Source: Candidatus Jettenia caeni (GTDB lineage Bacteria; Planctomycetota; Brocadiia; Brocadiales; Brocadiaceae). Taken from it: a DNA stretch of 64,000 nt. Below are positions 1-64,000 of this stretch, in pieces. How positions within the stretch are numbered: the first letter of the stretch is position 1; the number at the start of each line of letters is the position of its first letter. The stretch is from positions 1,550,401 through 1,614,400 of the forward strand of contig BAFH01000003.1 in assembly GCA_000296795.1 (NCBI GenBank), in the 5' to 3' direction. The notes under the pieces were generated by a model, which worked only from the letters and a program-made list of their open reading frames with translations, did no database searches and was not told the origin of the DNA. Made by a program: the position numbers and the translations under genes.

Positions 1-1
1 C

Positions 2-679
2 GCCAATGGAACTGGCAAGTCAACGCTGTTTATGAACCTGACGGGTATCCTGGAAGGCGATGGGCATATTACTATTGCAGGTTTAATGTTAAACAAAATA
101 CAGGTGAAAGAGATCAGACGGAAAGTAGGTATGGTATTTCAAAATCCTGATGATCAACTGTTTTGTCCTACCGTTATTGACGATGTTTCGTTTGGGCCTT
201 TAAATTTAGGATGGGATAATAACGAGGTGATGGTTGCATCACAAAAGGCGTTAGCGCTGGTCGATCTGGAAGGCTACGAATCCCGTACATCATATCATCT
301 GAGTTTTGGCGAAAAGAAAAGGGCAGCTATTGCCACCGTACTATCTATGGATCCAAAGATCTTGTTGCTCGATGAACCCACGAGTGGATTAGACCCCAGG
401 AGTACATCGAAATTTATCAATATACTGTATACCCTAAAATCTCAAGGCAAGACGATCCTCATTGTAACACACGATATCTTCCTTGCGCAGGGGATAGCTG
501 ATAAGGTGCTTGTTTTTAGTGAGGAAAAAAGACCCGTGGCGATAGGGAGTTATAAAGAAATATTAAGCAATTATGGCCTATTATTAAAAAATAATCTGAT
601 TTATCAGCACCAGCACTGTCATGACTACACAGTACATAAACATGAACACCGGCACGGATACATCCATGAACATTTATAG
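2..679 (+). CDS. cbiO: Cobalt/nickel-type ECF ABC transporter ATPase, 5' end cut off by the window
   Basis: The reading frame enters from the left edge: the first codons already encode the Walker A loop (ANGTGKST), so the true start lies outside. In order follow the Q-loop (QNPDDQLF), the ABC signature (LSFGEKK), Walker B (ILLLDEP) and the switch His (VTHD), the full set for an active ATPase. This is the energy-coupling subunit of an importer of the CbiO/EcfA type. The last 25 residues are very rich in His (HQHCHDYTVHKHEHRHGYIH), which fits transition-metal binding and points to Ni or Co rather than a vitamin. The membrane partners would lie upstream. The next gene overlaps its 3' end. Confidence 0.88.
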   Translation, partial: ANGTGKSTLFMNLTGILEGDGHITIAGLMLNKIQVKEIRRKVGMVFQNPDDQLFCPTVIDDVSFGPLNLGWDNNEVMVASQKALALVDLEGYESRTSYHLSFGEKKRAAIATVLSMDPKILLLDEPTSGLDPRSTSKFINILYTLKSQGKTILIVTHDIFLAQGIADKVLVFSEEKRPVAIGSYKEILSNYGLLLKNNLIYQHQHCHDYTVHKHEHRHGYIHEHL

Positions 680-1418
680 TATAAATCTTGCCGATGATAT
701 TTGTGCGGATGGGATATGCTGTTTCATGAGCATTCCAAAGGAACAGAATCATTTAGGGATGTGGAAATCTTTTCTTAAACGGGGTACTGCATCGTATGGT
801 GTGAAACTGCTGTATACAGCTCTGGAAGCAAAGGATATAGTATACCGTCCTTGCCGGTGTTTGAATTTTTATTTGAAAGAGGTCGATACACCAAACGGTC
901 CTGCCCTCAGGGTATTATTACGATGCGGTATATTTGGTAAGAACTGCAGGCCTTATACCTGTAAAGCGTTTCCGGATAAGGCAGACAGTTTTATGCATGA
1001 TGTTCCCGCCCCTTGTATCTATAATGAATACCTGGCACATGAAAATTATGTAAAATTAAAACATAAGCATATTTTTACTCTGTTTTATGCTATTAAGGAT
1101 GATCATACTTTACTGAGAAAGATTTTCCCCGGATATACAGCAGAAGAAGTCAGAAAAAAATTAAGTCAATGCAGTGAGGTTGGTAAAATGAGCGCAATCT
1201 GGAATGAAAAACCGTCCGAATACTTCATTCTGGAGGTGTCAAAGGTTAGTTCCGTTTTGTATATATCTGAGGCGCATCCAAAGATTACCGGTGTAAAACA
1301 GGCGTATCGCCTTTGGCAAGGTCACATTGAGACCTGGCTGGAGAGGCATTATGGCAGCACATGGCAGGATTATTTAACCCGTGCAATTGAACAAGATGAT
1401 CGTAAAAAGATACATTAA
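666..1418 (+). CDS. Cys-rich protein resembling the YkgJ/CxxC cluster family
   Basis: A 250-residue soluble protein with no signal peptide. Cysteines fall in groups (DICADGICC near the N-terminus, PCRCLNF, RCGIFGKNCRPYTCKAF, APCIY), a pattern seen in YkgJ-type proteins that bind zinc or iron, although I cannot prove membership. The chosen ATG overlaps the end of the ABC ATPase by 14 bases. An ATG at 621 would give a 59-base overlap and a first 15 residues with no conserved look. The overlap suggests co-transcription with the metal ATPase and a role in metal handling. Function is otherwise unknown. Confidence 0.72.
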   Translation: MNIYSINLADDICADGICCFMSIPKEQNHLGMWKSFLKRGTASYGVKLLYTALEAKDIVYRPCRCLNFYLKEVDTPNGPALRVLLRCGIFGKNCRPYTCKAFPDKADSFMHDVPAPCIYNEYLAHENYVKLKHKHIFTLFYAIKDDHTLLRKIFPGYTAEEVRKKLSQCSEVGKMSAIWNEKPSEYFILEVSKVSSVLYISEAHPKITGVKQAYRLWQGHIETWLERHYGSTWQDYLTRAIEQDDRKKIH

Positions 1419-1433
1419 GGGAATACATAGATT

Positions 1434-1868
1434 ATGAGTAAAAGGAATACGATACTTACCTGCATGCAAATTTTGGTTGTTCTCTGCATACTGGCATGCA
1501 ATAGTGATAGGGCGGTAAATGTTCCCTTAAAATCTGCTGAGTTTCCTTGCAAAGGGCACCAATGTGGCTGTAAGACGGAACCGGATTGCAGAGAACGGTG
1601 TTGCTGTGCACTGCATGAAAATCGCAATAATTTTTTGAACAATAGCGAGGAACAGAAAAACGGTTTTCGTGTCTTTATTAGTACCATAAATTGCAAATAT
1701 GGAAACGAGGCGTTTACCGGTATAAATTTTACCGGTAAATATATTTTAGAGGATAAGGTTCAACCCATAAAAGCATCTTTCCTGTGTTTTCTTTCTCATA
1801 CCATTTCGATCCCCATCTCCGAAGGAATAGTATCTCTCCCCAAAAAACCACCCCGGTATCTCGCATAA
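1434..1868 (+). CDS. Small Cys-rich exported protein, copy A
   Basis: 144 residues with a hydrophobic N-terminal segment (about residues 7-22) and then a cysteine-dense region: CKGHQCGCK, a DC pair and a CCC triplet between about residues 39 and 62, typical of metal or cluster binding. The C-terminal half has no Cys cluster and ends in PPRYLA. It is clearly paralogous to the gene at 3862-4305, sharing the CxGHQCGCK motif, NCKYG/DCKYG, KYILE and KPPRYL. It starts 16 bases after the preceding Cys-rich gene. I do not recognise a named family. Its place between a metal ATPase and outer-membrane barrels suggests periplasmic metal binding. Confidence 0.7.
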   Translation: MSKRNTILTCMQILVVLCILACNSDRAVNVPLKSAEFPCKGHQCGCKTEPDCRERCCCALHENRNNFLNNSEEQKNGFRVFISTINCKYGNEAFTGINFTGKYILEDKVQPIKASFLCFLSHTISIPISEGIVSLPKKPPRYLA

Positions 1869-2398
1869 GAAGTATTTTTCCTGTATCAATTTTCGTGTTG
1901 CTTTAGGAACTCGAGAAGACAGTTTCGACTGCATTGATGGAACTGCCTAAAAGGGCGTTATCATATCATTGCGAAGGAGAAACAACTGAAGCATCCTAAT
2001 CCCCCTTAGTCCCCCTTTAGAAAAGCTTATCTTTACCTACAAGTCAGAGAGGTAAATTTGAGTAATGCGATAAGACTAAACAGGGTGGCACGGACAAACT
2101 TGTTTGTCCGTGTTTTTCGAGTACACCCGTGGATAGGGAATATACCACACTGACAAACAGAGTTTGTCAGCGCCACCCGGGAATAGGCTTACAGAGAATA
2201 AAAATTTCCAGAGAGATGCCCACGGCGATACATCTCTTCATGGTATTCTAAAGATGTGGGTAAGGATAAGTTTAGAAAAGGGAGAGATGTATGAATGATT
2301 TAGAAAATGGAGAGATACGCAAATATTCACACATTTTCCCCCTTTTCTAAAGGGGGATCAAGGGGGATTATTTTTCCTTAACTTCTGGAGATATACCT
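1869..2398. other. 530-bp gene-free stretch made of dispersed repeats
   Basis: No credible gene is seen. It holds a CCCCTT/AAGGGG palindromic repeat piece near 1995-2026, a fuller copy at about 2336-2370 (CCCCCTTTTCTAAAGGGGG followed by GGATCAAGGGGG) and the GGTGGCACGGACAAAC repeat listed separately. The promoter of the following barrel gene must lie here, but I cannot pick it out among the repeats. Confidence 0.6.
2083..2178. repeat. Dispersed repeat with inverted ends (GGTGGCACGGACAAAC family), copy 1
   Basis: The unit begins GGGTGGCACGGACAAAC and ends GTTTGTCAGCGCCACCC. It is built from two small hairpins (CGGACAAACTTGTTTGTCCG and TGACAAACAGAGTTTGTCA) joined by a conserved spacer (GTGGATAGGGAATATACCACAC). 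Other copies lie at 13897-14021 and 50453-50552, with a half copy at 61463-61494. All are between genes, which suggests a MITE- or REP-like family. Confidence 0.8.
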
Positions 2399-3424
2399 AT
2401 GCGGATAGCAAATTTACGAGTTGGATATGTATTTTCATTATTCATGTTCTTTCTGGTATTGCTGGTAAAATATGTTGAGGCAAATCATGGCCCCGGGACA
2501 GGTGGAGGAGCTACTACAATACCAGCTATTACCTTAAAAAGCGGTACCTTTTCACTCGGTCTGAGAACAGAACTGACTGAGTTCGAGTCTGTCTCTGATT
2601 CAGAATTTGCTGATAAAGCAGAAAAAGCAGGCACTCACTTTGATGCTGTTGACAGAACATTCCTGCATACCGTTGACATCGGATATGGAGTAACAGATGA
2701 TTTTACCATTGGGATGAGCATCGGCTGGTTTGAAACGAATAACTTCCGCGAGGCCGGGTTCGGGCATGGTAATGGGCATGGTGATTTTGTTGCCACGCAT
2801 GAGGGTGGCGGCCATGGTGATGAGATTGAGGTATTACGGGCAGATCCGGATGGGATTACCGACCTCTGGCTCTTCAGCAAGTACCGCTTCTTCCGGGGAC
2901 CGCAGGGACATTACGCTGTTTTAGGAGGAGTTAAATTTCCTACAGGGGTGGATGATAGAAAAAACTCTGCGGGTGAAAAGGTAGAACCTGTGGAGCAACC
3001 GGGAAGCGGTTCTTATGATTTTTTAACGGGTTTGGCATATTCACGCTGGCTTACAGAAAACTGGACCCTGGATACCAATATTCAATATATCCTCCGGACT
3101 GAGGGTTCGAGGGATTTCGAAATTGGCGACCGTATGGATTGGAACCTTGCAACGGCATATCAGGTAATTCCCAGAAACACATACCCAAATATTGCGCCTG
3201 TTGGAGAGATTAATGTGAGGTATCTGTTTCGGGATGAAGAGGACGGAAAGAAAGAACGGAATAGTGGTGGAACTACCGTTTTTCTCTCTCCCGGAGTACG
3301 CATAGGGATTACCCCTCGTTGTGGAATAGGGGCCTCGATCTCTTTCCCTGTCTTTCAAAATTTACTCGGAGAGCAGCAGGAGACAGATTTTAAGGTTGCT
3401 GCCGGTATCGGTTATAGTTTTTAA
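2399..3424 (+). CDS. Outer-membrane beta-barrel protein with His-rich loop
   Basis: 341 residues with a signal peptide (hydrophobic to about residue 28) and then alternating amphipathic strands ending in an aromatic terminus (GIGYSF), the usual Omp85 recognition end. It resembles the MetA-pathway/transporter group of outer-membrane proteins. The section at residues 121-141 is rich in His, Gly and acidic residues (GHGNGHGD, THEGGGHGDE) and would be a metal-binding loop at the cell surface or barrel mouth. It is paralogous to the barrel at 4706-5752, whose matching stretch is Met-rich. The following YHS gene starts 15 bases downstream, so the two probably form an operon. Confidence 0.75.
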   Translation: MRIANLRVGYVFSLFMFFLVLLVKYVEANHGPGTGGGATTIPAITLKSGTFSLGLRTELTEFESVSDSEFADKAEKAGTHFDAVDRTFLHTVDIGYGVTDDFTIGMSIGWFETNNFREAGFGHGNGHGDFVATHEGGGHGDEIEVLRADPDGITDLWLFSKYRFFRGPQGHYAVLGGVKFPTGVDDRKNSAGEKVEPVEQPGSGSYDFLTGLAYSRWLTENWTLDTNIQYILRTEGSRDFEIGDRMDWNLATAYQVIPRNTYPNIAPVGEINVRYLFRDEEDGKKERNSGGTTVFLSPGVRIGITPRCGIGASISFPVFQNLLGEQQETDFKVAAGIGYSF

Positions 3425-3439
3425 ATAAAGGAGTTATCT

Positions 3440-3865
3440 ATGGTAGCGAAATATTCTTTCATGGCAGGTATCATCCTGTGTGCAGGTATTGGCTGCACAA
3501 TCACAACCACTACTTCATCTCAAAAAGGTCAGCCAAAGGTTATCGATCCTGTTTGCGCGTATTTTTCTGATATGGGCTGCGTCAATATTGCTATAGATGA
3601 AAATACACCAAAATCAACCTACGAAGGGGAAACCTATTATTTTTGCAGTAAAGAGTGTAAGGTAGACTTTGATAAGAACCCGTCAAAATATCTCAAGGCT
3701 GTTACCTTCCCTCAAGGGGCTGTAGATCCTGTATGCCGCATGGAAATCGGAAAACTGGAAAGATTTGTTACCTGTATATATCATGATAAGGTGTATTACT
3801 TTTGCTCCGATCATTGCAGGATAAAATATATGGCAAGTCCAGACAATTACAGCGGGAAAGAATGA
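3440..3865 (+). CDS. Lipoprotein with two YHS domains
   Basis: 141 residues. A lipobox-like AGIGC near residue 19 follows a hydrophobic N-terminus, suggesting a lipid-anchored periplasmic protein. Two tandem YHS domains follow: DPVC...YYFCSKEC...NPSKYL and DPVC...YYFCSDHC...SPDNY. YHS domains occur in copper/heavy-metal ATPases and copper-handling proteins and bind metal through these Cys residues. Its stop overlaps the ATG of the next gene (ATGA), so translation is probably coupled. With barrels on both sides it fits metal, perhaps copper, export or sensing. Confidence 0.82.
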   Translation: MVAKYSFMAGIILCAGIGCTITTTTSSQKGQPKVIDPVCAYFSDMGCVNIAIDENTPKSTYEGETYYFCSKECKVDFDKNPSKYLKAVTFPQGAVDPVCRMEIGKLERFVTCIYHDKVYYFCSDHCRIKYMASPDNYSGKE

Positions 3866-4305
3866 GCAGAAAGAATAAAGTACTGGCTTGTATTCAAATC
3901 CTGATGGTTCTCTGCATACTACCATGCAATAGTGGCAGAGCGGTAAATTTACCCATAAAAACAGGTGAATTCCCTTGCAGGGGGCATCAGTGTGGCTGTA
4001 AGTCGGTATTGGATTGCAAGACTCATTGCTGTTGCTCATCTTACAAAAACCACAATGAGCTTAAAAACAGTAGCAAGAAGCAAAGCGGTTTTCGTGTCTT
4101 CATGAGCAGTATAGATTGTAAATATGGAAGTGATCCGCTTACCAATGTAACTTTTACGGATAAATACATATTGGAGAATCAGGTTCAACCGATACAAGCA
4201 TCATTCTTATATTTTCTTTTCTATAACATTTCAATATATCTTCCAGAGATTATTGCATCCCCTCCGGAAAAACCACCCCGATATCTCAGACAAGTAACTG
4301 CGTAA
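3862..4305 (+). CDS. Small Cys-rich exported protein, copy B
   Basis: 147 residues, paralogue of 1434-1868. It has the same hydrophobic N-terminus, the CRGHQCGCK motif, a DC pair, a CCC triplet and the KPPRYL end, here followed by RQVTA. The ATG at 3862 is chosen because it overlaps the TGA of the YHS gene; an upstream in-frame start would read through the YHS gene. Order and similarity show that a unit of Cys-rich gene plus barrel gene was duplicated. Proposed role is periplasmic metal binding. The exact family is not recognised. Confidence 0.72.
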   Translation: MSRKNKVLACIQILMVLCILPCNSGRAVNLPIKTGEFPCRGHQCGCKSVLDCKTHCCCSSYKNHNELKNSSKKQSGFRVFMSSIDCKYGSDPLTNVTFTDKYILENQVQPIQASFLYFLFYNISIYLPEIIASPPEKPPRYLRQVTA

Positions 4306-4705
4306 TGTAAAGTGAACGGAAAATAATCATTGCGATGGCGCTAGCCCGAAGCAATCCTCCTTACTGGGGGGTTTTGAGGTTATTAATTCCTCTTAATCCC
4401 CCTTGATCCCCCTTTAAAAAAGGGGGAAGATTCTCTTTTTTAAAGGGGGACATAAGAATCCTTGCCAAAGGGGAAGTACAGAAGTTGTTAATCGTCTTCC
4501 CTGAATCGTTCACATATTTTTCCCCTTTTCTAAATCACTCATATGTCCCCCTTTTCTAAAGGGAACTAAAGGGGATTAACAGGATTATTCCCCCTTTTTC
4601 TAAAGGGGGATTACTTTCCTTTGGGTTTTTACCTGCCCGCTCACAATGACTATCAGGACAGTTATAATGCAAAAACTATTTCTTAAATAAAAGGAGATAT
4701 ATACC
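4306..4705. repeat. 400-bp gene-free stretch with several CCCCTT/AAGGGG palindromic repeats
   Basis: At least four pieces of the same repeat lie between about 4385 and 4620 (for example CCCCCTTTAAAAAAGGGGG and CCCCTTTTTCTAAAGGGGG), in both orientations. A half copy of the CATTGCGA...CCGAAGCAATC repeat is at about 4330-4358. AAAGGAGATATATACC just before 4706 is the ribosome binding site of the barrel gene, which starts at GTG. Confidence 0.65.
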
Positions 4706-5752
4706 GTGAGAATCTTAGCTGCAGTTCTTTTGCTTTCACTGTTTACCGCCAGGGCTGTTTATGCCCATGGCGAATGTTGTTTATCAGGCTCACTTTCAGA
4801 AGCAACAATTTCCGGAATAACCCTTGCGCCGAATTTTGGAATTTCTCTTCAATATGAGTATACGAACATGAAGACTATACGAGATGGTACGAACAGTATA
4901 AGCCATAATGACGTATTGGAGAAAAAGGCAGAGGAGTGGCCTGTGATGTCTATGGATACAAAGAGTTTCTCCATTCCTACAAGGATGATTATGCAGAAGT
5001 ATACCCTCCTGGGGGTCTATTCTTTCACAGAAAAGTTTCAGTTTCTTGCTACCGTTCCTTATGTCATAAATGATATGAATATGAGATCAATAACAAGGAG
5101 TCCTATGGGTATGGATATGATTATGGATATGGAGATGGATACGGTTGAAGGTCTTGGGGATGTGACCCTTATGGGGTTATATACCCTCTATACCGATGCG
5201 CCGGTTCTTCCGACAAAAAAGCTTACTTTAGGTTTAGGGGTAAAAACCCCTACAGGGGAAAATGATGAAAAGACAGATTCTGGTAAACTTGTCCATGCTG
5301 TAATGCAGCCAGGAACCGGATCATGGGATCCACTCCTTTTCGTTAACTATATACGCGCATTTTATCCGTGGGTATTTCAGGTTAACTTTCTGTATCAACT
5401 AACTACTGAAGGAGACGAAGGTTATGAGTTTGGAGATAAAGTATCGTTAGATTTTGTTACGAGGTATCAGGTCACCAGCTATTTAAGTCCCGGCTTTGAG
5501 TTGAACGGTTTCTATGGAGCAAAGGATATCGATCATGATGATAAGTTTTCAAGACCGGAGACATCTCTTTTAGACAATACCGATAATACAGGTCTTGTTT
5601 CTCTTTCTGTTACTCCTTCTCTTCAGATACGGATTCCGAAAACTGGTGGTAGTCTGGATTTCAAATTTCAGAAGCCGATATACCAGAATGTCAGAGGCAT
5701 TCAGCAAGTGGTAGACTGGAGGGCAATAGCATCAGTTGTATGGGCTTTCTAA
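4706..5752 (+). CDS. Outer-membrane beta-barrel protein with Met-rich loop
   Basis: 348 residues with a cleavable signal peptide ending ...AVYA at residue 20 and a mature N-terminus HGECC. Amphipathic strands run to a terminal WAF. It is paralogous to 2399-3424 (shared PTG(E/V)(N/D)D and QPG(T/S)GS(W/Y)D motifs). Residues 124-144 carry eight Met, many in an MxM pattern (MNM, MGMDMIMDMEM), the classic thioether pattern for Cu(I) binding. The first paralogue has a His-rich loop here. The start is GTG at 4706 behind AAAGGAGATATAT. It is the last gene of the metal locus. Confidence 0.77.
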   Translation: MRILAAVLLLSLFTARAVYAHGECCLSGSLSEATISGITLAPNFGISLQYEYTNMKTIRDGTNSISHNDVLEKKAEEWPVMSMDTKSFSIPTRMIMQKYTLLGVYSFTEKFQFLATVPYVINDMNMRSITRSPMGMDMIMDMEMDTVEGLGDVTLMGLYTLYTDAPVLPTKKLTLGLGVKTPTGENDEKTDSGKLVHAVMQPGTGSWDPLLFVNYIRAFYPWVFQVNFLYQLTTEGDEGYEFGDKVSLDFVTRYQVTSYLSPGFELNGFYGAKDIDHDDKFSRPETSLLDNTDNTGLVSLSVTPSLQIRIPKTGGSLDFKFQKPIYQNVRGIQQVVDWRAIASVVWAF

Positions 5753-5771
5753 AAAACTGAGTTAGCTAAAA

Positions 5772-5800
5772 GTAGGGGCAGGTTTCAAACCTGCCCCTAC
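5772..5800. terminator. Perfect 29-base palindrome, probable bidirectional terminator/repeat
   Basis: GTAGGGGCAGGTTT, a single C, then the exact reverse complement. It lies 19 bases after the barrel gene stop and has no strong T-run, so it may be a dispersed repeat acting as a weak terminator. Similar palindromes are at 14082-14106 and 61613-61637. Confidence 0.6.
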
Positions 5801-5980
5801 TCATAAAACGGAGTCGATGTAGGGCAAGGCTTTAGCCTTGCTTCTCCGCCTGAACATGTACGAAAATTGCAACCTTAAAGCCGAATGAGAGAACCATAAA
5901 CAGGAGTATTTCTGTTTAAGTTATAGTATTATAAAGATGAAACTGAACATATTCTTAACTGGCAAAAGACTACCTGGCCA

Positions 5981-6072
5981 GTCATTGCGAGGGTCTTTTC
6001 CGAAGCAATCTCATAAACTATTGAATCTGGCATTATAAGAAAGTTTGCTTCGGAAAAGACCCTCGCAATGAC
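5981..6072. repeat. 92-bp inverted repeat with perfect 28-bp arms
   Basis: The left arm 5981-6008 (GTCATTGCGAGGGTCTTTTC...) and right arm 6045-6072 are exact reverse complements around a 36-base loop. A diverged member is at 20359-20444 and a half copy near 4330. It looks like a non-autonomous palindromic element. Confidence 0.85.
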
Positions 6073-6179
6073 GTGGTTAAGAGTTCTGTACATCCCATAC
6101 ACCTGCATATAACAAAAGTCTTGACTCTCTCCATATCCTGTTCGGTTATATCTCTTGCATACTACAGATCTATAAGTTC

Positions 6180-6237
6180 TGAGACAAAAGTGTCTCATGA
6201 GACACTTTTGTCTCAGACATTTTTGTCCCATGAGACA
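6180..6237. promoter_or_regulatory. Perfect 36-bp palindrome plus extra TGAGACA sites, probable activator binding site
   Basis: Bases 6180-6215 read the same on both strands: TGAGACAAAAGTGTCTCA next to its reverse complement. Further TGTCCCA/TGAGACA half sites run to 6237. It lies about 350 bases upstream of the sigma-54 activator gene, the usual distance for an enhancer. Autoregulation by that protein is an inference; a hairpin or repeat role is also possible. Confidence 0.55.
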
Positions 6238-6261
6238 TATTTTTCATCTTAATATGAATAT

Positions 6262-6327
<66 letters not shown>

Positions 6328-6440
6328 ATAAATTATCGTTTACTACAAAAGTTGTTAAGTAATTTTTGTCTTATAGTTACGATAAATTTTATCATGTGAA
6401 ATATTTTTTCAACGTATCATTCAACCATTTCTGATAAATT

Positions 6441-6457
6441 TGGTACATAAATTGACA
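6441..6457 (+). promoter_or_regulatory. Candidate promoter of the activator gene
   Basis: TGGTACATAAATTGACA resembles a sigma-54 -24/-12 site (TGGCAC-N5-TTGC) with the conserved GG, but GA in place of GC. The TTGACA within it could instead be a sigma-70 -35 box, though no good -10 follows. Weak call. Confidence 0.3.
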
Positions 6458-6583
6458 CTATAAAAGTAGGGTAAAAATAACATTGCGCTAATATATTCAT
6501 CATAAAAGATAAAATTGCTGAAGACCTCATTTGGCTTTGCACCTTATTTTAAGTAAATACTGGGAGGTGATCTTATTACAAGA

Positions 6584-8125
6584 ATGATTGATTGGAACAG
6601 GATACAAGAATCTCATGTGATCAAGCTTACCCGGGAGATATGTTATAAATGGTGGGGAGTAGATGTTCAGGTTTATGATGAGCACAGTAATGGCAAAAAT
6701 AACAAAGCACCTTTCCAAAATCCTCTTTGTCGTTTAATCAATTCAACACCGGATGGCGCTCAGTCTTGCTCTGCAAATTATAAAAAATATCTCAAGGAAT
6801 TCAACACATCAAATAAGCCTTTTCTGTATGAATGCCCGATTGGTCTGCAAGGAGCTATTGCTCCTATCATCACGAAAGGGCGATATATTGGAGCCATAGC
6901 TGGTTCCGGAATACAGGCGTTAAGAATCAGTACCTCGATACAAAGGACATATATAAAAAGATTGAGAATGCTTGGTTTTGATACCAGAGAAATAGAAAGG
7001 TGTTATAAGAGATTAAAACAGGCGCCTGAACACAGCAGGGAATATCTGCTTGATTTTATAGAAATGGTCGCCAGGGATATTGTAGCTATTTACGAGATGC
7101 TGCAGGAGAAAGAAGAGGTAATCAGGAAACAGGCAGCCGTTTTAGAAAGAGTTTATAACAAAAAGTACACGAATATCGTTGGCACAAGCCCGGCAATAAA
7201 AAAGATCTTTGATATACTGGAATTAATCGAAAATTTCGATAGTCCTGTCTTAATTGAGGGAGAGAGTGGAACAGGAAAAGAATTATTAGCGGCTAGTATT
7301 CATTATAACAGTTCCCGCAAAGGCAAGATATTTGTCCTTCAGAACTGCTCGGCGTTTAGTAATACCCTTTTAAACTCCGAGTTATTTGGTCATGAGAAGG
7401 GCTCATTTACCGGTGCAACATCAGAGAAGAAAGGTCTTTTTGAAATTGCCGATAACGGGACATTGTTTCTGGATGAGATTGGTGATATGGATATAGAGGC
7501 ACAGGCAAGGCTCCTGAGGGTGCTGGAAGATGGAACATTCTATCGGGTAGGGGGTGTTGAAATCAAAAGGGTAAATGTTCGGATCATTGCTGCAACGAAT
7601 AAAGAACTGCTGAAACAAATCGAACAAGGCTCATTCAGGAGAGACCTCTTTTACCGGATAAATACCATATCCCTTACCATGCCTCCTCTGAGGGAAAGAA
7701 ATGAAGATATAGCGCTCCTGGCCGATCATTTTTTAAAATCTTACCGAAAGATTCACTATGATGAAAAAAAGGAGATAAGCCCGGAGGTAATGAAATTCCT
7801 GATGGCTTATCATTGGCCGGGGAATATTCGTGAGCTAAAAAATCTCATCGAACGCTTAGTCATTTTTTCGGGTAAGGAAAAGATCATAAAGCTCCATCAT
7901 CTTCCCAGGGAAATAATGGCGGCATACCCGGTATATCAGATTCCTGAAATTCATAAGAATGGTAGTAAGAAACTCAAAGATACCCTGGAATCTCTTGAGA
8001 AGGAGCTGGTTAAACAGGCATTACAAAGGACACATTGGAATAAGACCGCAGCCTCAAAGGAATTAGACATTAGTCGCGCAAGCCTGAATAATAAAATAAT
8101 TCAGTTCAATATCCGGCAAAATTGA
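6584..8125 (+). CDS. Sigma-54-dependent activator with PocR-like sensor domain
   Basis: 513 residues. Residues 1-160 form a PocR-like sensory domain with conserved Cys ([28 protein letters not shown]), followed by a short coiled linker. The AAA+ domain carries Walker A GESGTGKE (about 225-232), the sigma-54 contact loop GSFTGA (about 272, a Ser variant of GAFTGA), Walker B LFLDEIGD and the R-finger region. A Fis-type helix-turn-helix ends the protein. GGGAGGTGA lies 13 bases before the ATG. It would activate sigma-54 promoters in response to a small molecule; the target genes are not shown here. The palindrome at 6180-6215 may be its binding site. Confidence 0.93.
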
Positions 8126-8154
8126 ATTCGACAACTTTTTTGAATAAAACATCT

Positions 8155-10365
8155 CTATTCTAATAATTGTATGATCTTGTGTATATCATTTGTGGGGGCA
8201 TTGCAGGCATAATTTATACAGATATAGGCCGTAGCTTTGTTATCAACGATCTTTTGTTCCTTTATGAATTCTGCAATATCCTCAATGGATTTATCTTTTG
8301 AAGGATGTAAAAGCAAGACCTTCCGGGGAAGGAATCGTTTTCCTATTTCCCTGAGTATCCGTTCTGTATCATCTGAGCCAGGTTCTCCTGCAATAACGAT
8401 CTCTTTGGTAGGACCTAATACAAAATCCAGGGCACAGAGGAATTGGGTATAGCCTGATGGATGCTGTTTTATTGTTTCCCCGAAGGCTCTGATAATCTGT
8501 TCCGCTATTTTCTCAAACTCTGTATTTCCCGTTATACGGCCTAATCTTAGGATATTGAATAAAGCAACCGAATTTCCGGAAGGTGTTGCGCCATCATAGA
8601 TTTCCTTTGTCTGAGTTATGAGTTGTTCATTTTTCTTTCCACTGAAGAAGAAACCGCCTCCTTTTTCATCCTGGAAGTTTTCTATCATGTGATTATTGAG
8701 TTCCCGGGCTATTTTAAGATATTTTACCTCAAATGTAGCCTCATAGAGGTCAATCAGACCCCAGACAAAATATGCATAATCATCCAGATAGCCGGGAATA
8801 GAAGCTTCTCCTGATCGATAACGCCTTAATAATGTTCCATCCTTTTGGCGTAAAGTATTCAAAATAAAATCTGCCGCGCGCATAGCAGCTTGTGTATATT
8901 TTGGTTCATTCAGGGCCTGTGCGCCTTTCGCCAGGGCGGCAATCATTAATCCGTTCCAGGCGGTAAGTATTTTGTCATCCTTATGAGGATGTATACGTTT
9001 TTCCCGTACGGAAAAGAGTTTTTCCCGGGCTGTTCTTAACACTTCTTCAAGTTCTGCCGGCTTTATTCCTCTCATTTTAGAGAATGTATCTACCGGTTTA
9101 TCTACATGAAGGATGTTCTTTTCTTCAAAATTGCCTTCTTTTGAAACATCGTAATAGTCACAAAAGATATTACCCTCTTTTTCACCTAAGATCTTGATGA
9201 TTTCGTCAGGCGTCCAGACGTAAAATTTCCCTTCTACTCCTTCGCTATCAGCATCTTCAGCGGAGTAAAAGCCGCCTTCGGGCGAGGTCATATCCCTCAG
9301 GACATAGGTAAAGATACCCCGTACACTATCGGCGTAAAATACCTTTCCTGTGGCTTGATATGTTTCCGTATACGCAATAGCAGCCAGCGCCTGATCATAC
9401 AGCATCTTTTCAAAGTGCGGGACGAGCCAGTATTCATCAGTGGAATACCTGTGGAATCCGCCTCCCAACTGATCATATATACCACCGCGTCCCATCCGTT
9501 CAAGTGTCTTTTCAACAATCTCCAGGGCTGTGGGATCATTGCTCCGTTTCCACCACCGAAGAAGAAAGGTATAGTTGTGTGGTGTTGGAAATTTTGGCGC
9601 AGAGCCAAATCCGCCGTAAATAGAATCAAAATTATCCCTTAATTGCGCATAGGCATGCTGTAACGTCTCCTTCGTTAGAATTTCACCCGGTGTGGAGATA
9701 GCTGCAGATTGAATGACCTTTGTTATTTGCTCGCTGGATGCAATGACGCTCTCTTTATTTGTTTTCCAGAGGTCAGATATCTTTTTGAGAATAGCAATAA
9801 ATCCGGGATTTCCATATCGCTCCGTTTTTGGGAAATAGGTACCGGCAAAGAACGGTTTTTTCTCAGGGGTCAGAAAGAGATTCAGCGGCCAGCCGCCACT
9901 ACCTGTCATAGCCTGGCATACAGTTATATAGATATTGTCCAGATCGGGACGTTCCTCTCTGTCAACCTTAATTGAAACAAAATTTTCATTCAGAATCTTT
10001 GCCACCTCTTCATCCTCAAACGATTCGTATTCCATAACGTGACACCAATGGCAGGTCGAGTATCCGATAGAAAGGAAGACGGGCTTATTTTCCCTTATTG
10101 CCTTCTGAAAAGCCTCTTCACCCCATGCATACCAGTCAACAGGGTTGTAAGCATGCTGCTGTAAATAAGGACTTTTTTCATGAATTAAACGGTTCGGCTT
10201 TCCCCTATGAGGGGTTTTCGTCTCGTGCTGAGAGATTTTTGATGAGATGTTATGTTCGTTTGCTTTCATATCGTTACATACGCAACCTTTCATAAAAATT
10301 GATAGGATGAAACCACGGATTGGGAAAGAGCCGATAGTACGGGTAAAAAATGAAAATGTGCCCAT
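8155..10365 (-). CDS. YyaL/DUF255 thioredoxin-fold protein (SSP411-like)
   Basis: 736 residues. The N-terminal thioredoxin-like part has the family signature [16 protein letters not shown] and CHWCHVME (about residue 105). The rest is an (alpha/alpha) barrel resembling N-acylglucosamine epimerases, with [21 protein letters not shown] and ...[11 protein letters not shown]. The family is widespread and its biochemical role is not settled. The first 30 residues extend past the usual start, but the ATG at 10365 is preceded by CCGGAGGA at good spacing, which supports it; ATG at 10269 is the alternative. It is transcribed alone, convergent with the activator gene. Confidence 0.9.
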
Positions 10366-10524
10366 AGATATAATCCTCCGGTTGTACTAAGCCTTTCTGC
10401 ATAAATATCCCTATCTTGTATTATTTTTCAATTTCCATCGTCATTATATCAAAATATCAAAATTATCTGTGCAAAAAATATTTTAACCTATAATTAAGGA
10501 TATAATTATGAATATGAAAAATGC

Positions 10525-10548
10525 GACATGGCACAAGAGTGTGACATG
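10525..10548. promoter_or_regulatory. Motif shared with the region upstream of 47369
   Basis: GACATGGCACAAGAGTGTGAC matches 47126-47146 with one difference. Here it lies about 160 bases upstream of the minus-strand YyaL gene; there it lies about 220 bases upstream of an outer-membrane protein gene. It could be an operator for one regulator. It does not fit the sigma-54 consensus in the -12 element. Confidence 0.35.
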
Positions 10549-10591
10549 TTATAGACATAGTATGGCACAAGATAAGAAATACTCCTCATTG

Positions 10592-11467
10592 TTATTTTGA
10601 TCCATTTTCTAATATTCTCAGCGCAAGCTCAACATGTTTTGGTATGAGTTGACGTGATCGAATTACCCAATCTAGTTTTTTTAAGGCATCGAATAATCCA
10701 TCGCGAGTAGAGGGATCGTATAATGCCGGTTTTAAAAGACTCAGAGTCTTGAAGAGTGCGATACTTATTGGTCGCCTGAGCCATGCTGTCCATAAGGTAT
10801 TTCTGACTTCATTACGGCGCCGGTCATTACAATTGCGGATAGGTGATGGATAGTGATATGAGATAATATCCTCAATATAAGCTAAATGCCAGCCATGAGC
10901 CGCAAGATCCATTGCTAACAGGTTCTCTTCACCGCCAATGCCAAAGCGACTTTCAAATCCGCCCATAGCGAGATATGCTGAACGCCGAACGATGGATCCG
11001 CAGGCAATAAAGCCTAATATGGGAAACCCGGGATAATCAGGAGTTACCGGTAGTTTACCATCGGACATTTTCTGGCAAATTGGATCCAACCTTTGTTCTT
11101 GTCCAACGAAAATTCGTGATGCTATTAAAGCTAATTTTGGATACGAATCGAAAAGATCGATTGCCTTCGTGAGAGATCCGGGGGCCCACCATGAGTCGTC
11201 ATCACTAAATGCAACATAGGGACAATCGGTATGCTGAACACCAAAATTTCTCCCTGCAGGGCCGAGATTCTTAGATAGTGATATGACCGTTGTTTCCGGA
11301 TAATGCATACGAACTTCTTCTGATGTGCCGTCAGAAGAGCCATTATCTACTACAATAATAGGAGGCCGTTCCGGAAGGGTGTAAAGTTGATTCAATGTAT
11401 GGAAGAGATTCTGGATACGGTTTCGTGTTACAATTACTATAGAAATGCGGGCATTGAGGTTGTTCAT
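10592..11467 (-). CDS. Family 2 glycosyltransferase
   Basis: 291 residues of GT-A fold: SIVIVTRNR start, VVDNGSSDGT nucleotide-binding stretch, FSDDDSWW metal-binding motif and GGEENLLAMDLAAHGW acceptor-side region with a probable catalytic acid. No transmembrane segment is evident, so it is probably cytoplasmic or membrane-associated, transferring a sugar to a glycan or lipid acceptor. No neighbouring glycan genes are present, so the acceptor is unknown. It is separated from the YyaL gene by 226 bases. Confidence 0.88.
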   Translation of the reverse strand: MNNLNARISIVIVTRNRIQNLFHTLNQLYTLPERPPIIVVDNGSSDGTSEEVRMHYPETTVISLSKNLGPAGRNFGVQHTDCPYVAFSDDDSWWAPGSLTKAIDLFDSYPKLALIASRIFVGQEQRLDPICQKMSDGKLPVTPDYPGFPILGFIACGSIVRRSAYLAMGGFESRFGIGGEENLLAMDLAAHGWHLAYIEDIISYHYPSPIRNCNDRRRNEVRNTLWTAWLRRPISIALFKTLSLLKPALYDPSTRDGLFDALKKLDWVIRSRQLIPKHVELALRILENGSK

Positions 11468-11640
11468 GGAGCTAATGTCTAACTTTACAGAGAGTGAAAC
11501 ATGAGTATTACTACACGTATTTTTTAATTTACTTTTTCAATAAGCAAAAAATATACCAACAAATAAAAACGAAGAAATTTACCGGCATGTATTTTCCGCA
11601 AATTTTGCATGGAAGAAATGGAAAAGGTTGCTTGAAAAGA

Positions 11641-13791
11641 CTAAGTATTTACTTGTTTTTGTTTATTCCTCATGGAAAGAGAAATTCTTTTTCTCTTTAT
11701 ATCAACATCGAGTACAGTAACGGTTACCGTTTGATGCACTCTCACAAAATCATTGGGATTCTTTACGAAAGTATCTGCAAGTTCGCTGATATGTACCAGG
11801 CCGTCCTGATGTACCCCTATATCCACAAAAGCGCCAAAGGCAGTAATATTGGTAACGATACCGGGAAGTCTCATACCGGGCTTTACATCCTCCATTTTCT
11901 CAATTCCCTCTGCAAACCCAAATGCCTCGAACTTCTCTCTGGGATCACGGCCAGGCTTGGATAACTCCGCCAGGATATCGTTCAGAGTAGGGAGACCTAC
12001 CTTGCCGGTTACATATTTTGTAAGATTAATTTTTTTCCTGAGCTCTTCACTCCGCATTAAATCGGTAACTGAACATCCCAGATCTTTTGCCATGTCATAT
12101 ACTATGGGATAACTTTCAGGATGAACAGCGCTCCCGTCAAGGGGATTACCACCATCCCGTATGCGTAAGAAGCCGGCAGATTGCTCAAAGGCATTCGGCC
12201 CTAGGCGTGGCACCTTCTTCAGCTCTTCTCTCGATGTAAACGGGCCGTGCTCGTTCCGGTATTTCACGATATTTCCCGCAAGCTGAGGACCGAGGCCAGA
12301 AACATAGGTAAGAAGCTGTTTGCTCGCAGTATTTACCTCTACGCCCACCTTGTTTACACAACTGATGACAACATCATCAAGACTTTTCTTTAACGCCCCC
12401 TGGTCAACATCGTGCTGGTATTGTCCTACACCGATAGATTTGGGATCTATCTTCACCAGTTCTGCCAGGGGGTCCATAAGGCGCCTGCCTATGGATACTG
12501 AACCACGCACGGTTACGTCATAATCAGGGAACTCTTCGCGTGCAGTTTCTGAAGCAGAATATACCGATGCGCCGCTTTCGTTTACCATCACTACGAGAAT
12601 TTTTCCGGGAAGCTTGAGTTTGCGGACGAAGGACTCTGTTTCCCTTCCCGCAGTGCCGTTTCCTACGGCAATAGCTTCTATAGCAAACTGTTCGCATAAA
12701 CGAATAATCGTTGAAGCGGCTTCTGCGGTAGCTTTCTCTGATTGATGCGGGTAGATAGTATCGGTATGCACCAGCTTTCCCTGTCTGTTCAAACAAACAA
12801 CTTTACAACCGGTACGGAAACCCGGATCTACGGCAAGGACATTTTTTTGTCCGAGCGGAGAGGCAAGTAAGAGTTGGCGCACATTTTCGGCAAAGACCTT
12901 GATAGCCTCCACCTCTGCCTGTTCTTTTGTTGCAATCCGTATTTCCGTTTCCATCGATAAGGATAAAAGTCTCTTATAGCTATCATGAATGGCCATCCTG
13001 ACTTGTTGGGACGCCAATCCGTCTCCCTTTACAAAGAGCGCTTCCAGCAGTGATAGCGCTTTATCTTCCGGTGGATTAACGTGCAGGATCAGGAACCCTT
13101 CCTTTTCCCCGCGTCTCATAGCCAGAATCCTGTGAGAAGGAGCTTCAGATACCGGTTCTTCCCAATCAAAGTAATCCTTATACTTGATCCCTTCCTCTTC
13201 CTTGCCTGGTATCACCTTTGTTTTAAAAATCCCCGAATTCGTATACAGATCACGCATTTTTGTACGGGCCGTTTGGTCCTCATTTATCCACTCTGCAATA
13301 ATATCCCGCGCCCCTGCAAGGGCATCTTCTCCAGAATCAACCCCTTTCTCTGAATTTACAAAAGCGGTAGCTTCTGTTGCAGGATCTCTGGCATCCTGAT
13401 CAAAGATTAGTTTTGCCAGGGGTTCCAATCCCTTTTCCCTTGCAATAGTAGCCCGTGTACGCCGTTTCGGACGGTAGGGGAGGTAGATGTCTTCCAATAC
13501 CGCGAGCGACTCAGCCGCGATCAGTTTTTCTTTTAGTTCGTCAGTAAGCTGTCCCCGTTCTTCCAGTGCTTTCACAATAGCATCACGCCGTTTATCCAAA
13601 TCAGCCAATTGGATAAGGCGGTCACGAATAGTAGTAATAGCAACTTCATCGAGACTGCCGGTAGCCTCTTTTCTGTATCGTGCAATAAACGGAACGGTGG
13701 CTCCCTCATCAAGGAGCAGAGCAGTTCCCCTGACCTGTTTTGGCGCCAAATGAAGTTCGCTTGCGATTTTTATAATATGTGCCTCGTTCAT
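11641..13791 (-). CDS. tex: Tex, S1 RNA-binding transcription accessory protein
   Basis: 716 residues, full family length. An N-terminal Tex helical region (DEGATVPFIARYRKEATGSLDE) is followed by a YqgF/RNase H-like domain (AVDPGFRTGCKVVCL), helix-hairpin-helix repeats (SGLGPQLAGNIVKYRNEHG, VPRLGPNAFEQSAGFLRI) and a C-terminal S1 domain (GIVTNITAFGAFVDIGVHQDGLVH). A GAGGAG ribosome site lies 5 bases before the ATG. It is a conserved nucleic-acid-binding protein acting on transcription elongation and RNA handling. It stands alone between repeat-rich gaps. Confidence 0.97.
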   Translation of the reverse strand: MNEAHIIKIASELHLAPKQVRGTALLLDEGATVPFIARYRKEATGSLDEVAITTIRDRLIQLADLDKRRDAIVKALEERGQLTDELKEKLIAAESLAVLEDIYLPYRPKRRTRATIAREKGLEPLAKLIFDQDARDPATEATAFVNSEKGVDSGEDALAGARDIIAEWINEDQTARTKMRDLYTNSGIFKTKVIPGKEEEGIKYKDYFDWEEPVSEAPSHRILAMRRGEKEGFLILHVNPPEDKALSLLEALFVKGDGLASQQVRMAIHDSYKRLLSLSMETEIRIATKEQAEVEAIKVFAENVRQLLLASPLGQKNVLAVDPGFRTGCKVVCLNRQGKLVHTDTIYPHQSEKATAEAASTIIRLCEQFAIEAIAVGNGTAGRETESFVRKLKLPGKILVVMVNESGASVYSASETAREEFPDYDVTVRGSVSIGRRLMDPLAELVKIDPKSIGVGQYQHDVDQGALKKSLDDVVISCVNKVGVEVNTASKQLLTYVSGLGPQLAGNIVKYRNEHGPFTSREELKKVPRLGPNAFEQSAGFLRIRDGGNPLDGSAVHPESYPIVYDMAKDLGCSVTDLMRSEELRKKINLTKYVTGKVGLPTLNDILAELSKPGRDPREKFEAFGFAEGIEKMEDVKPGMRLPGIVTNITAFGAFVDIGVHQDGLVHISELADTFVKNPNDFVRVHQTVTVTVLDVDIKRKRISLSMRNKQKQVNT

Positions 13792-14406
13792 TTTTCTCCT
13801 CGTATCGATATATCTTTTTTTGATTTCAAAGGGATGTCATGATTATAGTAAGCTCTTTATAGTATTCAAAGGATGAAACCGTACAGTATTATAATAGGGT
13901 GGCACGGACAAACTTAGTTTGTCCGTGCTTGCTTCAAATGCCAACGTGGATAGGGAATATACCACACTGACAAACGATCCCTGCCTAAGACATACAGGGA
14001 CATGGTTTGTCAGTGCCACCCTTGACTAAACGATAGTTTGATTGTAGAGGAATTTTCATGTTATGTATGCGGTCTTTCGGTAGAGACAAGGCATTGCCTT
14101 GTCTCTGCTAAATCAATGTAAATCCTGTAAATCCTGTCTAAAAATAATTTAAAAATTAACAACTACCATTCCGGCTTCTTTTTGTCTGCAATTATTTCAA
14201 CCCTTTAGGCTTGAAGTACCGTGATTAACAATCGAAACCGAACAGTATACAAAGAGACGCAAGATTTTACGTCTCTCCGTATGGGTTATGTTCTTGATAC
14301 ACGCTGGTATATTCGGTTTTATTCGTGGAATGTGCTATAGTATATGAAAAATAAATGGCTTGGTCAAATAGTATGGAATTTTTTCTTTCAATCAGGAATA
14401 CCAATT
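13792..14406. other. 615-bp repeat-filled intergenic region
   Basis: No supported gene. It contains the second GGTGGCACGGACAAAC repeat (13897-14021), preceded by AGTATTCAAAGGATGAAACCG, a sequence also found before the half copy near 61425. A perfect palindrome AGAGACAAGGCA-T-TGCCTTGTCTCT is at 14082-14106 and an AGACGCAAGATTTTACGTCTC hairpin at about 14250-14270. Confidence 0.65.
13897..14021. repeat. Dispersed repeat with inverted ends (GGTGGCACGGACAAAC family), copy 2
   Basis: It begins GGGTGGCACGGACAAAC and ends GTTTGTCAGTGCCACCC with the spacer GTGGATAGGGAATATACCACAC. It carries about 28 extra bases (ATCCCTGCCTAAGACATACA...) inside the right hairpin relative to the other copies. Confidence 0.8.
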
Positions 14407-14601
14407 CTATTCGGCGAAACTATGCTTCCTTTTATTAGCGGGAATTTTAAATATCTTAACCCGGACAGGCCCCTGCGAAATTTGATGCGGGATGTTGATC
14501 TTTACATCAACACTCGTATTCCATTGTCCGGCCAGGTATACGAGATCATTTACGGCATCTTCAGGTTTAATAACTGCTTTCCATGAATAGTTTTCTATCA
14601 T
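14407..14601 (-). CDS. Small hypothetical protein coupled to the SDH-type proteinase
   Basis: 64 residues (MIENYSWKAVIKPEDAVNDL...), no signal peptide or membrane segment, ending in a basic tail KRKHSFAE. The ATG lies one base after the TAA of the upstream proteinase, and the proteinase's last codons form its ribosome site (AAGGAGGAATAAAATG), a strong sign of coupled translation. I do not recognise the family. An opposite-strand reading frame over the same bases lacks a ribosome site. Confidence 0.68.
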   Translation of the reverse strand: MIENYSWKAVIKPEDAVNDLVYLAGQWNTSVDVKINIPHQISQGPVRVKIFKIPANKRKHSFAE

Positions 14602-14602
14602 T

Positions 14603-15799
14603 TTATTCCTCCTTAACCCAACCGCTATTAAATGAAATATGTTCAAAACCGGTTGATGGTAGTGTTTTTAAAAGCTCATTAACAGCAACTCTTACTGCAT
14701 TGTTTACAATTGACTGGAATTGACTGGAGACAATCTTTTCAACAATTTGGCGTATTTGTTCGGGGGTAACTTCAGGGGGCAGAGCGGGGATATTAATAGA
14801 CGGAAATGAGATGTTGCTTACGTTTAAAGAAACTTGAGGCTGAGATTGTCTTAATCTGCGTACCAGTAAACTTTTCCGGTAGATATCAAGCCTGTTCATA
14901 CTTTCAACGCATGCAAGACTCAGGTCATTCCATGTATTCTCATCCAGGCCATTTGCAATGAGATACTCTTCGGGCATGAAAGGTTTATCTAAGAGAAATA
15001 ATGCATTATATTCCTCATAAAGAGACCATAGTTCATCTGAAATTCCGGCATCCTCGGCTTTGACAATTTGTTCTAAGCCAAGCTGTTTTATGGCTTCCGT
15101 TCTGTGTATCGTATGACTATGAGAATAGATTTCAGATGATAATCTCCGTACTATCTCCCGATTCTTTTCCTCATCAAAGGGATTTGCCCTTGTACCAAGA
15201 AGACGCGATGCTACTAATTCTGTTTGTTCAAGTATCCTGCTTACGGTGCCAAGCGCCAGAGGATGAACCTTATTAGTAAGTTGTTCAAAACCCCGCATTT
15301 TTTCTTCAGGTCTTTCACAGCCTATCTTTTGAAGGAGATCAAAGTAGCCAGTTACATCTTCTACCGAAATTGGTAACCGGTCATTCGTTTTTTTCTCCCG
15401 TGGATTATAGGGTCCGTTATTAAGGGTTATATCAATTGGGCCCAACTCCGCCTTTTTCGTCATTACGATCTCATCTGCGCCAATTGCTATGAGTGTTGCT
15501 GCGCTATGGGCCCTGTAAGGTATGAGAACGCTAAAAGACCCCTCCCTGCAATACTCCCGGAACGTGGAAGCGATTGTCCAGGGGACATCGCTATGGCCTC
15601 CTCTGCTATAAAGGAACAAATCCATTTTAGACCTCTGAGAATCTTCAATTCCTAAAATATGCTTATGAAGAATGGGGACGATATCTGTGGAGATAGAAAA
15701 TCCTAAATTAGGGCGATCACTTGTCAGAAAAACAATTAGTCTTGAATTCCTCTTTTCCTCAATTCTTCTTATTAAATCCTTTCTTTTATCCCTCGACAC
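14603..15799 (-). CDS. SDH-type Clp-fold serine proteinase (SppA-like)
   Basis: 398 residues. The SDH proteinase core is recognisable: FLTSDRPNLGFSISTDIVP, a LFLYSRGGHSD turn, and PYRAHSAATLIAIGADEIVM with the probable nucleophilic Ser, followed by KKAELGPIDITL, which matches the ClpP/SppA-like fold. No membrane segment is present, unlike SppA. The C-terminal 80 residues are extra and include a coiled VTPEQIRQIVEKIVSSQF segment. AAAGGAGGGT lies just before the ATG. It probably cleaves or binds membrane-associated substrates in the cytoplasm; the substrate is unknown. The 64-residue gene downstream is in the same transcript. Confidence 0.85.
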   Translation of the reverse strand: MSRDKRKDLIRRIEEKRNSRLIVFLTSDRPNLGFSISTDIVPILHKHILGIEDSQRSKMDLFLYSRGGHSDVPWTIASTFREYCREGSFSVLIPYRAHSAATLIAIGADEIVMTKKAELGPIDITLNNGPYNPREKKTNDRLPISVEDVTGYFDLLQKIGCERPEEKMRGFEQLTNKVHPLALGTVSRILEQTELVASRLLGTRANPFDEEKNREIVRRLSSEIYSHSHTIHRTEAIKQLGLEQIVKAEDAGISDELWSLYEEYNALFLLDKPFMPEEYLIANGLDENTWNDLSLACVESMNRLDIYRKSLLVRRLRQSQPQVSLNVSNISFPSINIPALPPEVTPEQIRQIVEKIVSSQFQSIVNNAVRVAVNELLKTLPSTGFEHISFNSGWVKEE

Positions 15800-16001
15800 A
15801 TACCCTCCTTTTGACTTTAGACCATATGAGAATAAACTTCCTTGTTTTGACTATACTGGGTTTTAAATAAGCAAAACAAATGCCCAAACAATGTTTTTTA
15901 TAATCTCGTAATTTCTTTAACAGTAATTACTCTGTATTACGGTAAAAAAATAAAATATCCCTATTTTTCAATCCGCCTTTCCGTGTATCTGATAATTATG
16001 C

Positions 16002-16031
16002 TTGACAAGGGGGTATACTTTTATTTAATAA
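16002..16031 (+). promoter_or_regulatory. Sigma-70-like promoter of the lipid gene block
   Basis: TTGACA (16002-16007), 18 bases, then TAATAA (16026-16031), inside an AT-rich gap about 55 bases before the first gene of the 25-kb block. This is the only good promoter-like pair I see before that gene. Confidence 0.55.
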
Positions 16032-16085
16032 TACTACCTTATTTAATTTTTATAAATATTCTGCAAGGTTAATATAAATACTTTC

Positions 16086-16949
16086 TTGCCAAAGCATTTT
16101 CTTAATATTCCGGTAGCGTATAAACTAGGGATAAAGTGGGCAGGCTATTTGCCAACATTTCTGTCGTATGCCATCTCCCGAAGCATAGCAGATATTAGCT
16201 ACGTATTTTACAAGTCAGCGGTAAAGAATGTTAAACAAAACCTTCGATTGGTATTTCCTGCCTTTTCAGAAAAGAAACTCTCGTGCATAACGAGGAGCCT
16301 TTTTAGAAACTATAGCAAATATCTTATAGACTACGGCAGATTTGCACATTTACAGAAAAGCGCAGTAATCGGGCAAATTGCTTGTTATAAAGGGAAGGAA
16401 AATCTCGATGCTGCATTACAAATGAATAAGGGATTGCTTGTGCTTACCGCACATCTTGGCAATTGGGAATTAGGAGGTATATTCTTTGGGAGTTATGGAT
16501 TAAAAACAAATGTATTAACACTGCGTGACGAAAATCCGGAAATAGATACTATCCGCAAATGGTACCGAGAGGCATACGGTGTTAAAACCATTACGGTAGG
16601 CGATTCTCCATTTTCTCCTATAGAGATGGTGAGAGCGCTCAACAATAATGAGGTTATTGCCATGCTGATTGATCGGTATCATACCGGATCGGATAGTATT
16701 ACCATAAACTTTTTTCATAAACCTGTTCCCTTCCCAAGAGGCCCGTTTATCCTCAGTAGATTAACAGGCGCTCCAGTTGTTGTTGCTTTTGTTGTAAGAG
16801 AAAAAAACGTATACAAAGGTATTATTAAAGGGCCTTTTGTGGTAACACATGAAAATGAAGAGTATGAAATACTTGAAAAAGTTGTAAAAATACTTGAAGA
16901 TACTATAGTTATGTACCCTGATCAGTGGTATAATTTTATAAAGATATAG
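16086..16949 (+). CDS. LpxL/HtrB-family acyltransferase
   Basis: 287 residues of the lysophospholipid acyltransferase superfamily, LpxL branch. The HX4(D/E) catalytic motif is seen as HLGNWE (TAHLGNWELGG), with RDENPEID and a later FPRGPF-type acceptor region. The family transfers an acyl chain from acyl-ACP to a membrane lipid at the inner membrane. The start is TTG at 16086, since an in-frame stop lies at 16053 and no ATG fits; this is the least sure part. In this context it could load the cluster's product onto a lipid, as LpxL-like enzymes do in aryl polyene and similar clusters. Confidence 0.88.
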   Translation: MPKHFLNIPVAYKLGIKWAGYLPTFLSYAISRSIADISYVFYKSAVKNVKQNLRLVFPAFSEKKLSCITRSLFRNYSKYLIDYGRFAHLQKSAVIGQIACYKGKENLDAALQMNKGLLVLTAHLGNWELGGIFFGSYGLKTNVLTLRDENPEIDTIRKWYREAYGVKTITVGDSPFSPIEMVRALNNNEVIAMLIDRYHTGSDSITINFFHKPVPFPRGPFILSRLTGAPVVVAFVVREKNVYKGIIKGPFVVTHENEEYEILEKVVKILEDTIVMYPDQWYNFIKI

Positions 16950-16986
16950 CATGTATGATTATGTAAGAAAAAGTTTGTGAGGTAAT

Positions 16987-17721
16987 ATGTTAAGAATAAA
17001 AATAATGAGTAGTTGTTTGTTTTGCATGGCTGTGCTTGCTGGTTTTATTTTTTCTTCCTCCCTTAAGGCATCAACTCATGTTGCTCAGGAGGTAACCCTT
17101 TCTGATAAAAAAAGAATATTTGAGAGATTAAGGGAGCTTACGAAAGACACCGATTCAATAACTGCTACGGTTAATCAGGAGAAACAACTTTCTTTGCTGA
17201 AAGAGAAGGTGTGTATTGATGGAACGGTAATTATGAAAAAACCCAATATGTTCAGATGGGACATTGCCAAACCTGACAAATCTGTCATCGCTATTGATGG
17301 CGAGACCATGACAGTCTATCATCCTGAGATCAAAGAAGCACAGGTATATAATCTTACCGGAAATCTTATAGCACGTAATACCATGCGCTTCCTCACCATG
17401 ACGATGTGGGGATCATTAACGGAAATAGAAAAAAATTTTACCATGGATATACTGCGGCAGGGAGATGAAATAATTTTTCATCTGGAACCTCTGTCTGAAA
17501 TGATAGGCCGATACTTATCATCTATTATTATATATTATGATGAAGAGACGGGGTTTCCACGGAGTTTCGAGATAAATACCTCAAAAGGTGATAAGACGGT
17601 AACCAGATTGTCGAATATAAAAATTAATCCTGAAGTTAAAACCGGAACCTTTAAAATAAAGTTGCCAGAAGATATCCGGATAACAAATAACCTTGAGCCA
17701 AGCCATTGTATCACTGAATAA
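16987..17721 (+). CDS. LolA-like outer-membrane lipoprotein carrier protein
   Basis: 244 residues with a signal peptide (to about residue 28), then a LolA-type half-barrel: ITATVNQEKQLSLLKEKVCIDGTVIMKKPNMFRWDI is the usual LolA motif order, followed by DGETMTVYHPEIKEAQVY. LolA-like proteins of aryl polyene and lipid clusters carry a lipid-linked product across the periplasm. The stop overlaps the next start (TAATG), showing a coupled operon. Its presence beside an MMPL exporter (35373-37910) argues that the product leaves the cytoplasm. Confidence 0.9.
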   Translation: MLRIKIMSSCLFCMAVLAGFIFSSSLKASTHVAQEVTLSDKKRIFERLRELTKDTDSITATVNQEKQLSLLKEKVCIDGTVIMKKPNMFRWDIAKPDKSVIAIDGETMTVYHPEIKEAQVYNLTGNLIARNTMRFLTMTMWGSLTEIEKNFTMDILRQGDEIIFHLEPLSEMIGRYLSSIIIYYDEETGFPRSFEINTSKGDKTVTRLSNIKINPEVKTGTFKIKLPEDIRITNNLEPSHCITE

Positions 17722-18353
17722 TGATTACGGTTATTAAGCTCATTATTGTTATAACGATAAGTATCTTCTGTATTTACTTCTATCCATATCTGAATTTCCA
17801 TAAGATCGGTATCTTTGTGAAAGAAAACAGGATAACTGCTCCCTTCATTTTTATCTTACTCACTGCATTAAGACCTATTCTTTTCTTCCTCCCATCAATG
17901 GGTTTAACGATCGTAGCAGGTATGCTCTTTGGCACTGTTTGGGGTACTGTGTATGTAATTATTGGCGGTGTATTTTCAACATTGATAGGATTTTATTTTG
18001 CAAGATGGCTTGGAAGAGGAATCGTTGAAAAACTGGTAGAGAAGAATAAGCTGTTCAGAAGGGTAGAGAAGAGATCAAGGGATTATGGAAAAAATGCGGT
18101 GCTCTATATGAGGCTCTTTAATTTGCCATGGGATATGGTCAGTTATTGGGCCGGATTATCAGGGATCGATTTTAAAGATTTTTATATAGCAAGCATGATT
18201 CCCCTGGTGCCCATCAGTTTCCTCTACACCTATTTTGGCAGCCATATGTTTGCGCCAACAAGCGCAGGATTTATTATTTCGGTATCAATGCTGTTTGCCA
18301 TGGGGGCAACTCCCTATGTAAAGGCGCGGTTTATGAAAAGGACATATGACTGA
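17721..18353 (+). CDS. TVP38/TMEM64-family membrane protein
   Basis: 210 residues, with several hydrophobic segments and the VTT/SNARE-associated region (RPILFFLPSMGLTIVAGMLFG, GGVFSTLIGFYFARWLGRG, FNLPWDMVSYWAGLSGIDFKDFY). Relatives (DedA superfamily) are linked to lipid translocation across membranes. It overlaps both neighbours. A role in flipping the lipid product is an inference from context. Confidence 0.88.
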   Translation: MITVIKLIIVITISIFCIYFYPYLNFHKIGIFVKENRITAPFIFILLTALRPILFFLPSMGLTIVAGMLFGTVWGTVYVIIGGVFSTLIGFYFARWLGRGIVEKLVEKNKLFRRVEKRSRDYGKNAVLYMRLFNLPWDMVSYWAGLSGIDFKDFYIASMIPLVPISFLYTYFGSHMFAPTSAGFIISVSMLFAMGATPYVKARFMKRTYD

Positions 18354-19404
18354 GAGCATAGGTGTTATAAAGCTTCCCATAAGCAGACTTCACATGGAGC
18401 TGACAAATATCTGTGATTTCTCCTGCGAGTTTTGTCCTGATTCGAGGATGAGAAGGCAAAGGGGAACGATGTCCTTTGAAATGGCTAAGTCTATAATAGA
18501 TGACATCAGCAGGACAAGAATAGCGCGATTACTCTTATTTCATGTAATGGGAGAGCCTGCCTTACACCCACATTTAGTTGATATAGCCGAATATGCGCAT
18601 GCTAAGCATGTGGATGTGTGTATAACGACAAATGGCAGTCGTATGAAAGGAGATTTGCTGAACGCCCTGATAAAGGCCAATATCAAAAGAATGATCGTAT
18701 CACTTCAAACCCCTGATGAAAGCACCTTCTCTATGAGAGGCGCACGTGGATTATCTTTTGAAGAGTATGCAGAACATATTACATCGATAGCAAGGACATT
18801 CATACAGAAAGGCGGCGAAACTGAGTTAACGGTTAGTTTTCTTTCATCACCGTTACGGAAATTAATCATACCTGTGGCTAAAGAATTTAGTATTGCTGAT
18901 ACATCAAAAAAATTAAGAGAGTATCTGCGTATATGGGCTGAAAGGATATTAAGGGGTACCAGCATTGAAAATCGTTTATCCGGTGTGCTCAAACAGATAA
19001 ACCGTGTGAGAAGTTTTAAGGAAAATAAGGTTGTGATAACCGATAAACTCTCTTTTCATACGCGGATTGTTGGAGACTGGGCAACACATTTTGATAGCAA
19101 GATTATAGAGGCGAGGTTTGGGTATTGTTGCGGGATACAGGAAAACTTTGGCATTTTATGGGATGGAGCTTATACCTTTTGCTGTGCAGATTATGAAGGA
19201 AGGACATCAACTCATAATTATCGCGATACATCAATTCAGGATTATTTACAGAAGGAGGTGGTGCAAAAAGTTGTAAAGGGATTCGAGAGTTTCAGGGTAT
19301 TACATCCCCATTGCAGGCAGTGCCTTGGCGATAAGAGCATGCTCAATGCTTTGGTAAAACAGATAGGGTCGATTATCTATTTTAAGTGGATTAAGCAAAA
19401 TTAA
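18346..19404 (+). CDS. Radical SAM protein with Cys-rich C-terminal domain
   Basis: 352 residues. The [4Fe-4S] motif is C23-X3-C27-X2-C30 (NICDFSCEFC), with the GEP motif (MGEPALHP) and ITTNGSRM typical of the fold. The C-terminal part has more Cys (YCCGI, FCCADYEG, HCRQCLGD), suggesting a SPASM-like auxiliary cluster. It would generate a 5'-deoxyadenosyl radical to modify a substrate. It starts inside the TVP38 gene (8-base overlap). In a lipid cluster with ACP and ketosynthases, the substrate may be an acyl chain, but this is not shown by the sequence. Confidence 0.9.
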   Translation: MTESIGVIKLPISRLHMELTNICDFSCEFCPDSRMRRQRGTMSFEMAKSIIDDISRTRIARLLLFHVMGEPALHPHLVDIAEYAHAKHVDVCITTNGSRMKGDLLNALIKANIKRMIVSLQTPDESTFSMRGARGLSFEEYAEHITSIARTFIQKGGETELTVSFLSSPLRKLIIPVAKEFSIADTSKKLREYLRIWAERILRGTSIENRLSGVLKQINRVRSFKENKVVITDKLSFHTRIVGDWATHFDSKIIEARFGYCCGIQENFGILWDGAYTFCCADYEGRTSTHNYRDTSIQDYLQKEVVQKVVKGFESFRVLHPHCRQCLGDKSMLNALVKQIGSIIYFKWIKQN

Positions 19405-19416
19405 AAGGGGGGTTGC

Positions 19417-20271
19417 ATGAAATCGTTGAAAGTTATGGTCTTGCTTGTTTCAGTGTTTTTGGCGCTGACTCTTACCTTAATAGCCGATGAAATTATTACC
19501 AACGATACTATTCTCACTATGGTTAAGGCTGGCCTGGGAGATGAATTGGTAATAACCAAGATTAAAACCTCACAGAATCAGTTTGATGTTTCAACGAAAA
19601 ATATACTAAAGCTAAAAAATGAGGGTGTAGGAGATAATATTATCAAGGCAATGCTTGAGGCTTCAGCAAAGCAGAAAGCTGTTCAAAAAGTCAGTCCTGC
19701 AGAATCATCTCGTTCAGAACAAGGTACAGTACCTCGTGAGAAAGAACAGAAAAAATCCGGAAATGTTGATTACGATGAAAAGGATATCTATTATGCACGA
19801 TGTAATTTAAAGGTAATCAAGGGTAACCGTATTACCTGGGTTAACTGGCAATCAACTCCGGTATTCATTCCGGTAGGGACTAAATTAAAAGTTGTTAAGT
19901 CTGGTGATACTGCGTCAGTGATAAACGTTGAGACTGGTAGCAGCTATACATTAGATATTGGAGGGGATGGTGATGCATTGCTTGAAAAATTTGTCACAAA
20001 AAAACCTATCGATATTGACCAGTTTCCTGCTGATGTCCAGTCTAATATCAGAAATACTGTAGCGAGAATTGGAATGACGAAAGAAGAGGTATATATAGCA
20101 ATGGGACCACCTACCAATATCTCAAGCGCCAGGACTAAAACCATGACTTACGAGGATATCATGGGCGCCGATTTATGGGTTTATGCGAGACGACGTGCCG
20201 GTAAAAGTATTGGTGTGGCGTTTGATCCGGGTACAGGCAGGGTAAACAGAACAGAAGGAATCTGGAAATAA
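19417..20271 (+). CDS. Exported hypothetical protein
   Basis: 284 residues with a signal peptide (MKSLKVMVLLVSVFLALTLT...). Residues 28-70 (TNDTILTMVKAGLGDELVITKI...LKNEGVGDNIIKAML) resemble a short domain often found at the N-terminus of envelope proteins. A polar, low-complexity linker follows (about 88-115). The C-terminal half has a LysM/BamE-like look (GMTKEEVYIAMGPPTNI) and could be a small alpha/beta envelope domain. A GGGGGGT ribosome site lies just before the ATG. No enzyme motif is seen. Probably periplasmic. Confidence 0.7.
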   Translation: MKSLKVMVLLVSVFLALTLTLIADEIITNDTILTMVKAGLGDELVITKIKTSQNQFDVSTKNILKLKNEGVGDNIIKAMLEASAKQKAVQKVSPAESSRSEQGTVPREKEQKKSGNVDYDEKDIYYARCNLKVIKGNRITWVNWQSTPVFIPVGTKLKVVKSGDTASVINVETGSSYTLDIGGDGDALLEKFVTKKPIDIDQFPADVQSNIRNTVARIGMTKEEVYIAMGPPTNISSARTKTMTYEDIMGADLWVYARRRAGKSIGVAFDPGTGRVNRTEGIWK

Positions 20272-20358
20272 GTCATTACTTGAGAGTAGTTACTGATATT
20301 CGTGCAAATTATAGTAGTACACTGTCAACTTAATTTATCATAATAGACCCTCTCGTAT

Positions 20359-20444
20359 GTGTCATTGCGAGGGGTATTTTCCCGAAGCAATCTCTTTTGA
20401 AATGTCCAGGAGATTGCTTCGGACAATACCCTCGCAATGACACA
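20359..20444. repeat. Imperfect 86-bp inverted repeat
   Basis: Left arm GTGTCATTGCGAGGGGTATT and a right arm ending CCCTCGCAATGACACA. It is the diverged member of the 5981-6072 family, with a CCGAAGCAATCTC/AGATTGCTTCGG core. Confidence 0.8.
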
Positions 20445-20520
20445 GCCCCATGCAGTTGAACCGATACAAATCGTATTATCATGAATTCTATTGACCGTGT
20501 AGTAGTTGGGATAAATAGAT

Positions 20521-20580
20521 TTGTCAAAAAACGATGAGATTCTTGCACTTGCAAAAAAGGGGATGTATGGGACTCCTTAT
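20521..20580 (+). pseudogene. Fossil piece of the 21268 radical SAM gene
   Basis: The stretch translates to SKNDEILALAKKGMYG, close to AKNDEILALCKKSGCMG inside the intact B12-type radical SAM gene (about 22018-22078). DNA similarity is plain (CAAAAAACGATGA.AT.CTTGCACT). Only about 60 bases survive, so a former duplicate was mostly removed when the repeat and AbrB/PIN pair came in. Confidence 0.7.
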
Positions 20581-20630
20581 GCGTAAGGATATTTCCTTGT
20601 AACGTTTCATGAAGTAAAGAGGCCTAGATT

Positions 20631-20882
20631 ATGGAACATATATTAAAAGTTTCACCAAAGGGGCAGATAACGCTGCCAAAGAAATTAAGAGACGCTCTTG
20701 AGATAGAAGACGTCATTGAGATTGAACTTAAAGACCGTAAAGGAATTGTTAAAAAACCTACGACGGAAGATATTGCTGGATGTTTCAAAAAATATGCTTC
20801 GAAAAAGAAAATAACCATTGTAAAGGCTATAAAGAAAGCCACGGATATGGTTGCTCATGAAATTGCCACAAAAAATAATTGA
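20631..20882 (+). CDS. AbrB/SpoVT-family antitoxin
   Basis: 83 residues. The N-terminal swapped-hairpin DNA-binding fold is seen as LKVSPKGQITLPKKLRDALEI, followed by a basic helical tail that would hold the toxin. It overlaps a PIN-domain reading frame by 26 bases, the usual antitoxin-toxin layout. It would repress its own operon. It is an addition inside the lipid gene block and probably unrelated to the lipid function. Confidence 0.88.
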   Translation: MEHILKVSPKGQITLPKKLRDALEIEDVIEIELKDRKGIVKKPTTEDIAGCFKKYASKKKITIVKAIKKATDMVAHEIATKNN

Positions 20883-21271
20883 TACTAACGTGATCTTGAG
20901 GTTTTTTCTTGCGGATAATGAAAAAGAATTTCTAAAGACTAAAGAGTTTTTTGGAAAACTTGAGTTTGGAGAAGATGAAGCTTTACTGACAGAGATTGTT
21001 TTCGTGGAAGTTATATGGGTTTTGCATAAAGTCTATGGCATTCCACGAAAAGAAATTTGCTTAAAATACAAACGACTTGTTGACTACAAGGGTATAAAAA
21101 CTGTTTTCAGTAAAGAGATATTCTTGGAAAGCTTAAACTTATATACATCACATTCATATAGATATTCAAGATATTTCTTTGGCAGTTTTAGCAAAGTATA
21201 GAGGCAGTCTTATAATCTCATTTGACAAAACTGATTTTAAAAAATTAAAGGCAAACTTTGTTGAACCATGA
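20857..21271 (+). pseudogene. PIN-domain toxin with a frameshift
   Basis: The intact part starts at ATG 20857 with KIIDTNVILRFFLADNE, the first PIN acidic motif (D and N), and includes the second acidic position (TEIVFVEVIWVL). Near 21150 the frame breaks: the first frame ends at 21201, while another frame continues with IDIQDISLAVLAKYRG and SLIISFDKTDFKKL, the expected PIN C-terminus, to TGA 21269-21271. One inserted or lost base explains this. It is an inactive toxin or a sequencing error. The restored stop overlaps the ATG of the next gene. Confidence 0.82.
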
Positions 21272-22611
21272 AAAAGCTTCTTTTAGTATCTCCCCTTGCC
21301 CCGAAAAGTTTTTTAGGTGGTGACTTTTATTTTCGCCTTCCAAACCTTGGCCTTTTAAAAGTCGCTGCACTTACGCCGCCTGATTGGCAGATAAGTATCA
21401 TCGATGAAAAGGTCGAGACCCTCGATTTACAACAGGATGCAGACCTTGTCGGTATTACTGCTATGACCCCTGCTGTCAAACGTGGCTATGAAATAGCCGA
21501 TAGCTTTAGAGCGCGGGGAATAAAAGTGATAATGGGCGGTATGCATGTATCAAAGTTACCTGATGAGGCGCTGCAGCACTGTGATAGTATAGTTGTAGGT
21601 GAGGCTGAACAACTGTGGGATAAGGTTGTTGATGATTTTAAGAGGGGTGAATTGAAAAGTATTTATCAGCACGATAACGGATACCCTTCTTTGGTAAATT
21701 ATCCGGCTCCGAATTGGGGTCTCTATGAGAGGAAAAGATACCTGCCGGTACATTTTATTGAGACTACCCGCGGATGTCCACACAATTGCGAGTTTTGCTC
21801 AGTAACAGATTCCTTTGGTGGTAAGTTTAGAAATAGACCTGTTGATGAGGTGGAAAGGGAGATACAACATCTGAAGCCATTTGAGAGCAGGTTTGCTCTT
21901 AAGAATGTAGTCTTTTTTGTCGACGATAATATCATAAGCAATAGAAAACATGCAAAAGAGCTTCTGGAAAGGATTATACCCTACCACCTCAAGTGGACCG
22001 GGCAGGCATCTACCCAAATTGCAAAAAACGATGAAATCCTTGCACTCTGTAAAAAGAGCGGATGCATGGGGCTTCTGATAGGGTTTGAGACATTATCATC
22101 AAACAATCTGGTAAAAATGGGGAAGACGTTTAATACACCTGAGAATTACCTTGATGTAATTAAAAAACTTCATGATTATGGTATTGGGGTAAATGGCGCT
22201 TTTGTACTGGGATTTGACCATGATGACGAAAGCGTTTTTGACCGGACTATTGAATTTGTTATTAAGGCAAAACTTGATGTTTGTTATTTCACGATATTAA
22301 CGCCGTATCCTGGCACAAGATTATATTCTCAGTTATCCCGGGAAGGAAGGATCATAGACCACGACTGGTCAAACTACAATACCAATAATGTTGTCTTTAT
22401 GCCCAAATTGATGAAGCCCGAAAAACTTCTCGATGGATTTCATCGCGTCCTGAAGGAGAGCTTCTCCTATTCGGCGATATTTAAAAGATTATGGGGTAAT
22501 GGAACATACAAGAATTTCTTTTATCCTATGAACTTCGGTTTCCGGCAAACGATAAAAAAAACAATAAAACACAAGCAAGAGTTTTCCTATGGGCAAGGTT
22601 CTCGTTCTTGA
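21268..22611 (+). CDS. B12-binding-type radical SAM protein, first copy
   Basis: 447 residues. Residues 1-130 form a Rossmann-like B12-binding domain (LLVSPLAPKSF, DLVGITAMTPAVKRGYEIAD, VIMGGMHVSKLPDEAL, VVGEAE). It lacks the classical DxHxxG motif, as do many members of this class, so cobalamin would be bound base-off without a His ligand. The radical SAM motif is C170-X3-C174-X2-C177 (GCPHNCEFC), and the C-terminal region carries GFE and LTPYPGT motifs of the MiaB/HemN-like TIM barrel. Such enzymes do methylations, ring contractions and cyclisations. It overlaps the ATP-grasp gene by 23 bases. A substrate on the lipid chain is likely but unproven. Confidence 0.9.
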   Translation: MKKLLLVSPLAPKSFLGGDFYFRLPNLGLLKVAALTPPDWQISIIDEKVETLDLQQDADLVGITAMTPAVKRGYEIADSFRARGIKVIMGGMHVSKLPDEALQHCDSIVVGEAEQLWDKVVDDFKRGELKSIYQHDNGYPSLVNYPAPNWGLYERKRYLPVHFIETTRGCPHNCEFCSVTDSFGGKFRNRPVDEVEREIQHLKPFESRFALKNVVFFVDDNIISNRKHAKELLERIIPYHLKWTGQASTQIAKNDEILALCKKSGCMGLLIGFETLSSNNLVKMGKTFNTPENYLDVIKKLHDYGIGVNGAFVLGFDHDDESVFDRTIEFVIKAKLDVCYFTILTPYPGTRLYSQLSREGRIIDHDWSNYNTNNVVFMPKLMKPEKLLDGFHRVLKESFSYSAIFKRLWGNGTYKNFFYPMNFGFRQTIKKTIKHKQEFSYGQGSRS

Positions 22612-23749
22612 CGGGATGTGGAATAAATCACTTGCGGCTGTAAGGTCTTTTGGCAGGAAAGGACTCGATGTTACTACAGGAGAGAAGACGCTGCTTGCGA
22701 CGGCAATGTTCTCAAGATACTGCAATAAGAGATTTGTCTACCCATCTCCTGTGCTGTCTCCCGTTGGCTTCCTTAAAGACCTTGAGGAAGAACTCAAAAG
22801 GAATAGCTACGATGTTGTCTTCCCTATGGAGTTCTCTACACAGGTTCTTTTAACTGATCCGGTAAACAGGCAAAAGCTTGAACAGTACACGAGAATACCT
22901 TTTGCCAGCGCCGATCTTGCAAAGAAGTGCAACGATAAAGCGTTTATTATGCGCCATGCGATGGAAAGAGGCATTGATATTCCGGCAACGTATTTTGTAA
23001 ATGATACAAACTCTATTGCAGGAATTGTACAGAAACTTGAGTATCCGGCCCTTATAAAACCACGGGTTAGCTCGGGTTCAAGAGGTATTGTTTATGTAAA
23101 AAATAAAGATGAATTAACTTCCTTATACGGACAAGTACATAAACAGTATCCATTTCCGATTATTCAGGAGTACATACCGGGTGATGAAGTATATGGGGTT
23201 GGATTGCTTTTAAACTTCGAGTCTGAAGTAAGGGCTTCGTTTGTCTATAAACGTTTGCGCTCATATCCGGTAAAAGGGGGACCGAGTACACTCAGGGAAA
23301 GTGTTCAAAGGGATGATATCAGAGAAATTGCAATATCCCTCATGAAATCGCTTGAGTGGACCGGGATTGCCCATGCAGAATTTAAGATCGACCCAAGGGA
23401 CGGAAAACCAAAACTGCTTGAGGTGAATCCGAGATTCTGGGGTTCTTTACAGCTTGCAATTGAATCAGGTGTTGATTTCCCTTTGCTCTTATTTAAAATG
23501 GCAATGGATGGTGATATTGAGTCTGTAGTAAATTATGCTGTTGGGGTTAAATGCAGATGGCTTATTCCCGGAGATGTATTACATTTTATCAAAAATCCGG
23601 AGAGATTAAGGTTAAAACCAAATTTCTTTGATTTTAAAATAAAAGATGATATTATTTCTCTGAAAGACCCCTTACCGATACTCGGAAGGATATCGTCTGT
23701 GTTGACCTTTTTCTATGATAAAGAGATGAAAGACCTCTTGAACAGATAA
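22589..23749 (+). CDS. ATP-grasp ligase
   Basis: 386 residues, with the ATP-grasp order: pre-ATP domain (VLVLDGMWNKSLAAVRSFG), then YPALIKPRVSSGSRGI and IIQEYIPGDEVYGVG for ATP contacts, and KPKLLEVNPRFWGSLQLAIESGVDFP with the Mg-binding E/N residues. This branch (carboxylate-amine ligase-like) joins a carboxylate to an amine or thiol. In this setting it may make a head group or amide link. It overlaps the radical SAM gene. A mobile-looking 122-bp element lies directly after its stop codon. Confidence 0.9.
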   Translation: MGKVLVLDGMWNKSLAAVRSFGRKGLDVTTGEKTLLATAMFSRYCNKRFVYPSPVLSPVGFLKDLEEELKRNSYDVVFPMEFSTQVLLTDPVNRQKLEQYTRIPFASADLAKKCNDKAFIMRHAMERGIDIPATYFVNDTNSIAGIVQKLEYPALIKPRVSSGSRGIVYVKNKDELTSLYGQVHKQYPFPIIQEYIPGDEVYGVGLLLNFESEVRASFVYKRLRSYPVKGGPSTLRESVQRDDIREIAISLMKSLEWTGIAHAEFKIDPRDGKPKLLEVNPRFWGSLQLAIESGVDFPLLLFKMAMDGDIESVVNYAVGVKCRWLIPGDVLHFIKNPERLRLKPNFFDFKIKDDIISLKDPLPILGRISSVLTFFYDKEMKDLLNR

Positions 23750-23758
23750 GAATCAGTG

Positions 23759-23880
23759 TAGTTACTCAAAATACTGTTGGGTTACAGGAGGGGCAAACCT
23801 TATGTTCGCCTTGTTTATGGGAAAGTGCAAAGGTTTTATGATTTGCAGGTTTAATTTTGCACCTTATTTTGAGTAGTTAC
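23759..23880. mobile_element. 122-bp MITE-like insertion with 9-bp direct repeats
   Basis: The element is flanked by GAATCAGTG on both sides (23750-23758 and 23881-23889), as expected of a target duplication. Its ends are inverted: GTAGTTACTCAAAATA at the left and, read on the other strand, GTAACTACTCAAAATA at the right (14 of 16 match). It has no gene. The right target repeat contains the GTG start codon of the next gene. A related right end appears at about 6536-6561. Confidence 0.7.
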
Positions 23881-23886
23881 GAATCA

Positions 23887-24711
23887 GTGGTAAACGGTTT
23901 GACAGTTGACCTTGAAGATTGGTACCACATCTGTGGGGTTGAAGATTACTCTGATCCGCTTCAGTGGGGTAGCTACGAAAATCGTATTATAAAAAACACG
24001 GATAAGATATTGGATCTTTTCAGATCATATAATATAAAGGCTACCTTTTTTGTCCTCGGATACATTGCCTTAAAAGAGCCTGATCTTATCAAGACAATTA
24101 AGGATGAGGGGCATGAAATAGCAACCCACGGTTTTTATCACAGAAGGGTTTTTGAGATGACGGAAAGAGAATTTGAAGAAGATGTTGGTAAGTCTGTCTC
24201 TACCATATCATCAATTACCGGGAGCAGGGTTTTTGGGTTCAGGGCGCCTGAGTGGTCAATAAGGAAAGAGACACCATGGGCATTGAAGATACTCAGGAAA
24301 CTGGGCATTCTTTATGATTCGAGCATGGTTCCCCTTACCAGAATGGGAAGCAGAGATTTTCCACGCTATCCGTGTAAATTCGATACAGACTATGGGGAAA
24401 TATGGGAATTTCCCCTTACTACAGTCAGATTGTTTTGGGAGAGGTTGCCTTTCACCGGTGGATTGCCCTTGAGAATGTTTCCTTACTTTTATATTCTTTC
24501 AAAGATACAGAGGATCAATTGGGAAGGATATCCTGCTATTGTTTACATACATCCGTGGGAATTCGATATGGAACAACCTCATATTGACCTTCCGTTCAGC
24601 AGGAAGTTTATGCACTATTTTAACATAAAAGCGACACCGAAAAAGGTTGAGGGCTTGCTTCGGCATCTTAGATTTGCGCCTGTTTCGGAAGTGATCAGAT
24701 TACATGCATGA
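23887..24711 (+). CDS. NodB-type polysaccharide deacetylase
   Basis: 274 residues. Metal and base motifs of the NodB fold are present: TVDLEDWYH (catalytic base and first metal ligand Asp), ATFFVLGYIA, EIATHGFYHRRV (the metal-binding His pair), FRAPEWSI and YIHPWEFD. It removes N-acetyl (or similar) groups from a sugar. The start is GTG 23887; a TTG at 23857 lies inside the inserted element and would add element-encoded residues. Without the insertion, the GTG would lie seven bases after the ATP-grasp stop, fitting tight coupling. A sugar-linked lipid head group is a reasonable guess. Confidence 0.88.
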   Translation: MVNGLTVDLEDWYHICGVEDYSDPLQWGSYENRIIKNTDKILDLFRSYNIKATFFVLGYIALKEPDLIKTIKDEGHEIATHGFYHRRVFEMTEREFEEDVGKSVSTISSITGSRVFGFRAPEWSIRKETPWALKILRKLGILYDSSMVPLTRMGSRDFPRYPCKFDTDYGEIWEFPLTTVRLFWERLPFTGGLPLRMFPYFYILSKIQRINWEGYPAIVYIHPWEFDMEQPHIDLPFSRKFMHYFNIKATPKKVEGLLRHLRFAPVSEVIRLHA

Positions 24712-24908
24712 GAGATATCTACTTTTATACATCACTATTTTCTACCCTCCTTATTTACACCACGATGCTATGTTTTTTAGTAACCTTTGTTGTTGTTACC
24801 GGTATTATCGGCGCTCTCATTATCCTGTCTGCAATTATCGTCTTGTTTATTTTTTTCTACGATGGTTTTAAGATAATAAAAAATATGGGGAAGTATACGT
24901 CACATTGA
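24708..24908 (+). CDS. Small membrane protein
   Basis: 66 residues with two hydrophobic stretches (about 8-28 and 30-50) and a short polar tail (KNMGKYTSH). The ATG overlaps the TGA of the deacetylase, and its own TGA overlaps the TTG start of the ketosynthase, so it is embedded in the operon. Not a recognised family. It could anchor the ketosynthase machinery at the membrane. Confidence 0.7.
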   Translation: MRDIYFYTSLFSTLLIYTTMLCFLVTFVVVTGIIGALIILSAIIVLFIFFYDGFKIIKNMGKYTSH

Positions 24909-26119
24909 AGAGAAGGGTTGTTGTAACAGGAATTGGTATTATTACTGCTCATGGTGTGGGGAAAGAGATAAACTGGGTCAAAATAAAATCCGGAGTATCT
25001 GGTATAAAAACGATTACCTCATTTGATTCATCAAAATACCCGGGAAAGTGTGGTGGAGAGGCACGGGAATTTAGCGCCACGAGTATTAAAAGCGTAAAGA
25101 GAACAAGACTTGACAGGGCATCTCATCTTTTGATCCATGCGGTTCGTGAGGCGCTTTCAGAAACAGAAAACGAGTATCCTGCTTATAAAGATAAAGAAGT
25201 ACTTTTATCTGTAGGAACAACCCTGGGAGGGATGCTCTCCGGTGAGATGTATCATAGAGAGGTTATACAAAAAGGACTGGAAAGGGCAAGGCTTTCTCTG
25301 GTAACTGATTATCTTGCTCATTATCAGGCAATCAATGTGTTAAGAGAATTTGAGCTTGCAGGCGATTTTACCGTTTTTTCTAATGCCTGCGCTTCAGGTA
25401 CCAATGCTATCGGCCATGCATTCAATTCTGTTCGTTACGGTGAGTATGATGTAGCTGTTTGTGGCGGATATGACACCATGAGTGAGTTTACCTTTGCCGG
25501 CTTTAACTCTCTTATGGCGGTAACGCCAACACTCTGCCGGCCTTTTGATAAAAACAGGGATGGACTGGTGCTTGGAGAAGGAGCGGGAATTTTAATCCTG
25601 GAAGAATTGGAATATGCCATAAGACGTAATGCACGGATAGTATGTGAAATAGTTGGCTATGGTGAGTCATCCGATGCTTATCACATGACAAGTCCTGATC
25701 CATCGGGAAGATATGCGTCTTATGCTATTATTAAGGCGTTACAAGATGCAGGGAATCCGAAGATCGATTATATTAATGCTCACGGAACAGGTACGAAATA
25801 CAATGACGAGGCAGAATCAAAGGCAATAACGATGGCATTAGGAGATAGCACAAAAGAGATACCCGTCAGTTCAATAAAGCCGATGGTTGGCCATATTCTT
25901 GGAGGCGCCGGTGCGGTAGAGGCAATTGTTTCAATATTTTCAATAATCCATAAGGCCATGCCACCAAATATCAATTATGATTGCCCCGATCCCCGATGTA
26001 ATCTGAATATCATTACGAAGGCTGTTGAGGAGGATGTTAAAACCGTTCTTTCCAACTCTTTTGGGTTTTGGGGGTCAAATGCAGCCATACTATTTCGGGA
26101 ATATCCGTGGGAAGGTTAG
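24905..26119 (+). CDS. Ketosynthase (FabF-like), catalytically complete
   Basis: 404 residues of the thiolase fold, with the complete catalytic triad: C162 (FSNACASGTNAIG), H293 (NAHGTGT) and H330 (IKPMVGHILGGAGAVE). It condenses a malonyl-ACP unit with an acyl-ACP. The start is TTG, overlapping the TGA of the small membrane protein. It begins a run of four ketosynthase-related genes: this one and 28284-29465 keep the active residues, while 26107-27174 and 29462-30058 do not. The pairing with an inactive partner next door resembles ketosynthase/chain-length-factor pairs. Confidence 0.95.
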   Translation: MKRRVVVTGIGIITAHGVGKEINWVKIKSGVSGIKTITSFDSSKYPGKCGGEAREFSATSIKSVKRTRLDRASHLLIHAVREALSETENEYPAYKDKEVLLSVGTTLGGMLSGEMYHREVIQKGLERARLSLVTDYLAHYQAINVLREFELAGDFTVFSNACASGTNAIGHAFNSVRYGEYDVAVCGGYDTMSEFTFAGFNSLMAVTPTLCRPFDKNRDGLVLGEGAGILILEELEYAIRRNARIVCEIVGYGESSDAYHMTSPDPSGRYASYAIIKALQDAGNPKIDYINAHGTGTKYNDEAESKAITMALGDSTKEIPVSSIKPMVGHILGGAGAVEAIVSIFSIIHKAMPPNINYDCPDPRCNLNIITKAVEEDVKTVLSNSFGFWGSNAAILFREYPWEG

Positions 26120-27174
26120 TTTTAACAGGTATAGGTCCGTTAACACCCATTGGCATGGGAAAGAAACAATTCTGGGATGCCATACTCAATGGTGCTTCCG
26201 GCATCAGGAAAATAACGAAACTACCTGCTTTTTCTGAGTATTATGGTGGAGAGATTGGCGATATTAATTTTGATGAATATATCCCCGATAAGAGGTTTCG
26301 GCGTACTGCGGATATATCGAGATATACTATGCTGGCGGTAAAACTCGCCCTAGATGATGCAAATCCCGATTCATCAAGTTCAGAAAATCTCGGAATAATT
26401 GTTAGCCTGACACATGGAGCGCTCAACTATACACAATCATACCACAGGTTACTGATAACTGAGGGCGTTGAGTCTGTAAGCCCTATATTCTTTTGTGATT
26501 CGATATTGAATGCCTCCGCAGGAAATACATCCATATGTTTTGGAGTCCACGGTCCTGTCCATACCCTTATTGGTGGTAAAACAATTGCAACAAAGGCAAT
26601 ACTACGTGCCGCCCAAATGATACGTGCCGGAGCGATTGATAGATCAATCATTGTTTCGGCAGACGAATTGAATGAATTATCATTTTCCTGCTATTCGAGA
26701 TTAGGGTTATCCCCATTGTCAGAAGGAGCAGGTGCTTTATTCCTGGAAAATGAACATACGATGAAAGGTGTATTTCCTTACTGTTATTTATCAGGAATTG
26801 CTTCACGGAGTAACCCTTCAGATCTTCCATCGGTATTCCATAAGACAATGGAAAAATCTTTAGAAATGGCTAATCTAAAGACCGGTGATATTGATCTTGT
26901 TATGGCAGAGCCATCTCTTTCTGATATGATAGCGCGGTGTTTAAATACGGGAAATATACCGGTAGGGTCTATAACTCCTCTTACAGGGAGTGCATTTTCT
27001 GTTACTACCATGTGGGATATCATCGTATCCGCCTTGATAATAAAGTATGGCATAGCGCCATCATCCATTATCAGCAAGAGGGAAAAAATTCCTGACGAAA
27101 TCAGGAATATCATGATATGCGTTACCGAGAGAGAGGGTATAGCATCTACGGTAATTTTATCGAAATATCCATGA
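26107..27174 (+). CDS. Degenerate ketosynthase (chain-length-factor-like)
   Basis: 355 residues of ketosynthase fold (RLVLTGIGPLTPIGMGKKQFWDAILNGASGI start). Aligning by the GP..T and A.I motifs puts Lys158 (GGKTIATKAI) where the catalytic Cys should be, and the NAHGTGT His is replaced by AEPSLSD. It cannot condense by itself. In aryl polyene and type II polyketide systems such a partner pairs with an active ketosynthase and sets chain length. It starts at GTG 26107 and overlaps the active ketosynthase gene by 13 bases, which supports a heterodimer. Confidence 0.87.
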   Translation: MGRLVLTGIGPLTPIGMGKKQFWDAILNGASGIRKITKLPAFSEYYGGEIGDINFDEYIPDKRFRRTADISRYTMLAVKLALDDANPDSSSSENLGIIVSLTHGALNYTQSYHRLLITEGVESVSPIFFCDSILNASAGNTSICFGVHGPVHTLIGGKTIATKAILRAAQMIRAGAIDRSIIVSADELNELSFSCYSRLGLSPLSEGAGALFLENEHTMKGVFPYCYLSGIASRSNPSDLPSVFHKTMEKSLEMANLKTGDIDLVMAEPSLSDMIARCLNTGNIPVGSITPLTGSAFSVTTMWDIIVSALIIKYGIAPSSIISKREKIPDEIRNIMICVTEREGIASTVILSKYP

Positions 27175-27225
27175 ATAATTCAGCATGTGTTGATCTGCTT
27201 TGTGGTAAAAGTATAGGTCAAATCT

Positions 27226-28287
27226 ATGAACCAAAATTCGCCAGATATAAAATCGTTATTAAATCAATTCTCTTTACAAAAGTTTCTTACAAAACGGCTT
27301 TTAAGATTTATTCATGACGAAGGCATATTCCAGCTTCTCGCATCTATGCAAAGATTTGTTATCGATGAAGTTATTGAAACACTTCAGCTCAAATCAGGAT
27401 ACCGCCTTCAGGATGAAACGAGAATTCGGATGGTAAAAGTGCTTATCGATCTGCTGTATGAATGTGAATATCTGGTTTATAAAAATAATGTATATCAATG
27501 GAATCGTGGCAGAAATTTAAAGATATGTTTGGAAGATGAAGAACGTAAAGTTGTGGAGTCCTCATTGAGGGGAATGGTTGATTTTTTTGAAGAATGTATA
27601 GGTTATGCCGGTGATTTTTTCAGAGGCGCTGCGCCACGTTTTCGTTTTGACAATGGATCAACATCTGCATGGGAAAGGTTTCTGGGGAATGCAGAGTTCA
27701 GTTTTATTCGTTCTGTCCTTTTAAAATTATTGATGTTTGAGAAAAGAGACACAGGTAATATCCTTGATCTTTGTTACGGACCGGGCTTTGGTCTTGCTCA
27801 GATACAGGAACGATTACCTGAAGTAAGATTAATGGCATTAGATTTTACCGATAATTTCTACCGGCAGGCAGCAGGCAGATTACCGGATGCTCACGCTGTC
27901 AAATGGATTAAATCTGAGTTATGGAACGGTTTTGGTACGCCCCTGCCTTTTGATGATAACACCGTTGATAGTGTGCTTTTTACCTGTGCTGACCCGTATA
28001 TACCTTCAGAATGGCGGGAATATGTTTACCGTGATTTATTCAGGATATTGAAACAGGGAGGAACGCTCGGGATTATGACCCATAGTTATCCTGACCGTGA
28101 GAAGAAATATGTAAGAGATACATGGATAAGGGCAGGTATTTTATGTCATGATTTTTCAGAAAGTGTTTGTGAAGGATGGCAGGGATTTTATAATGCGGAA
28201 GATTCTCTGAACCTTTTTAAAGAAATTGGTTACCATATTTACGCCGTTATGCTGAACGCATCCGTATGGAGACTTGATAAGCCATGA
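27226..28287 (+). CDS. SAM-dependent methyltransferase
   Basis: 353 residues. The N-terminal 165 residues are helical and look like the dimerisation/winged-helix part of O-methyltransferases. A class I SAM-binding domain follows: ILDLCYGPGFGLAQIQ (motif I, with Cys-Tyr instead of the usual Gly run), LMALDFTD (motif II) and RILKQGGTLGIMTH (post-III). It methylates an oxygen, carbon or nitrogen of an unknown acceptor. Its stop overlaps the next ketosynthase start (ATGA). Aryl polyene clusters carry a methyltransferase in a like position. Confidence 0.85.
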   Translation: MNQNSPDIKSLLNQFSLQKFLTKRLLRFIHDEGIFQLLASMQRFVIDEVIETLQLKSGYRLQDETRIRMVKVLIDLLYECEYLVYKNNVYQWNRGRNLKICLEDEERKVVESSLRGMVDFFEECIGYAGDFFRGAAPRFRFDNGSTSAWERFLGNAEFSFIRSVLLKLLMFEKRDTGNILDLCYGPGFGLAQIQERLPEVRLMALDFTDNFYRQAAGRLPDAHAVKWIKSELWNGFGTPLPFDDNTVDSVLFTCADPYIPSEWREYVYRDLFRILKQGGTLGIMTHSYPDREKKYVRDTWIRAGILCHDFSESVCEGWQGFYNAEDSLNLFKEIGYHIYAVMLNASVWRLDKP

Positions 28288-29465
28288 GAGAAAGGGTATG
28301 TGTAACAGGTATCGGTATGATTACGCCCATAAAGCCTTTTCAGGGCATGGATGAATTCTGGAATGCGCTATGCTCCGGAGAAGATGCCATAAAGAAAATA
28401 AAACCTCCTATGTTCAATCATGACAAAGAATGGTTAATGGCAAGTATTGATCTGTCTGATTTTCCAAATCCTGTCAGTCCGGAAGATAAACTTCAGTTTC
28501 TTGTAGAAAAAGCATTTACTATGGCGCGAGACGATGCGCATTTGCAGGGAGATCAAACCATAGGATTATCCATTGGAACTGTGCTGGGAAATGTACTATG
28601 CAAAGAAAAAAGATTGATGGAACAGAGAACATATCATAGGGGATATTATCCTGAGAATGAATCGCTTTCTTACATTACCTCACATCTTGTATCCAAATAT
28701 AAGGTAAACGGGCCGGGTATCACCGTCTCTACTGCCTGTGCTTCCGGGACCGATGCCATTGGAGTGGCAGCAAGGAAGATATTTGCCGGAAAGGCAGATT
28801 GTATGATTGCAGGTGGTGTTGATGTGCTCAGCGATTTTGCTATTACCGGATTTCATGCCTTTCAAGCTATCACAGAAGAAAAGGTCAGGCCCTTTGATAA
28901 AAACAGGAGCGGGCTTGCGTTTGGCGAGGGCGCAGCCTTTGTTGTGCTTGAATCCGAACGGTGTGCTGTCCGAAGAAAAGCGAAAATATACGGCAGCTTT
29001 CTGGGATATGCTTCACGGGCTGATGCTCATCATATGACCGGTCCTCACAAAGAAGGCCGGGGGCTTGCTCATGCTATTACTCAAGCATTGTTACAAGCCA
29101 ATCTCAAACCTGATGAGATTGACTATATTAATGCTCATGGCACGGGAACCGTTTACAACGATCTTATGGAGACAAAGGCAATAAAAAAGGCGCTCGGAAA
29201 TGCCGCATACGATATACCCATAAGCTCTACGAAATCCATGCTGGGGCATTCCTTTGGTGCCGCAGGTGTTATTGAAGCAATTTGCTGCCTGCTTTCTATG
29301 AATACCAGGACTATACCTCCTACGATTAATTTTCAGGAATGTGACCCTGCCTGTGACCTTGATTATGTTCCAAACATTGCAAGAAGACACCAGGTGAAGG
29401 TTGCTCTGTCCCTCTCTGCCGGGTTTGGCGGACAAAATTCCGCTCTCGTATTTGGTGAATTATGA
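28284..29465 (+). CDS. Ketosynthase (FabF-like), second catalytically complete copy
   Basis: 393 residues with a full triad: C152 (VSTACASGTDAIG), H285 (NAHGTGT) and H322 (SMLGHSFGAAGVIEA). It is a close relative of the 24905 enzyme but distinct in the first 140 residues, so the two may act at different steps (start versus extension). ATGA overlap with the methyltransferase and with the truncated ketosynthase downstream. Confidence 0.95.
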   Translation: MRERVCVTGIGMITPIKPFQGMDEFWNALCSGEDAIKKIKPPMFNHDKEWLMASIDLSDFPNPVSPEDKLQFLVEKAFTMARDDAHLQGDQTIGLSIGTVLGNVLCKEKRLMEQRTYHRGYYPENESLSYITSHLVSKYKVNGPGITVSTACASGTDAIGVAARKIFAGKADCMIAGGVDVLSDFAITGFHAFQAITEEKVRPFDKNRSGLAFGEGAAFVVLESERCAVRRKAKIYGSFLGYASRADAHHMTGPHKEGRGLAHAITQALLQANLKPDEIDYINAHGTGTVYNDLMETKAIKKALGNAAYDIPISSTKSMLGHSFGAAGVIEAICCLLSMNTRTIPPTINFQECDPACDLDYVPNIARRHQVKVALSLSAGFGGQNSALVFGEL

Positions 29466-30058
29466 CGCCTGTTATTACCGGTTTGAGTAAGCTGGTTAGT
29501 TGTGACCTGGATAAGGATATCTCTCGCATGAATGAACAGATCAGGCACATGCGATTTGTTCATGACCTGGAGAAATTGGTAGTTACCGCCGTTGGATTGG
29601 TTTTATACGATGCCGGTATGTCTTTTCCGGTGGGGAATGAAGATATTGGTCTTTACGTAGAGGTAGACAATGCAATAGAAGATATTAAGAGCGAATATTT
29701 TAACAACATTCTGTCTGAAGGTATTCTGGGTGCAAGTCCACTCCTTTTCCCGTTTACCTCTCCCAATGCGCTTACAGCACAAGCAACTATAGCTTTTGAT
29801 ATACGGGGGGAAAGCATTACCCTTCCTATTCAGCGCTCATCGAAAGATGTTATCGAGTATGCAATGGACTGTATTATTGGACGATATACAAAAATGGCAA
29901 TTGCAGGGGGAATAACAACAGACCGATCACAGACTTCTTGTTCTGAAACCGTAAAAGCTCCTGTGTATACGGCTGAGTTCTTCTTTCTTGAAGACAGGAA
30001 AAGCGCTGTGGCGCGCGGGGTAAAGGTATACCACCGTGTAATGGATGGGAGTATATGA
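29462..30058 (+). CDS. Half-length inactive ketosynthase homologue
   Basis: 198 residues covering only the N-terminal half of a thiolase fold. The stretch SITLPIQRSSKDVIEYAMDCIIGRYTKMAIAGGITT aligns with the ketosynthase active-site region, with Arg where the catalytic Cys sits. No His motif follows, because the protein stops there. It is not a broken gene: it is coupled to both neighbours by 4-base overlaps and is intact. It may be a structural partner of an active ketosynthase. It is a candidate for a scaffold or a chain-length determinant. Confidence 0.72.
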   Translation: MTPVITGLSKLVSCDLDKDISRMNEQIRHMRFVHDLEKLVVTAVGLVLYDAGMSFPVGNEDIGLYVEVDNAIEDIKSEYFNNILSEGILGASPLLFPFTSPNALTAQATIAFDIRGESITLPIQRSSKDVIEYAMDCIIGRYTKMAIAGGITTDRSQTSCSETVKAPVYTAEFFFLEDRKSAVARGVKVYHRVMDGSI

Positions 30059-31362
30059 AGGCTTTTCATGGTATAGATAAGCTCTCCGTGGGTGAGATAA
30101 AGAAGATACAGGATGAGTTGTTATCCGATACGATTCGTTACGCCTATGAAATGTCTGTTTACTACAGAAGGGTTTTTGACAGGCATGGTATATCGCCGGC
30201 TGATATGAAAACGGTTGAATTTCTCGACACATTACCATGTACCAGCAAACTGGATATTTCGAAGGATAACTGGGCGTTTTTATCGGTGAAAAGAGAATCT
30301 ATTGCAGAAATTGTTTCAACTACGGGTACAACAGGAGAGCCTGTTTTTATAGCTCTTACAGGCAATGATATAGAACGTCTTGCCTATAATGAGGAAAGGA
30401 GCTTCGGTTATACAGGGGCAGGGAAAGAGGATTTATTTCATATAGCCGTTACCTGTGATAATCTTTTTATTGCCGGCATCGCATACTACAGAGGGTTGAT
30501 AAGACTTGGCGCATCTGTTGTCAGAATAGGGCCACAAAGTATCGTCAGACACTTTGATCTGATAAAAAAACTAAAACCCAATGGAATTGTTGCTGTACCA
30601 TCATTTCTGTTTTATCTGATATGTCGCGCACATGAGAACGAATTAGATATGAAAAAATTTGGTATAGAGAAAATAGTCCTCATTGGTGATAGTATCAGAA
30701 ATGTAGATTTTAGCGCCAATACGCTTGGCTGTTTGATTGAGGATGCATTTGATGAGAGATGCTACTCAACGTATGGTATCACTGAGGGACAGGTCTCATT
30801 TTGCGAATGTGAATTTCACCAGGGACTCCACAGTCATCCAGACCTTGTTATTGTGGAGATTGTTGATGATCATGGGAAACCGCTAAAAGACAATGAGATA
30901 GGGGAGTTGGTATTAACCCCTCTTCAGCTTCAGGGTATGCCGTTGATAAGATACAAAACGGGAGATATTACGTTTAAACTATCAAGCCCTTGCCTTTGTG
31001 GGAGAAATTCAGTCCGCATTGGTCCCATTTTAGGACGCAAACACCAGAGATTGAAAGTTGCGGGAGTTACGCTGTATCCCAAGACAATTGAAAATACTAT
31101 CCTCGGTATAAAAGACATCATAAACTACCAAATAGAGGTATACACAGGGAATGACCAGACAGACCACATAATCTTAAGAGTGGGCGCTTACAGAAATGAT
31201 AAGAGTTTCAAATCATTTTTAGTTGATTCTCTTCGTGCACGGGCAAAGGTAACGCCGGAGATAGAGATCGAGTCGCCCGAGGAGATAGAGAAGAGACTTT
31301 TTGAAGGCGGGAGTCGGAAGGCAATTACATTTAAGGACAGGAGAATTAAATTGTATGAGTAA
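30055..31362 (+). CDS. PaaK-like adenylate-forming ligase
   Basis: 435 residues of the ANL superfamily, closest in look to phenylacetate-CoA ligase. The phosphate-binding loop is STTGTTGEPV; the adenine motif is YSTYGITEGQ; the hinge region is YKTGDITFKL; and the C-terminal GRKHQRLKVAGVTLYP is the usual ligase motif. It would activate a carboxylic acid as AMP and pass it to CoA or ACP. Here it may load an aromatic or fatty starter unit onto the ACP. A CGRN motif with Cys-X-Cys is present (SSPCLCGRN). Confidence 0.9.
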   Translation: MKAFHGIDKLSVGEIKKIQDELLSDTIRYAYEMSVYYRRVFDRHGISPADMKTVEFLDTLPCTSKLDISKDNWAFLSVKRESIAEIVSTTGTTGEPVFIALTGNDIERLAYNEERSFGYTGAGKEDLFHIAVTCDNLFIAGIAYYRGLIRLGASVVRIGPQSIVRHFDLIKKLKPNGIVAVPSFLFYLICRAHENELDMKKFGIEKIVLIGDSIRNVDFSANTLGCLIEDAFDERCYSTYGITEGQVSFCECEFHQGLHSHPDLVIVEIVDDHGKPLKDNEIGELVLTPLQLQGMPLIRYKTGDITFKLSSPCLCGRNSVRIGPILGRKHQRLKVAGVTLYPKTIENTILGIKDIINYQIEVYTGNDQTDHIILRVGAYRNDKSFKSFLVDSLRARAKVTPEIEIESPEEIEKRLFEGGSRKAITFKDRRIKLYE

Positions 31363-32431
31363 TACCACAGATACCATCAATGAACTGAGTTTTACTGATG
31401 AAGAAATTATGGAATGTCTTGCGAAAAAAGGGCTGCTTTCTATAGAACTTGAGTTTACGAAGAAATGTAATCTCAGATGTCTTTATTGTTACTCCAGTGC
31501 GGGAGAACCGGCTAAGGATGAATTGAGTATCGATGAATTAAAATCAGTTGTATTTCAGGCGAAAAATTTAGGAGCAAAAAAGATCGTTCTCTTAGGTGGA
31601 GGAGAGCCGTTACTCTATAAAGACTTAGAGGAGATAGTTGACTATATAAATTCTCTTGGACTACAACAAATACTCTTTACCAATGGCGTACTCATCGATG
31701 AGGAAATAGCGGGGTTTCTCTTTAAAAACAAGGTTTCTGTTGTTATAAAGCGTAACAGCTTCAAGCCAGAGGTTCAGGATATGCTTGCAGATATAAAAGG
31801 AACGTTTAAGCATATACAAAAAGGAATAACCATTTTGATGGAGACAGGGTATCCCCAAAAAGAGATCTCATTGGGTATACAAACTATTATCTGCAAACAA
31901 AATATAGACGAGATTCCATCCATGTGGATATGGGCGCGAGAGAGAGGAATTATTCCTTACTTTGAGGTGTTAACCTATCAGGGGCGCGCAAAGGAAAACA
32001 AAGAACTATCGGTATCCCCGTCTGAAATCAAGGATGTCTTTGAGCGTTTAGAGATGATAGATACTACCTTTGGTATTCCATGGAAATCACATCCAAAAAT
32101 TGCAGCCTTTTCATGCAAACGACATCTTTACAGTTGTCTTATCAATTCTCAGGGCTATATTCAGGCTTGTACAGGAGTTGATATGCCAATTGGAAATATC
32201 AGAGAAAAATCACTCAAAGAGATCCTTAAAAATAGTGAGGTAATAACGAATCTCAGAGATATCTATGAAAAAATAGATGGTTATTGTAAAACGTGTGAAC
32301 ATAATACCAGTTGTTATGGCTGCAGGGGAAATGCATATCAGATAACAGGCAATTATTTGGCCTCTGACCCAAAATGCGGGAGTTGTAAAAAGGAATCGAA
32401 TGAACATTTTGCTCATATCTGTCAACGATGA
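31355..32431 (+). CDS. Radical SAM/SPASM protein
   Basis: 358 residues. The cluster motif is C38-X3-C42-X2-C45 (KCNLRCLYCYSSAG), with GGGEPLLYKDL and LFTNGVLI typical of the SPASM subfamily. The C-terminal SPASM cysteines are CKTCEHNTSCYGCRGNAY and DPKC. SPASM enzymes bind one or two extra 4Fe-4S clusters and do difficult oxidations or crosslinks. The ATG at 31355 overlaps the ligase gene by 8 bases and has GGAG before it. It may modify an acyl chain, but the family also acts on peptides. Confidence 0.9.
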   Translation: MSNTTDTINELSFTDEEIMECLAKKGLLSIELEFTKKCNLRCLYCYSSAGEPAKDELSIDELKSVVFQAKNLGAKKIVLLGGGEPLLYKDLEEIVDYINSLGLQQILFTNGVLIDEEIAGFLFKNKVSVVIKRNSFKPEVQDMLADIKGTFKHIQKGITILMETGYPQKEISLGIQTIICKQNIDEIPSMWIWARERGIIPYFEVLTYQGRAKENKELSVSPSEIKDVFERLEMIDTTFGIPWKSHPKIAAFSCKRHLYSCLINSQGYIQACTGVDMPIGNIREKSLKEILKNSEVITNLRDIYEKIDGYCKTCEHNTSCYGCRGNAYQITGNYLASDPKCGSCKKESNEHFAHICQR

Positions 32432-33770
32432 AACAGATCCATATCCGGTGACGCCATTAGGCGTTGCATATATTGCAAAAGCTCTGAAAAACAAAGGGCA
32501 TACGGTGTATGTTCTTGATCTGTGCTTTGTTGAAGACGCTTATCGTGCGGTTGGAGATATCCTGAAAGGCTTTTTACCGGATATTATTGGCTTATCTATC
32601 AGGAACATTGATAATCTTACCTATAAGAAAAGTATTTTTTACCTGCCACGGATTCGGGATATAGTTACTTTTATAAAGAAGAATACGTCCGTTCCTGTCA
32701 TAGTTGGAGGTTCAGGTTTTTCTATCTTTCCGGAAGAGGTTTTGAGGTATTTACATCTGGATATCGGCATTGTAGGGGAAGGAGAAACTGCTGTATCGCT
32801 GATTGCAGATGGGATTGAAAATGGCAGCGACATATACCATATACCAAATCTCTGTTATATTAGCGATGGAATATTTAAACAAAATAACCTGTGCAGTGAT
32901 TGTATTCAGAATACACCTGACCGGACACTTTTCGATAATAAAAGATATCTCGAACTAGGCGGTATGGCCAACATACAGTCAAAAAGGGGATGTCCATTCA
33001 GATGTACCTACTGTACCTATCCAAATATCGAAGGTAATAAACTAAGATTGAAAGAGCCGGGTCCTGTCGCAGCAGAGTTAAAGGAAATGAAGGCTAACTA
33101 TGATATTGATTATGTGTTTTTTGTCGATGATATATTTAACTTCCCGGAGGAACATGCCGGTGCAGTATGCGAAGAGATAATAAAAAACAGTCTGAACATT
33201 AACTGGACATGCTTTGCAACTCCAAAAGGAATGACTCCGGAACTTGCTAAATTAATGAAAATGGCAGGCTGTAAGGGAATTGAATTTGGAACAGATGCAG
33301 GCTCTGAGAAAACACTGAAAGGATTGGGTAAATCTTTTACTCTCGATGATGTAGCACATGCGACTGAATATTGTAAAAACATTGGCTTGCCTGCTGCCCA
33401 TTATGTTATAATTGGCGGTCCGGAGGAAGATAATTCAACCTTAACAGAGACATTCACTTTTTTTAAAAAGAATAAACCAACGGCAATTATTGCATTACTG
33501 GGAATTAGAATATATCCAAATACCCTTATTTACCACAAGGCTATAGAAGATTGTATTATTGAGAAAGATGAGAATTTACTGGAACCAATATTCTATATAA
33601 CACCACACATGAGTGAAGAGGCATTATTTCACAAAGTTTCTGAATATGCTGCGCACAGGTATAATTGGATTGTTCCTAATCTTGATTTAAGATGTAATAC
33701 CAGCATGCTAACCAAATTAAGAAGTATGGGCAGGAGAGGGCCACTATGGAATTTATTTGCACAAACGTAA
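32400..33770 (+). CDS. B12-binding-type radical SAM protein, second copy
   Basis: 456 residues. B12-type N-terminal domain (LLISVNDETDPYPVTPLGVAYIA, IIGLSIRN, PVIVGGSGFSIFPEE, GIVGEGE) and radical SAM core with C198-X3-C202-X2-C205 (KRGCPFRCTYC). No classical DxHxxG is visible. It overlaps the SPASM gene by 32 bases. It shares architecture with 21268-22611 but differs in sequence, so the two probably act at different steps. With the SPASM and the first radical SAM enzymes, it makes four radical enzymes in one block. Confidence 0.9.
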   Translation: MNILLISVNDETDPYPVTPLGVAYIAKALKNKGHTVYVLDLCFVEDAYRAVGDILKGFLPDIIGLSIRNIDNLTYKKSIFYLPRIRDIVTFIKKNTSVPVIVGGSGFSIFPEEVLRYLHLDIGIVGEGETAVSLIADGIENGSDIYHIPNLCYISDGIFKQNNLCSDCIQNTPDRTLFDNKRYLELGGMANIQSKRGCPFRCTYCTYPNIEGNKLRLKEPGPVAAELKEMKANYDIDYVFFVDDIFNFPEEHAGAVCEEIIKNSLNINWTCFATPKGMTPELAKLMKMAGCKGIEFGTDAGSEKTLKGLGKSFTLDDVAHATEYCKNIGLPAAHYVIIGGPEEDNSTLTETFTFFKKNKPTAIIALLGIRIYPNTLIYHKAIEDCIIEKDENLLEPIFYITPHMSEEALFHKVSEYAAHRYNWIVPNLDLRCNTSMLTKLRSMGRRGPLWNLFAQT

Positions 33771-33824
33771 GGATGTAAATTATAGGGTTAAAACTATTAG
33801 TATCAGTGGAGGCGTATACGGAAT

Positions 33825-34076
33825 ATGTACGATACTATTCAAAGGCTTAAGGAGTTACTGGTGACAAGATTGAAGCTCAAGGTTGGAGTAGATAAAATAA
33901 AAGACGATACACCACTTTTTGGCCCTAATAGTCTGGGCCTTGATTCCATAGATGTATTGGAAATGGTTATTGTTATTAAGAAAGAATTTGGCGTTGAGAT
34001 AATGGATAGAGAAACTTCCGAAAATATCTTTACATCAGTCGGCTCAATAGCAAGGTATATAGAAGAAAACAGATGA
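33825..34076 (+). CDS. Acyl carrier protein
   Basis: 83 residues, with the phosphopantetheine Ser at residue 41 in LGLDSIDVLE. It has the four-helix pattern and acidic content of an ACP. It carries the growing chain as a thioester. It lies immediately before the dehydratase gene (4-base overlap). A 54-base gap separates it from the B12-type radical SAM gene upstream, the longest gap in this part of the block, so a second internal promoter or ribosome binding control is possible. Confidence 0.95.
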   Translation: MYDTIQRLKELLVTRLKLKVGVDKIKDDTPLFGPNSLGLDSIDVLEMVIVIKKEFGVEIMDRETSENIFTSVGSIARYIEENR

Positions 34077-34486
34077 GCGATTTGTATCCATTTCCCTCAG
34101 AAATACTCCCTCACTCTTATCCTTTCATTCTGATCGATAAAATAGTTGAATTTGAAGAGGAAAAACGCATTGTATGTCTGAAAAACATTAGTAATAATGA
34201 TGAATTTCTTCAGGGGCACTTTAAGAATAATCCTGTAATGCCAGGTTCTCTTATTCTCGAAGCAATGGCACAGGCATCCGGTTTAATAATTGGCAGTAAA
34301 AAATCAAAAATGGCCTATTTATGCAGGGTAAAAGACGCCAAATTCAGAAAACCTGTTGTGCCTGGAGACCAGCTTATTATCACTTCGTCTCTGATTGATA
34401 AGCTTCCGCCACTCTATATCTTTGAGACTGGTGCGTCTGTTGGGGGTGAAGTTGTTTCTGAGGCCGGGATAAGTCTCTCTTTTTGA
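34073..34486 (+). CDS. FabZ-like 3-hydroxyacyl-ACP dehydratase
   Basis: 137 residues of hot-dog fold with the FabZ motifs LPHSYPFILID and GHFKNNPVMPGSLILEAMAQ. The catalytic His49 and Glu63 are in place. It dehydrates 3-hydroxyacyl-ACP to enoyl-ACP. It is the only reducing/dehydrating-cycle enzyme besides ketosynthases here: there is no ketoreductase or enoyl reductase in the block, so reduction must come from elsewhere (probably FabG) and the double bonds would be kept. Confidence 0.93.
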   Translation: MSDLYPFPSEILPHSYPFILIDKIVEFEEEKRIVCLKNISNNDEFLQGHFKNNPVMPGSLILEAMAQASGLIIGSKKSKMAYLCRVKDAKFRKPVVPGDQLIITSSLIDKLPPLYIFETGASVGGEVVSEAGISLSF

Positions 34487-34498
34487 AATTTTGAGGTA

Positions 34499-35359
34499 AT
34501 GAATAGTATACAACAGGTAAATTGCAATATTTGCGGTGTTGATGATACGTCCCTGATTGCAGTTCAGAATGGATACCGGATGGTAAAATGCAAAAATTGC
34601 GGGCTTGTGTATCTCAATTCAAGGCCGGATCAACAGACGTTACTAAAGCTCTATGCAGACTATCACCAAAGGGAAGGAAAGGACGAGGATGTATGGGCAA
34701 GACTTATGGAGAAAAATTTCAAGGAAGTTTCATTGCTTTTACATAAGATATTTCCGGAGAAAGGGAAAATACTTGATGTTGGGTGTGGTTATGGACACTT
34801 CATTGAGATAATGCAGGATTGTGGATGGTTTGCACAGGGAGTTGATCCATCCTCAGGGACTTTATATCATGCTAAAAGGAAGGGGCTGAATGTCATTGAG
34901 ACATCAGTTGACGATAGTTCATTTCCTGATAATTTTTTTGACGTTGTAACAGCGTTTTATGTCCTTGAGCATCTTCCCGATCCACTTTCTACAGCAAAGA
35001 AGATTTTTGAGATGCTAAAACCGGGAGGTGTTATCGTTATAAGGGTTCCTCATACAACGCCAATAGTCAGATTTCTTTCCGTTTTTACCATAGATAATAA
35101 TCTTTATGATGCGCCATATCATCTCTATGATTTTTCGCCCATGACAATCACCGTATTACTGAAAAAAGCGGGATTCTCATTAATTCAGGTAATGCCCGGT
35201 AGTCCAACACTTCCACCAAAGCGCTTTGAGAGGGTTATATCTCTCGTTTCCGGTTATTTTTCTCAGGTTCTTTTTGTAATGAGCAGAGGCAAATTCCTTC
35301 TGCCGGGAACCAGTAAAACAATTATTGCTGTGAAACAGATAGAAAACAGGGTTTCATGA
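34499..35359 (+). CDS. Methyltransferase with N-terminal zinc-ribbon-like Cys motif
   Basis: 286 residues. The N-terminus has CNICG and CKNCG pairs (residues 8-35), a short zinc-ribbon-like motif common in this methyltransferase group. Class I SAM-binding motif ILDVGCGYGHFIEIM and the post-motif FDVVTAFYVLEHLPDP are clear. The last 60 residues are hydrophobic and may meet the membrane. It starts 12 bases after the dehydratase stop. It methylates an unknown acceptor, likely in the lipid's head or chain. Confidence 0.88.
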   Translation: MNSIQQVNCNICGVDDTSLIAVQNGYRMVKCKNCGLVYLNSRPDQQTLLKLYADYHQREGKDEDVWARLMEKNFKEVSLLLHKIFPEKGKILDVGCGYGHFIEIMQDCGWFAQGVDPSSGTLYHAKRKGLNVIETSVDDSSFPDNFFDVVTAFYVLEHLPDPLSTAKKIFEMLKPGGVIVIRVPHTTPIVRFLSVFTIDNNLYDAPYHLYDFSPMTITVLLKKAGFSLIQVMPGSPTLPPKRFERVISLVSGYFSQVLFVMSRGKFLLPGTSKTIIAVKQIENRVS

Positions 35360-35372
35360 CCTCAAGATAAAG

Positions 35373-37910
35373 ATGACCATGCATATGGAACAATTTTTAA
35401 AAAGAGTTGCTTATGGTATCTTCTTATATCATAAGCATATCGTCATTGTCTTTTCTCTGCTTACCATAATCTCTCTCATTACCATTTTTAACATGGAGAT
35501 CAGATCGGATATCATCGATGTGCTTCCTGCGAAAAATAAGGCCGTTGCCCAATTTAAAGATGTCATGGAGAAATACGGAACTGTAGACAACGTAGTGGTA
35601 GTAATAGAGGCGGATGGTAACAGGATAGATGAGCAGATTGGTCTTATTGAGGATATGGCAAAAAGGCTTATAGCGTCTCCTCTCATAGAATATGTTGATT
35701 ACAGCCCACTAAAATTCCAAAGTGATTTTTTTCTCAAACGTTTCCCTTTGTTCCTTGATGAAAATGGTTTGAAACATCTTACAGAAAAATTAACACCCGT
35801 TGGCATTGAACACCAAATCAGATACAACCGGCAACGACTTCTCTCGCCTTTTAGTTCACCTTTTGACTATGAACTTATCGCAAAAGATCCTCTGAATATA
35901 GCTGATAGCATCAGGAACAGTTTCGTACGATCGAACAAGAACGAACTTGATCTTAGTATGGGTTATTACTTTACGCCGGACTATTCTACCGCCCTTATTT
36001 TTGCTAAACCGAAAGGCAAAAGCAAGGATATGGCATTTGTAAAAAATCTGAAAAAGGAATTGGATTCCATTGCTGCTCTGGCAATGAAGGGAAATGGTAA
36101 CCCAATGAATGTCAGTGTGGGATTTACGGGAGGATACCTTTTATCAGAGAATGTCCGGGAGATTATTAAGCATGATATAATAAGCTCTTCTACCGTGTCT
36201 GTTTTTTTAATTGCATTGTTTATATGGCTGGCTTACCGGGTAAGGGTAAAGATACTTTTGGTATTTGGGTTTGTTCTGTTAACGTCTCTTTCCATGACAG
36301 GAGCCTTTGCCTATCTCCTTTTTGGAAATATCAATATTGTTACAAGCGTTGTTATCATCGCAGTGATGGCAGGCCTTTATGTGGATTATTCTATGCACAT
36401 AGTAAAAAGATACAGTGATGAGTTAAGAAAATATAATGATCCTCTGCAGGCGCTGGAAATGACCATTGCAAAGACAGGTTCGGCAATTATTCTATCAGGA
36501 CTCACGACTTCCTTATCTTTTTTTAGTATTGTTGTAACCAAATTTAAGGGGTTGTATGAGCTTGGGATTGTTTCCGGAATAGGTGTTATTTTATGTCTGA
36601 TAACCACACTTCTCCTGATGAGTTCTCTGCTTGTATGGATAAGCAAATACGGATTACAAAATATCCAGTTTGAAAAACCCGGGAAAAATGCGCTTTACGG
36701 ATTCGATAATCTTGCCAGTCTTATCGCGAAAAGGCACCGATATATCGTTCTTACAGGCATTGTACTTGTTATTATTGCAGGACTGGGCATATCTCAATTA
36801 CGTTTTGATAACAATCCCGACAACCTTGCACCGAAGGATAGTTCTGCTATTGCCCTGGGGAAGAAAATAAGCGGAAAAATAGGAAAAAAAGGGGAACCTC
36901 TTACGGTAGTGATTAAAAATAAAGATAACAGTGCGCTTACTGCTGACTTTGATATTCTGGAGAAAGTTCTTCCGCAATGGAAGAAGGAAGGTTTCATTGA
37001 GGATTATCATTCACTAGGTATGCTCATGCCGGCTTCTTCCGTTCAATCGATAAGAATAGATAAGCGAAAAGAGTTTATGAAGAGCATGTTTTCCTTAGAT
37101 TCAATAGAACAAACAGTGACAAATATCCTTGAAAAAAATAATTTTGATTATGACAAAAGTTATCTTCACAAATACCTCACGGGAATCCTGGATGCCTTAA
37201 ACAACACTGAATTTATAGGGTTAAGAGAAATTGAAACTATCCCTGCCCCGATGATCAGCCGTTTTTACAACAAGGATGATTCATCTGTCGCTGCGTATCT
37301 TTATCCAACAAAAAGAGGATGGGATAAACAAACACTCGATGTATTTCAGGAGTATGTTCAATCAAAAGGGGCAAACTGGATATTGGTTGGAAAACCTATC
37401 CTTATTGATGAGATAAAATCACCCATCATCTGGGGCAGTGTGCTGGCAACTGCATTGACTATTTTCTTCGATCTTGTCATTATTTATTGGTATTTCAGAA
37501 AAGTATGGTATGTTGTGCTCGTTTTACTGCCGGTAATACTGGGGTTTGTATTGACGATGGGCAGTATGGGTTATATGAATATTCCTTTTAATTTCATAAA
37601 CATCGGGACTATAGCTTTAATTTTTGGTTTTGGTGTGGATTACGGTATACATGTAATGCAAGCATATATTGGGGAAGAAAAGATGGATATCGGTAATGCT
37701 CTTCGGATCAGTGGTAAAAATGTGATGATGTGCGCAGCGACGACCATAGCCGGTTGTGGAAGTCTCATGACAGCAAAGTTTACCGGTATTGCTTCGATAG
37801 GGCCTGTCCTCACTCTTGGGGTAATTGCCTGTACCTGTACTGCATTAATCGTATTACCGTCTGTTATCTGTCTGAATAAAAGCAGATTTCAACATGAAGG
37901 ATTTTTATGA
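35373..37910 (+). CDS. MMPL/RND-family lipid exporter
   Basis: 845 residues with the two-fold RND layout: TM1 (residues about 22-40), a large periplasmic loop, TMs around 280-400, a second TM (about 450), a second loop and the last TM group (about 690-830). Motifs VIIAVMAGLYVDYSMHI and LIFGFGVDYGIHV carry the acidic residues (Asp) used for proton coupling. It resembles MMPL and hopanoid-transport (HpnN) proteins that export lipids. With LolA and LpxL homologues in the same block, it points to transport of the product to the outer membrane or, in anammox cells, to another compartment membrane. Confidence 0.93.
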   Translation: MTMHMEQFLKRVAYGIFLYHKHIVIVFSLLTIISLITIFNMEIRSDIIDVLPAKNKAVAQFKDVMEKYGTVDNVVVVIEADGNRIDEQIGLIEDMAKRLIASPLIEYVDYSPLKFQSDFFLKRFPLFLDENGLKHLTEKLTPVGIEHQIRYNRQRLLSPFSSPFDYELIAKDPLNIADSIRNSFVRSNKNELDLSMGYYFTPDYSTALIFAKPKGKSKDMAFVKNLKKELDSIAALAMKGNGNPMNVSVGFTGGYLLSENVREIIKHDIISSSTVSVFLIALFIWLAYRVRVKILLVFGFVLLTSLSMTGAFAYLLFGNINIVTSVVIIAVMAGLYVDYSMHIVKRYSDELRKYNDPLQALEMTIAKTGSAIILSGLTTSLSFFSIVVTKFKGLYELGIVSGIGVILCLITTLLLMSSLLVWISKYGLQNIQFEKPGKNALYGFDNLASLIAKRHRYIVLTGIVLVIIAGLGISQLRFDNNPDNLAPKDSSAIALGKKISGKIGKKGEPLTVVIKNKDNSALTADFDILEKVLPQWKKEGFIEDYHSLGMLMPASSVQSIRIDKRKEFMKSMFSLDSIEQTVTNILEKNNFDYDKSYLHKYLTGILDALNNTEFIGLREIETIPAPMISRFYNKDDSSVAAYLYPTKRGWDKQTLDVFQEYVQSKGANWILVGKPILIDEIKSPIIWGSVLATALTIFFDLVIIYWYFRKVWYVVLVLLPVILGFVLTMGSMGYMNIPFNFINIGTIALIFGFGVDYGIHVMQAYIGEEKMDIGNALRISGKNVMMCAATTIAGCGSLMTAKFTGIASIGPVLTLGVIACTCTALIVLPSVICLNKSRFQHEGFL

Positions 37911-39364
37911 AGGATTTTGATGTAATAATTATTGGGAGCGGCATTGGTGGCCTGATAAGCGCAGGGATTCTCAGCGCAAAGGGATTCAAAACACTCCTGG
38001 TGGAGAAAAATAAGACACCGGGGGGATATCTTGCATCCTTCAGAAGGAGAGGTTTTATTTTTGATTCTTCCTTAGACTGTATATCAGGCGTTGCTCCTGG
38101 CGGATTAATATTCAGGGTAATGGAGCTTCTTCAGGTTCATAAGAGTATAAATCTTGTACAAGTGGATCCCATAAGGATTAGTATCTTTCCAGACATTGAA
38201 GTTCCTGTTGATTCAGATATTCATGCCTACATGGAGAGACTTGCAGCATTATTCCCTTCCGAGTGTGAGGCAATCAAAAAATTTTTTGGATTATTAGACA
38301 GAATCTATTGTGGGATGCAGTCGGCAATACCTATGATGGTTGCCGGCAAGCTTGAATTGCAAAAAATAATTCCGGAGATAGTAAAATTCAGCCATATTCC
38401 CTATGGCAGGCTGCTGGATGAGTGTATTACTGATTACAGGCTTAAATCAGTTTTATCCGACAGATGTTCCTTTATCGGGCTTCCCCCCTCCACGGTTTCC
38501 ACCCTTTCAATGATCAATATAATCATGAGTTATTTCAAATTAGGCGCATACAGGCTGGTAGGAGGTTCTCAGTGCCTTGCAGATGCATTTGTTGAAGGAA
38601 TAAAGAAAGCCGGAGGCAAGGTAATCCTCGGTAACGGCACAAAGAAGATTCTTTTCCACGAGGATGGTCATTGTCTTGGAATTACCTGTGATGATGGTGA
38701 CGAATACACTGCAAGGTTTATTATATCAAATGCAGATTTTCAAAATACCTTTCGTAATCTTCTGGGTGGTGAATATACCTCCATTGCTGAAGATATGCAG
38801 AAGAATATAGGTATTTCAACATCATTTTTCATGGTATATGCAGGTATTAGCGGAAGTATTGAGAAACATTCCAGTATTGGTTATTTCTCTTCCTATAATG
38901 TCGAAGATTGTTTTATACCCGGCAGGGCTTTTAAAGAAGATAGCTCTGCTGCTGGCATCACCGTAGCCAGCATTGAGGATAAATCCCGCGCTCCTGATTC
39001 ATGCCATACGGTGGTATTCCATGAAATTGTTGAAACATCATATGAAAAACTTGATAAAGCAAAATGTACTGAAATAATTATGAAAAAAGCGGAAAAGATT
39101 ATACCTGGTATACGGGATAGGACAATAGTCCTTGATTCAGCAACGCCACAAACCTTTCAGCGATATTCGGGTAATCTCAACGGTTCGGCATTTGGATGGA
39201 GACAGATACCGGGATTCAGAGGTGTTAAGAGGCATGGAATAAAAAATCTTTATATTGCAGGTCACTGGGGAGATATGGGTGGAGGAGTGCTCGCTGCTGC
39301 TTATTCAGGAGCCAAGGCAGCGGCAGATATATGTGGTGAAGAAGGGATAGCAATTGACTTCTGA
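37907..39364 (+). CDS. Phytoene-desaturase/isomerase-like FAD oxidoreductase
   Basis: 485 residues. The Rossmann dinucleotide motif is IIIGSGIGGLISAGILSAKG, then VEKNKTPGGYLASFRRRGFIFD, the CrtI/CrtISO signature. A C-terminal GGGVLAAAYSGAKAAADI closes the FAD site. Enzymes of this group desaturate, isomerise or saturate conjugated polyenes. It overlaps the exporter gene by 4 bases. There are no carotenoid genes (phytoene synthase, cyclase) here, so the substrate is more likely a polyene acyl chain. This is the gene type that made such blocks candidate ladderane loci. Confidence 0.93.
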   Translation: MKDFDVIIIGSGIGGLISAGILSAKGFKTLLVEKNKTPGGYLASFRRRGFIFDSSLDCISGVAPGGLIFRVMELLQVHKSINLVQVDPIRISIFPDIEVPVDSDIHAYMERLAALFPSECEAIKKFFGLLDRIYCGMQSAIPMMVAGKLELQKIIPEIVKFSHIPYGRLLDECITDYRLKSVLSDRCSFIGLPPSTVSTLSMINIIMSYFKLGAYRLVGGSQCLADAFVEGIKKAGGKVILGNGTKKILFHEDGHCLGITCDDGDEYTARFIISNADFQNTFRNLLGGEYTSIAEDMQKNIGISTSFFMVYAGISGSIEKHSSIGYFSSYNVEDCFIPGRAFKEDSSAAGITVASIEDKSRAPDSCHTVVFHEIVETSYEKLDKAKCTEIIMKKAEKIIPGIRDRTIVLDSATPQTFQRYSGNLNGSAFGWRQIPGFRGVKRHGIKNLYIAGHWGDMGGGVLAAAYSGAKAAADICGEEGIAIDF

Positions 39365-40394
39365 TATCTGTGTTGTAATTCCTGCATACAATGCATCTGC
39401 CACCATAAAGGATGTAGTTCGTGGTGCATTGAAATATGTTTCCCGGGTTATTGTTGCTGATGATGGTTCTACCGATGATACAGCAGGTGCTGCATCTGAA
39501 GCAGGGGCAGAAGTTCTGGTTATAGAAAAGAACAAAGGAAAAGGAAATGCCTTAAAATTGCTTTTTCAGAAGGCCATTGAAGAAGGATACCGCTCGGTAA
39601 TATCTATGGATGCGGACGGACAACATGATCCTGAAGATATACCGCAGTTTATTGCGATATATACCAGGCATCCTGACGATATCATTGTAGGCTCAAGGAT
39701 GCATGAAAAGGAAAAAATACCAAGGGCACGATACAATTCTATGTGTATAGCCCGATTTTATATTTCCCTCGTTGCTAACCAATTTCTGGAAGATACACAG
39801 TGTGGCTTCAGGTTGTACCCGTTATTAATTATAAAAAGATTGCGATTAATGACAGAAGGGTATGTTACCGAGACGGAATTGCTTATAAAAGCAGGGGATA
39901 TGGGAATACATATCAGATTTGTGAAGGTTAAAACAATCTATAGCGAACATGGTAGTCATTTTAAACCCATAACAGATATTACCAGCATAACAGCATATAT
40001 TATTTCCTATGCTCATATCAAATGGCTTATAGAAGGAGTAACCTCAAATAATCAGAACACATATTCGGCAAAAAATTATGTAAGAGACAGGATAGGAGAA
40101 AACAGGAAAATAGACGTTCTCTTTCAGATTTTGACCGCATTTACAGCGCTTCCTGCAACTATTATCTTTCTGGCAGAGTATATCATTTTACCACTGTTTA
40201 TTCCTCATAATTTTGCATCTATCCGTAAACTTGGCTGTGGCTTCTCAAAGGTCACCATTGCAACGCAAATGTTACCTTTTGTACTTCTCTTTGCCATACT
40301 GGAAAAGACAATACAAGCGGCAGGTTTTCAGGTTAACTTCGTTGATAGATTTATAGGAAGATTTTATTCAAATCTATGGAAAGGCAAGAAATAG
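39354..40394 (+). CDS. Family 2 glycosyltransferase with C-terminal membrane segments
   Basis: 346 residues. GT-A motifs: VVIPAYNASATIKDVV, ADDGSTDDTAG, SMDADGQHDPEDI (DxD metal site) and DTQCGFRLYP, close to dolichyl-phosphate-mannose-type synthases. The last 100 residues have two hydrophobic stretches (about 250-280 and 300-320), suggesting membrane attachment. It starts at TTG, overlapping the oxidoreductase gene by 11 bases. A plausible role is glycosylating the lipid product or a carrier lipid. Confidence 0.9.
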   Translation: MTSDICVVIPAYNASATIKDVVRGALKYVSRVIVADDGSTDDTAGAASEAGAEVLVIEKNKGKGNALKLLFQKAIEEGYRSVISMDADGQHDPEDIPQFIAIYTRHPDDIIVGSRMHEKEKIPRARYNSMCIARFYISLVANQFLEDTQCGFRLYPLLIIKRLRLMTEGYVTETELLIKAGDMGIHIRFVKVKTIYSEHGSHFKPITDITSITAYIISYAHIKWLIEGVTSNNQNTYSAKNYVRDRIGENRKIDVLFQILTAFTALPATIIFLAEYIILPLFIPHNFASIRKLGCGFSKVTIATQMLPFVLLFAILEKTIQAAGFQVNFVDRFIGRFYSNLWKGKK

Positions 40395-40417
40395 TGTAAC
40401 ATGATAATTCACCTGAT

Positions 40418-41095
40418 ATGATTATTCCGATAAAAGAAACGTGTAAATTGATAGTATACAGACTGATTCCCTACTGCTTCTTTTATCCTTTTTTCAAAAT
40501 ATTTTGCAGATTAGAGGTAAAGGGGATCGAGAACCTTTCCAGCAAAGAAGGTATTCTTATTGCTTCTAATCATCTCAGTTATATTGACCCGCCTCTTCTG
40601 GCAACGATAATTCCCCGGGGATGTACTTTTATGGCAAAACATGAACTGTTTGATATCCCGGTACTAAAATACATCATTCGGTATTATGCTTTTCCTGTAA
40701 ACAGACAAAATCCAACAGCATCTTCAATAAAAACAGCAATACATAAACTTGCTTGTGGAAAAAAAGTTGTTATCTTCCCGGAGGGAAGAAGGAATATGGG
40801 GGCTAATGATGTTTCGTTCAAAAATGGTATAGCTATGACAGCTGTTTTAAGTAAAAAAAAGGTTGTGCCAACACTGATTGAGGGTACAAATAAACTTTTT
40901 CCAAAAGGTACCATCATTCCAAGGCCAGCGAAGTTGAAGATAACGTTTGGAGAACCTCTGGATATCCATCAGGTAGGTGCCGAATATAAAAAGATAAGTC
41001 AAAAGATCATGGAACACATAACGCAACAAACTACAGTTAAAAATTTTGAAGAACTTTCTTCCATTGCCTCAGATAGAACAATACATAAGCAATAG
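40418..41095 (+). CDS. PlsC-type 1-acylglycerol-3-phosphate acyltransferase
   Basis: 225 residues with the PlsC motifs NHLSYIDPP (HX4D) and FPEGRR. One N-terminal membrane segment (about residues 14-31). It transfers an acyl group from acyl-ACP or acyl-CoA to a lysophospholipid-like acceptor. Last gene of the block; the next gene is on the other strand. Its presence fits direct placement of the cluster's acyl product into a glycerolipid. Confidence 0.93.
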   Translation: MIIPIKETCKLIVYRLIPYCFFYPFFKIFCRLEVKGIENLSSKEGILIASNHLSYIDPPLLATIIPRGCTFMAKHELFDIPVLKYIIRYYAFPVNRQNPTASSIKTAIHKLACGKKVVIFPEGRRNMGANDVSFKNGIAMTAVLSKKKVVPTLIEGTNKLFPKGTIIPRPAKLKITFGEPLDIHQVGAEYKKISQKIMEHITQQTTVKNFEELSSIASDRTIHKQ

Positions 41096-41108
41096 ACACA
41101 TATCTTTT

Positions 41109-41654
41109 TTACTGCTTGGCAATATCTTCCTTTATTTTATAAATATTTTTTTCTATATCAGCTACAAAACCTTCAACGATATATTCTATGAAATCCTTAT
41201 AAATCGTTCTTTTCGCAAAGATGGGTTTATTTACTCTACTAAATGAAGGCATTATTAAGTATTCATGGTATTCTTTTTCGCCCGGCTTTCTCACCTGAAT
41301 TTGGCCTGTCATGCCGCCAATCAATTCACTATATATATAATGATTAATCCTGCCACATTGAATATTTGAAATATAAACAGTTAATTCCATTCCTTCCCTG
41401 ATAGCTTTTTGAATTTCGTTACGTTGACATAATTTTGTATAGAGAATTTGTCTTACTGGCGGAATGGTCTTAATGGCTAACGCATTAATAAAAATATTCT
41501 CATCTGCCCGGCTATCGATCACACTTATTTGGCATGTATTTACATTTTGTACACGATCTTGTAAATTAAGAGAGAATTGTGTGCATCCTGTTATTGAAAA
41601 CAAAAAAAAGAGAGAAAAAAGTATCCAATATTTTTTATTGAAGTCTTTATACAT
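41109..41654 (-). CDS. Small lipoprotein of unknown function
   Basis: 181 residues from ATG 41654. A hydrophobic N-terminus ends in a lipobox (FSITGC, Cys near residue 20), so it is probably membrane-anchored. No known domain seen; the middle part reads like a small alpha/beta envelope domain (CQISVIDSRADENIF...). AAGGAAAT precedes the ATG. The frame continues upstream to 41720, but those extra 22 residues (MHFDMYRGYEETIKAYGKEINL) are leftovers of a TPR gene. It is convergent with the acyltransferase gene. Confidence 0.68.
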   Translation of the reverse strand: MYKDFNKKYWILFSLFFLFSITGCTQFSLNLQDRVQNVNTCQISVIDSRADENIFINALAIKTIPPVRQILYTKLCQRNEIQKAIREGMELTVYISNIQCGRINHYIYSELIGGMTGQIQVRKPGEKEYHEYLIMPSFSRVNKPIFAKRTIYKDFIEYIVEGFVADIEKNIYKIKEDIAKQ

Positions 41655-41680
41655 AAGGTTTATTTCCTTGCCATAAGCTT

Positions 41681-41848
41681 TTATTGTTTCTTCATATCCC
41701 CGATACATATCAAAATGCATTTAACAATCCAGGCATCCGAATTTTGCGGATTCAACTCAGTGGCTTTTTCGCAAGCTTTTATTGCCTCTTTATATCTGCC
41801 AAGCTTAATAAGGTCAACGCCTTTATCGAACCATTCCTTTTCATTCAT
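41681..41848 (-). pseudogene. Truncated TPR protein
   Basis: The ATG at 41848 opens MNEKEWFDKGVDLIKLGRYK and continues EAIKACEKATELNPQNSDAW, one clear tetratricopeptide repeat, then a stop after 55 residues. The next repeat continues in another frame as MYRGYEETIKAYGKEINL, where it merges with the start of the lipoprotein gene. So a longer TPR gene was broken by a frameshift or deletion. TPR proteins serve as protein-protein scaffolds. Confidence 0.62.
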
Positions 41849-41890
41849 AGCTATTCTTTTTTAAGCATTTTTGGAGGTTCCTGTAGCAAT

Positions 41891-41944
41891 AAAAAAGCCT
41901 TACCGCAAAGGTATTTATTTAAAATATCTTTGACAGTAAGGCTT
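41891..41944 (-). terminator. Terminator-like hairpin
   Basis: AAGCCTTAC and GTAAGGCTT arms around an inner weak stem (CAAAGGTAT/ATATCTTTG). On the minus strand the stem is followed by a run of six T. It would end transcripts coming from the right, shortly before the truncated TPR gene; it could also be a leader attenuator. Confidence 0.5.
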
Positions 41945-42203
41945 ATTATCTGTTGTGCTATCTTCTGATCTTCTAAAGATCATGTATTTTATTATCTCAG
42001 TTACTCAGGATTTATCCTTATCTTAGTATATTTTTTATCGGATTTTAATTTATTTAACATGTATAATAGAACATGTCAATGAAAATATTTTTAAATCATG
42101 GGCCAGAATTACCAGAACTATAGGAGAGATGAAAAAGATTTGTAACTCAGGTTTAGGGATTATAGCTTATGGATTAAAAAGTAGGTAAAAGATATCTATA
42201 ATC

Positions 42204-42232
42204 TTGACTAACGTAAAAAGAATTTGTATTAT
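42204..42232 (+). promoter_or_regulatory. Sigma-70 promoter for tRNA-Gln
   Basis: TTGACT (42204-42209), exactly 17 bases, then TATTAT (42227-42232). It is 107 bases before the mature tRNA start. A good match, so the tRNA is probably transcribed from here with a leader. Confidence 0.6.
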
Positions 42233-42338
42233 CTTATCATTGAATTTCTCAATAGTTCACATCCCGGATGCTTAACATGGTATACGTGATGATAGGAAAC
42301 AGATAATGTTTCATTACCGATGCAGCATTTCTTAATGC

Positions 42339-42412
42339 TGGGGAATAGTGTAACGGTAGCACAAATGACTCTGGATCATTTAGTCTAGGTTCGAATCCTA
42401 GTTCCCCAGCCA
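42339..42412 (+). tRNA. tRNA-Gln (anticodon CUG) with encoded CCA
   Basis: The acceptor TGGGGAA pairs with TTCCCCA. The anticodon stem is AATGA/TCATT around the loop CTCTGGA, giving anticodon CUG (reads CAG, Gln). The T-arm is CTAGG-TTCGAAT-CCTAG. G73 and CCA at 42410-42412 are encoded. An integrase remnant begins 16 bases after its end, the usual position of an attachment site in a tRNA 3' end. Confidence 0.93.
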
Positions 42413-42427
42413 ATAAAATCAATGGTT

Positions 42428-42945
42428 TCAGCCATTCGATATATCCTTGTTTTCCCCGACTGTAGCCAAATTGTAGCCACTTTTTTCTGAAATTTGCATC
42501 CCGTCCCTCAGACTTTCAATGTTATGGTGTGTATATCTTTGAGTCATGCTAATGTTATAATGACCTAATAGCATTGAGATTTTACCTATGTCATATCCTC
42601 TTTGTGCTAACCTCGTCGCAAAGGTATGTCTCAAATCATGAAAGTGAAGGTCTTGAATACCTGCTTTTCCCATAGCAGTATTTAAAGCCCTAATAAGATT
42701 ATGGCAATCAATTTTAGTCATTGCGATACTCAAAAATACAAGGTCATTTTTAAGATTTCTTACTTTTGCCTTTTCCGTTAAAATAGTAAGAGCAGTTTCA
42801 AGAAGCGGAATTGTTCTTGGCTTTCCGCTCTTTGTCTCCTGAATTATAATGGTTTTGTTGAACAAATTTACCCTACCCCATTGAAGCGAAAGCAGTTCGT
42901 CTTGACGTAAACCAGTATGCAAATCAAAAATAATTATGTCCCTTC
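42428..42945 (-). pseudogene. Tyrosine recombinase (integrase), C-terminal part
   Basis: Reads FDLHTGLRQDELLSLQWGRV (first catalytic Arg), then ...HFHDLRHTFATRLAQRG (His-X2-Arg) and LGHYNISMTQRYTHH with the Tyr nucleophile in TQRYTH, so the catalytic half of an XerD/phage-type integrase is intact. The N-terminal half is missing: to the right the frame runs into reverse transcriptase sequence at about 42945. Its 3' end lies beside tRNA-Gln, which marks an old integrative element. Confidence 0.85.
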
Positions 42946-43968
42946 TTTCATGGCGTCTACTACATGGCTCTTTGCCTCGTTTAGCGTGAGTCCCAGTTTG
43001 TCCAGCACCCGCTTCGTTATCGCCATTGGCTGTTCTGTTCCTTGCCTGCACAGTATGATAAAGTCGTCGGCAAAGCGTACTATTCGGGCTCCGAGTTTCT
43101 TCTCCAGTTGATGTCTCTCCCATATCCTGTCCAAGAGGTGCAGGTAGAGATTGGCTAGTAACGGTGAGATTACTCCTCCTTGCGGTGTGCCTTTTCAGTT
43201 TCCTTTGCCTCCGCCGATGTTCTTTTGTTTTCCGTCTCTGCCTTTTTCTATGACCGGAGCCTTGAGCCACGTCTTTATCAAGTGCAGTATTTCACTGTCA
43301 CTGATGCGCTCTGCTACCACAGCCACAAGCTTGGCATGGGGAATAGTGTCAAAGTATTTGGATAAGTCGGTACCTATGACTTCAGTATATCCCCTGTTGA
43401 GGGTATATGCTACGTCATCTACGGCATCGTGGGCCGATCTCTTCGGCCTGAACCCGTATGAACATTCGCAGAAGTCGGCTTCAAAAATGGGCTCTATGAC
43501 CAGTTTTACAGCCATCTGCGCTACCCTATCACGGATGGTGGGAATGCCCAACGGGCGTTCCGTTCCATCCGTCTTGGGTGTCATTACTCGTTTTACAGGG
43601 CTTGCTTGATAGGTCTTACTCCTGAGTGCTTCTTGCAGTTCCGCCAGAAAGGCGGATACCCCTTCTCTCTCCTCGATGGCTTCAAAGGTTACACCGTCTA
43701 TCCCGGCGCTCCCTTTGTTGACACGGACAAGGGTGTAGGCATGACTGAGGATGTCTGCCCGGAATACCTTGTCATAGAGGGCGTAGAAGCGGTAGGTTGG
43801 TTCTTGCTTGGCCTTTCGGTATAGCTTCCTCTGAAGTATCCTGATCTTTTCCGGGGTTGTTAGCATTTCTGCAATCTCCCTTTTCCTCTCCTCTTCGGTT
43901 GCATGAACAAAGCAGGGTTCCTTCCCTCGAACTGGGTTGTGTTGTCCCTTGTCCTCAAACGGTACCAT
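42934..43968 (-). pseudogene. Group II intron reverse transcriptase/maturase, broken
   Basis: The reverse transcriptase domains are recognisable: VNKGSAGIDGVTFE, RPLGIPTIRDRVAQMAVKLVIEPIFE, YGFRPKRSAHDAVDDV, then TPQGGVISPLLANLYLH and ARIVRFADDFIILC (the YADD-like active site is FADD). An in-frame TGA (43195-43197) interrupts it just before KGTPQGG. The C-terminal maturase (X) and DNA-binding parts are missing; after NEAKSHVVDA the sequence joins the integrase. Upstream of the ATG, about 360 bases to 44330 look like the 5' RNA part of the intron (AAAGTCCCGTCC, GTCGGAGGGG). Dead as a mobile unit. Confidence 0.87.
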
Positions 43969-44330
43969 AAACCCCTCCGACTCCCTCTACAGCCCGCTGT
44001 GGTTTCGTTTCCTTATACAAAGCGGTTTATGCCCCTCAAGCATTACTGCATAGGGTCTCCAGCACTGGTCTGTTTATCTTCCCCTGCATACCGCCCCTGC
44101 TACCCCGGAAGATATTGCAGTTTCCTTCCCGTTGCCTGAGTCTGCAATCTTCGGCCTTCCCCACGTGTCCACGGGGTCGGCATCTTCGATTTGTATTGAC
44201 GAGGCTACTTGTAGGTTCGCTTGCGCTGCGGCCTGCGGCTTTGCCAATTGGGAACTTACGACCCCTGATTGCTCAGGCACCGCTCCCTTGAACTACCGGG
44301 GTGAACGGATAATTCCCCGGACGGGACTTT
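43969..44330 (-). other. Probable 5' RNA part of the broken group II intron
   Basis: GC-rich, structured-looking sequence directly upstream of the reverse transcriptase start, much richer in GC than the flanking DNA. I cannot place the exact 5' end: no GTGYG start is visible. Domain V at the other end was lost with the maturase. Confidence 0.5.
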
Positions 44331-44666
44331 AACCCGTAAGAATAAACAGATGTTACTGCGTACGGACATTATATATAATTGTTGATTTTATTTTAGATTT
44401 GACGTGTCCGAAATCGCTCTACAATAGTTCTAAAAGTACCAGTCATATCCTCCCAACGTTTAACCTAACCTACACAACTAAAAACGAGGATATTGGTATT
44501 GTTCAATGACTGTGAGCCTGTAAACAAAACCTCGTTTTACTATCAAAAGTACCATCTAAAACCTTCCCAAATTCTTCAACCGCTCTTGATTCATTCGTTA
44601 ATATATGGTACTATAAAACCACTATGAAATTTGAAGATTTTTATAGAGATCTACGGAGATTGAAAA
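44331..44666. other. 336-bp gap before the HTH gene
   Basis: AT-rich. A tiny reading frame (MKFEDFYRDLRRLKNEG, about 44624-44677) overlaps the start of the next gene and could be a leader peptide or the leftover of a partner toxin gene. Nothing else recognised. Confidence 0.4.
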
Positions 44667-45041
44667 ATGAAGGTTAAAAACGTAATGGTCAGAATTAAAA
44701 GCCTTGAAGATGTATTTGAGGAAGCAAAAGATGTAATGAAACGTCTGGAAAAGGGAGAAAAGGTCAAAAAACACGAAGGCATTTCATTTGAAAACCTCGA
44801 TGTAATGAGAAAGGTGCTTACAGAAGAGCGGTTAAGGATATTAAAGACCATAAAGAAGGAACACCCATCCTCGATTTACGAGCTTGCAAAGATTCTTAGG
44901 AGAGATATGAAAAACACCTTTGATGACGTACAATATCTTGCCCAGGTAGGATTCATAGAGATTAAGAAGACAAAAGAAGGTAGAGAAAAAGCAACCCCGA
45001 TTGTAAACTATGATAAAATACTCCTCGAAATTCCTGTTTAA
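44667..45041 (+). CDS. Winged-helix DNA-binding protein (HVO_A0114-like, antitoxin type)
   Basis: 124 residues. The central helix-turn-helix (LTEERLRILKTIKKEHPSSIYELAKILRRDMKNTFDDVQYLAQVGFIEIKK) is a MarR/ArsR-like winged helix. The N-terminal helices (LEDVFEEAKDVMKRLEKGEKVKKHEG) match a group that often sits beside toxin genes, but no toxin partner is intact here. A decayed copy is at 46684-46750. It would bind DNA and repress its own operon. Confidence 0.78.
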   Translation: MKVKNVMVRIKSLEDVFEEAKDVMKRLEKGEKVKKHEGISFENLDVMRKVLTEERLRILKTIKKEHPSSIYELAKILRRDMKNTFDDVQYLAQVGFIEIKKTKEGREKATPIVNYDKILLEIPV

Positions 45042-45177
45042 AGGTAAGGATGTTTAATATGATTGCGCGCATATCAATCGTATAACAAAAAGGGGTGGAT
45101 AACTGGAAATTCGCTCTGGCCAGTTGGACGGACTTTTAATTTGGTATGAAGTATTAAGAGCATGCAGGAGATGAATA

Positions 45178-45366
45178 ATGACAAAACTTTTAGAAAAGGC
45201 ATTTGAAGAAGTGGCAAAGCTTCCGGAAAAGGAACAAAATACCTTTGCCAGTTGGATCCTTGAAGAACTTGCCTCCGAGCAACGCTGGGAGAAAGCATTT
45301 ACTGACTCACAGGATAAGCTCGCTAAATTAGCAGACGAAGCGCTTGCAGAACATCGCGAAGGTTAA
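45178..45366 (+). CDS. Small antitoxin-like protein
   Basis: 62 residues, all helical and acidic (LLEKAFEEVAKLPEKEQNTFASWILEEL...), the look of antitoxins paired with RelE/ParE toxins. The remains of such a toxin start 28 bases downstream (45394). Because the toxin is cut, this antitoxin is now without a working partner. Confidence 0.68.
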   Translation: MTKLLEKAFEEVAKLPEKEQNTFASWILEELASEQRWEKAFTDSQDKLAKLADEALAEHREG

Positions 45367-45393
45367 AACCCATGTGCTTGACCCAGAGAACGT

Positions 45394-45507
45394 ATGAAAT
45401 CTTACACAACTCAGCGCTTTCGCAAGGCAATAGAACTATTGTCAGAAGACGTTCGAAAACAGGCAAGGGCAGAATATAATAAACTCATATCACAGATTGC
45501 AGGATGA
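45394..45507 (+). pseudogene. RelE/ParE-type toxin truncated by a repeat insertion
   Basis: Reads MKSYTTQRFRKAIELLSEDV, then RKQARAEYNKL, the usual N-terminal helix pair of a RelE-type mRNA interferase, then stops at TGA 45505-45507 inside the inserted repeat (45499-45595). The catalytic C-terminal strand is absent. Confidence 0.7.
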
Positions 45508-45595
45508 CAGTAGGAAAATTTCGGCGTTGCCTACGGCGCGCCCACTTAGTTTATAAGTGGCTGCGGTATGAGGGGGAGAAGCCGGTCCATCCTGC
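45499..45595. repeat. GCAGGATG...CATCCTGC repeat, copy 1
   Basis: 97 bases beginning GCAGGATGACAGTAGGAAAA and ending CCATCCTGC, with inverted ends. The sister copy is at 46091-46211. This copy cut the toxin gene at 45394. Shared inner parts: TTTCGGCGTTG.CTACGGCG and TATGAGGGGGAGAAGCCGG. Confidence 0.82.
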
Positions 45596-45621
45596 GCTTT
45601 TAATTATAAGGAGATTTTATT

Positions 45622-45825
45622 GTGAAAATATCAGATTTAACGATTGAAGAGTTTGAAGATCTGCTTCGCAAAACAATAGAGGAAGAGATTGAGGACCTCT
45701 ACATCATGTTAGACCCTACCATAAAGGCAAAGATTGAGGAAGGGTTAGCGGATATCAGGGAGGGTAAGGTTGTTTCCTTGGATGACCTTATAGCCAGAAG
45801 GAAGACTAACCGTGGGAAGGTTTAA
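45622..45825 (+). CDS. Antitoxin of a RelE/ParE-type pair
   Basis: 67 residues, helical and acidic (ISDLTIEEFEDLLRKTIEEEI...LADIREGKVVSLDDLIARRK), similar in look to type II antitoxins with a C-terminal toxin-binding tail. It overlaps the toxin start by 14 bases. AAGGAGATTTTATTGTG precedes it, and the start is GTG. Confidence 0.8.
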   Translation: MKISDLTIEEFEDLLRKTIEEEIEDLYIMLDPTIKAKIEEGLADIREGKVVSLDDLIARRKTNRGKV

Positions 45826-46078
45826 GGTTGTCTTGTCTGATAAAGCTGGCAAAGATACCGATGCATTATCAGACGATGACTTTGATCGCGTAGTAAACGG
45901 ATGCAAACGGCTTGAAGATAATCCGTTCCCCGACGGTAAGCACATCAAGAAGCTTAGAGGTTACGAAGATCTCTATCGTTTAAGAATTGGTGATTACCGG
46001 ATCGTCTTTGAATGGAAAGGATCGCAAATTAACATCGCAAGAATTCTCACCAGGCAGGATTTTGGGAAAAAGTATTAA
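45812..46078 (+). CDS. RelE/ParE-family toxin
   Basis: 88 residues: FKVVLSDKAGKDTDAL start, ...NPFPDGKHIKKLRGYEDLYRLRIGDYRIVFEWKGSQINIARILTRQDFGKKY. The KLRG, YRLRIGDYRIVF and R-rich C-terminus are the RelE-type core; such toxins cleave mRNA on the ribosome or poison gyrase. It starts at GTG overlapping the antitoxin. Intact and complete. Confidence 0.9.
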   Translation: MGRFKVVLSDKAGKDTDALSDDDFDRVVNGCKRLEDNPFPDGKHIKKLRGYEDLYRLRIGDYRIVFEWKGSQINIARILTRQDFGKKY

Positions 46079-46090
46079 ATCAAACATAAT

Positions 46091-46211
46091 GCAGGATGAC
46101 AGTAGGAAAATTTCGGCGTTGTCTACGGCGTGGAACACACGTAGAGACGCAAAATGTTGCGTCTCTACAGTGTCTGCGATATGAGGGGGAGAAGCCGGCC
46201 CTCCATCCTGC
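46091..46211. repeat. GCAGGATG...CATCCTGC repeat, copy 2
   Basis: Same ends as 45499-45595. It carries inside it an extra hairpin (AGAGACGCAAAATGTTGCGTCTCT), a member of another repeat type also present at about 62244-62271, so one repeat is nested in another. Confidence 0.82.
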
Positions 46212-46282
46212 AAAATATAAGGGCATGCAACTTCAACAGGGTTATTCCAGGAACTTTCATTTTTTAACCATCCTTTTTGTGG

Positions 46283-46373
46283 TCATACCTTTCTATTTTC
46301 TTCAATTGTAGTCAAACTATAGTTACTTTTTTCTAAAATTTGCATTCCCTCCCTCAAACTTTCAATGTTATAA
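46283..46373 (-). pseudogene. C-terminal fragment of a second integrase
   Basis: Reads HYNIESLREGMQILEKSNYS, then LTTIEENRKV, closely similar to HHNIESLRDGMQISEKSGYN, then LATVGENKD, at the end of the 42428 integrase. Only about 30 codons remain. It shows that two related integrative elements visited the region. Confidence 0.75.
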
Positions 46374-46452
46374 TGGTTTGTGCTTTTCGGACCAGTAGTG
46401 AAGGGTCATTTTGGGTAAAATAGGTGATGAAAGGAGGTCCGAAAAGATAGGG

Positions 46453-46620
46453 ATGAGAAAGCGTTTTCATTCAGAGTTTATGACAAAAGTAGTCCTGGAG
46501 GCAATAAAAGGAGAAAAGACAATAGCGGAGTTATCGTCGGAATACGAAGTACACAATAGGACGCAGATAGTAAATTGGCGGAAACGAGCATGAGATGAGC
46601 TGGCAGAGATATTCCAGGGG
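46453..46620 (+). pseudogene. IS3-family transposase OrfA fragment
   Basis: Reads MRKRFHSEFMTKVVLEAIKG, then EKTIAELSSEYEVH, the helix-turn-helix start of IS3-type OrfA, ending at TGA 46591-46593 after QIVNWRKRA; the frame continues DELAEIFQG and stops again. OrfB is missing. A TTTCGGACC...GGTCCGAAAA inverted pair (about 46384-46446) may be the left end. Confidence 0.7.
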
Positions 46621-46683
46621 TAGGGAAAGAATGCAATCTTCCATGAGGCAGATAGGGTTGTATCTTATTCCATAGATAATATG

Positions 46684-46750
46684 TGAAAAATTAGAGAAGG
46701 GAAAAAGGTCAAAAAGTATGAAAGCATTTCGTTTTAAAATCTTGAGGTGA
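46684..46750 (+). pseudogene. Decayed copy of the 44667 HTH gene
   Basis: AAATTAGAGAAGGGAAAAAG and following bases match 44745-44812 of the HTH gene (LEKGEKVKKHEGISF versus LEKGKKVKKYESISF), then a stop. It is a fossil of a duplicated module. Confidence 0.65.
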
Positions 46751-47368
46751 TACTGTTTATGATTAGTAGAGGAATCTCCCCATCATCCCCTCTTTCGCAA
46801 GGAGGGGATCGAAGCAAAAGAGGGAAATGATAGGGAAGACTTATATGTTTAAGATAAATAGAAAAATACATACCAAATTATGAAATAAAGAGAAAATTAA
46901 TTAAAATCTTATTACTCCATATCTAAAAACATCTTTAAAAAATTGATACAATCTTGTTTTTACCGTTAATTAATATTAAGAATAAGATATTATTTTATAA
47001 TTACTTACATTAATATAATGTTTGAGTATTATTGACTGGCATGTGAATGATAAAAAGGCAAGGGAGTATAATTTTAATTTTTTGTAATTTCACTACATAT
47101 TTGAAATAGTCACAGCAAGAAGTGTGACATGGCACAAGGGTGTGACGTCTGAAAGTGTGACATGGCAAGGTAGAAACGCAACTCATATTGCCTTAAAAAA
47201 ACATATTTTTCATTCAGACAAGAATAAGTTCAACGATGTTAAAAGTATTTTTAACTTTAAAAAATAAGAAGTTTTTCCAAAATTTGCCACAATGCTTTCT
47301 CTTAATAAGTTGAGTTTGTATATTGCAATTGTGTGGCAATTTTTTATGAGAAAGGAAAGTAGAAAAAT
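46751..47368. other. 618-bp intergenic region
   Basis: No gene. It has a CCCCTCTTTCGCAAGGAGGGG hairpin (about 46786-46806), long AT-rich DNA, three GTGTGAC motifs (47122, 47140, 47155) and a TTGCCACA/TGTGGCAA inverted pair at 47284-47291 and 47332-47339 close to the outer-membrane gene. Confidence 0.55.
47121..47167. promoter_or_regulatory. GTGTGACATGGCA repeat motif
   Basis: AGTGTGACATGGCA occurs twice 33 bases apart (47121-47134 and 47154-47167) with another GTGTGAC between. The first copy extends into the motif shared with 10525-10548. It looks like a cluster of operator half sites upstream of the outer-membrane protein gene. Confidence 0.4.
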
Positions 47369-48559
47369 ATGTTACAGAAAAAATACTTCTGGATGAATCT
47401 TGTATGTTTTTACTTTTTATTTACCCTCTCATTTGAGATAAAAGCAGTATTTTCGGATGAAATAAAAATGATTGATGGTAATATTTTAGAAGGAGAGATA
47501 GGAAAAGTTAACGAAGAAGCATTTTCTTTTCGAAAGGAAGATGGAAGCGAGATTGATATTCAACTGAAGGATGTAAATTTTATTTCCAAAGGTAATGAGA
47601 TTATTATTGTAAATCATTCAAAAGAAGGGCTTTCCATCCTTAGGCTGCCGAAACCAGAGAATATCTCTATAAAAAATATTGATTACACAACAACTGATAC
47701 ACTTATTTTACCCGGAACAGAAATTGAATCAACGGAAGTTGCCGATGAAGAAACAGAACAGATACTGGAATTTACTGATGACGGACAACCTTCTGACACT
47801 GACAAAAAAGTTCAATCAACATCGGAACAGCCATCTTCTGTTAGCGCTGAAGAGGTTGTTCAAACAGAGGAAAAAGAAGTAATACCTCCGCAGAGGACGT
47901 GGAAAGGAAATGTTGATGCAGGTATGAATATCAAAGATGGAAATACAGAGTCTGCTACAACCCATATAAAAGGCAGTTACGCAAATATAAGAAGTTTGGA
48001 TAATATATTTTTTGATGCACTGATACTCTATGAAACCGTAACCGATAAAGCTACCGATGAAGATGTAGAGACTGCCAATGAGCAGCGCGCTACGGGAAAA
48101 TATGAATACAAGCATACCCTCAGACTCTATTCTTTTTTTAACCAATACTTTGAGCATGATGAGATCGAGAGGTTAAGTTATCGGTCTATTTCATCTCCGG
48201 GTGTTGGTTATCGGTTCATCGATAAAGAGCATTTAAAATACAAAGCAGAAGCTGGCCCCGCGTATACTTATGAAAGGTTTCACGGTGGAATTACAGATGA
48301 GTATTTAGGTATAAGGATCGGTCAGTATTTAGATTGGCGTATACTCGACACAATAACATTTTACGCAAAAGCAGAGTATGTACAGAGCGCTGAAAATACC
48401 AGCGATTGGCGTGTGGATTCTGGTTTAGGAGTCAGGCATAATTTAACAAAATCCATTGCATTGAGTTTAGAACTCCTTGATCAGTATGATAACACACCGG
48501 CTGAAGGAGCGGAAAAAGAGGATAGGACGCTTATTGGTAGCGTAGGCTATAGTTTTTAG
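47369..48559 (+). CDS. DUF481-family outer-membrane protein
   Basis: 396 residues with a signal peptide (MLQKKYFWMNLVCFYFLFTL...), a small N-terminal domain (DEIKMIDGNILEGEIGKV...), an acidic low-complexity linker (about 110-165) and a C-terminal barrel of the DUF481/YdiY type (GNVDAGMNIKDGNTES, ...GVGYRFIDKEHLKYKAEAGP...) ending in the aromatic terminus VGYSF. AGAAAGGAAAGTAG precedes the ATG. Function unknown; it is a complete, probably expressed envelope protein in an otherwise decayed region. Confidence 0.87.
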   Translation: MLQKKYFWMNLVCFYFLFTLSFEIKAVFSDEIKMIDGNILEGEIGKVNEEAFSFRKEDGSEIDIQLKDVNFISKGNEIIIVNHSKEGLSILRLPKPENISIKNIDYTTTDTLILPGTEIESTEVADEETEQILEFTDDGQPSDTDKKVQSTSEQPSSVSAEEVVQTEEKEVIPPQRTWKGNVDAGMNIKDGNTESATTHIKGSYANIRSLDNIFFDALILYETVTDKATDEDVETANEQRATGKYEYKHTLRLYSFFNQYFEHDEIERLSYRSISSPGVGYRFIDKEHLKYKAEAGPAYTYERFHGGITDEYLGIRIGQYLDWRILDTITFYAKAEYVQSAENTSDWRVDSGLGVRHNLTKSIALSLELLDQYDNTPAEGAEKEDRTLIGSVGYSF

Positions 48560-48820
48560 AGAGGTCAAAGAAGGATATAGATATCTCCTCCATTGGATAA
48601 TAATGAGGGTTGACTCTGTATGCATCAAGCTAAGGATTTCTATGTTCATGAGCTTCATGAGTAACTCGTTCCCAAACTCTGTGTTTGGGAACGCAATTGC
48701 CTCGAAACTCTGTTTCGAGTAAGAATAGGTTTCAACCCTTTCCCTCCTGAGGAACCATACGATCAGGTACTTCTGAATTCGGGAAACAGAGTTTCCCGTA
48801 CAAGTATGTTCCCAAACAGA
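48560..48820. repeat. Cluster of small palindromes
   Basis: Three small hairpins: TTCCCAAACTCTGTGTTTGGGAA (about 48669-48691), CTCGAAACTCTGTTTCGAG (about 48702-48720) and CGGGAAACAGAGTTTCCCG (about 48780-48798). A fourth palindrome (GTTCCCAAAC...GTTTGGGAAC) was split by the IS element. Confidence 0.75.
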
Positions 48821-50375
48821 CAGACTGGGTCAAATGAATTTTGTTCTTTGATAATTTCACGGATAATAAAAGATAAAGAGGCAATAATTTCTTAAAGCCA
48901 GTTCTTTTTAGCTTGCCATGATGAAGTTACTTAACTTTTCTAGCACAAAGGCAGTAATCCCTTTCTTGTTACATTGCCTGTAACTTTAAGATGAGGGCTG
49001 GAACTCCAACAAGAGTTATCATTCGGGCTATGTTGAAACAGGTAGAGAGAACAGAAAGCTCTGCATTGACCCCTTGTGTTCCCCGTAACAAGAATTGGCC
49101 TGCTCCTAAATTCCGTTTCATGTGCCCAAAGGGTAATTCTACCTTTTCTTTTCTCAATCGGTACACCTCTTGTCCCTGAGGACTCTGATACAAAGCTTCA
49201 AGATGTTCTTTGAGTTCTTCATCTCTCAATCGGATTACTCTTCTGCCATCTCGACAAGAAGTGCAAACTCCAAAATGGGGACATTCCCGGCAGTCTTTCC
49301 CCTTTGCTTTGTATGCTCTTTTGTCTGGATCAGAGAAAGCTGCGCCACTATAGGTGAGTCTTTTTCCCCGGGGACAAACATATTCATCTGTGGTGGAATT
49401 ATACCGGAATTGCTCCTTGCCAAAGGGTTTTACTTGAGTTGATTATCAAATTGATTGAGATCATGATTCTCACTGACTGCTTCGGTTGAGACAATCAAAC
49501 CATGCTTTTCATCAACTACCATTTGAGCATTATATGAGGCATGGGTTCCCTGACGCCCTTTCGCTTTTACACAATCCTGATCAACGGTATTGATCGATGA
49601 CTTCTTGGTCTCCTGAAGGGTCTTTGCGATGTCCTGAATCGTTGCCGGTAATTTCTCTTGATCCATCAGTTCCTTGGTTATCTTAACCAGAGACTCTTTT
49701 TCCTCTTCTTGCTGGTCAAGACGTTCTGCCTCATCTACTAAACGATCGATGTTCTTTGAAATATTCTCAAGATACTCTTCACACTTTTTCTCAGTCCAGG
49801 TATTCTTGATAGAGGCATTTGCTCGAAATTTACTGCCATCAATAAATAAGGTGTTTCCCTCAACAAGATCGAGTTTCATACACAGTTTTACACTCATTTT
49901 GAGAACGTTTTTAATGGCTTCTTTATTTTCACTGCGAAATCTGGCTATGGTTCGATAATCGGGTTTTAACCCGGACACGAGCCAGATAAACGGGAGATTA
50001 TGATGACAAGCTCTTTCGAGCCTTCTGGAGCTACGATTACCGTAGGAATATCCATAAATAATCAGTTTTAACATCGCTTGGGGATAATATTCATGGGCCC
50101 CTGCCTTATCGCCTTGGACAAGAATCCCTAATTCTTCTAGATTAAGAGCATCTACAAATGCATCATATACTCTTACGGGATCTTCAGGGCCAATGTATTG
50201 ATCTATTGTTGGAGGAAAAAAGTTATTTGCATTCGATTTCCTATTTTATATGCCATGGTATATCTCCTTGGTCCTCTTGAACTATTTGATTTTCAAAAGA
50301 TTATACCCTATATAAACCTTGTTTCATCAATAAACACTATATATAGATAGATTTTCTCATTTGACCCAGTCTGAG
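48821..50375 (-). mobile_element. IS1182-type insertion sequence, inactive
   Basis: 1555 bases bounded by perfect 17-bp inverted repeats: CAGACTGGGTCAAATGA (48821-48837) and TCATTTGACCCAGTCTG (50359-50375). Outside, AGA may be a short target repeat. It interrupts a GTTCCCAAAC/GTTTGGGAAC palindrome, in line with the family's liking for hairpin targets. Confidence 0.85.
48969..50256 (-). pseudogene. IS1182-type transposase with frameshift and internal deletion
   Basis: Start at ATG 50256 (MAYKIGNRMQ). A homopolymer T-run near 50225 shifts the frame; the next frame continues FPPTIDQYIGPEDPVRVYDA, and GYSYGNRSSRRLERACHHNL is intact. After NHDLNQFDNQLK (about 49432) about 60 expected residues are missing, and the remainder resumes in another frame with KPFGKEQFRYNSTTDEYVC to CPHFGVC and the C-terminal LPFGHMKRNLG region ending at 48969. 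It cannot make a working transposase. Confidence 0.88.
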
Positions 50376-50452
50376 AGTTTGGGAACAAGCCAACAAGCCA
50401 CTAAAGCTTAGCTTGATTGTATAGAAATTTTTATTTTATGTAAGCGGTTTTC

Positions 50453-50552
50453 AGGGTGGCACGGACAAACGGAGTTTGCCCGTGCTTGCTTCAAATGCCA
50501 ACGTGGATAGGGAATATAACACACTGACAAACAGAGTTTGTCAGTGCCACCC
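50453..50552. repeat. Dispersed repeat with inverted ends (GGTGGCACGGACAAAC family), copy 3
   Basis: AGGGTGGCACGGACAAACGG to GTTTGTCAGTGCCACCC with the spacer GTGGATAGGGAATATAACACAC. It is preceded by TTGATTGTATAGAAATTTTT and GCGGTTTT, a sequence that also follows copy 2 at about 14037-14074. Confidence 0.82.
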
Positions 50553-50607
50553 TTGACTAAACGACAACTTGATGCATATGGGATTGACCTTAAGCCGGAA
50601 GCTGCTT

Positions 50608-51342
50608 CTATTTACACGGTTTTTGACCGACATGGATAGTAACGATCCCGAGTGTCCTTGAGTATATTTTTACATCCTCAAGTCCGCAAGCTTCCATCTG
50701 TGTTTGTAAACCATACCGGTCCGGGAAGTTTAATACCGATGTGGGGAGATATGAGTATGCGTTATATCTGCTGCGTGAAATGAGCCTTCCAATAAAAGGT
50801 AGTATCCTTTTAAAATACGTGTAATAGATTGTGTTGAATAGGGGGCTTGTAGGTTGCGAAAACTCCAGGATTACAACGCGGCCCCCTGGGGCTGTTATTC
50901 TCATCATTTCGGTAATGCCAGACTTCAAATCCGATACATTCCTTATTCCAAAGGCTACAGCAGAGATTTGAAAATAGTTATCATGGAAAGGCAATCGTAA
51001 AGTATCGGCCTCAATAACTTGTATTCTATCCGAAAGTTTTCTCTTCCTGAGTTTATGATCTGCAATCCTTACCATTTCATGACAAAAGTCACTTCCAATA
51101 ACTTTACCATCCTGATTTAGTACCTTAGAGTAAGCAATTGCCAGATCGCCAGTTCCTGTACACACATCAAGAACATGTGCGTCAGGAGCAACGTTACTGA
51201 CCTTTACAGCAAATTTTCGCCATTTTTTATCAAAGTTAAAACTTAAAATAGTATTTAAGAGGTCATATACCCTTGCGATTGAGCCAAACATTTGCTGGAT
51301 ATAATCACCCTTTTTTGTTAATAATTCAGTTTGTGTAAGCAT
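50608..51342 (-). CDS. ubiE: Demethylmenaquinone/ubiquinone methyltransferase
   Basis: 244 residues, full length for UbiE/MenG. N-terminal KKGDYIQQMFGSIARVYDLLNTILSFNFDKKWR is the family start, with SAM motif I VLDVCTGTGDLAIAYSK and IRNVSDLKSGITEMMRITAPGGRVVILEFSQP. It methylates the quinone ring in menaquinone synthesis at the membrane. It lies 50 bases after the UbiD gene on the same strand, so the two form a quinone operon; the gap is a short CGTG-rich repeat. Confidence 0.95.
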   Translation of the reverse strand: MLTQTELLTKKGDYIQQMFGSIARVYDLLNTILSFNFDKKWRKFAVKVSNVAPDAHVLDVCTGTGDLAIAYSKVLNQDGKVIGSDFCHEMVRIADHKLRKRKLSDRIQVIEADTLRLPFHDNYFQISAVAFGIRNVSDLKSGITEMMRITAPGGRVVILEFSQPTSPLFNTIYYTYFKRILPFIGRLISRSRYNAYSYLPTSVLNFPDRYGLQTQMEACGLEDVKIYSRTLGIVTIHVGQKPCK

Positions 51343-51354
51343 CTCTTTTTAAAT

Positions 51355-51398
51355 TTTTTGTAAAATTCGTGCAAATTCGTGTTCATTCGTGGCTAAAT
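51355..51398. repeat. TTCGTG-type short repeat
   Basis: AAATTCGTGCAAATTCGTGT, then TCATTCGTGGCTAAATTCC. Near-identical repeats are at about 57380-57413 (where they supply the start codon of cbiL) and a related reversed piece at about 57073-57100. Confidence 0.75.
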
Positions 51399-52838
51399 TC
51401 CATATAAATTCCACTTTTTATTCACCAGATTAACGACCTCTGGTGACATCTTGATATCGTCAGGCCATTCCCTGGGAAAGCCTTCTTCAGGCCATTTTTT
51501 TGTGGCATCGATACCCATCTTCGAGCCGATTTTAGGCAGGGCGGATGCATGTTCGAGGGCATCAAGCGGACCATCCACAAAGGTAATATCCCTGCGCGGG
51601 TCTACATTGTTTCCCACCCGCCACATTACCTCATCCACACTTTGTACATTAACATCCTTATCGACCACCACAATGATCTTAGTAAACATCATCTGCCCCA
51701 TACCCCATATCCCGTGCATAACCTTCTTCGCCTGGAATGGGTATCGTTTATCGATAGAGAGAAAAGCAAAGTTGTGAAAGACGCCAAAGAGAGGCAAGTT
51801 CATATCGATAATCTCAGGAATCATGAGCTTTAAAAGTGGGAGAAACAATCGTTCCGTTGCTTTTCCCATATAGCAATCTTCCATAGGAGGTTTGCCCACA
51901 ATGGTAGTGGGATAGATTGGCTCTCTCCGCTGCGTGATGCAGGTAATGTGAAATACCGGATAATAATCAGCGGGCGAATAATAACCGGTATGGTCGCCAA
52001 AAGGGCCTTCAATATGGGTTTCCTTGGGATCAACATATCCCTCCAGTATAATCTCTGCGTTTGCAGGCACTTCCATATCGATCGTCTTGCAGGCTACCAT
52101 TTCTACGTTCTTTTTTCTCAAAAAACCTGCAAAGACCATTTCATCTACTTCCGGTGGAACAGGCGCCGTAGCTGCATAGGTAATGGCGGGGTCGCAGCCC
52201 AGTGCTACGGCCACGGGCATGCACTTGTCTTCTCTCTGATAATCCCGATAGTGCCGGGCTCCATCATGGTGGATATGCCAGTGCATACCGGTTGTCTTAT
52301 CGTCGTAAACGTGCATACGGTACATACCGACATTTCTATTACCTGTTTTCAGATTTTTTGTAAAGACTAATGGGAGCGTGATAAATTTACCGCCATCCCC
52401 CGGCCAACACTTAATGATAGGTATTTTTGCGAGGGATGGTTCTGTTTCATATACAACTTCCTGGCAAGGCGCGTGCTTTACGGTTTTAGGAGGAAATTTT
52501 GAGAATGTCATTAACAGGTGTGGGATAAACTTGATTTTGTCAATAAAGCTTGATGGTATTTCAGGCTTAACAAGATTCGCTATTTCCTGTGCAATCTCAT
52601 CTACGTTTTTTACATGAAGAGCCATAGCCATGCGCTCATACGAGCCAAAGGCGTTGATAAGAATCGGTATTGAATATCCCTTTACCTTTTCAAAGAGAAG
52701 AGCAGGGCCGTATGCCTTGGAGATTCGGTCAGTAATCTCTGTAACTTCCAATTCAGCAGAGACCTCTGTTTTAATGCGCTTTAACTGCCCGGAGTCTTCC
52801 AGTTTTCTTATAAAATCTGATAAATCTTGATAAGCCAT
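51393..52838 (-). CDS. ubiD: UbiD-family decarboxylase
   Basis: 481 residues. UbiD-family signature regions are present: HWHIHHDGARHYRDYQREDK (prFMN/Mn binding), EGPFGDHTGYYSPADYYPVFHITCITQRREPIYPTTIVGKPPMED and PEIIDMNLPLFGVFHNFAFLSI. It removes a carboxyl group from an aromatic quinone precursor using prenylated FMN, which needs a UbiX-type partner not seen here. A start with ATG 52838 fits the family. It is head of the operon with ubiE; a menaquinone (MqnL-like) variant is possible. Confidence 0.93.
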   Translation of the reverse strand: MAYQDLSDFIRKLEDSGQLKRIKTEVSAELEVTEITDRISKAYGPALLFEKVKGYSIPILINAFGSYERMAMALHVKNVDEIAQEIANLVKPEIPSSFIDKIKFIPHLLMTFSKFPPKTVKHAPCQEVVYETEPSLAKIPIIKCWPGDGGKFITLPLVFTKNLKTGNRNVGMYRMHVYDDKTTGMHWHIHHDGARHYRDYQREDKCMPVAVALGCDPAITYAATAPVPPEVDEMVFAGFLRKKNVEMVACKTIDMEVPANAEIILEGYVDPKETHIEGPFGDHTGYYSPADYYPVFHITCITQRREPIYPTTIVGKPPMEDCYMGKATERLFLPLLKLMIPEIIDMNLPLFGVFHNFAFLSIDKRYPFQAKKVMHGIWGMGQMMFTKIIVVVDKDVNVQSVDEVMWRVGNNVDPRRDITFVDGPLDALEHASALPKIGSKMGIDATKKWPEEGFPREWPDDIKMSPEVVNLVNKKWNLYGI

Positions 52839-53030
52839 AGTTATTTACTATAAAAAATAAGGTGTAGAATGTAAATCTTTACGATATTGAACCATAAAGC
52901 CGCACAGGTATAAAATGTTGATACTATTCGAATTATCGTGAATGAATCTATAAATAACCGTATAGGTGTTAAAAACTTTATTAAAATACAACATTGTAAC
53001 AAAAAAAACAAATGATATTTATTACCACTA

Positions 53031-53039
53031 TGGTATAAT
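53031..53039 (+). promoter_or_regulatory. Extended -10 promoter of the Dus gene
   Basis: TGGTATAAT, i.e. the TGN extension plus a perfect TATAAT, in a 273-bp AT-rich divergent gap. No strong -35 at the usual spacing, which extended -10 promoters do not need. Confidence 0.55.
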
Positions 53040-53111
53040 TACATACTTAAATGTATTTAGATTTAAATAAAAGTATAGGGGAGAAAATACGGTTTTACAA
53101 GACGAGAATAT

Positions 53112-54080
53112 ATGAACCCTAATTTTTTTATACGCGATATTCCCATATGTGGGGATTTAATTTTGTCTCCTATGGCAGGATTTTCCGATATTCCTTATAG
53201 GCTCATTTGCCGGGAATTTGGTATGGCAATGAGTTGTGCAGAAGTGGTTTCTATGGACGGGGTGTTGTGGAAAAACAGGAAAACCTTTCAATTGCTTGAT
53301 TTTAGACCAGTTGAGAGACCTGTCTCATTTCAGATACTTGGTAACGATGAAGATAAAATTGCGGAGGCCAGTCGCATGATGGAAGCGCTGGGGCCGGATG
53401 TTATCGATGTCAATATGGGCTGTTCTGTGTCGGATATAGCCGGCAAAGGAGCCGGGGCAGGGCTTCTGAAAAATCCCCAAAAGATTAGAAAGATTTTCCA
53501 GAAATTAACGAAAGTGCTCCGTGTTCCGGTAACCGGTAAAATTCGGTTAGGATGGGACGATAAGTCACGCAACTATCTGGATGTTGCCCGGATTCTCGAA
53601 GAAAATGGCGCCGCACTTATTGCCGTTCATGGCCGTACAAGATCTCAATTCTTTCGCGGCAAGGCCGATTGGGATGCGATTGCAGAGGTTAAGCAGGCTG
53701 TAAAGATCCCGGTAATTGGTAATGGCGATGTAAGATGTGTCGCAGATATTGAACGCATGAAACAGCATACCGGGTGCGATGGTGTAATGATTGGACGGGC
53801 CGCTATCGGCCATCCATGGATTTTTCAACGCAGGGACAGAAGTCAGATAACATACCGTGAAAAGATCGAACTCATCCGGCGCCATATATCACTTATGCAG
53901 GCATACTATGGAAAGGAGATCGGTATTATCCTTTTCCGCAAGCATATAGTTAAATATATTATGTCCATGCCCATGGCTACTGAGTTGCGTCCCTATTTAT
54001 TACAATGCGATAGTTCCGAAGAGATCCTCGAACTTGTGACTTCTCATGTGGAGCGTATCCAGGAGCATAAGGTTGCGTAA
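53112..54080 (+). CDS. dusB: tRNA-dihydrouridine synthase
   Basis: 322 residues. The Dus motifs are clear: LILSPMAGFSDIPYRLICREFG, VIDVNMGCSVSDIAGKGAGAGLL (with the catalytic Cys), VPVTGKIRLGWDD, IAVHGRTRSQFFRGKADW and IPVIGNGDV, ending in the helical domain. It reduces uridines of tRNA with FMN and NADPH in the cytoplasm. The residues after the catalytic Cys (SVSDI) differ from the common PVKK, but the fold and flavin contacts are kept. Confidence 0.95.
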   Translation: MNPNFFIRDIPICGDLILSPMAGFSDIPYRLICREFGMAMSCAEVVSMDGVLWKNRKTFQLLDFRPVERPVSFQILGNDEDKIAEASRMMEALGPDVIDVNMGCSVSDIAGKGAGAGLLKNPQKIRKIFQKLTKVLRVPVTGKIRLGWDDKSRNYLDVARILEENGAALIAVHGRTRSQFFRGKADWDAIAEVKQAVKIPVIGNGDVRCVADIERMKQHTGCDGVMIGRAAIGHPWIFQRRDRSQITYREKIELIRRHISLMQAYYGKEIGIILFRKHIVKYIMSMPMATELRPYLLQCDSSEEILELVTSHVERIQEHKVA

Positions 54081-54286
54081 GGTATTTGATTTCGGATACG
54101 GATGAATGTAGCTTATCAGAATATTTATTTGACAGGATTGGCAAGATAGACAGGATATGAGAAAGGATAGTAAAAGATGGGCAGGACAGGCTGAAAAACA
54201 ATAGAGTAAAGAGGATAAAAATTCTGTAAATCCCGTCTAAAATTGAATAACAGTGCATCATTCATAATTAAAAAAAAGAAAGAACA
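54081..54286. repeat. 206-bp gap with GACAGGAT-type repeat
   Basis: TTTGACAGGATTGGCAAGATAGACAGGATAT and CTGTAAATCCCGTCTAAAAT resemble pieces near 14110-14140. I looked for a cobalamin riboswitch before the cobalamin genes and saw none of the conserved GCCACTG-type elements. Confidence 0.5.
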
Positions 54287-55294
54287 ATGAAAACAGGTAT
54301 TGTATTAATTTCACATGGCAGTAAATTGAGCAGCGGCAATGATGGGTTATTTAAGGTGGCTGATATGCTGCGTGCAATGAATCGGTGGGACATGGTAGAA
54401 GGGGCCTTTTTGCAATTGGCAGAACCGGGATTTGGAGAAGTCGTAAAAAGAATCGTTGAGCATGGAATTCATCGGATCGTAGTGGTACCGTTGTTATTAT
54501 TCAAAGGAAACCATGTCTACAAAGATATCCCTGAAATGATGGAAAACGAAAAGGCAAAATACCCACAGGCAGAGTTTCTCTATGCCGATAATATCGGCGC
54601 AGATGAGCGGATTGCCCTGATTGCCGCTGACCGTATTTATGAGGCATTGATAGAAAAACAGTACGGAGGCAAACCTCGTATCGAACAGCCACAGGACATT
54701 GTTGACGAGAGCTTTGAGATTATTGATAAACTCGTTGATTTACAATCTGTACCAGAACTGCACAGGCCAATCATTCAACGCGCTATTCATGCTACCGGTG
54801 ATACAGAATATGCATATAATTTGATTTTCCACCCAAAGGCTGTCGGGGCAGGTATACGCTCTTTGAAAGACGGGAAGAATATTGTCACTGATGTGAATAT
54901 GGTTAAATCCGGAATCAATAAAGGGCCTGTTGAGAAGTTTGGGGGTAAGATAATTTGTAAAATTGCCGAGAAATCTGTTGCTGAGGACGCAAATCGTTTG
55001 GGTAAAACTCGCGCCATAGTAGCTATGCAGCAATCTATTCATGAGATGAAAGATGGGATTGTCGCCATAGGCAATGCTCCTACTGCCTTGTTTGAACTCA
55101 TTGATCTGATAAAAAAAGGGTTGGCACAACCGGCTCTCGTGATAGGTATTCCGGTTGGTTTTGTAGGCGCAGTTGAGGCAAAATATGCGTTAAAGGATGT
55201 CTCTATTCCTTATATAACCAACACAAACCGGAAGGGCGGTAGCGCTGTGGCGGTATCGATCGTTAATGCGCTTATAAAATTAGCTAAAGAGTAG
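54287..55294 (+). CDS. cbiXC: CbiX-CbiC fusion: sirohydrochlorin cobaltochelatase and precorrin-8 methylmutase
   Basis: 335 residues carrying two enzymes. Residues 1-125 are a short CbiX: GIVLISHGSKLSSGNDGLF and VVVPLLLFKGNHVYKDIPEMM, with the metal-site His residues. Residues 130-335 are CbiC/CobH: ESFEIIDKLVD, RAIHATGDTEYAYNLIFHP (catalytic His), GKNIVTDVNMVKSGI, and AIGNAPTALFEL...VGIPVGFVGAVEAK. It inserts cobalt into sirohydrochlorin early and moves a methyl group late in the anaerobic cobalamin path. Fusing the two ends of the pathway is worth noting. Confidence 0.94.
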   Translation: MKTGIVLISHGSKLSSGNDGLFKVADMLRAMNRWDMVEGAFLQLAEPGFGEVVKRIVEHGIHRIVVVPLLLFKGNHVYKDIPEMMENEKAKYPQAEFLYADNIGADERIALIAADRIYEALIEKQYGGKPRIEQPQDIVDESFEIIDKLVDLQSVPELHRPIIQRAIHATGDTEYAYNLIFHPKAVGAGIRSLKDGKNIVTDVNMVKSGINKGPVEKFGGKIICKIAEKSVAEDANRLGKTRAIVAMQQSIHEMKDGIVAIGNAPTALFELIDLIKKGLAQPALVIGIPVGFVGAVEAKYALKDVSIPYITNTNRKGGSAVAVSIVNALIKLAKE

Positions 55295-55337
55295 TAAAGT
55301 TTTTGTAACACGTTCAATCATAATCCTATTTTGATGT

Positions 55338-56471
55338 ATGTCTTTACGATCTGGTTATACAACAGGAAGTTGTGCAACAGCGGCAGCTAAGGCAGCAGCT
55401 ATCGGCTTAATGAAGGGAAAGATTCCCGATGAGGTGGAGATTGATACCCCGATTGGGGTAAAACTTAAACTGGGCATCCTCGACAAGCGGTTGTCAGATA
55501 TGGTGTCAGAGTGTGCTGTGCAGAAAGATGCCGGAGACGACCCTGATGTGACGAACGGATGCAGGATATATGCCCGGGTTGAGTGGATCGATACTGAGGC
55601 GATAGAAATCGACGGTGGTGAAGGAGTAGGCCGGGTTACGAAACCAGGACTGCAGGTAGCGGTGGGCAATGCTGCGATTAATCCTGTGCCAAGACGTATG
55701 ATTGAAGATGCTGTAAGAGAAGCGATCGGCAGTGGTGTTGGAGTAAAGGTTATAATCTCTGTCCCTGAAGGGAGGACTTTAGGAGAAAAGACGTTCAATC
55801 CCAGACTCGGTATAACAGGGGGGATCTCCATTATCGGCACTACAGGGATTGTCCGTCCTATGTCAGAAGAATCTTTTAAAACATCTTTATTATGCGGACT
55901 TGACATCGCCCGGGGAATTGGATATGAGACGGCAGTCCTGGCGCCTGGCAGCCTCGGTGAACGTTCCATTCTGAATCTGGTTGATATCCCCAAGGACCAG
56001 GTTATCCAAATAAGCAATTTTGTCGGTTTTATGTTAGAGGAGGCGCAAAAAAGACTTTTCAAGAAGATTATACTTGCAGGACATCCAGGTAAACTGGCAA
56101 AGCTGTTACGGGGTGATTTCCATACCCACAGCGCTGTTTCAAAGCCTGCAAATGATATTCTGATAGATATTATGCAACGTGCTTCTCTTCCTGATAGCGT
56201 ACTCAAGGCCTTAAAAGATGTTTCTACCGTAGAGGGGATAATTGAATTATTACGAGACAATTTCCTATCAGTTATGAACAAAGTAGCAGATGAGATAGAG
56301 GGGAAGGTATTGGCATTTTATAAGAATAAACAGTCGTCATTTGCTATTCCGGAGGCTGGTGTAATCTTATTTGATATGAAGGGTTCAGTTATTGGTATTT
56401 CACACATTGCTCAAACATGGCTAGAGATTACAAAAACAAAGTCGTTATCATCGGTTGTGGACCAGGGTTAA
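55338..56471 (+). CDS. cbiD: Cobalt-precorrin-5B C1-methyltransferase
   Basis: 377 residues, the right length for CbiD. The family start LRSGYTTGSCATAAAKAA and ITGGISIIGTTGIVRPMSEESF are diagnostic. It methylates the corrin ring at C1 and is a marker of the anaerobic cobalamin path. Starts 43 bases after the CbiX-CbiC gene and overlaps cbiE by 55 bases. The start is ATG 55338. Confidence 0.96.
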   Translation: MSLRSGYTTGSCATAAAKAAAIGLMKGKIPDEVEIDTPIGVKLKLGILDKRLSDMVSECAVQKDAGDDPDVTNGCRIYARVEWIDTEAIEIDGGEGVGRVTKPGLQVAVGNAAINPVPRRMIEDAVREAIGSGVGVKVIISVPEGRTLGEKTFNPRLGITGGISIIGTTGIVRPMSEESFKTSLLCGLDIARGIGYETAVLAPGSLGERSILNLVDIPKDQVIQISNFVGFMLEEAQKRLFKKIILAGHPGKLAKLLRGDFHTHSAVSKPANDILIDIMQRASLPDSVLKALKDVSTVEGIIELLRDNFLSVMNKVADEIEGKVLAFYKNKQSSFAIPEAGVILFDMKGSVIGISHIAQTWLEITKTKSLSSVVDQG

Positions 56472-57061
56472 AGGCTTATATTTCTCCCAAGGCCCTCTAT
56501 AATATTAACAAAGCCGATATCCTCGTAGGAAGCCGGCGTCTGTTAAAATTGTTTCCGGATATAGATGCTAAAAAAATGATCCTGGAAAAGAATTACAAAA
56601 TTATGGTGGAGAGAATCAGTGCCTGGCGCTCTACAAAGCAGGTTGTAGTGCTGGTTAGTGGCGACCCGTGTTTTTTCAGTTATACAAAGATGCTGGCAAA
56701 AGACATAGGCCGTGAATCCTGCCTGATCATTCCCGGCATCAGCAGTATGCAGCTTGCCTTTGCGGCTATTGGCGAATGCTGGGACGATGCGTGCTTTATG
56801 AGTTTACACGGAAGAGATACCGAATATGCAGAGCTTGTGAAAAAGGTTAGAGAGCAGGGTAAGGTTGGAATATTGACAGACCATAAGAATACACCCGCTA
56901 TTATTGCCCGCCGGTTATTAGAAAATGGAATCCGGGAGAGACGTATGTTTGTATGCGAGAATCTTTCCCTTCCGGATGAACGTGTCCACGAGGCAGATTT
57001 AATTTCTGCATTGAATATAAAGACAAATGGGCTGGTTGTGGTGATTATCACAAAGAAGTAA
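56417..57061 (+). CDS. cbiE: Precorrin-6y C5,15-methyltransferase, CbiE subunit
   Basis: 214 residues, tetrapyrrole methylase fold: VIIGCGPGLKAYISPKA, VVVLVSGDPCFFSYTKML (GDP motif), IIPGISSMQLAFAAIG and LTDHKNTPAII. It lacks the CbiT domain, so the decarboxylating partner must be elsewhere. Its ATG lies inside cbiD (55-base overlap), typical coupling. It uses SAM to methylate C5 of the ring. Confidence 0.94.
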   Translation: MARDYKNKVVIIGCGPGLKAYISPKALYNINKADILVGSRRLLKLFPDIDAKKMILEKNYKIMVERISAWRSTKQVVVLVSGDPCFFSYTKMLAKDIGRESCLIIPGISSMQLAFAAIGECWDDACFMSLHGRDTEYAELVKKVREQGKVGILTDHKNTPAIIARRLLENGIRERRMFVCENLSLPDERVHEADLISALNIKTNGLVVVIITKK

Positions 57062-57406
57062 TTGTTTCGTTAGCCACGAACTGACACGAATAGGCACGAA
57101 TAAAAAAGGACATGGTACAAGTTTCGTTATAAATTTATATTCATGTATAGGATTTTTAATTCCGTAGGGCAACCCTTTAGGGTTGCTCTCCCCCATGCGC
57201 GTTCAGGCGAGGAGGAAGCAAGGCTAAAGCCTTGCCCTGCATTTATGTATAGGAAATTCAAAGTTTTTCATGATTTAATGTATAGGATTTCAAACTAACT
57301 ATGTAGTGGCAAGGCGCGCCTTGCCACTACCGTATTTAACTCGTGGTCAAGTAACTATAAGGCATGTATTTTATTTGAATAAATTCGTGTTCATTCGTGT
57401 AAATTC
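57062..57406. repeat. 345-bp repeat-rich gap
   Basis: It holds CGAACTGACACGAATAGGCACG repeats (about 57075), a composite repeat at 57162-57240 (GGGCAACCCTTTAGGGTTGC joined to AAGCAAGGCTAAAGCCTTGC) and a TGGCAAGGCGCGCCTTGCCA palindrome (about 57306-57325). The sister of the composite repeat is at 63491-63567. The TTCGTG repeat at the end runs into cbiL. Confidence 0.75.
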
Positions 57407-58123
57407 GTGGCTAAACATTCTCCAGGTAATTTCTACGGCATCGGTTTAGGTCCGGGTGATCCGGAACTCCTTACGTTAAAAGCAATTCATACAATTCAGA
57501 AGGTGGACTATATTTTTGTTCCAAAATCTTCTTTAAAAGAAGATAGCCTGGCGCTGGAGATTGTTAAGGATTACGTAAAAGATAAAAAGGTAATAGAACA
57601 GGTGTATCCCATGACGAAGGATACCGCGATTCTCAATACCGCATGGTTTAAAGCTGCAGAAGAGGTATATGCTCAAGTCGTAGCCGGGCATGAAGTTGCT
57701 TATCTTACCCTTGGAGACCCCCTGACTTTTAGCACCTATATTTATTTGCTGCGCCATTTAACTTCTATGCTGCCAGATCAATGCATACACACCATTCCTG
57801 GTATCACTTCATATAATGCTGCTGCATGTTTAGCTAATTATCCGCTCCTGGCAGGGGATGAAAAATTGGCAGTAATTCCGGTACCAACAGATATGAATAC
57901 ATTACGCCCTATCCTTGAAACATTTAATACGGTTGTGATGATGAAGGTCGCCAAGAAATTGGATGAAGTGATTCAATTACTTGAGGAGTTAAAACTAGCA
58001 AAAAATGCTTTGTTTGCTTCTTACATTGGTCAGAAAAATGCATTTCTTACGTGCGATCTTATATCCCTGAAAAGCAGTGGAAGAGGGTATATGTCGGTTC
58101 TTATAGTGAAACAAAGGAAATAA
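57407..58123 (+). CDS. cbiL: Precorrin-2 C20-methyltransferase
   Basis: 238 residues. NFYGIGLGPGDPELLTLKAI and VAYLTLGDPLTFSTYIYLLRHL are the CbiL/CobI motifs, with TIPGITSYNAAACLANYPL. It adds the C20 methyl group in the early cobalamin path. The only available start is GTG 57407, inside a dispersed TTCGTG repeat (GTGGCTAAACATTCTCCAGG), so the first five codons or so come from the repeat. The conserved core begins at residue 9, so function is probably kept. It ends the cobalamin run. Confidence 0.92.
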   Translation: MAKHSPGNFYGIGLGPGDPELLTLKAIHTIQKVDYIFVPKSSLKEDSLALEIVKDYVKDKKVIEQVYPMTKDTAILNTAWFKAAEEVYAQVVAGHEVAYLTLGDPLTFSTYIYLLRHLTSMLPDQCIHTIPGITSYNAAACLANYPLLAGDEKLAVIPVPTDMNTLRPILETFNTVVMMKVAKKLDEVIQLLEELKLAKNALFASYIGQKNAFLTCDLISLKSSGRGYMSVLIVKQRK

Positions 58124-58410
58124 TGAAAAGAAATGAGTCTATAAACTGAGAGAAATTTGTCTAAGATTCTGGATAAATTTTAGAGAAAGATAGTCGGCCT
58201 CTAAAAGATTTCTGAAATGAAAATTAATTGTTAAAGTTTTCTTTATCTTTTTAAGTATTCGGTGATTAAAAGAGTAAAGAAAAGAAGAAATTAGATGCTT
58301 GTAATCTAATTCAGGAATGATTGGAATAATCTTTGCCATACTATTATGAAAATCGGTATAACGTTCTTTCTATGTTTCAAAACGAAAATATTATAATAAG
58401 GAGAAAATTA

Positions 58411-58638
58411 ATGAAGAGAATGATATGTTTATTGATTTTACTCTGTATAATAACAATAACAGGTAACATAGGTGCTGCGCTGGCTCATGGATTAATTATT
58501 TACCCTGCAAAAGGCCAGAGTCAGGAGCAGATGGAAAAGGATAAATATGAGTGTTACTCCTGGGCAAAACAACAGACCGGATTTGATCCCATGGTAGCGT
58601 CCATTTTGATGGGTCAAAGCCACTGCTTTTTTCTATAA
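58411..58638 (+). CDS. Short exported protein, probably truncated
   Basis: 75 residues from ATG 58411 behind AAGGAG. Signal peptide MKRMICLLILLCIITITGNI ending ALA, then HGLIIYPAKGQSQEQMEKDK, YECYSWAKQQTGFDPM, a motif of small exported proteins with a glycine-zipper-like C-terminus. It stops abruptly at GQSHCFFL where that part should begin. The following reading frame belongs to another protein, so a deletion probably fused two genes. Confidence 0.65.
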   Translation: MKRMICLLILLCIITITGNIGAALAHGLIIYPAKGQSQEQMEKDKYECYSWAKQQTGFDPMVASILMGQSHCFFL

Positions 58639-58964
58639 AAAATGTAATTGAGTGCTCACCGAATGGTGAATGCCAGCCCGTAACACCCGAAGATGTTAAT
58701 TTGCCACATTTTCTTATGATAGATTTTAAGGAAAAGACAATCAGTCCTTTAGTTGAAGGCAAGGAAGACCAAAATACTCGCATTAAACGCATGGAAAGTA
58801 TAGAAGGAAAGTTGATTCTGCAAGGAGCAGAAAAGGGTAGAGAAGGTATAAGAAATGTTATTGGCTGGACGGCATCAATTTCGGAAGAGACGGGTAAAAC
58901 CGTGGTGACAATCTCCGGTGACGATGTAGCTTTTGTCGTTTTTGGCGCCTGTCTGCCCCGTTAG
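58626..58964 (+). pseudogene. 3' remnant of a small exported protein gene
   Basis: The frame FSIKNVIECSPNGECQPVTP, then EDVNLPHFLMIDFKEKTI, continues to ISGDDVAFVVFGACLPR with no start codon of its own except TTG 58701. The N-terminal signal peptide expected for such a Cys-containing envelope protein is missing. It abuts the truncated gene upstream. Expression from TTG 58701 (87 residues) cannot be ruled out. Confidence 0.5.
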
Positions 58965-59285
58965 AATCTCTTGATGGGAATATTATGATTGAGAATTTCA
59001 ATAGCGTGTGGGGATTATCTTATCTTGCATGAAATTGAACTTATTGTTCCTGCCTTTTCAAAGGAATACATGTGCCCTATGCTGTCCGGTCTCAATCATT
59101 GATCACTGCTCTATGATATTTTGTTTTGAGACCGCTCATAGTAATGCATGATAAAAGAGAGTATGAGGATTGTTTCAGAAAAGATCCTTGCAATGATATC
59201 GTATGTTTAATCTATCGTAAGACGTTCTTTTAGAAAATCAGTTTAACTTTTGGCAATACTTCATTTCATTAGAGGAGGGACGGTT
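58965..59285. other. 321-bp gap without gene
   Basis: An 8-bp inverted pair GGTCTCAA/TTGAGACC (59088-59095 and 59126-59133) is the only structure seen. The ribosome site AGAGGAGGGACGGTT lies just before the next ATG. Confidence 0.5.
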
Positions 59286-60683
59286 ATGAAAAAAGGTCTT
59301 CATCTTTTCCTTCTGTGGGTAGGTATTCTTACGGCTTTTTTTCTTGTGTCGGGTTGTGTGCATTATCCTGTCAACAAACCCCTCACAAAAATCGATCCTG
59401 ACAGCGGGTACCGCGGGAAGTTTATGGGTACACCCGGAAATTCTCATGAAATGGCTTTATTTCTTACATTCTCAGGTGGCGGTACACGGGCCTCTGCTTT
59501 AGCGTATGGTGTTCTGGAAGAGCTGAGAAAGACAGAAGTAACACTGCACGGTCAAAGGCGGAGACTGCTCGATGAGGTTGATGGCATTGCTGGTGTATCC
59601 GGAGGCAGTTTTACCGCTGCGTACTACGGTCTCTTTGGTGACCGTATCTTTGAGGATTTTGAACAGAAATTCCTGAAGAAAAATGTTCAGGGTGCCCTTG
59701 TACGGAGGATGTTACTGAGACCTGACAACTGGGTTCTTCTTTCCTCTCCCTTTTTTGATCGCAGTGACCTTGCCGGTGAGTATTATAATAAACATATTTT
59801 TGATGAAAAAACCTTTGCTGATCTAGCGGCCAGGAAAGGCCCTATGATCCATATTAATGCAACCGATATGGTGACGGGTATAAGGTTGGCATTTCACCAG
59901 GATGCATTTGATGCAATCTGTTCTGATATATCCAGCTTCCCGGTTGCGCGTGCCGTAGCCGCTTCATCAGCGGTACCCATCCTCCTTACCCCGATTACTA
60001 TTCGTAACTATTCCAACAATTGTGGTTATACACTTCCCGAACAAATGGATAGGGTTTTAAAGGAACAGGATACTTCATCACGGCAATTTCATCTGGTAAG
60101 CAACATCAGACCCTATCTGGATTCTGAGAAAAGGAAGTATATCCATCTCGTTGATGGTGGTGTATCCGATAATCTTGGGCTGAGAGCTGCTCTTGATAGG
60201 ATACTAGCCCTTGGAAGTTTTTGGGATTCGGTTAAATATTTGGGACTTGAGAATATCCATAAGGTGGTTTTCATTGTAGTAAATGCAGAGACCACGGTTG
60301 ATAACAAATTGAGTCTTCTGGGACAGCCACCTCCCTTCTCCGCAATGCTCAAGTCGTATTCATCGGTATCGATTACGCGATACAATTACGAGACCGTTAT
60401 GCTGCTCAGAGAGAGTTTTCACAAATGGACAGAAGAGGTTCAAAAAAACAGGTGCGGAGATGGGCCGATCATAACGGAGTCGGGTGGCTGCGGAGATATC
60501 AAATTTTATCTCGTTGAAGTCAGGTTTGATATGTTAAAGGATGATACCGAACGCGAATACCTCAAGGGCTTACCGACCTCATTTAAATTATCCGCAGAAC
60601 AGGTTGATCATCTGCGTGAAGTTGCTCATCGAATACTCACAGAATCAAAGGACTTCCAGCAGCTTCTGGCAGAATTGCAATAA
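59286..60683 (+). CDS. Patatin-like phospholipase lipoprotein
   Basis: 465 residues from ATG 59286 behind GAGGAGGG. The signal peptide ends in a lipobox (FFLVSGC), so it is lipid-anchored. The patatin fold is clear: FSGGGTRASALAYGVLEEL (oxyanion Gly-rich loop), IAGVSGGSFTAAYYGLFG (nucleophile Ser in GxSGG) and VDGGVSDNLGLRAAL (catalytic Asp in DGG). It would hydrolyse acyl esters of lipids at the cell envelope. The downstream lipoprotein gene may be in the same operon, 55 bases away. Confidence 0.93.
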   Translation: MKKGLHLFLLWVGILTAFFLVSGCVHYPVNKPLTKIDPDSGYRGKFMGTPGNSHEMALFLTFSGGGTRASALAYGVLEELRKTEVTLHGQRRRLLDEVDGIAGVSGGSFTAAYYGLFGDRIFEDFEQKFLKKNVQGALVRRMLLRPDNWVLLSSPFFDRSDLAGEYYNKHIFDEKTFADLAARKGPMIHINATDMVTGIRLAFHQDAFDAICSDISSFPVARAVAASSAVPILLTPITIRNYSNNCGYTLPEQMDRVLKEQDTSSRQFHLVSNIRPYLDSEKRKYIHLVDGGVSDNLGLRAALDRILALGSFWDSVKYLGLENIHKVVFIVVNAETTVDNKLSLLGQPPPFSAMLKSYSSVSITRYNYETVMLLRESFHKWTEEVQKNRCGDGPIITESGGCGDIKFYLVEVRFDMLKDDTEREYLKGLPTSFKLSAEQVDHLREVAHRILTESKDFQQLLAELQ

Positions 60684-60738
60684 TAGTATTGTTATTTGCG
60701 TATTTTACCATTTTGACAATTTTAGAAAGGAGGATAAG

Positions 60739-61404
60739 TTGAAAATATCAAAAAAGGTAGTAGGTATAATAATTGCTCCGTTCATAGTCATGATGACAGT
60801 ATCATGTGCACAAACCCGCCATTCAGGTTTTCTCTCCGATTATTCTGGTTTTAAAGAAGGTCCTTCAGACGGGGCTGATCTCGTTTATATGAAGGAAGAC
60901 GTTGATTTCAGCAAATATAATAAAATCATGATGGACCAGGTAGTTTTTTATTTCAGCGAGGATTCAGAAAACAAGGGTATCCAGCCAGAAGTGATGAAAG
61001 AGTTGGCTGATGAATTTCATAAGACCTTTGCAGAAGTGGTTGGCGCCGACTATCCTTTTACCGAAACGCCTGGACCCGATGTAGTTCGTATGCGTACTGC
61101 GATAACCGATATAAAGCAGAGCCATCCAGGCATTGGGGTTGTAACTACCATAGTTCCGCAAGCCCTTGTTATCAGTACAATCAAGAAAGCAGCAACGGGA
61201 AAACATACGGGTGTTGGAAGTGCAAGCATGGAAGTAGAGTTCCTTGACTCAATGAGCAATGAGCGCATTGCTGCCGCTATTGATACAAGATCGGGGGGAA
61301 AACTCGCTGGCTGGTCTAAATATGGGGCAGTAAAGGAAGCCTTTAAATTCTGGGCGGAAAGGCTCAAAAAACGCCTTGATAAACTTCACGGCAGGGAGGG
61401 ATAG
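60739..61404 (+). CDS. DUF3313-like lipoprotein
   Basis: 221 residues from TTG 60739 behind AAAGGAGGATAAG. Lipobox MMTVSC after a short hydrophobic start. The body (HSGFLSDYSGFKEGPSDGAD, YNKIMMDQVVFYF, DIKQSHPGIGVVTTIVPQAL, VGSASMEVEFLDS) matches the look of DUF3313 lipoproteins. Function unknown; probably outer-membrane associated. A longer in-frame reading from 60541 runs through the patatin gene and is rejected. Confidence 0.8.
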   Translation: MKISKKVVGIIIAPFIVMMTVSCAQTRHSGFLSDYSGFKEGPSDGADLVYMKEDVDFSKYNKIMMDQVVFYFSEDSENKGIQPEVMKELADEFHKTFAEVVGADYPFTETPGPDVVRMRTAITDIKQSHPGIGVVTTIVPQALVISTIKKAATGKHTGVGSASMEVEFLDSMSNERIAAAIDTRSGGKLAGWSKYGAVKEAFKFWAERLKKRLDKLHGREG

Positions 61405-61462
61405 ACTACAAAGGATTTTGTGTATAGTATTCAAGGGATGAAACCGGAGAGTATTTTATATG

Positions 61463-61494
61463 GGGTGGCACGGACAAACTTGTTTGTCCGTGCT
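61463..61494. repeat. Half copy of the GGTGGCACGGACAAAC repeat
   Basis: Only the first hairpin (CGGACAAACTTGTTTGTCCG) is present. It is preceded by AGTATTCAAGGGATGAAACC, also found before copy 2, which extends the family unit leftward. Confidence 0.75.
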
Positions 61495-61612
61495 CATGGA
61501 ATCAAACCACGGTTCATTTTATAGTGATCAATGATTGAAACCAGACAGCATATGGCGAAGACGAGGTTTTGTAAACCACATGCTCTACGGTATATCGATT
61601 AATCTTTACCAG

Positions 61613-61637
61613 AGAGACAGGTTTGAAACCTGTCTCT
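61613..61637. terminator. Perfect 25-base palindrome at the intron insertion site
   Basis: AGAGACAGGTTT, G, AAACCTGTCTCT. It is of the same type as 14082-14106. The group II intron starts one base after it, at 61639. Confidence 0.75.
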
Positions 61638-61638
61638 A

Positions 61639-62209
61639 GTGCGCCTGAAAGTGCACAATGCCAAAAGGGTGAAAGTCTCTTTCAGGGAAAACGCTTTCCG
61701 TCCTGTAACCGACCGTAACTGCGACACCGTGAGGTGTGGTGGGGAGCAATGGGTGGTTGGAGACGGAATGGCAGGAAGGCAAGGTGCATGAATCAGGGAT
61801 ACCTGAGAGAGTGGGAGTGACACTCTCTCAGGAGTCAGAACCTCCATAAGAGCGAGGAAGCACCGTAATGGGTGTGGAGCAAAGGAAGGTAGGAAGGTGG
61901 AGGTATGAAGTGGATAAGACAGGAAGTCAAAACCAATGTCAGTGGCAGAAATGCCGAAGCAAATTGGAGAAATCCAGAGAAAGAGGATTGAACCTGGCTT
62001 AGAGCGGAGTACCTGTTGACAGTCGGTAGAAGACGAATGGTGAGGAGCGCTGTCATTATTGTTAGGACTGGGTTGTTCACATATACCACACCTCAGATAC
62101 TAATTGGTCGATCCCGATGGGGAAACCACTGACTGGAGAGCCGTATGCGGGAGACCCGCCTGTACGGTTCGGAGGGAGGGGAGGCGAAAGCCTTCCCTAC
62201 CCCTATCAC
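61639..62209 (+). ncRNA. ORF-less group II intron (about 570 nt)
   Basis: The 5' end is GTGCGCCTGAAAG, a group II start. Domain V is at 62138-62170: GAGCCGTA pairs with TACGGTTC around a GCGGG-AGA-CCCGC stem. Domain VI follows (GGGAGGGGAGGCGAAAGCCT, then TCCCTACCCC) with a bulged A, ending near 62209 (CCTATCAC). No reverse transcriptase reading frame is inside. It sits right after a perfect hairpin, an insertion habit known for class C introns. It could move only with help from a maturase made elsewhere. Confidence 0.85.
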
Positions 62210-62347
62210 CTGAAACGCCTGGAGAGATACAAGATTTTGCAATGGTAGAGATGCAAGATTTTGCGTCTCTACCTAATCCCGTAGGGATGTTATGATTATA
62301 GCATTTCTGAAATCATTAGAAAAATTTGATCGTGAACAATTTGAGAT
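62210..62347. repeat. Downstream exon region with AGAGATGC hairpin
   Basis: GTAGAGATGCAAGATTTTGC, then GTCTCTAC (about 62244-62271), is a hairpin of the type also nested in 46091-46211 and near 14250. No gene. Confidence 0.6.
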
Positions 62348-63460
62348 TTGATGAGATGGGGGGCTATGATTTTCAAAAGTCGAATCCTCATCGTAGCGTT
62401 CCTTGCACCGATCATTGATCTTACTGGTTGCATAGGCATTGGGCCACGGTTTCTGGCGCGGGACCGGTTTGATTATACCACCGCCATTTCTGACTCCTGG
62501 AAGGACCAGATGCTTCTGAATATGGTGAAGATGCGCTACGCCGATGCACCTGTTTTTCTTGATGTAAACTCTGTTATCAGCCAATATGCACTGGATAGTG
62601 TAGTTAGTGTGAACTCTTCCTGGAGCAGCCCCAAGACAGGATTTGGAGGTGGTAATATCCTCGGTATTGGTGGAATCGGAAGATACTTTGACCGACCTAC
62701 TATAACATACAGTCCCATGACAGGGGAACGATTTGCCCGGAGCCTGATGAAGCCCATTCCTCCCATTTCTCTCCTTACCATGATTCAAACCGGTTATCCT
62801 ATCGATCTGGTTTTCAGGCTCTGCATACATGCCATTAACGGGATACAGAATCGCTTCGGAGGAGGGGTGAGGGCGCGTCAGGCAGATCCTGAGTTCTATC
62901 CTTTGCTTGAGAGGATGAGAAAAGTTCAGAGTGAGGGAGTTATGGGGATGCGGGTAAAAAAAATAGATAAAGAAGAGGCCTCTCTCGAGATCTTTTTCCG
63001 TGAGAGGGCAGATCAAACAATGGCAGAGGATATCCGCGCTATCAGAAATATCCTTGGCCTCGACCCTAACGTAAAAGAATTCAAGGTAATCTATGGCTCT
63101 TTTTCCCCAAGTGACAAAGAAGTCGCTATTCTTACCCGGTCGATTTTAGAGATTATTTCTGATTTGGCTTCTTATATTGATGTGCCCGATGTACATGTGG
63201 CAGAGAAACGCGTAAATCCGGTACTGGCGGATCAATCTGCAGGTACTCCTCCTGTGTCTCTGATTCGGATATACAGTTCTCAGGAAAAACCTTCGGATGT
63301 CTTCATTTCGGTTCCTTATCGGGGTTACTGGTTTTGGATTGACGATAAGGACTTGCCATCCAAGAGCTTGTTTTCCTCCTTGATGTTTGTCATTACCCTT
63401 ATGGAGACAGAAGGTAAAGAAGGCGCTCCGATTGTGACAATACCTGCGGGTGGTGGTTAG
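62348..63460 (+). CDS. Lipoprotein of unknown function
   Basis: 370 residues. A hydrophobic start and lipobox (IDLTGC, Cys near residue 28 from the first ATG). The body (FDYTTAISDSWKDQMLLNMVKMRYADAPVFLDV, ...GERFARSLMKPIPP...) is not a family I can name, but closely similar-looking lipoproteins are common in the envelope of Gram-negative bacteria. The end is rich in Gly (PAGGG). ATG 62348, 62351 or 62366 are all possible starts; 62366 (MIFKSRILIVAF) gives the usual lipoprotein signal length. Confidence 0.72.
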   Translation: MMRWGAMIFKSRILIVAFLAPIIDLTGCIGIGPRFLARDRFDYTTAISDSWKDQMLLNMVKMRYADAPVFLDVNSVISQYALDSVVSVNSSWSSPKTGFGGGNILGIGGIGRYFDRPTITYSPMTGERFARSLMKPIPPISLLTMIQTGYPIDLVFRLCIHAINGIQNRFGGGVRARQADPEFYPLLERMRKVQSEGVMGMRVKKIDKEEASLEIFFRERADQTMAEDIRAIRNILGLDPNVKEFKVIYGSFSPSDKEVAILTRSILEIISDLASYIDVPDVHVAEKRVNPVLADQSAGTPPVSLIRIYSSQEKPSDVFISVPYRGYWFWIDDKDLPSKSLFSSLMFVITLMETEGKEGAPIVTIPAGGG

Positions 63461-63814
63461 GTATAAATGGAATGTGTAGGAAATTCAATTCCGTAGGGTA
63501 ACCCTTTAGGGTTGCTCTCCCCCATGCATGTTCAGGCGGGGAGGAAGCAAGGCTAAAGCCTTGCCCTATCGTCTCTTGATAGGAAATAAAAGTCGCCGAA
63601 GGTCTGATTTATGTATAGGAATTTCAATGTTTTGTTGTAGGGGCAGCATTTGTCATTTTCGATGCCTGCCTCAATAGGAAAATTTCATGTAAATCTCGTG
63701 AAGAATAATAACAAAAGATGGCTTCGCCTATTCTCTTTATGTATAGGTATTATTACAACGATTTTTCTTCTTCGATGACCGCCTTGCTTTTAATAATAAA
63801 GAAAGGTACTCCCT
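63461..63814. repeat. 354-bp gap with composite repeat
   Basis: 63491-63567 is the sister of 57162-57240: GGGTAACCCTTTAGGGTTGC joined to GGAAGCAAGGCTAAAGCCTT. The rest is AT-rich without clear features. Confidence 0.7.
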
Positions 63815-64000
63815 ATGAAAAGAATGAGTTTTTTTCTGGTTGTAATTATGATACTTTTTCACATCTTGGTATTTTCGGTAATTGCACAAACAACTTCCGT
63901 TAACCAGCCCCAAACAACCGCTTCAAGTGGTCAACAAGTACAGTATATCTTGAGTATTCCCGCGATATTTACCTTTTTCATACTTATGCTGGGGCCTATC
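63815..64000 (+). CDS. Membrane protein, 3' end cut off by the window
   Basis: The frame opens at ATG 63815 (MKRMSFFLVVIMILFHILVF) with a signal-like segment ending around SVIAQTT, a polar stretch QPQTTASSGQQVQ, and a second hydrophobic segment (ILSIPAIFTFFILMLGPI) at the edge. It is an integral membrane protein or an exported protein with a following helix. The family cannot be told from 62 residues; the GPI end of the helix recalls MarC-type proteins, weakly. Confidence 0.55.
   Translation, partial: MKRMSFFLVVIMILFHILVFSVIAQTTSVNQPQTTASSGQQVQYILSIPAIFTFFILMLGPI

Follow-up and report, generated by a model that had tools for sequence, protein, structure and literature searches.

A short element in the genome of the anammox bacterium Candidatus Jettenia caeni lies directly behind a perfect hairpin and bears the ends of a group II intron, which raises the question of what it is, why it sits beside a palindrome and whether it can still move. 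We analyzed it within a 64,000-nucleotide stretch (the window; G000:C3:1550401-1614400) of a 4.09-Mb genome that is 99.95% complete. A preliminary description, made from the sequence alone, had proposed an ORF-less group II intron beside a hairpin, starting with GTGCGCC and showing domains V and VI in about 570 bases without a reading frame, and each of these points was borne out. The covariance-model search that it had suggested gave a match to Rfam RF00029 over domains V-VI at 62136-62206 (+), with 56.2 bits (E 2.4e-8 in the 64-kb search). The 5′ end was placed at 61639, and the hallmarks of group II introns are present, namely a GUGYG 5′ end, domain V, domain VI with a bulged A, and an AY 3′ end. 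The longest sense ORFs overlapping 61613-62209 encode 50 and 63 aa, and the intron is ORF-less because none is longer. Its measured length is 568 nt; the 3′ end, previously drawn at 62209, was corrected to 62206, where CCCCTAT is followed by C. Both boundaries were set by analogy with the filled and empty sites of a relative, L068, and copies 85% and 81% identical over nearly the whole length were found in G013 and G017. We thus regard window 61639-62206 as a confirmed ORF-less group II intron. Its features are listed in Table 1, in which the domain limits inside the intron are an interpretation of the consensus fold. Elsewhere in the window, a second group II intron remnant occupies 42930-44360 (−) (RF02005, 74 bits); its reverse transcriptase carries in-frame TGA and TAA codons and runs into a tyrosine-integrase-like fragment that adjoins a tRNA at 42339-42409.

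Table 1. Parts of the intron and its exons in the window, and miniature relatives at other loci (positions refer to the window unless a locus is named).
Feature	Position	Strand	Basis
5′ exon: palindrome, stem arms 61613-61623 and 61627-61637, ending CTA	61609..61638	+	sequence; perfect 11-bp stem
Last 5′ exon bases GTCTCTA, where IBS1 would lie	within 61609..61638	+	
ORF-less group II intron, 568 nt, GTGCGCC...CCCCTAT	61639..62206	+	RF00029; analogy with L068; relatives
Domains I-III, limits approximate	61639..62016	+	consensus structure; limits are a reading of the fold
Retained closing stem CCGACC / GGTTGG in domains I-III	61709-61714 / 61755-61760	+	consensus helix 5
Deletion scar: one merged copy of direct repeat GGGGAGCAAtGGGTGG	61741..61756	+	alignments with relatives
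Domain IV of the ORF-less lineage (approximate): long hairpin replacing the maturase gene	62017..62110	+	consensus helices 20-23
Domains V and VI, with the catalytic AGC, a bulged A (62199) and the 3′ end CTAT	62136..62206	+	RF00029 alignment; helices 25-26
First 3′ exon base C, completing palindrome end CTA^C	62207..62207	+	empty site CTAC; C after CCCCTAT in most copies
Mini introns, ~190 nt	L067:1656-1848; L068:1464-1649; L069:1711-1900; L076:2470-2637		one common internal junction
Second mini type, without the domain V 5′ strand	L070:1746-1960; L072:1359-2177		one common junction, two G001 loci

The hairpin at 61613-61637, the window copy's AGAGACAGG palindrome, has a perfect 11-bp stem and a 3-nt loop. 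Thirteen such perfect stems occur in the window, compared with none in three block shuffles. The suggestion that other copies would stand beside the same hairpin held as a family-wide tendency: using a stem score of at least 7 and an end within 4 nt of the intron, a hairpin directly 5′ of the intron was detected for 32 of 48 5′-complete copies versus 2 of 180 upstream control positions. The 5′ exon is conserved as A, T and C at positions −1, −2 and −3 over 49 copies, its last three bases reading CTA in most copies. One pattern for the underlying GTAG...CTAC palindromes matches 56 places in the J. caeni genome (G000), while the reversed control pattern matches none. Another dispersed palindrome, GCACGGACAAACTTGTTTGTCCGTGC, is present in three near-identical copies at window 2089-2112, 13902-13928 and 61468-61493. 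In G013, the flanks of the introns at L079, L085, L083 and L086 show apparent MITE-like inverted ends (TTTAGTTTTTTGAAAA...TTTTTCAAAAAACTAAA) around GTAGAGGCAATTCATGAATTGCCTCTAC palindromes.

The L068 locus fixes the insertion site to the base. The filled site in G001 reads GTAGGGCGAAGATACTCTTCGCCCTA, then the element, then CAAATACT, and the empty locus is uninterrupted in G000 (GCCCTACAAATATT) and in G002 (GCCCTACCAGTATT). The family therefore inserts between the A and C of the terminal CTAC, without target duplication, and the intron itself ends in CTAT. A GTAG...CTAC repeat is thus interrupted within its final CTAC, and IBS1 lies inside the 3′ arm of the palindrome. The window copy has no exact empty-site partner; its own spot in the same-genus genome G002 is free of the intron and carries a different hairpin. 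That observation, together with a G022 orthologue of the L085 locus lacking both repeat and intron, would fit a hairpin repeat and an intron that moved together as one DNA element. Such composite movement is nonetheless very improbable: the empty L068 palindromes in G000 and G002 led us to reject it for that locus, and for G013 it is weak, the upstream repeat halves of L079, L084 and L085 differing far more than their introns.

The intron belongs to a family with matches in 26 of 59 related genomes. Full copies measure ~1.85 kb and encode a 449-aa maturase, ORF-less copies measure ~730 nt, and shorter derivatives also exist. Where the ORF-less form has its domain IV hairpin, ORF-bearing relatives have ~1.2 kb of sequence. 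The same 5′ end and hairpins recur in more distant relatives from Lentisphaera, Phycisphaerae, Peribacteria and others, and a plasmid collection yielded only four distant records, in which the domain V part alone matched. We found no report of this family in anammox bacteria in the open-access literature, which is weak evidence. At L089, a c-di-GMP-I riboswitch (L089:2508-2624, 57 bits) begins ~50 nt downstream of an ORF-less intron.

The position behind a hairpin had been taken as the terminator-targeting habit of class C introns. The GTAG...CTAC palindromes lack a T-run and therefore are not typical intrinsic terminators, nor were they called as terminators; with IBS1 also inside the stem, terminator targeting is unsupported, and in its simple form we reject it. 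The maturase bears on class more favorably. It scores 399 bits against TIGR04416 (cut-off 300) and contains RVT_1 and GIIM domains, it gave no endonuclease match, and among solved structures, in a PDB holding few intron classes, the nearest are group IIC reverse transcriptases (220 and 204 bits), followed by other intron types at 152 and 134 bits. Class C or a neighbor is consequently possible but, from the sequences compared, unproven. A canonical group IIC family aimed at intrinsic terminators, for which the endonuclease-free maturase, its IIC-like relatives and the insertion directly after a stem-loop would all speak, is doubtful given that the targets are dispersed palindromes of another kind and that introns with IEP types g6, U1 and U2 insert after terminators too (PMC8919778).

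In full copies, EBS1 is the loop GAGCCTGC-(TAGGG)-AATGGC (loop A), which covaries with IBS1 in the 5′ exon: 76 of 90 possible pairs form across 18 distinct combinations, against a permutation mean of 56 ± 3.5, with 0 of 20000 permutations as high. Examples are CTGGGGG/CCCCCAG (L156), CGCTA/TAGCG (L145) and CTCTG/TAGAG (L090). Loop B (CTCCATAGGAGCG) was rejected as EBS1, being nearly constant while IBS1 varies. The window copy is missing ~150 nt of domain I, EBS1 included, between 16-bp direct repeats (GGGGAGCAACGGG(A/T)GG), and the deletion leaves the stem CCGACC/GGTTGG closed. The EBS1-bearing part is likewise absent from L079, L084, L085, L087, L050, L031 and L141. Full domain I is ancestral, since the distant Lentisphaera, Phycisphaerae and Peribacteria relatives have it. 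By this comparison the window copy is an internal deletion derivative: of the six-domain fold it lacks a complete, EBS1-carrying domain I and has the rest, and we file it as a group II intron deletion derivative because its full relatives have the part in question.

The fold, proposed earlier as a check, is supported by covariation across ten ORF-less relatives. A consensus derived from their alignment contains 163 pairs, with 96.3% of cells standard. The window copy folds through domains I-IV and keeps 150 of 157 consensus pairs, with domain I incomplete as described. Both sides have changed in 31 consensus pairs, compared with 14.2 ± 2.6 in shuffles, a control uncorrected for relatedness, and 3-12 in slid controls, which correct for it, although the structure was derived from the same sequences. 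In helix 23 of the domain IV hairpin, both sides have changed in 10 of 16 pairs. These double changes point to the ORF-less form being a long-established lineage whose RNA structure is under selection, and not the product of a recent deletion. Against the Rfam D1-D4 models, which are unlabelled by class, full relatives match D1D4-3, and the window copy matches only D1D4-4, below the cut-off.

A maturase with matching RNA, the other partner that the preliminary description had proposed to look for, did not turn up in the host genome: the best maturase-like gene in G000 shows 44% identity and is interrupted by TGA and TAA stops, and the others are 28-41% identical. No intact close maturase was found in G001, G002, G010, G013 or G020; G029 has one.

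Given the identity, boundaries, fold, target family, EBS1 covariation and deletion established above, and the search of the host genome for a cognate maturase, the window copy is very probably a decayed, non-autonomous copy of a Brocadiaceae (anammox) group II intron family. Full members of the family would splice and join their own maturase/reverse transcriptase. Through EBS1-IBS1 pairing they would recognize the 3′ arm of a GTAG...CTAC palindrome, presumably when the arm is single-stranded or extruded in a cruciform, and they would then reverse-splice into the terminal CTAC between its A and C. A sub-lineage without an ORF, which has its own conserved domain IV hairpin, may long have travelled with maturases supplied in trans. 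Recombination between the 16-bp direct repeats would later have removed the EBS1-bearing part of domain I from the window copy or its parent. Without EBS1, and with no cognate maturase found in the genome, the copy is most likely immobile now, a relic of a non-autonomous lineage, although a distant IEP may mobilize it. It lies between genes and so need not splice. Several points sit awkwardly with this reading. A relic that died long ago would be expected to be less well preserved than this copy (150/157 pairs, intact domain V), the window copy's missing empty-site partner counts against the reading, and the EBS1-less form at several G013 sites with one junction argues against simple immobility.

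The EBS1-less short form occurs in six genomes of four genera (G000, G010, G013, G017, G019 and G026). In G013, three 5′ junctions with different flanks have a common, rarer deletion junction (GGGAGG-TTGG; other copies have GGGTGG-TTGG), and two of these copies, L084 and L085, agree at every position over 124 nt but diverge in their upstream flanks. The tree groups most short copies in a single clade (support 0.91). These patterns, and an EBS1-less mini intron at a site empty in both sister species, would suit a living non-autonomous element that receives maturases and EBS1/domain I parts in trans from full introns; in yeast bI1, a deleted EBS1 stem-loop was rescued in trans (reviewed in PMC4424553). 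We rate this possibility as rather unlikely. One full copy, L102, branches within the short clade, and one short copy, L141, falls outside it, which means that the deletion has in part arisen more than once; the same pattern is expected from gene conversion; most genomes are drafts or metagenome-assembled, and in the G013 draft the short copies break contigs; and mobility itself is read from sequence.

The mini form consists of the 5′ 85 nt joined to domains V-VI, likewise without EBS1, and occurs at four unrelated loci in two species, three in G001 and one, truncated, in G002. No direct repeat is evident at its junction. Of the mini sites, one, L068, was compared across species, and it is empty in both sister species (G000 and G002). 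Because the junction is common to two species while that site is empty, the simplest order would be that the mini formed, the species split, and the mini then inserted. Alternatively, a mini copy may have converted a full intron that arrived later, or the mini may have passed from one species to the other. Other derivatives have lost catalytic parts. The second mini type has done so at two G001 loci, L072 carrying an extra insert, and L087:1773-2322 and L102:2006-2722, from different genera, have a common 15-nt deletion of the catalytic domain V 5′ strand at short GGAGA repeats.

A competing account, to which we give about an even chance, is that full introns came first and were later cut down by direct-repeat recombination and gene conversion, the short and mini forms never having been mobile. 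The 16-bp direct repeats flanking the deleted part, the decayed longer copies in G001 (L071 and L073) and the fact that the short form arose independently at least twice agree with it. Its difficulties lie with the mini form, whose junction lacks a direct repeat yet is common to four unrelated loci; conversion would have to have taken place at several loci by way of arms of only 85 and 100 nt. Either trans-mobilization or gene conversion could explain the spread of the stripped forms. That anammox MITE-like derivatives (550-570-nt EBS1-less and ~190-nt mini forms) still retrohome into palindromes, with domain I/EBS1 and maturase acting in trans, seems unlikely. A search of the open-access literature, weak evidence in itself, returned nothing on dispersal of miniature, EBS1-less or 190-nt group II introns.

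Together, these findings show nothing unusual in the kind of element that the window copy represents, a decayed non-autonomous group II intron, although its family is interesting. Related genomes hold a graded series of autonomous, ORF-less, EBS1-less and 190-nt mini forms, including a mini-bearing site that is empty in both sister species, and the palindromes constitute a target class other than terminators and attC. If EBS1-less forms do move in trans, they would offer a natural parallel to the proposed origin of the spliceosome, in which a group II ribozyme was split into pieces that act in trans. Among the closest precedents are the ORF-less TeI3 introns of Thermosynechococcus elongatus, which have proliferated with helper IEPs, are mobilized by driver IEPs and, as here, form an ORF-less lineage from an ORF-bearing intron with a common remodelled domain IV (PMC2882425). 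The TeI3 introns tested have good EBS/IBS pairings and lie beside active IEPs, whereas the window copy has its EBS1 deleted, no cognate IEP found and palindrome targets. Group IIC introns resemble the family in their endonuclease-free maturase and insertion beside stem-loops (PMC4424553; PMC8919778); they differ in that the targets here are GTAG...CTAC palindromes without a T-run and with IBS1 inside the 3′ arm. A group II intron of P. putida lies at REPs in 2 of 9 copies (PMC1525189). The target palindromes are themselves like GTAG-tagged REP palindromes, reported also from Planctomycetes, in being short, dispersed, intergenic and starting with GTAG; the REP tag is unpaired (PMC3733652), whereas here GTAG pairs with CTAC at the base of the stem.
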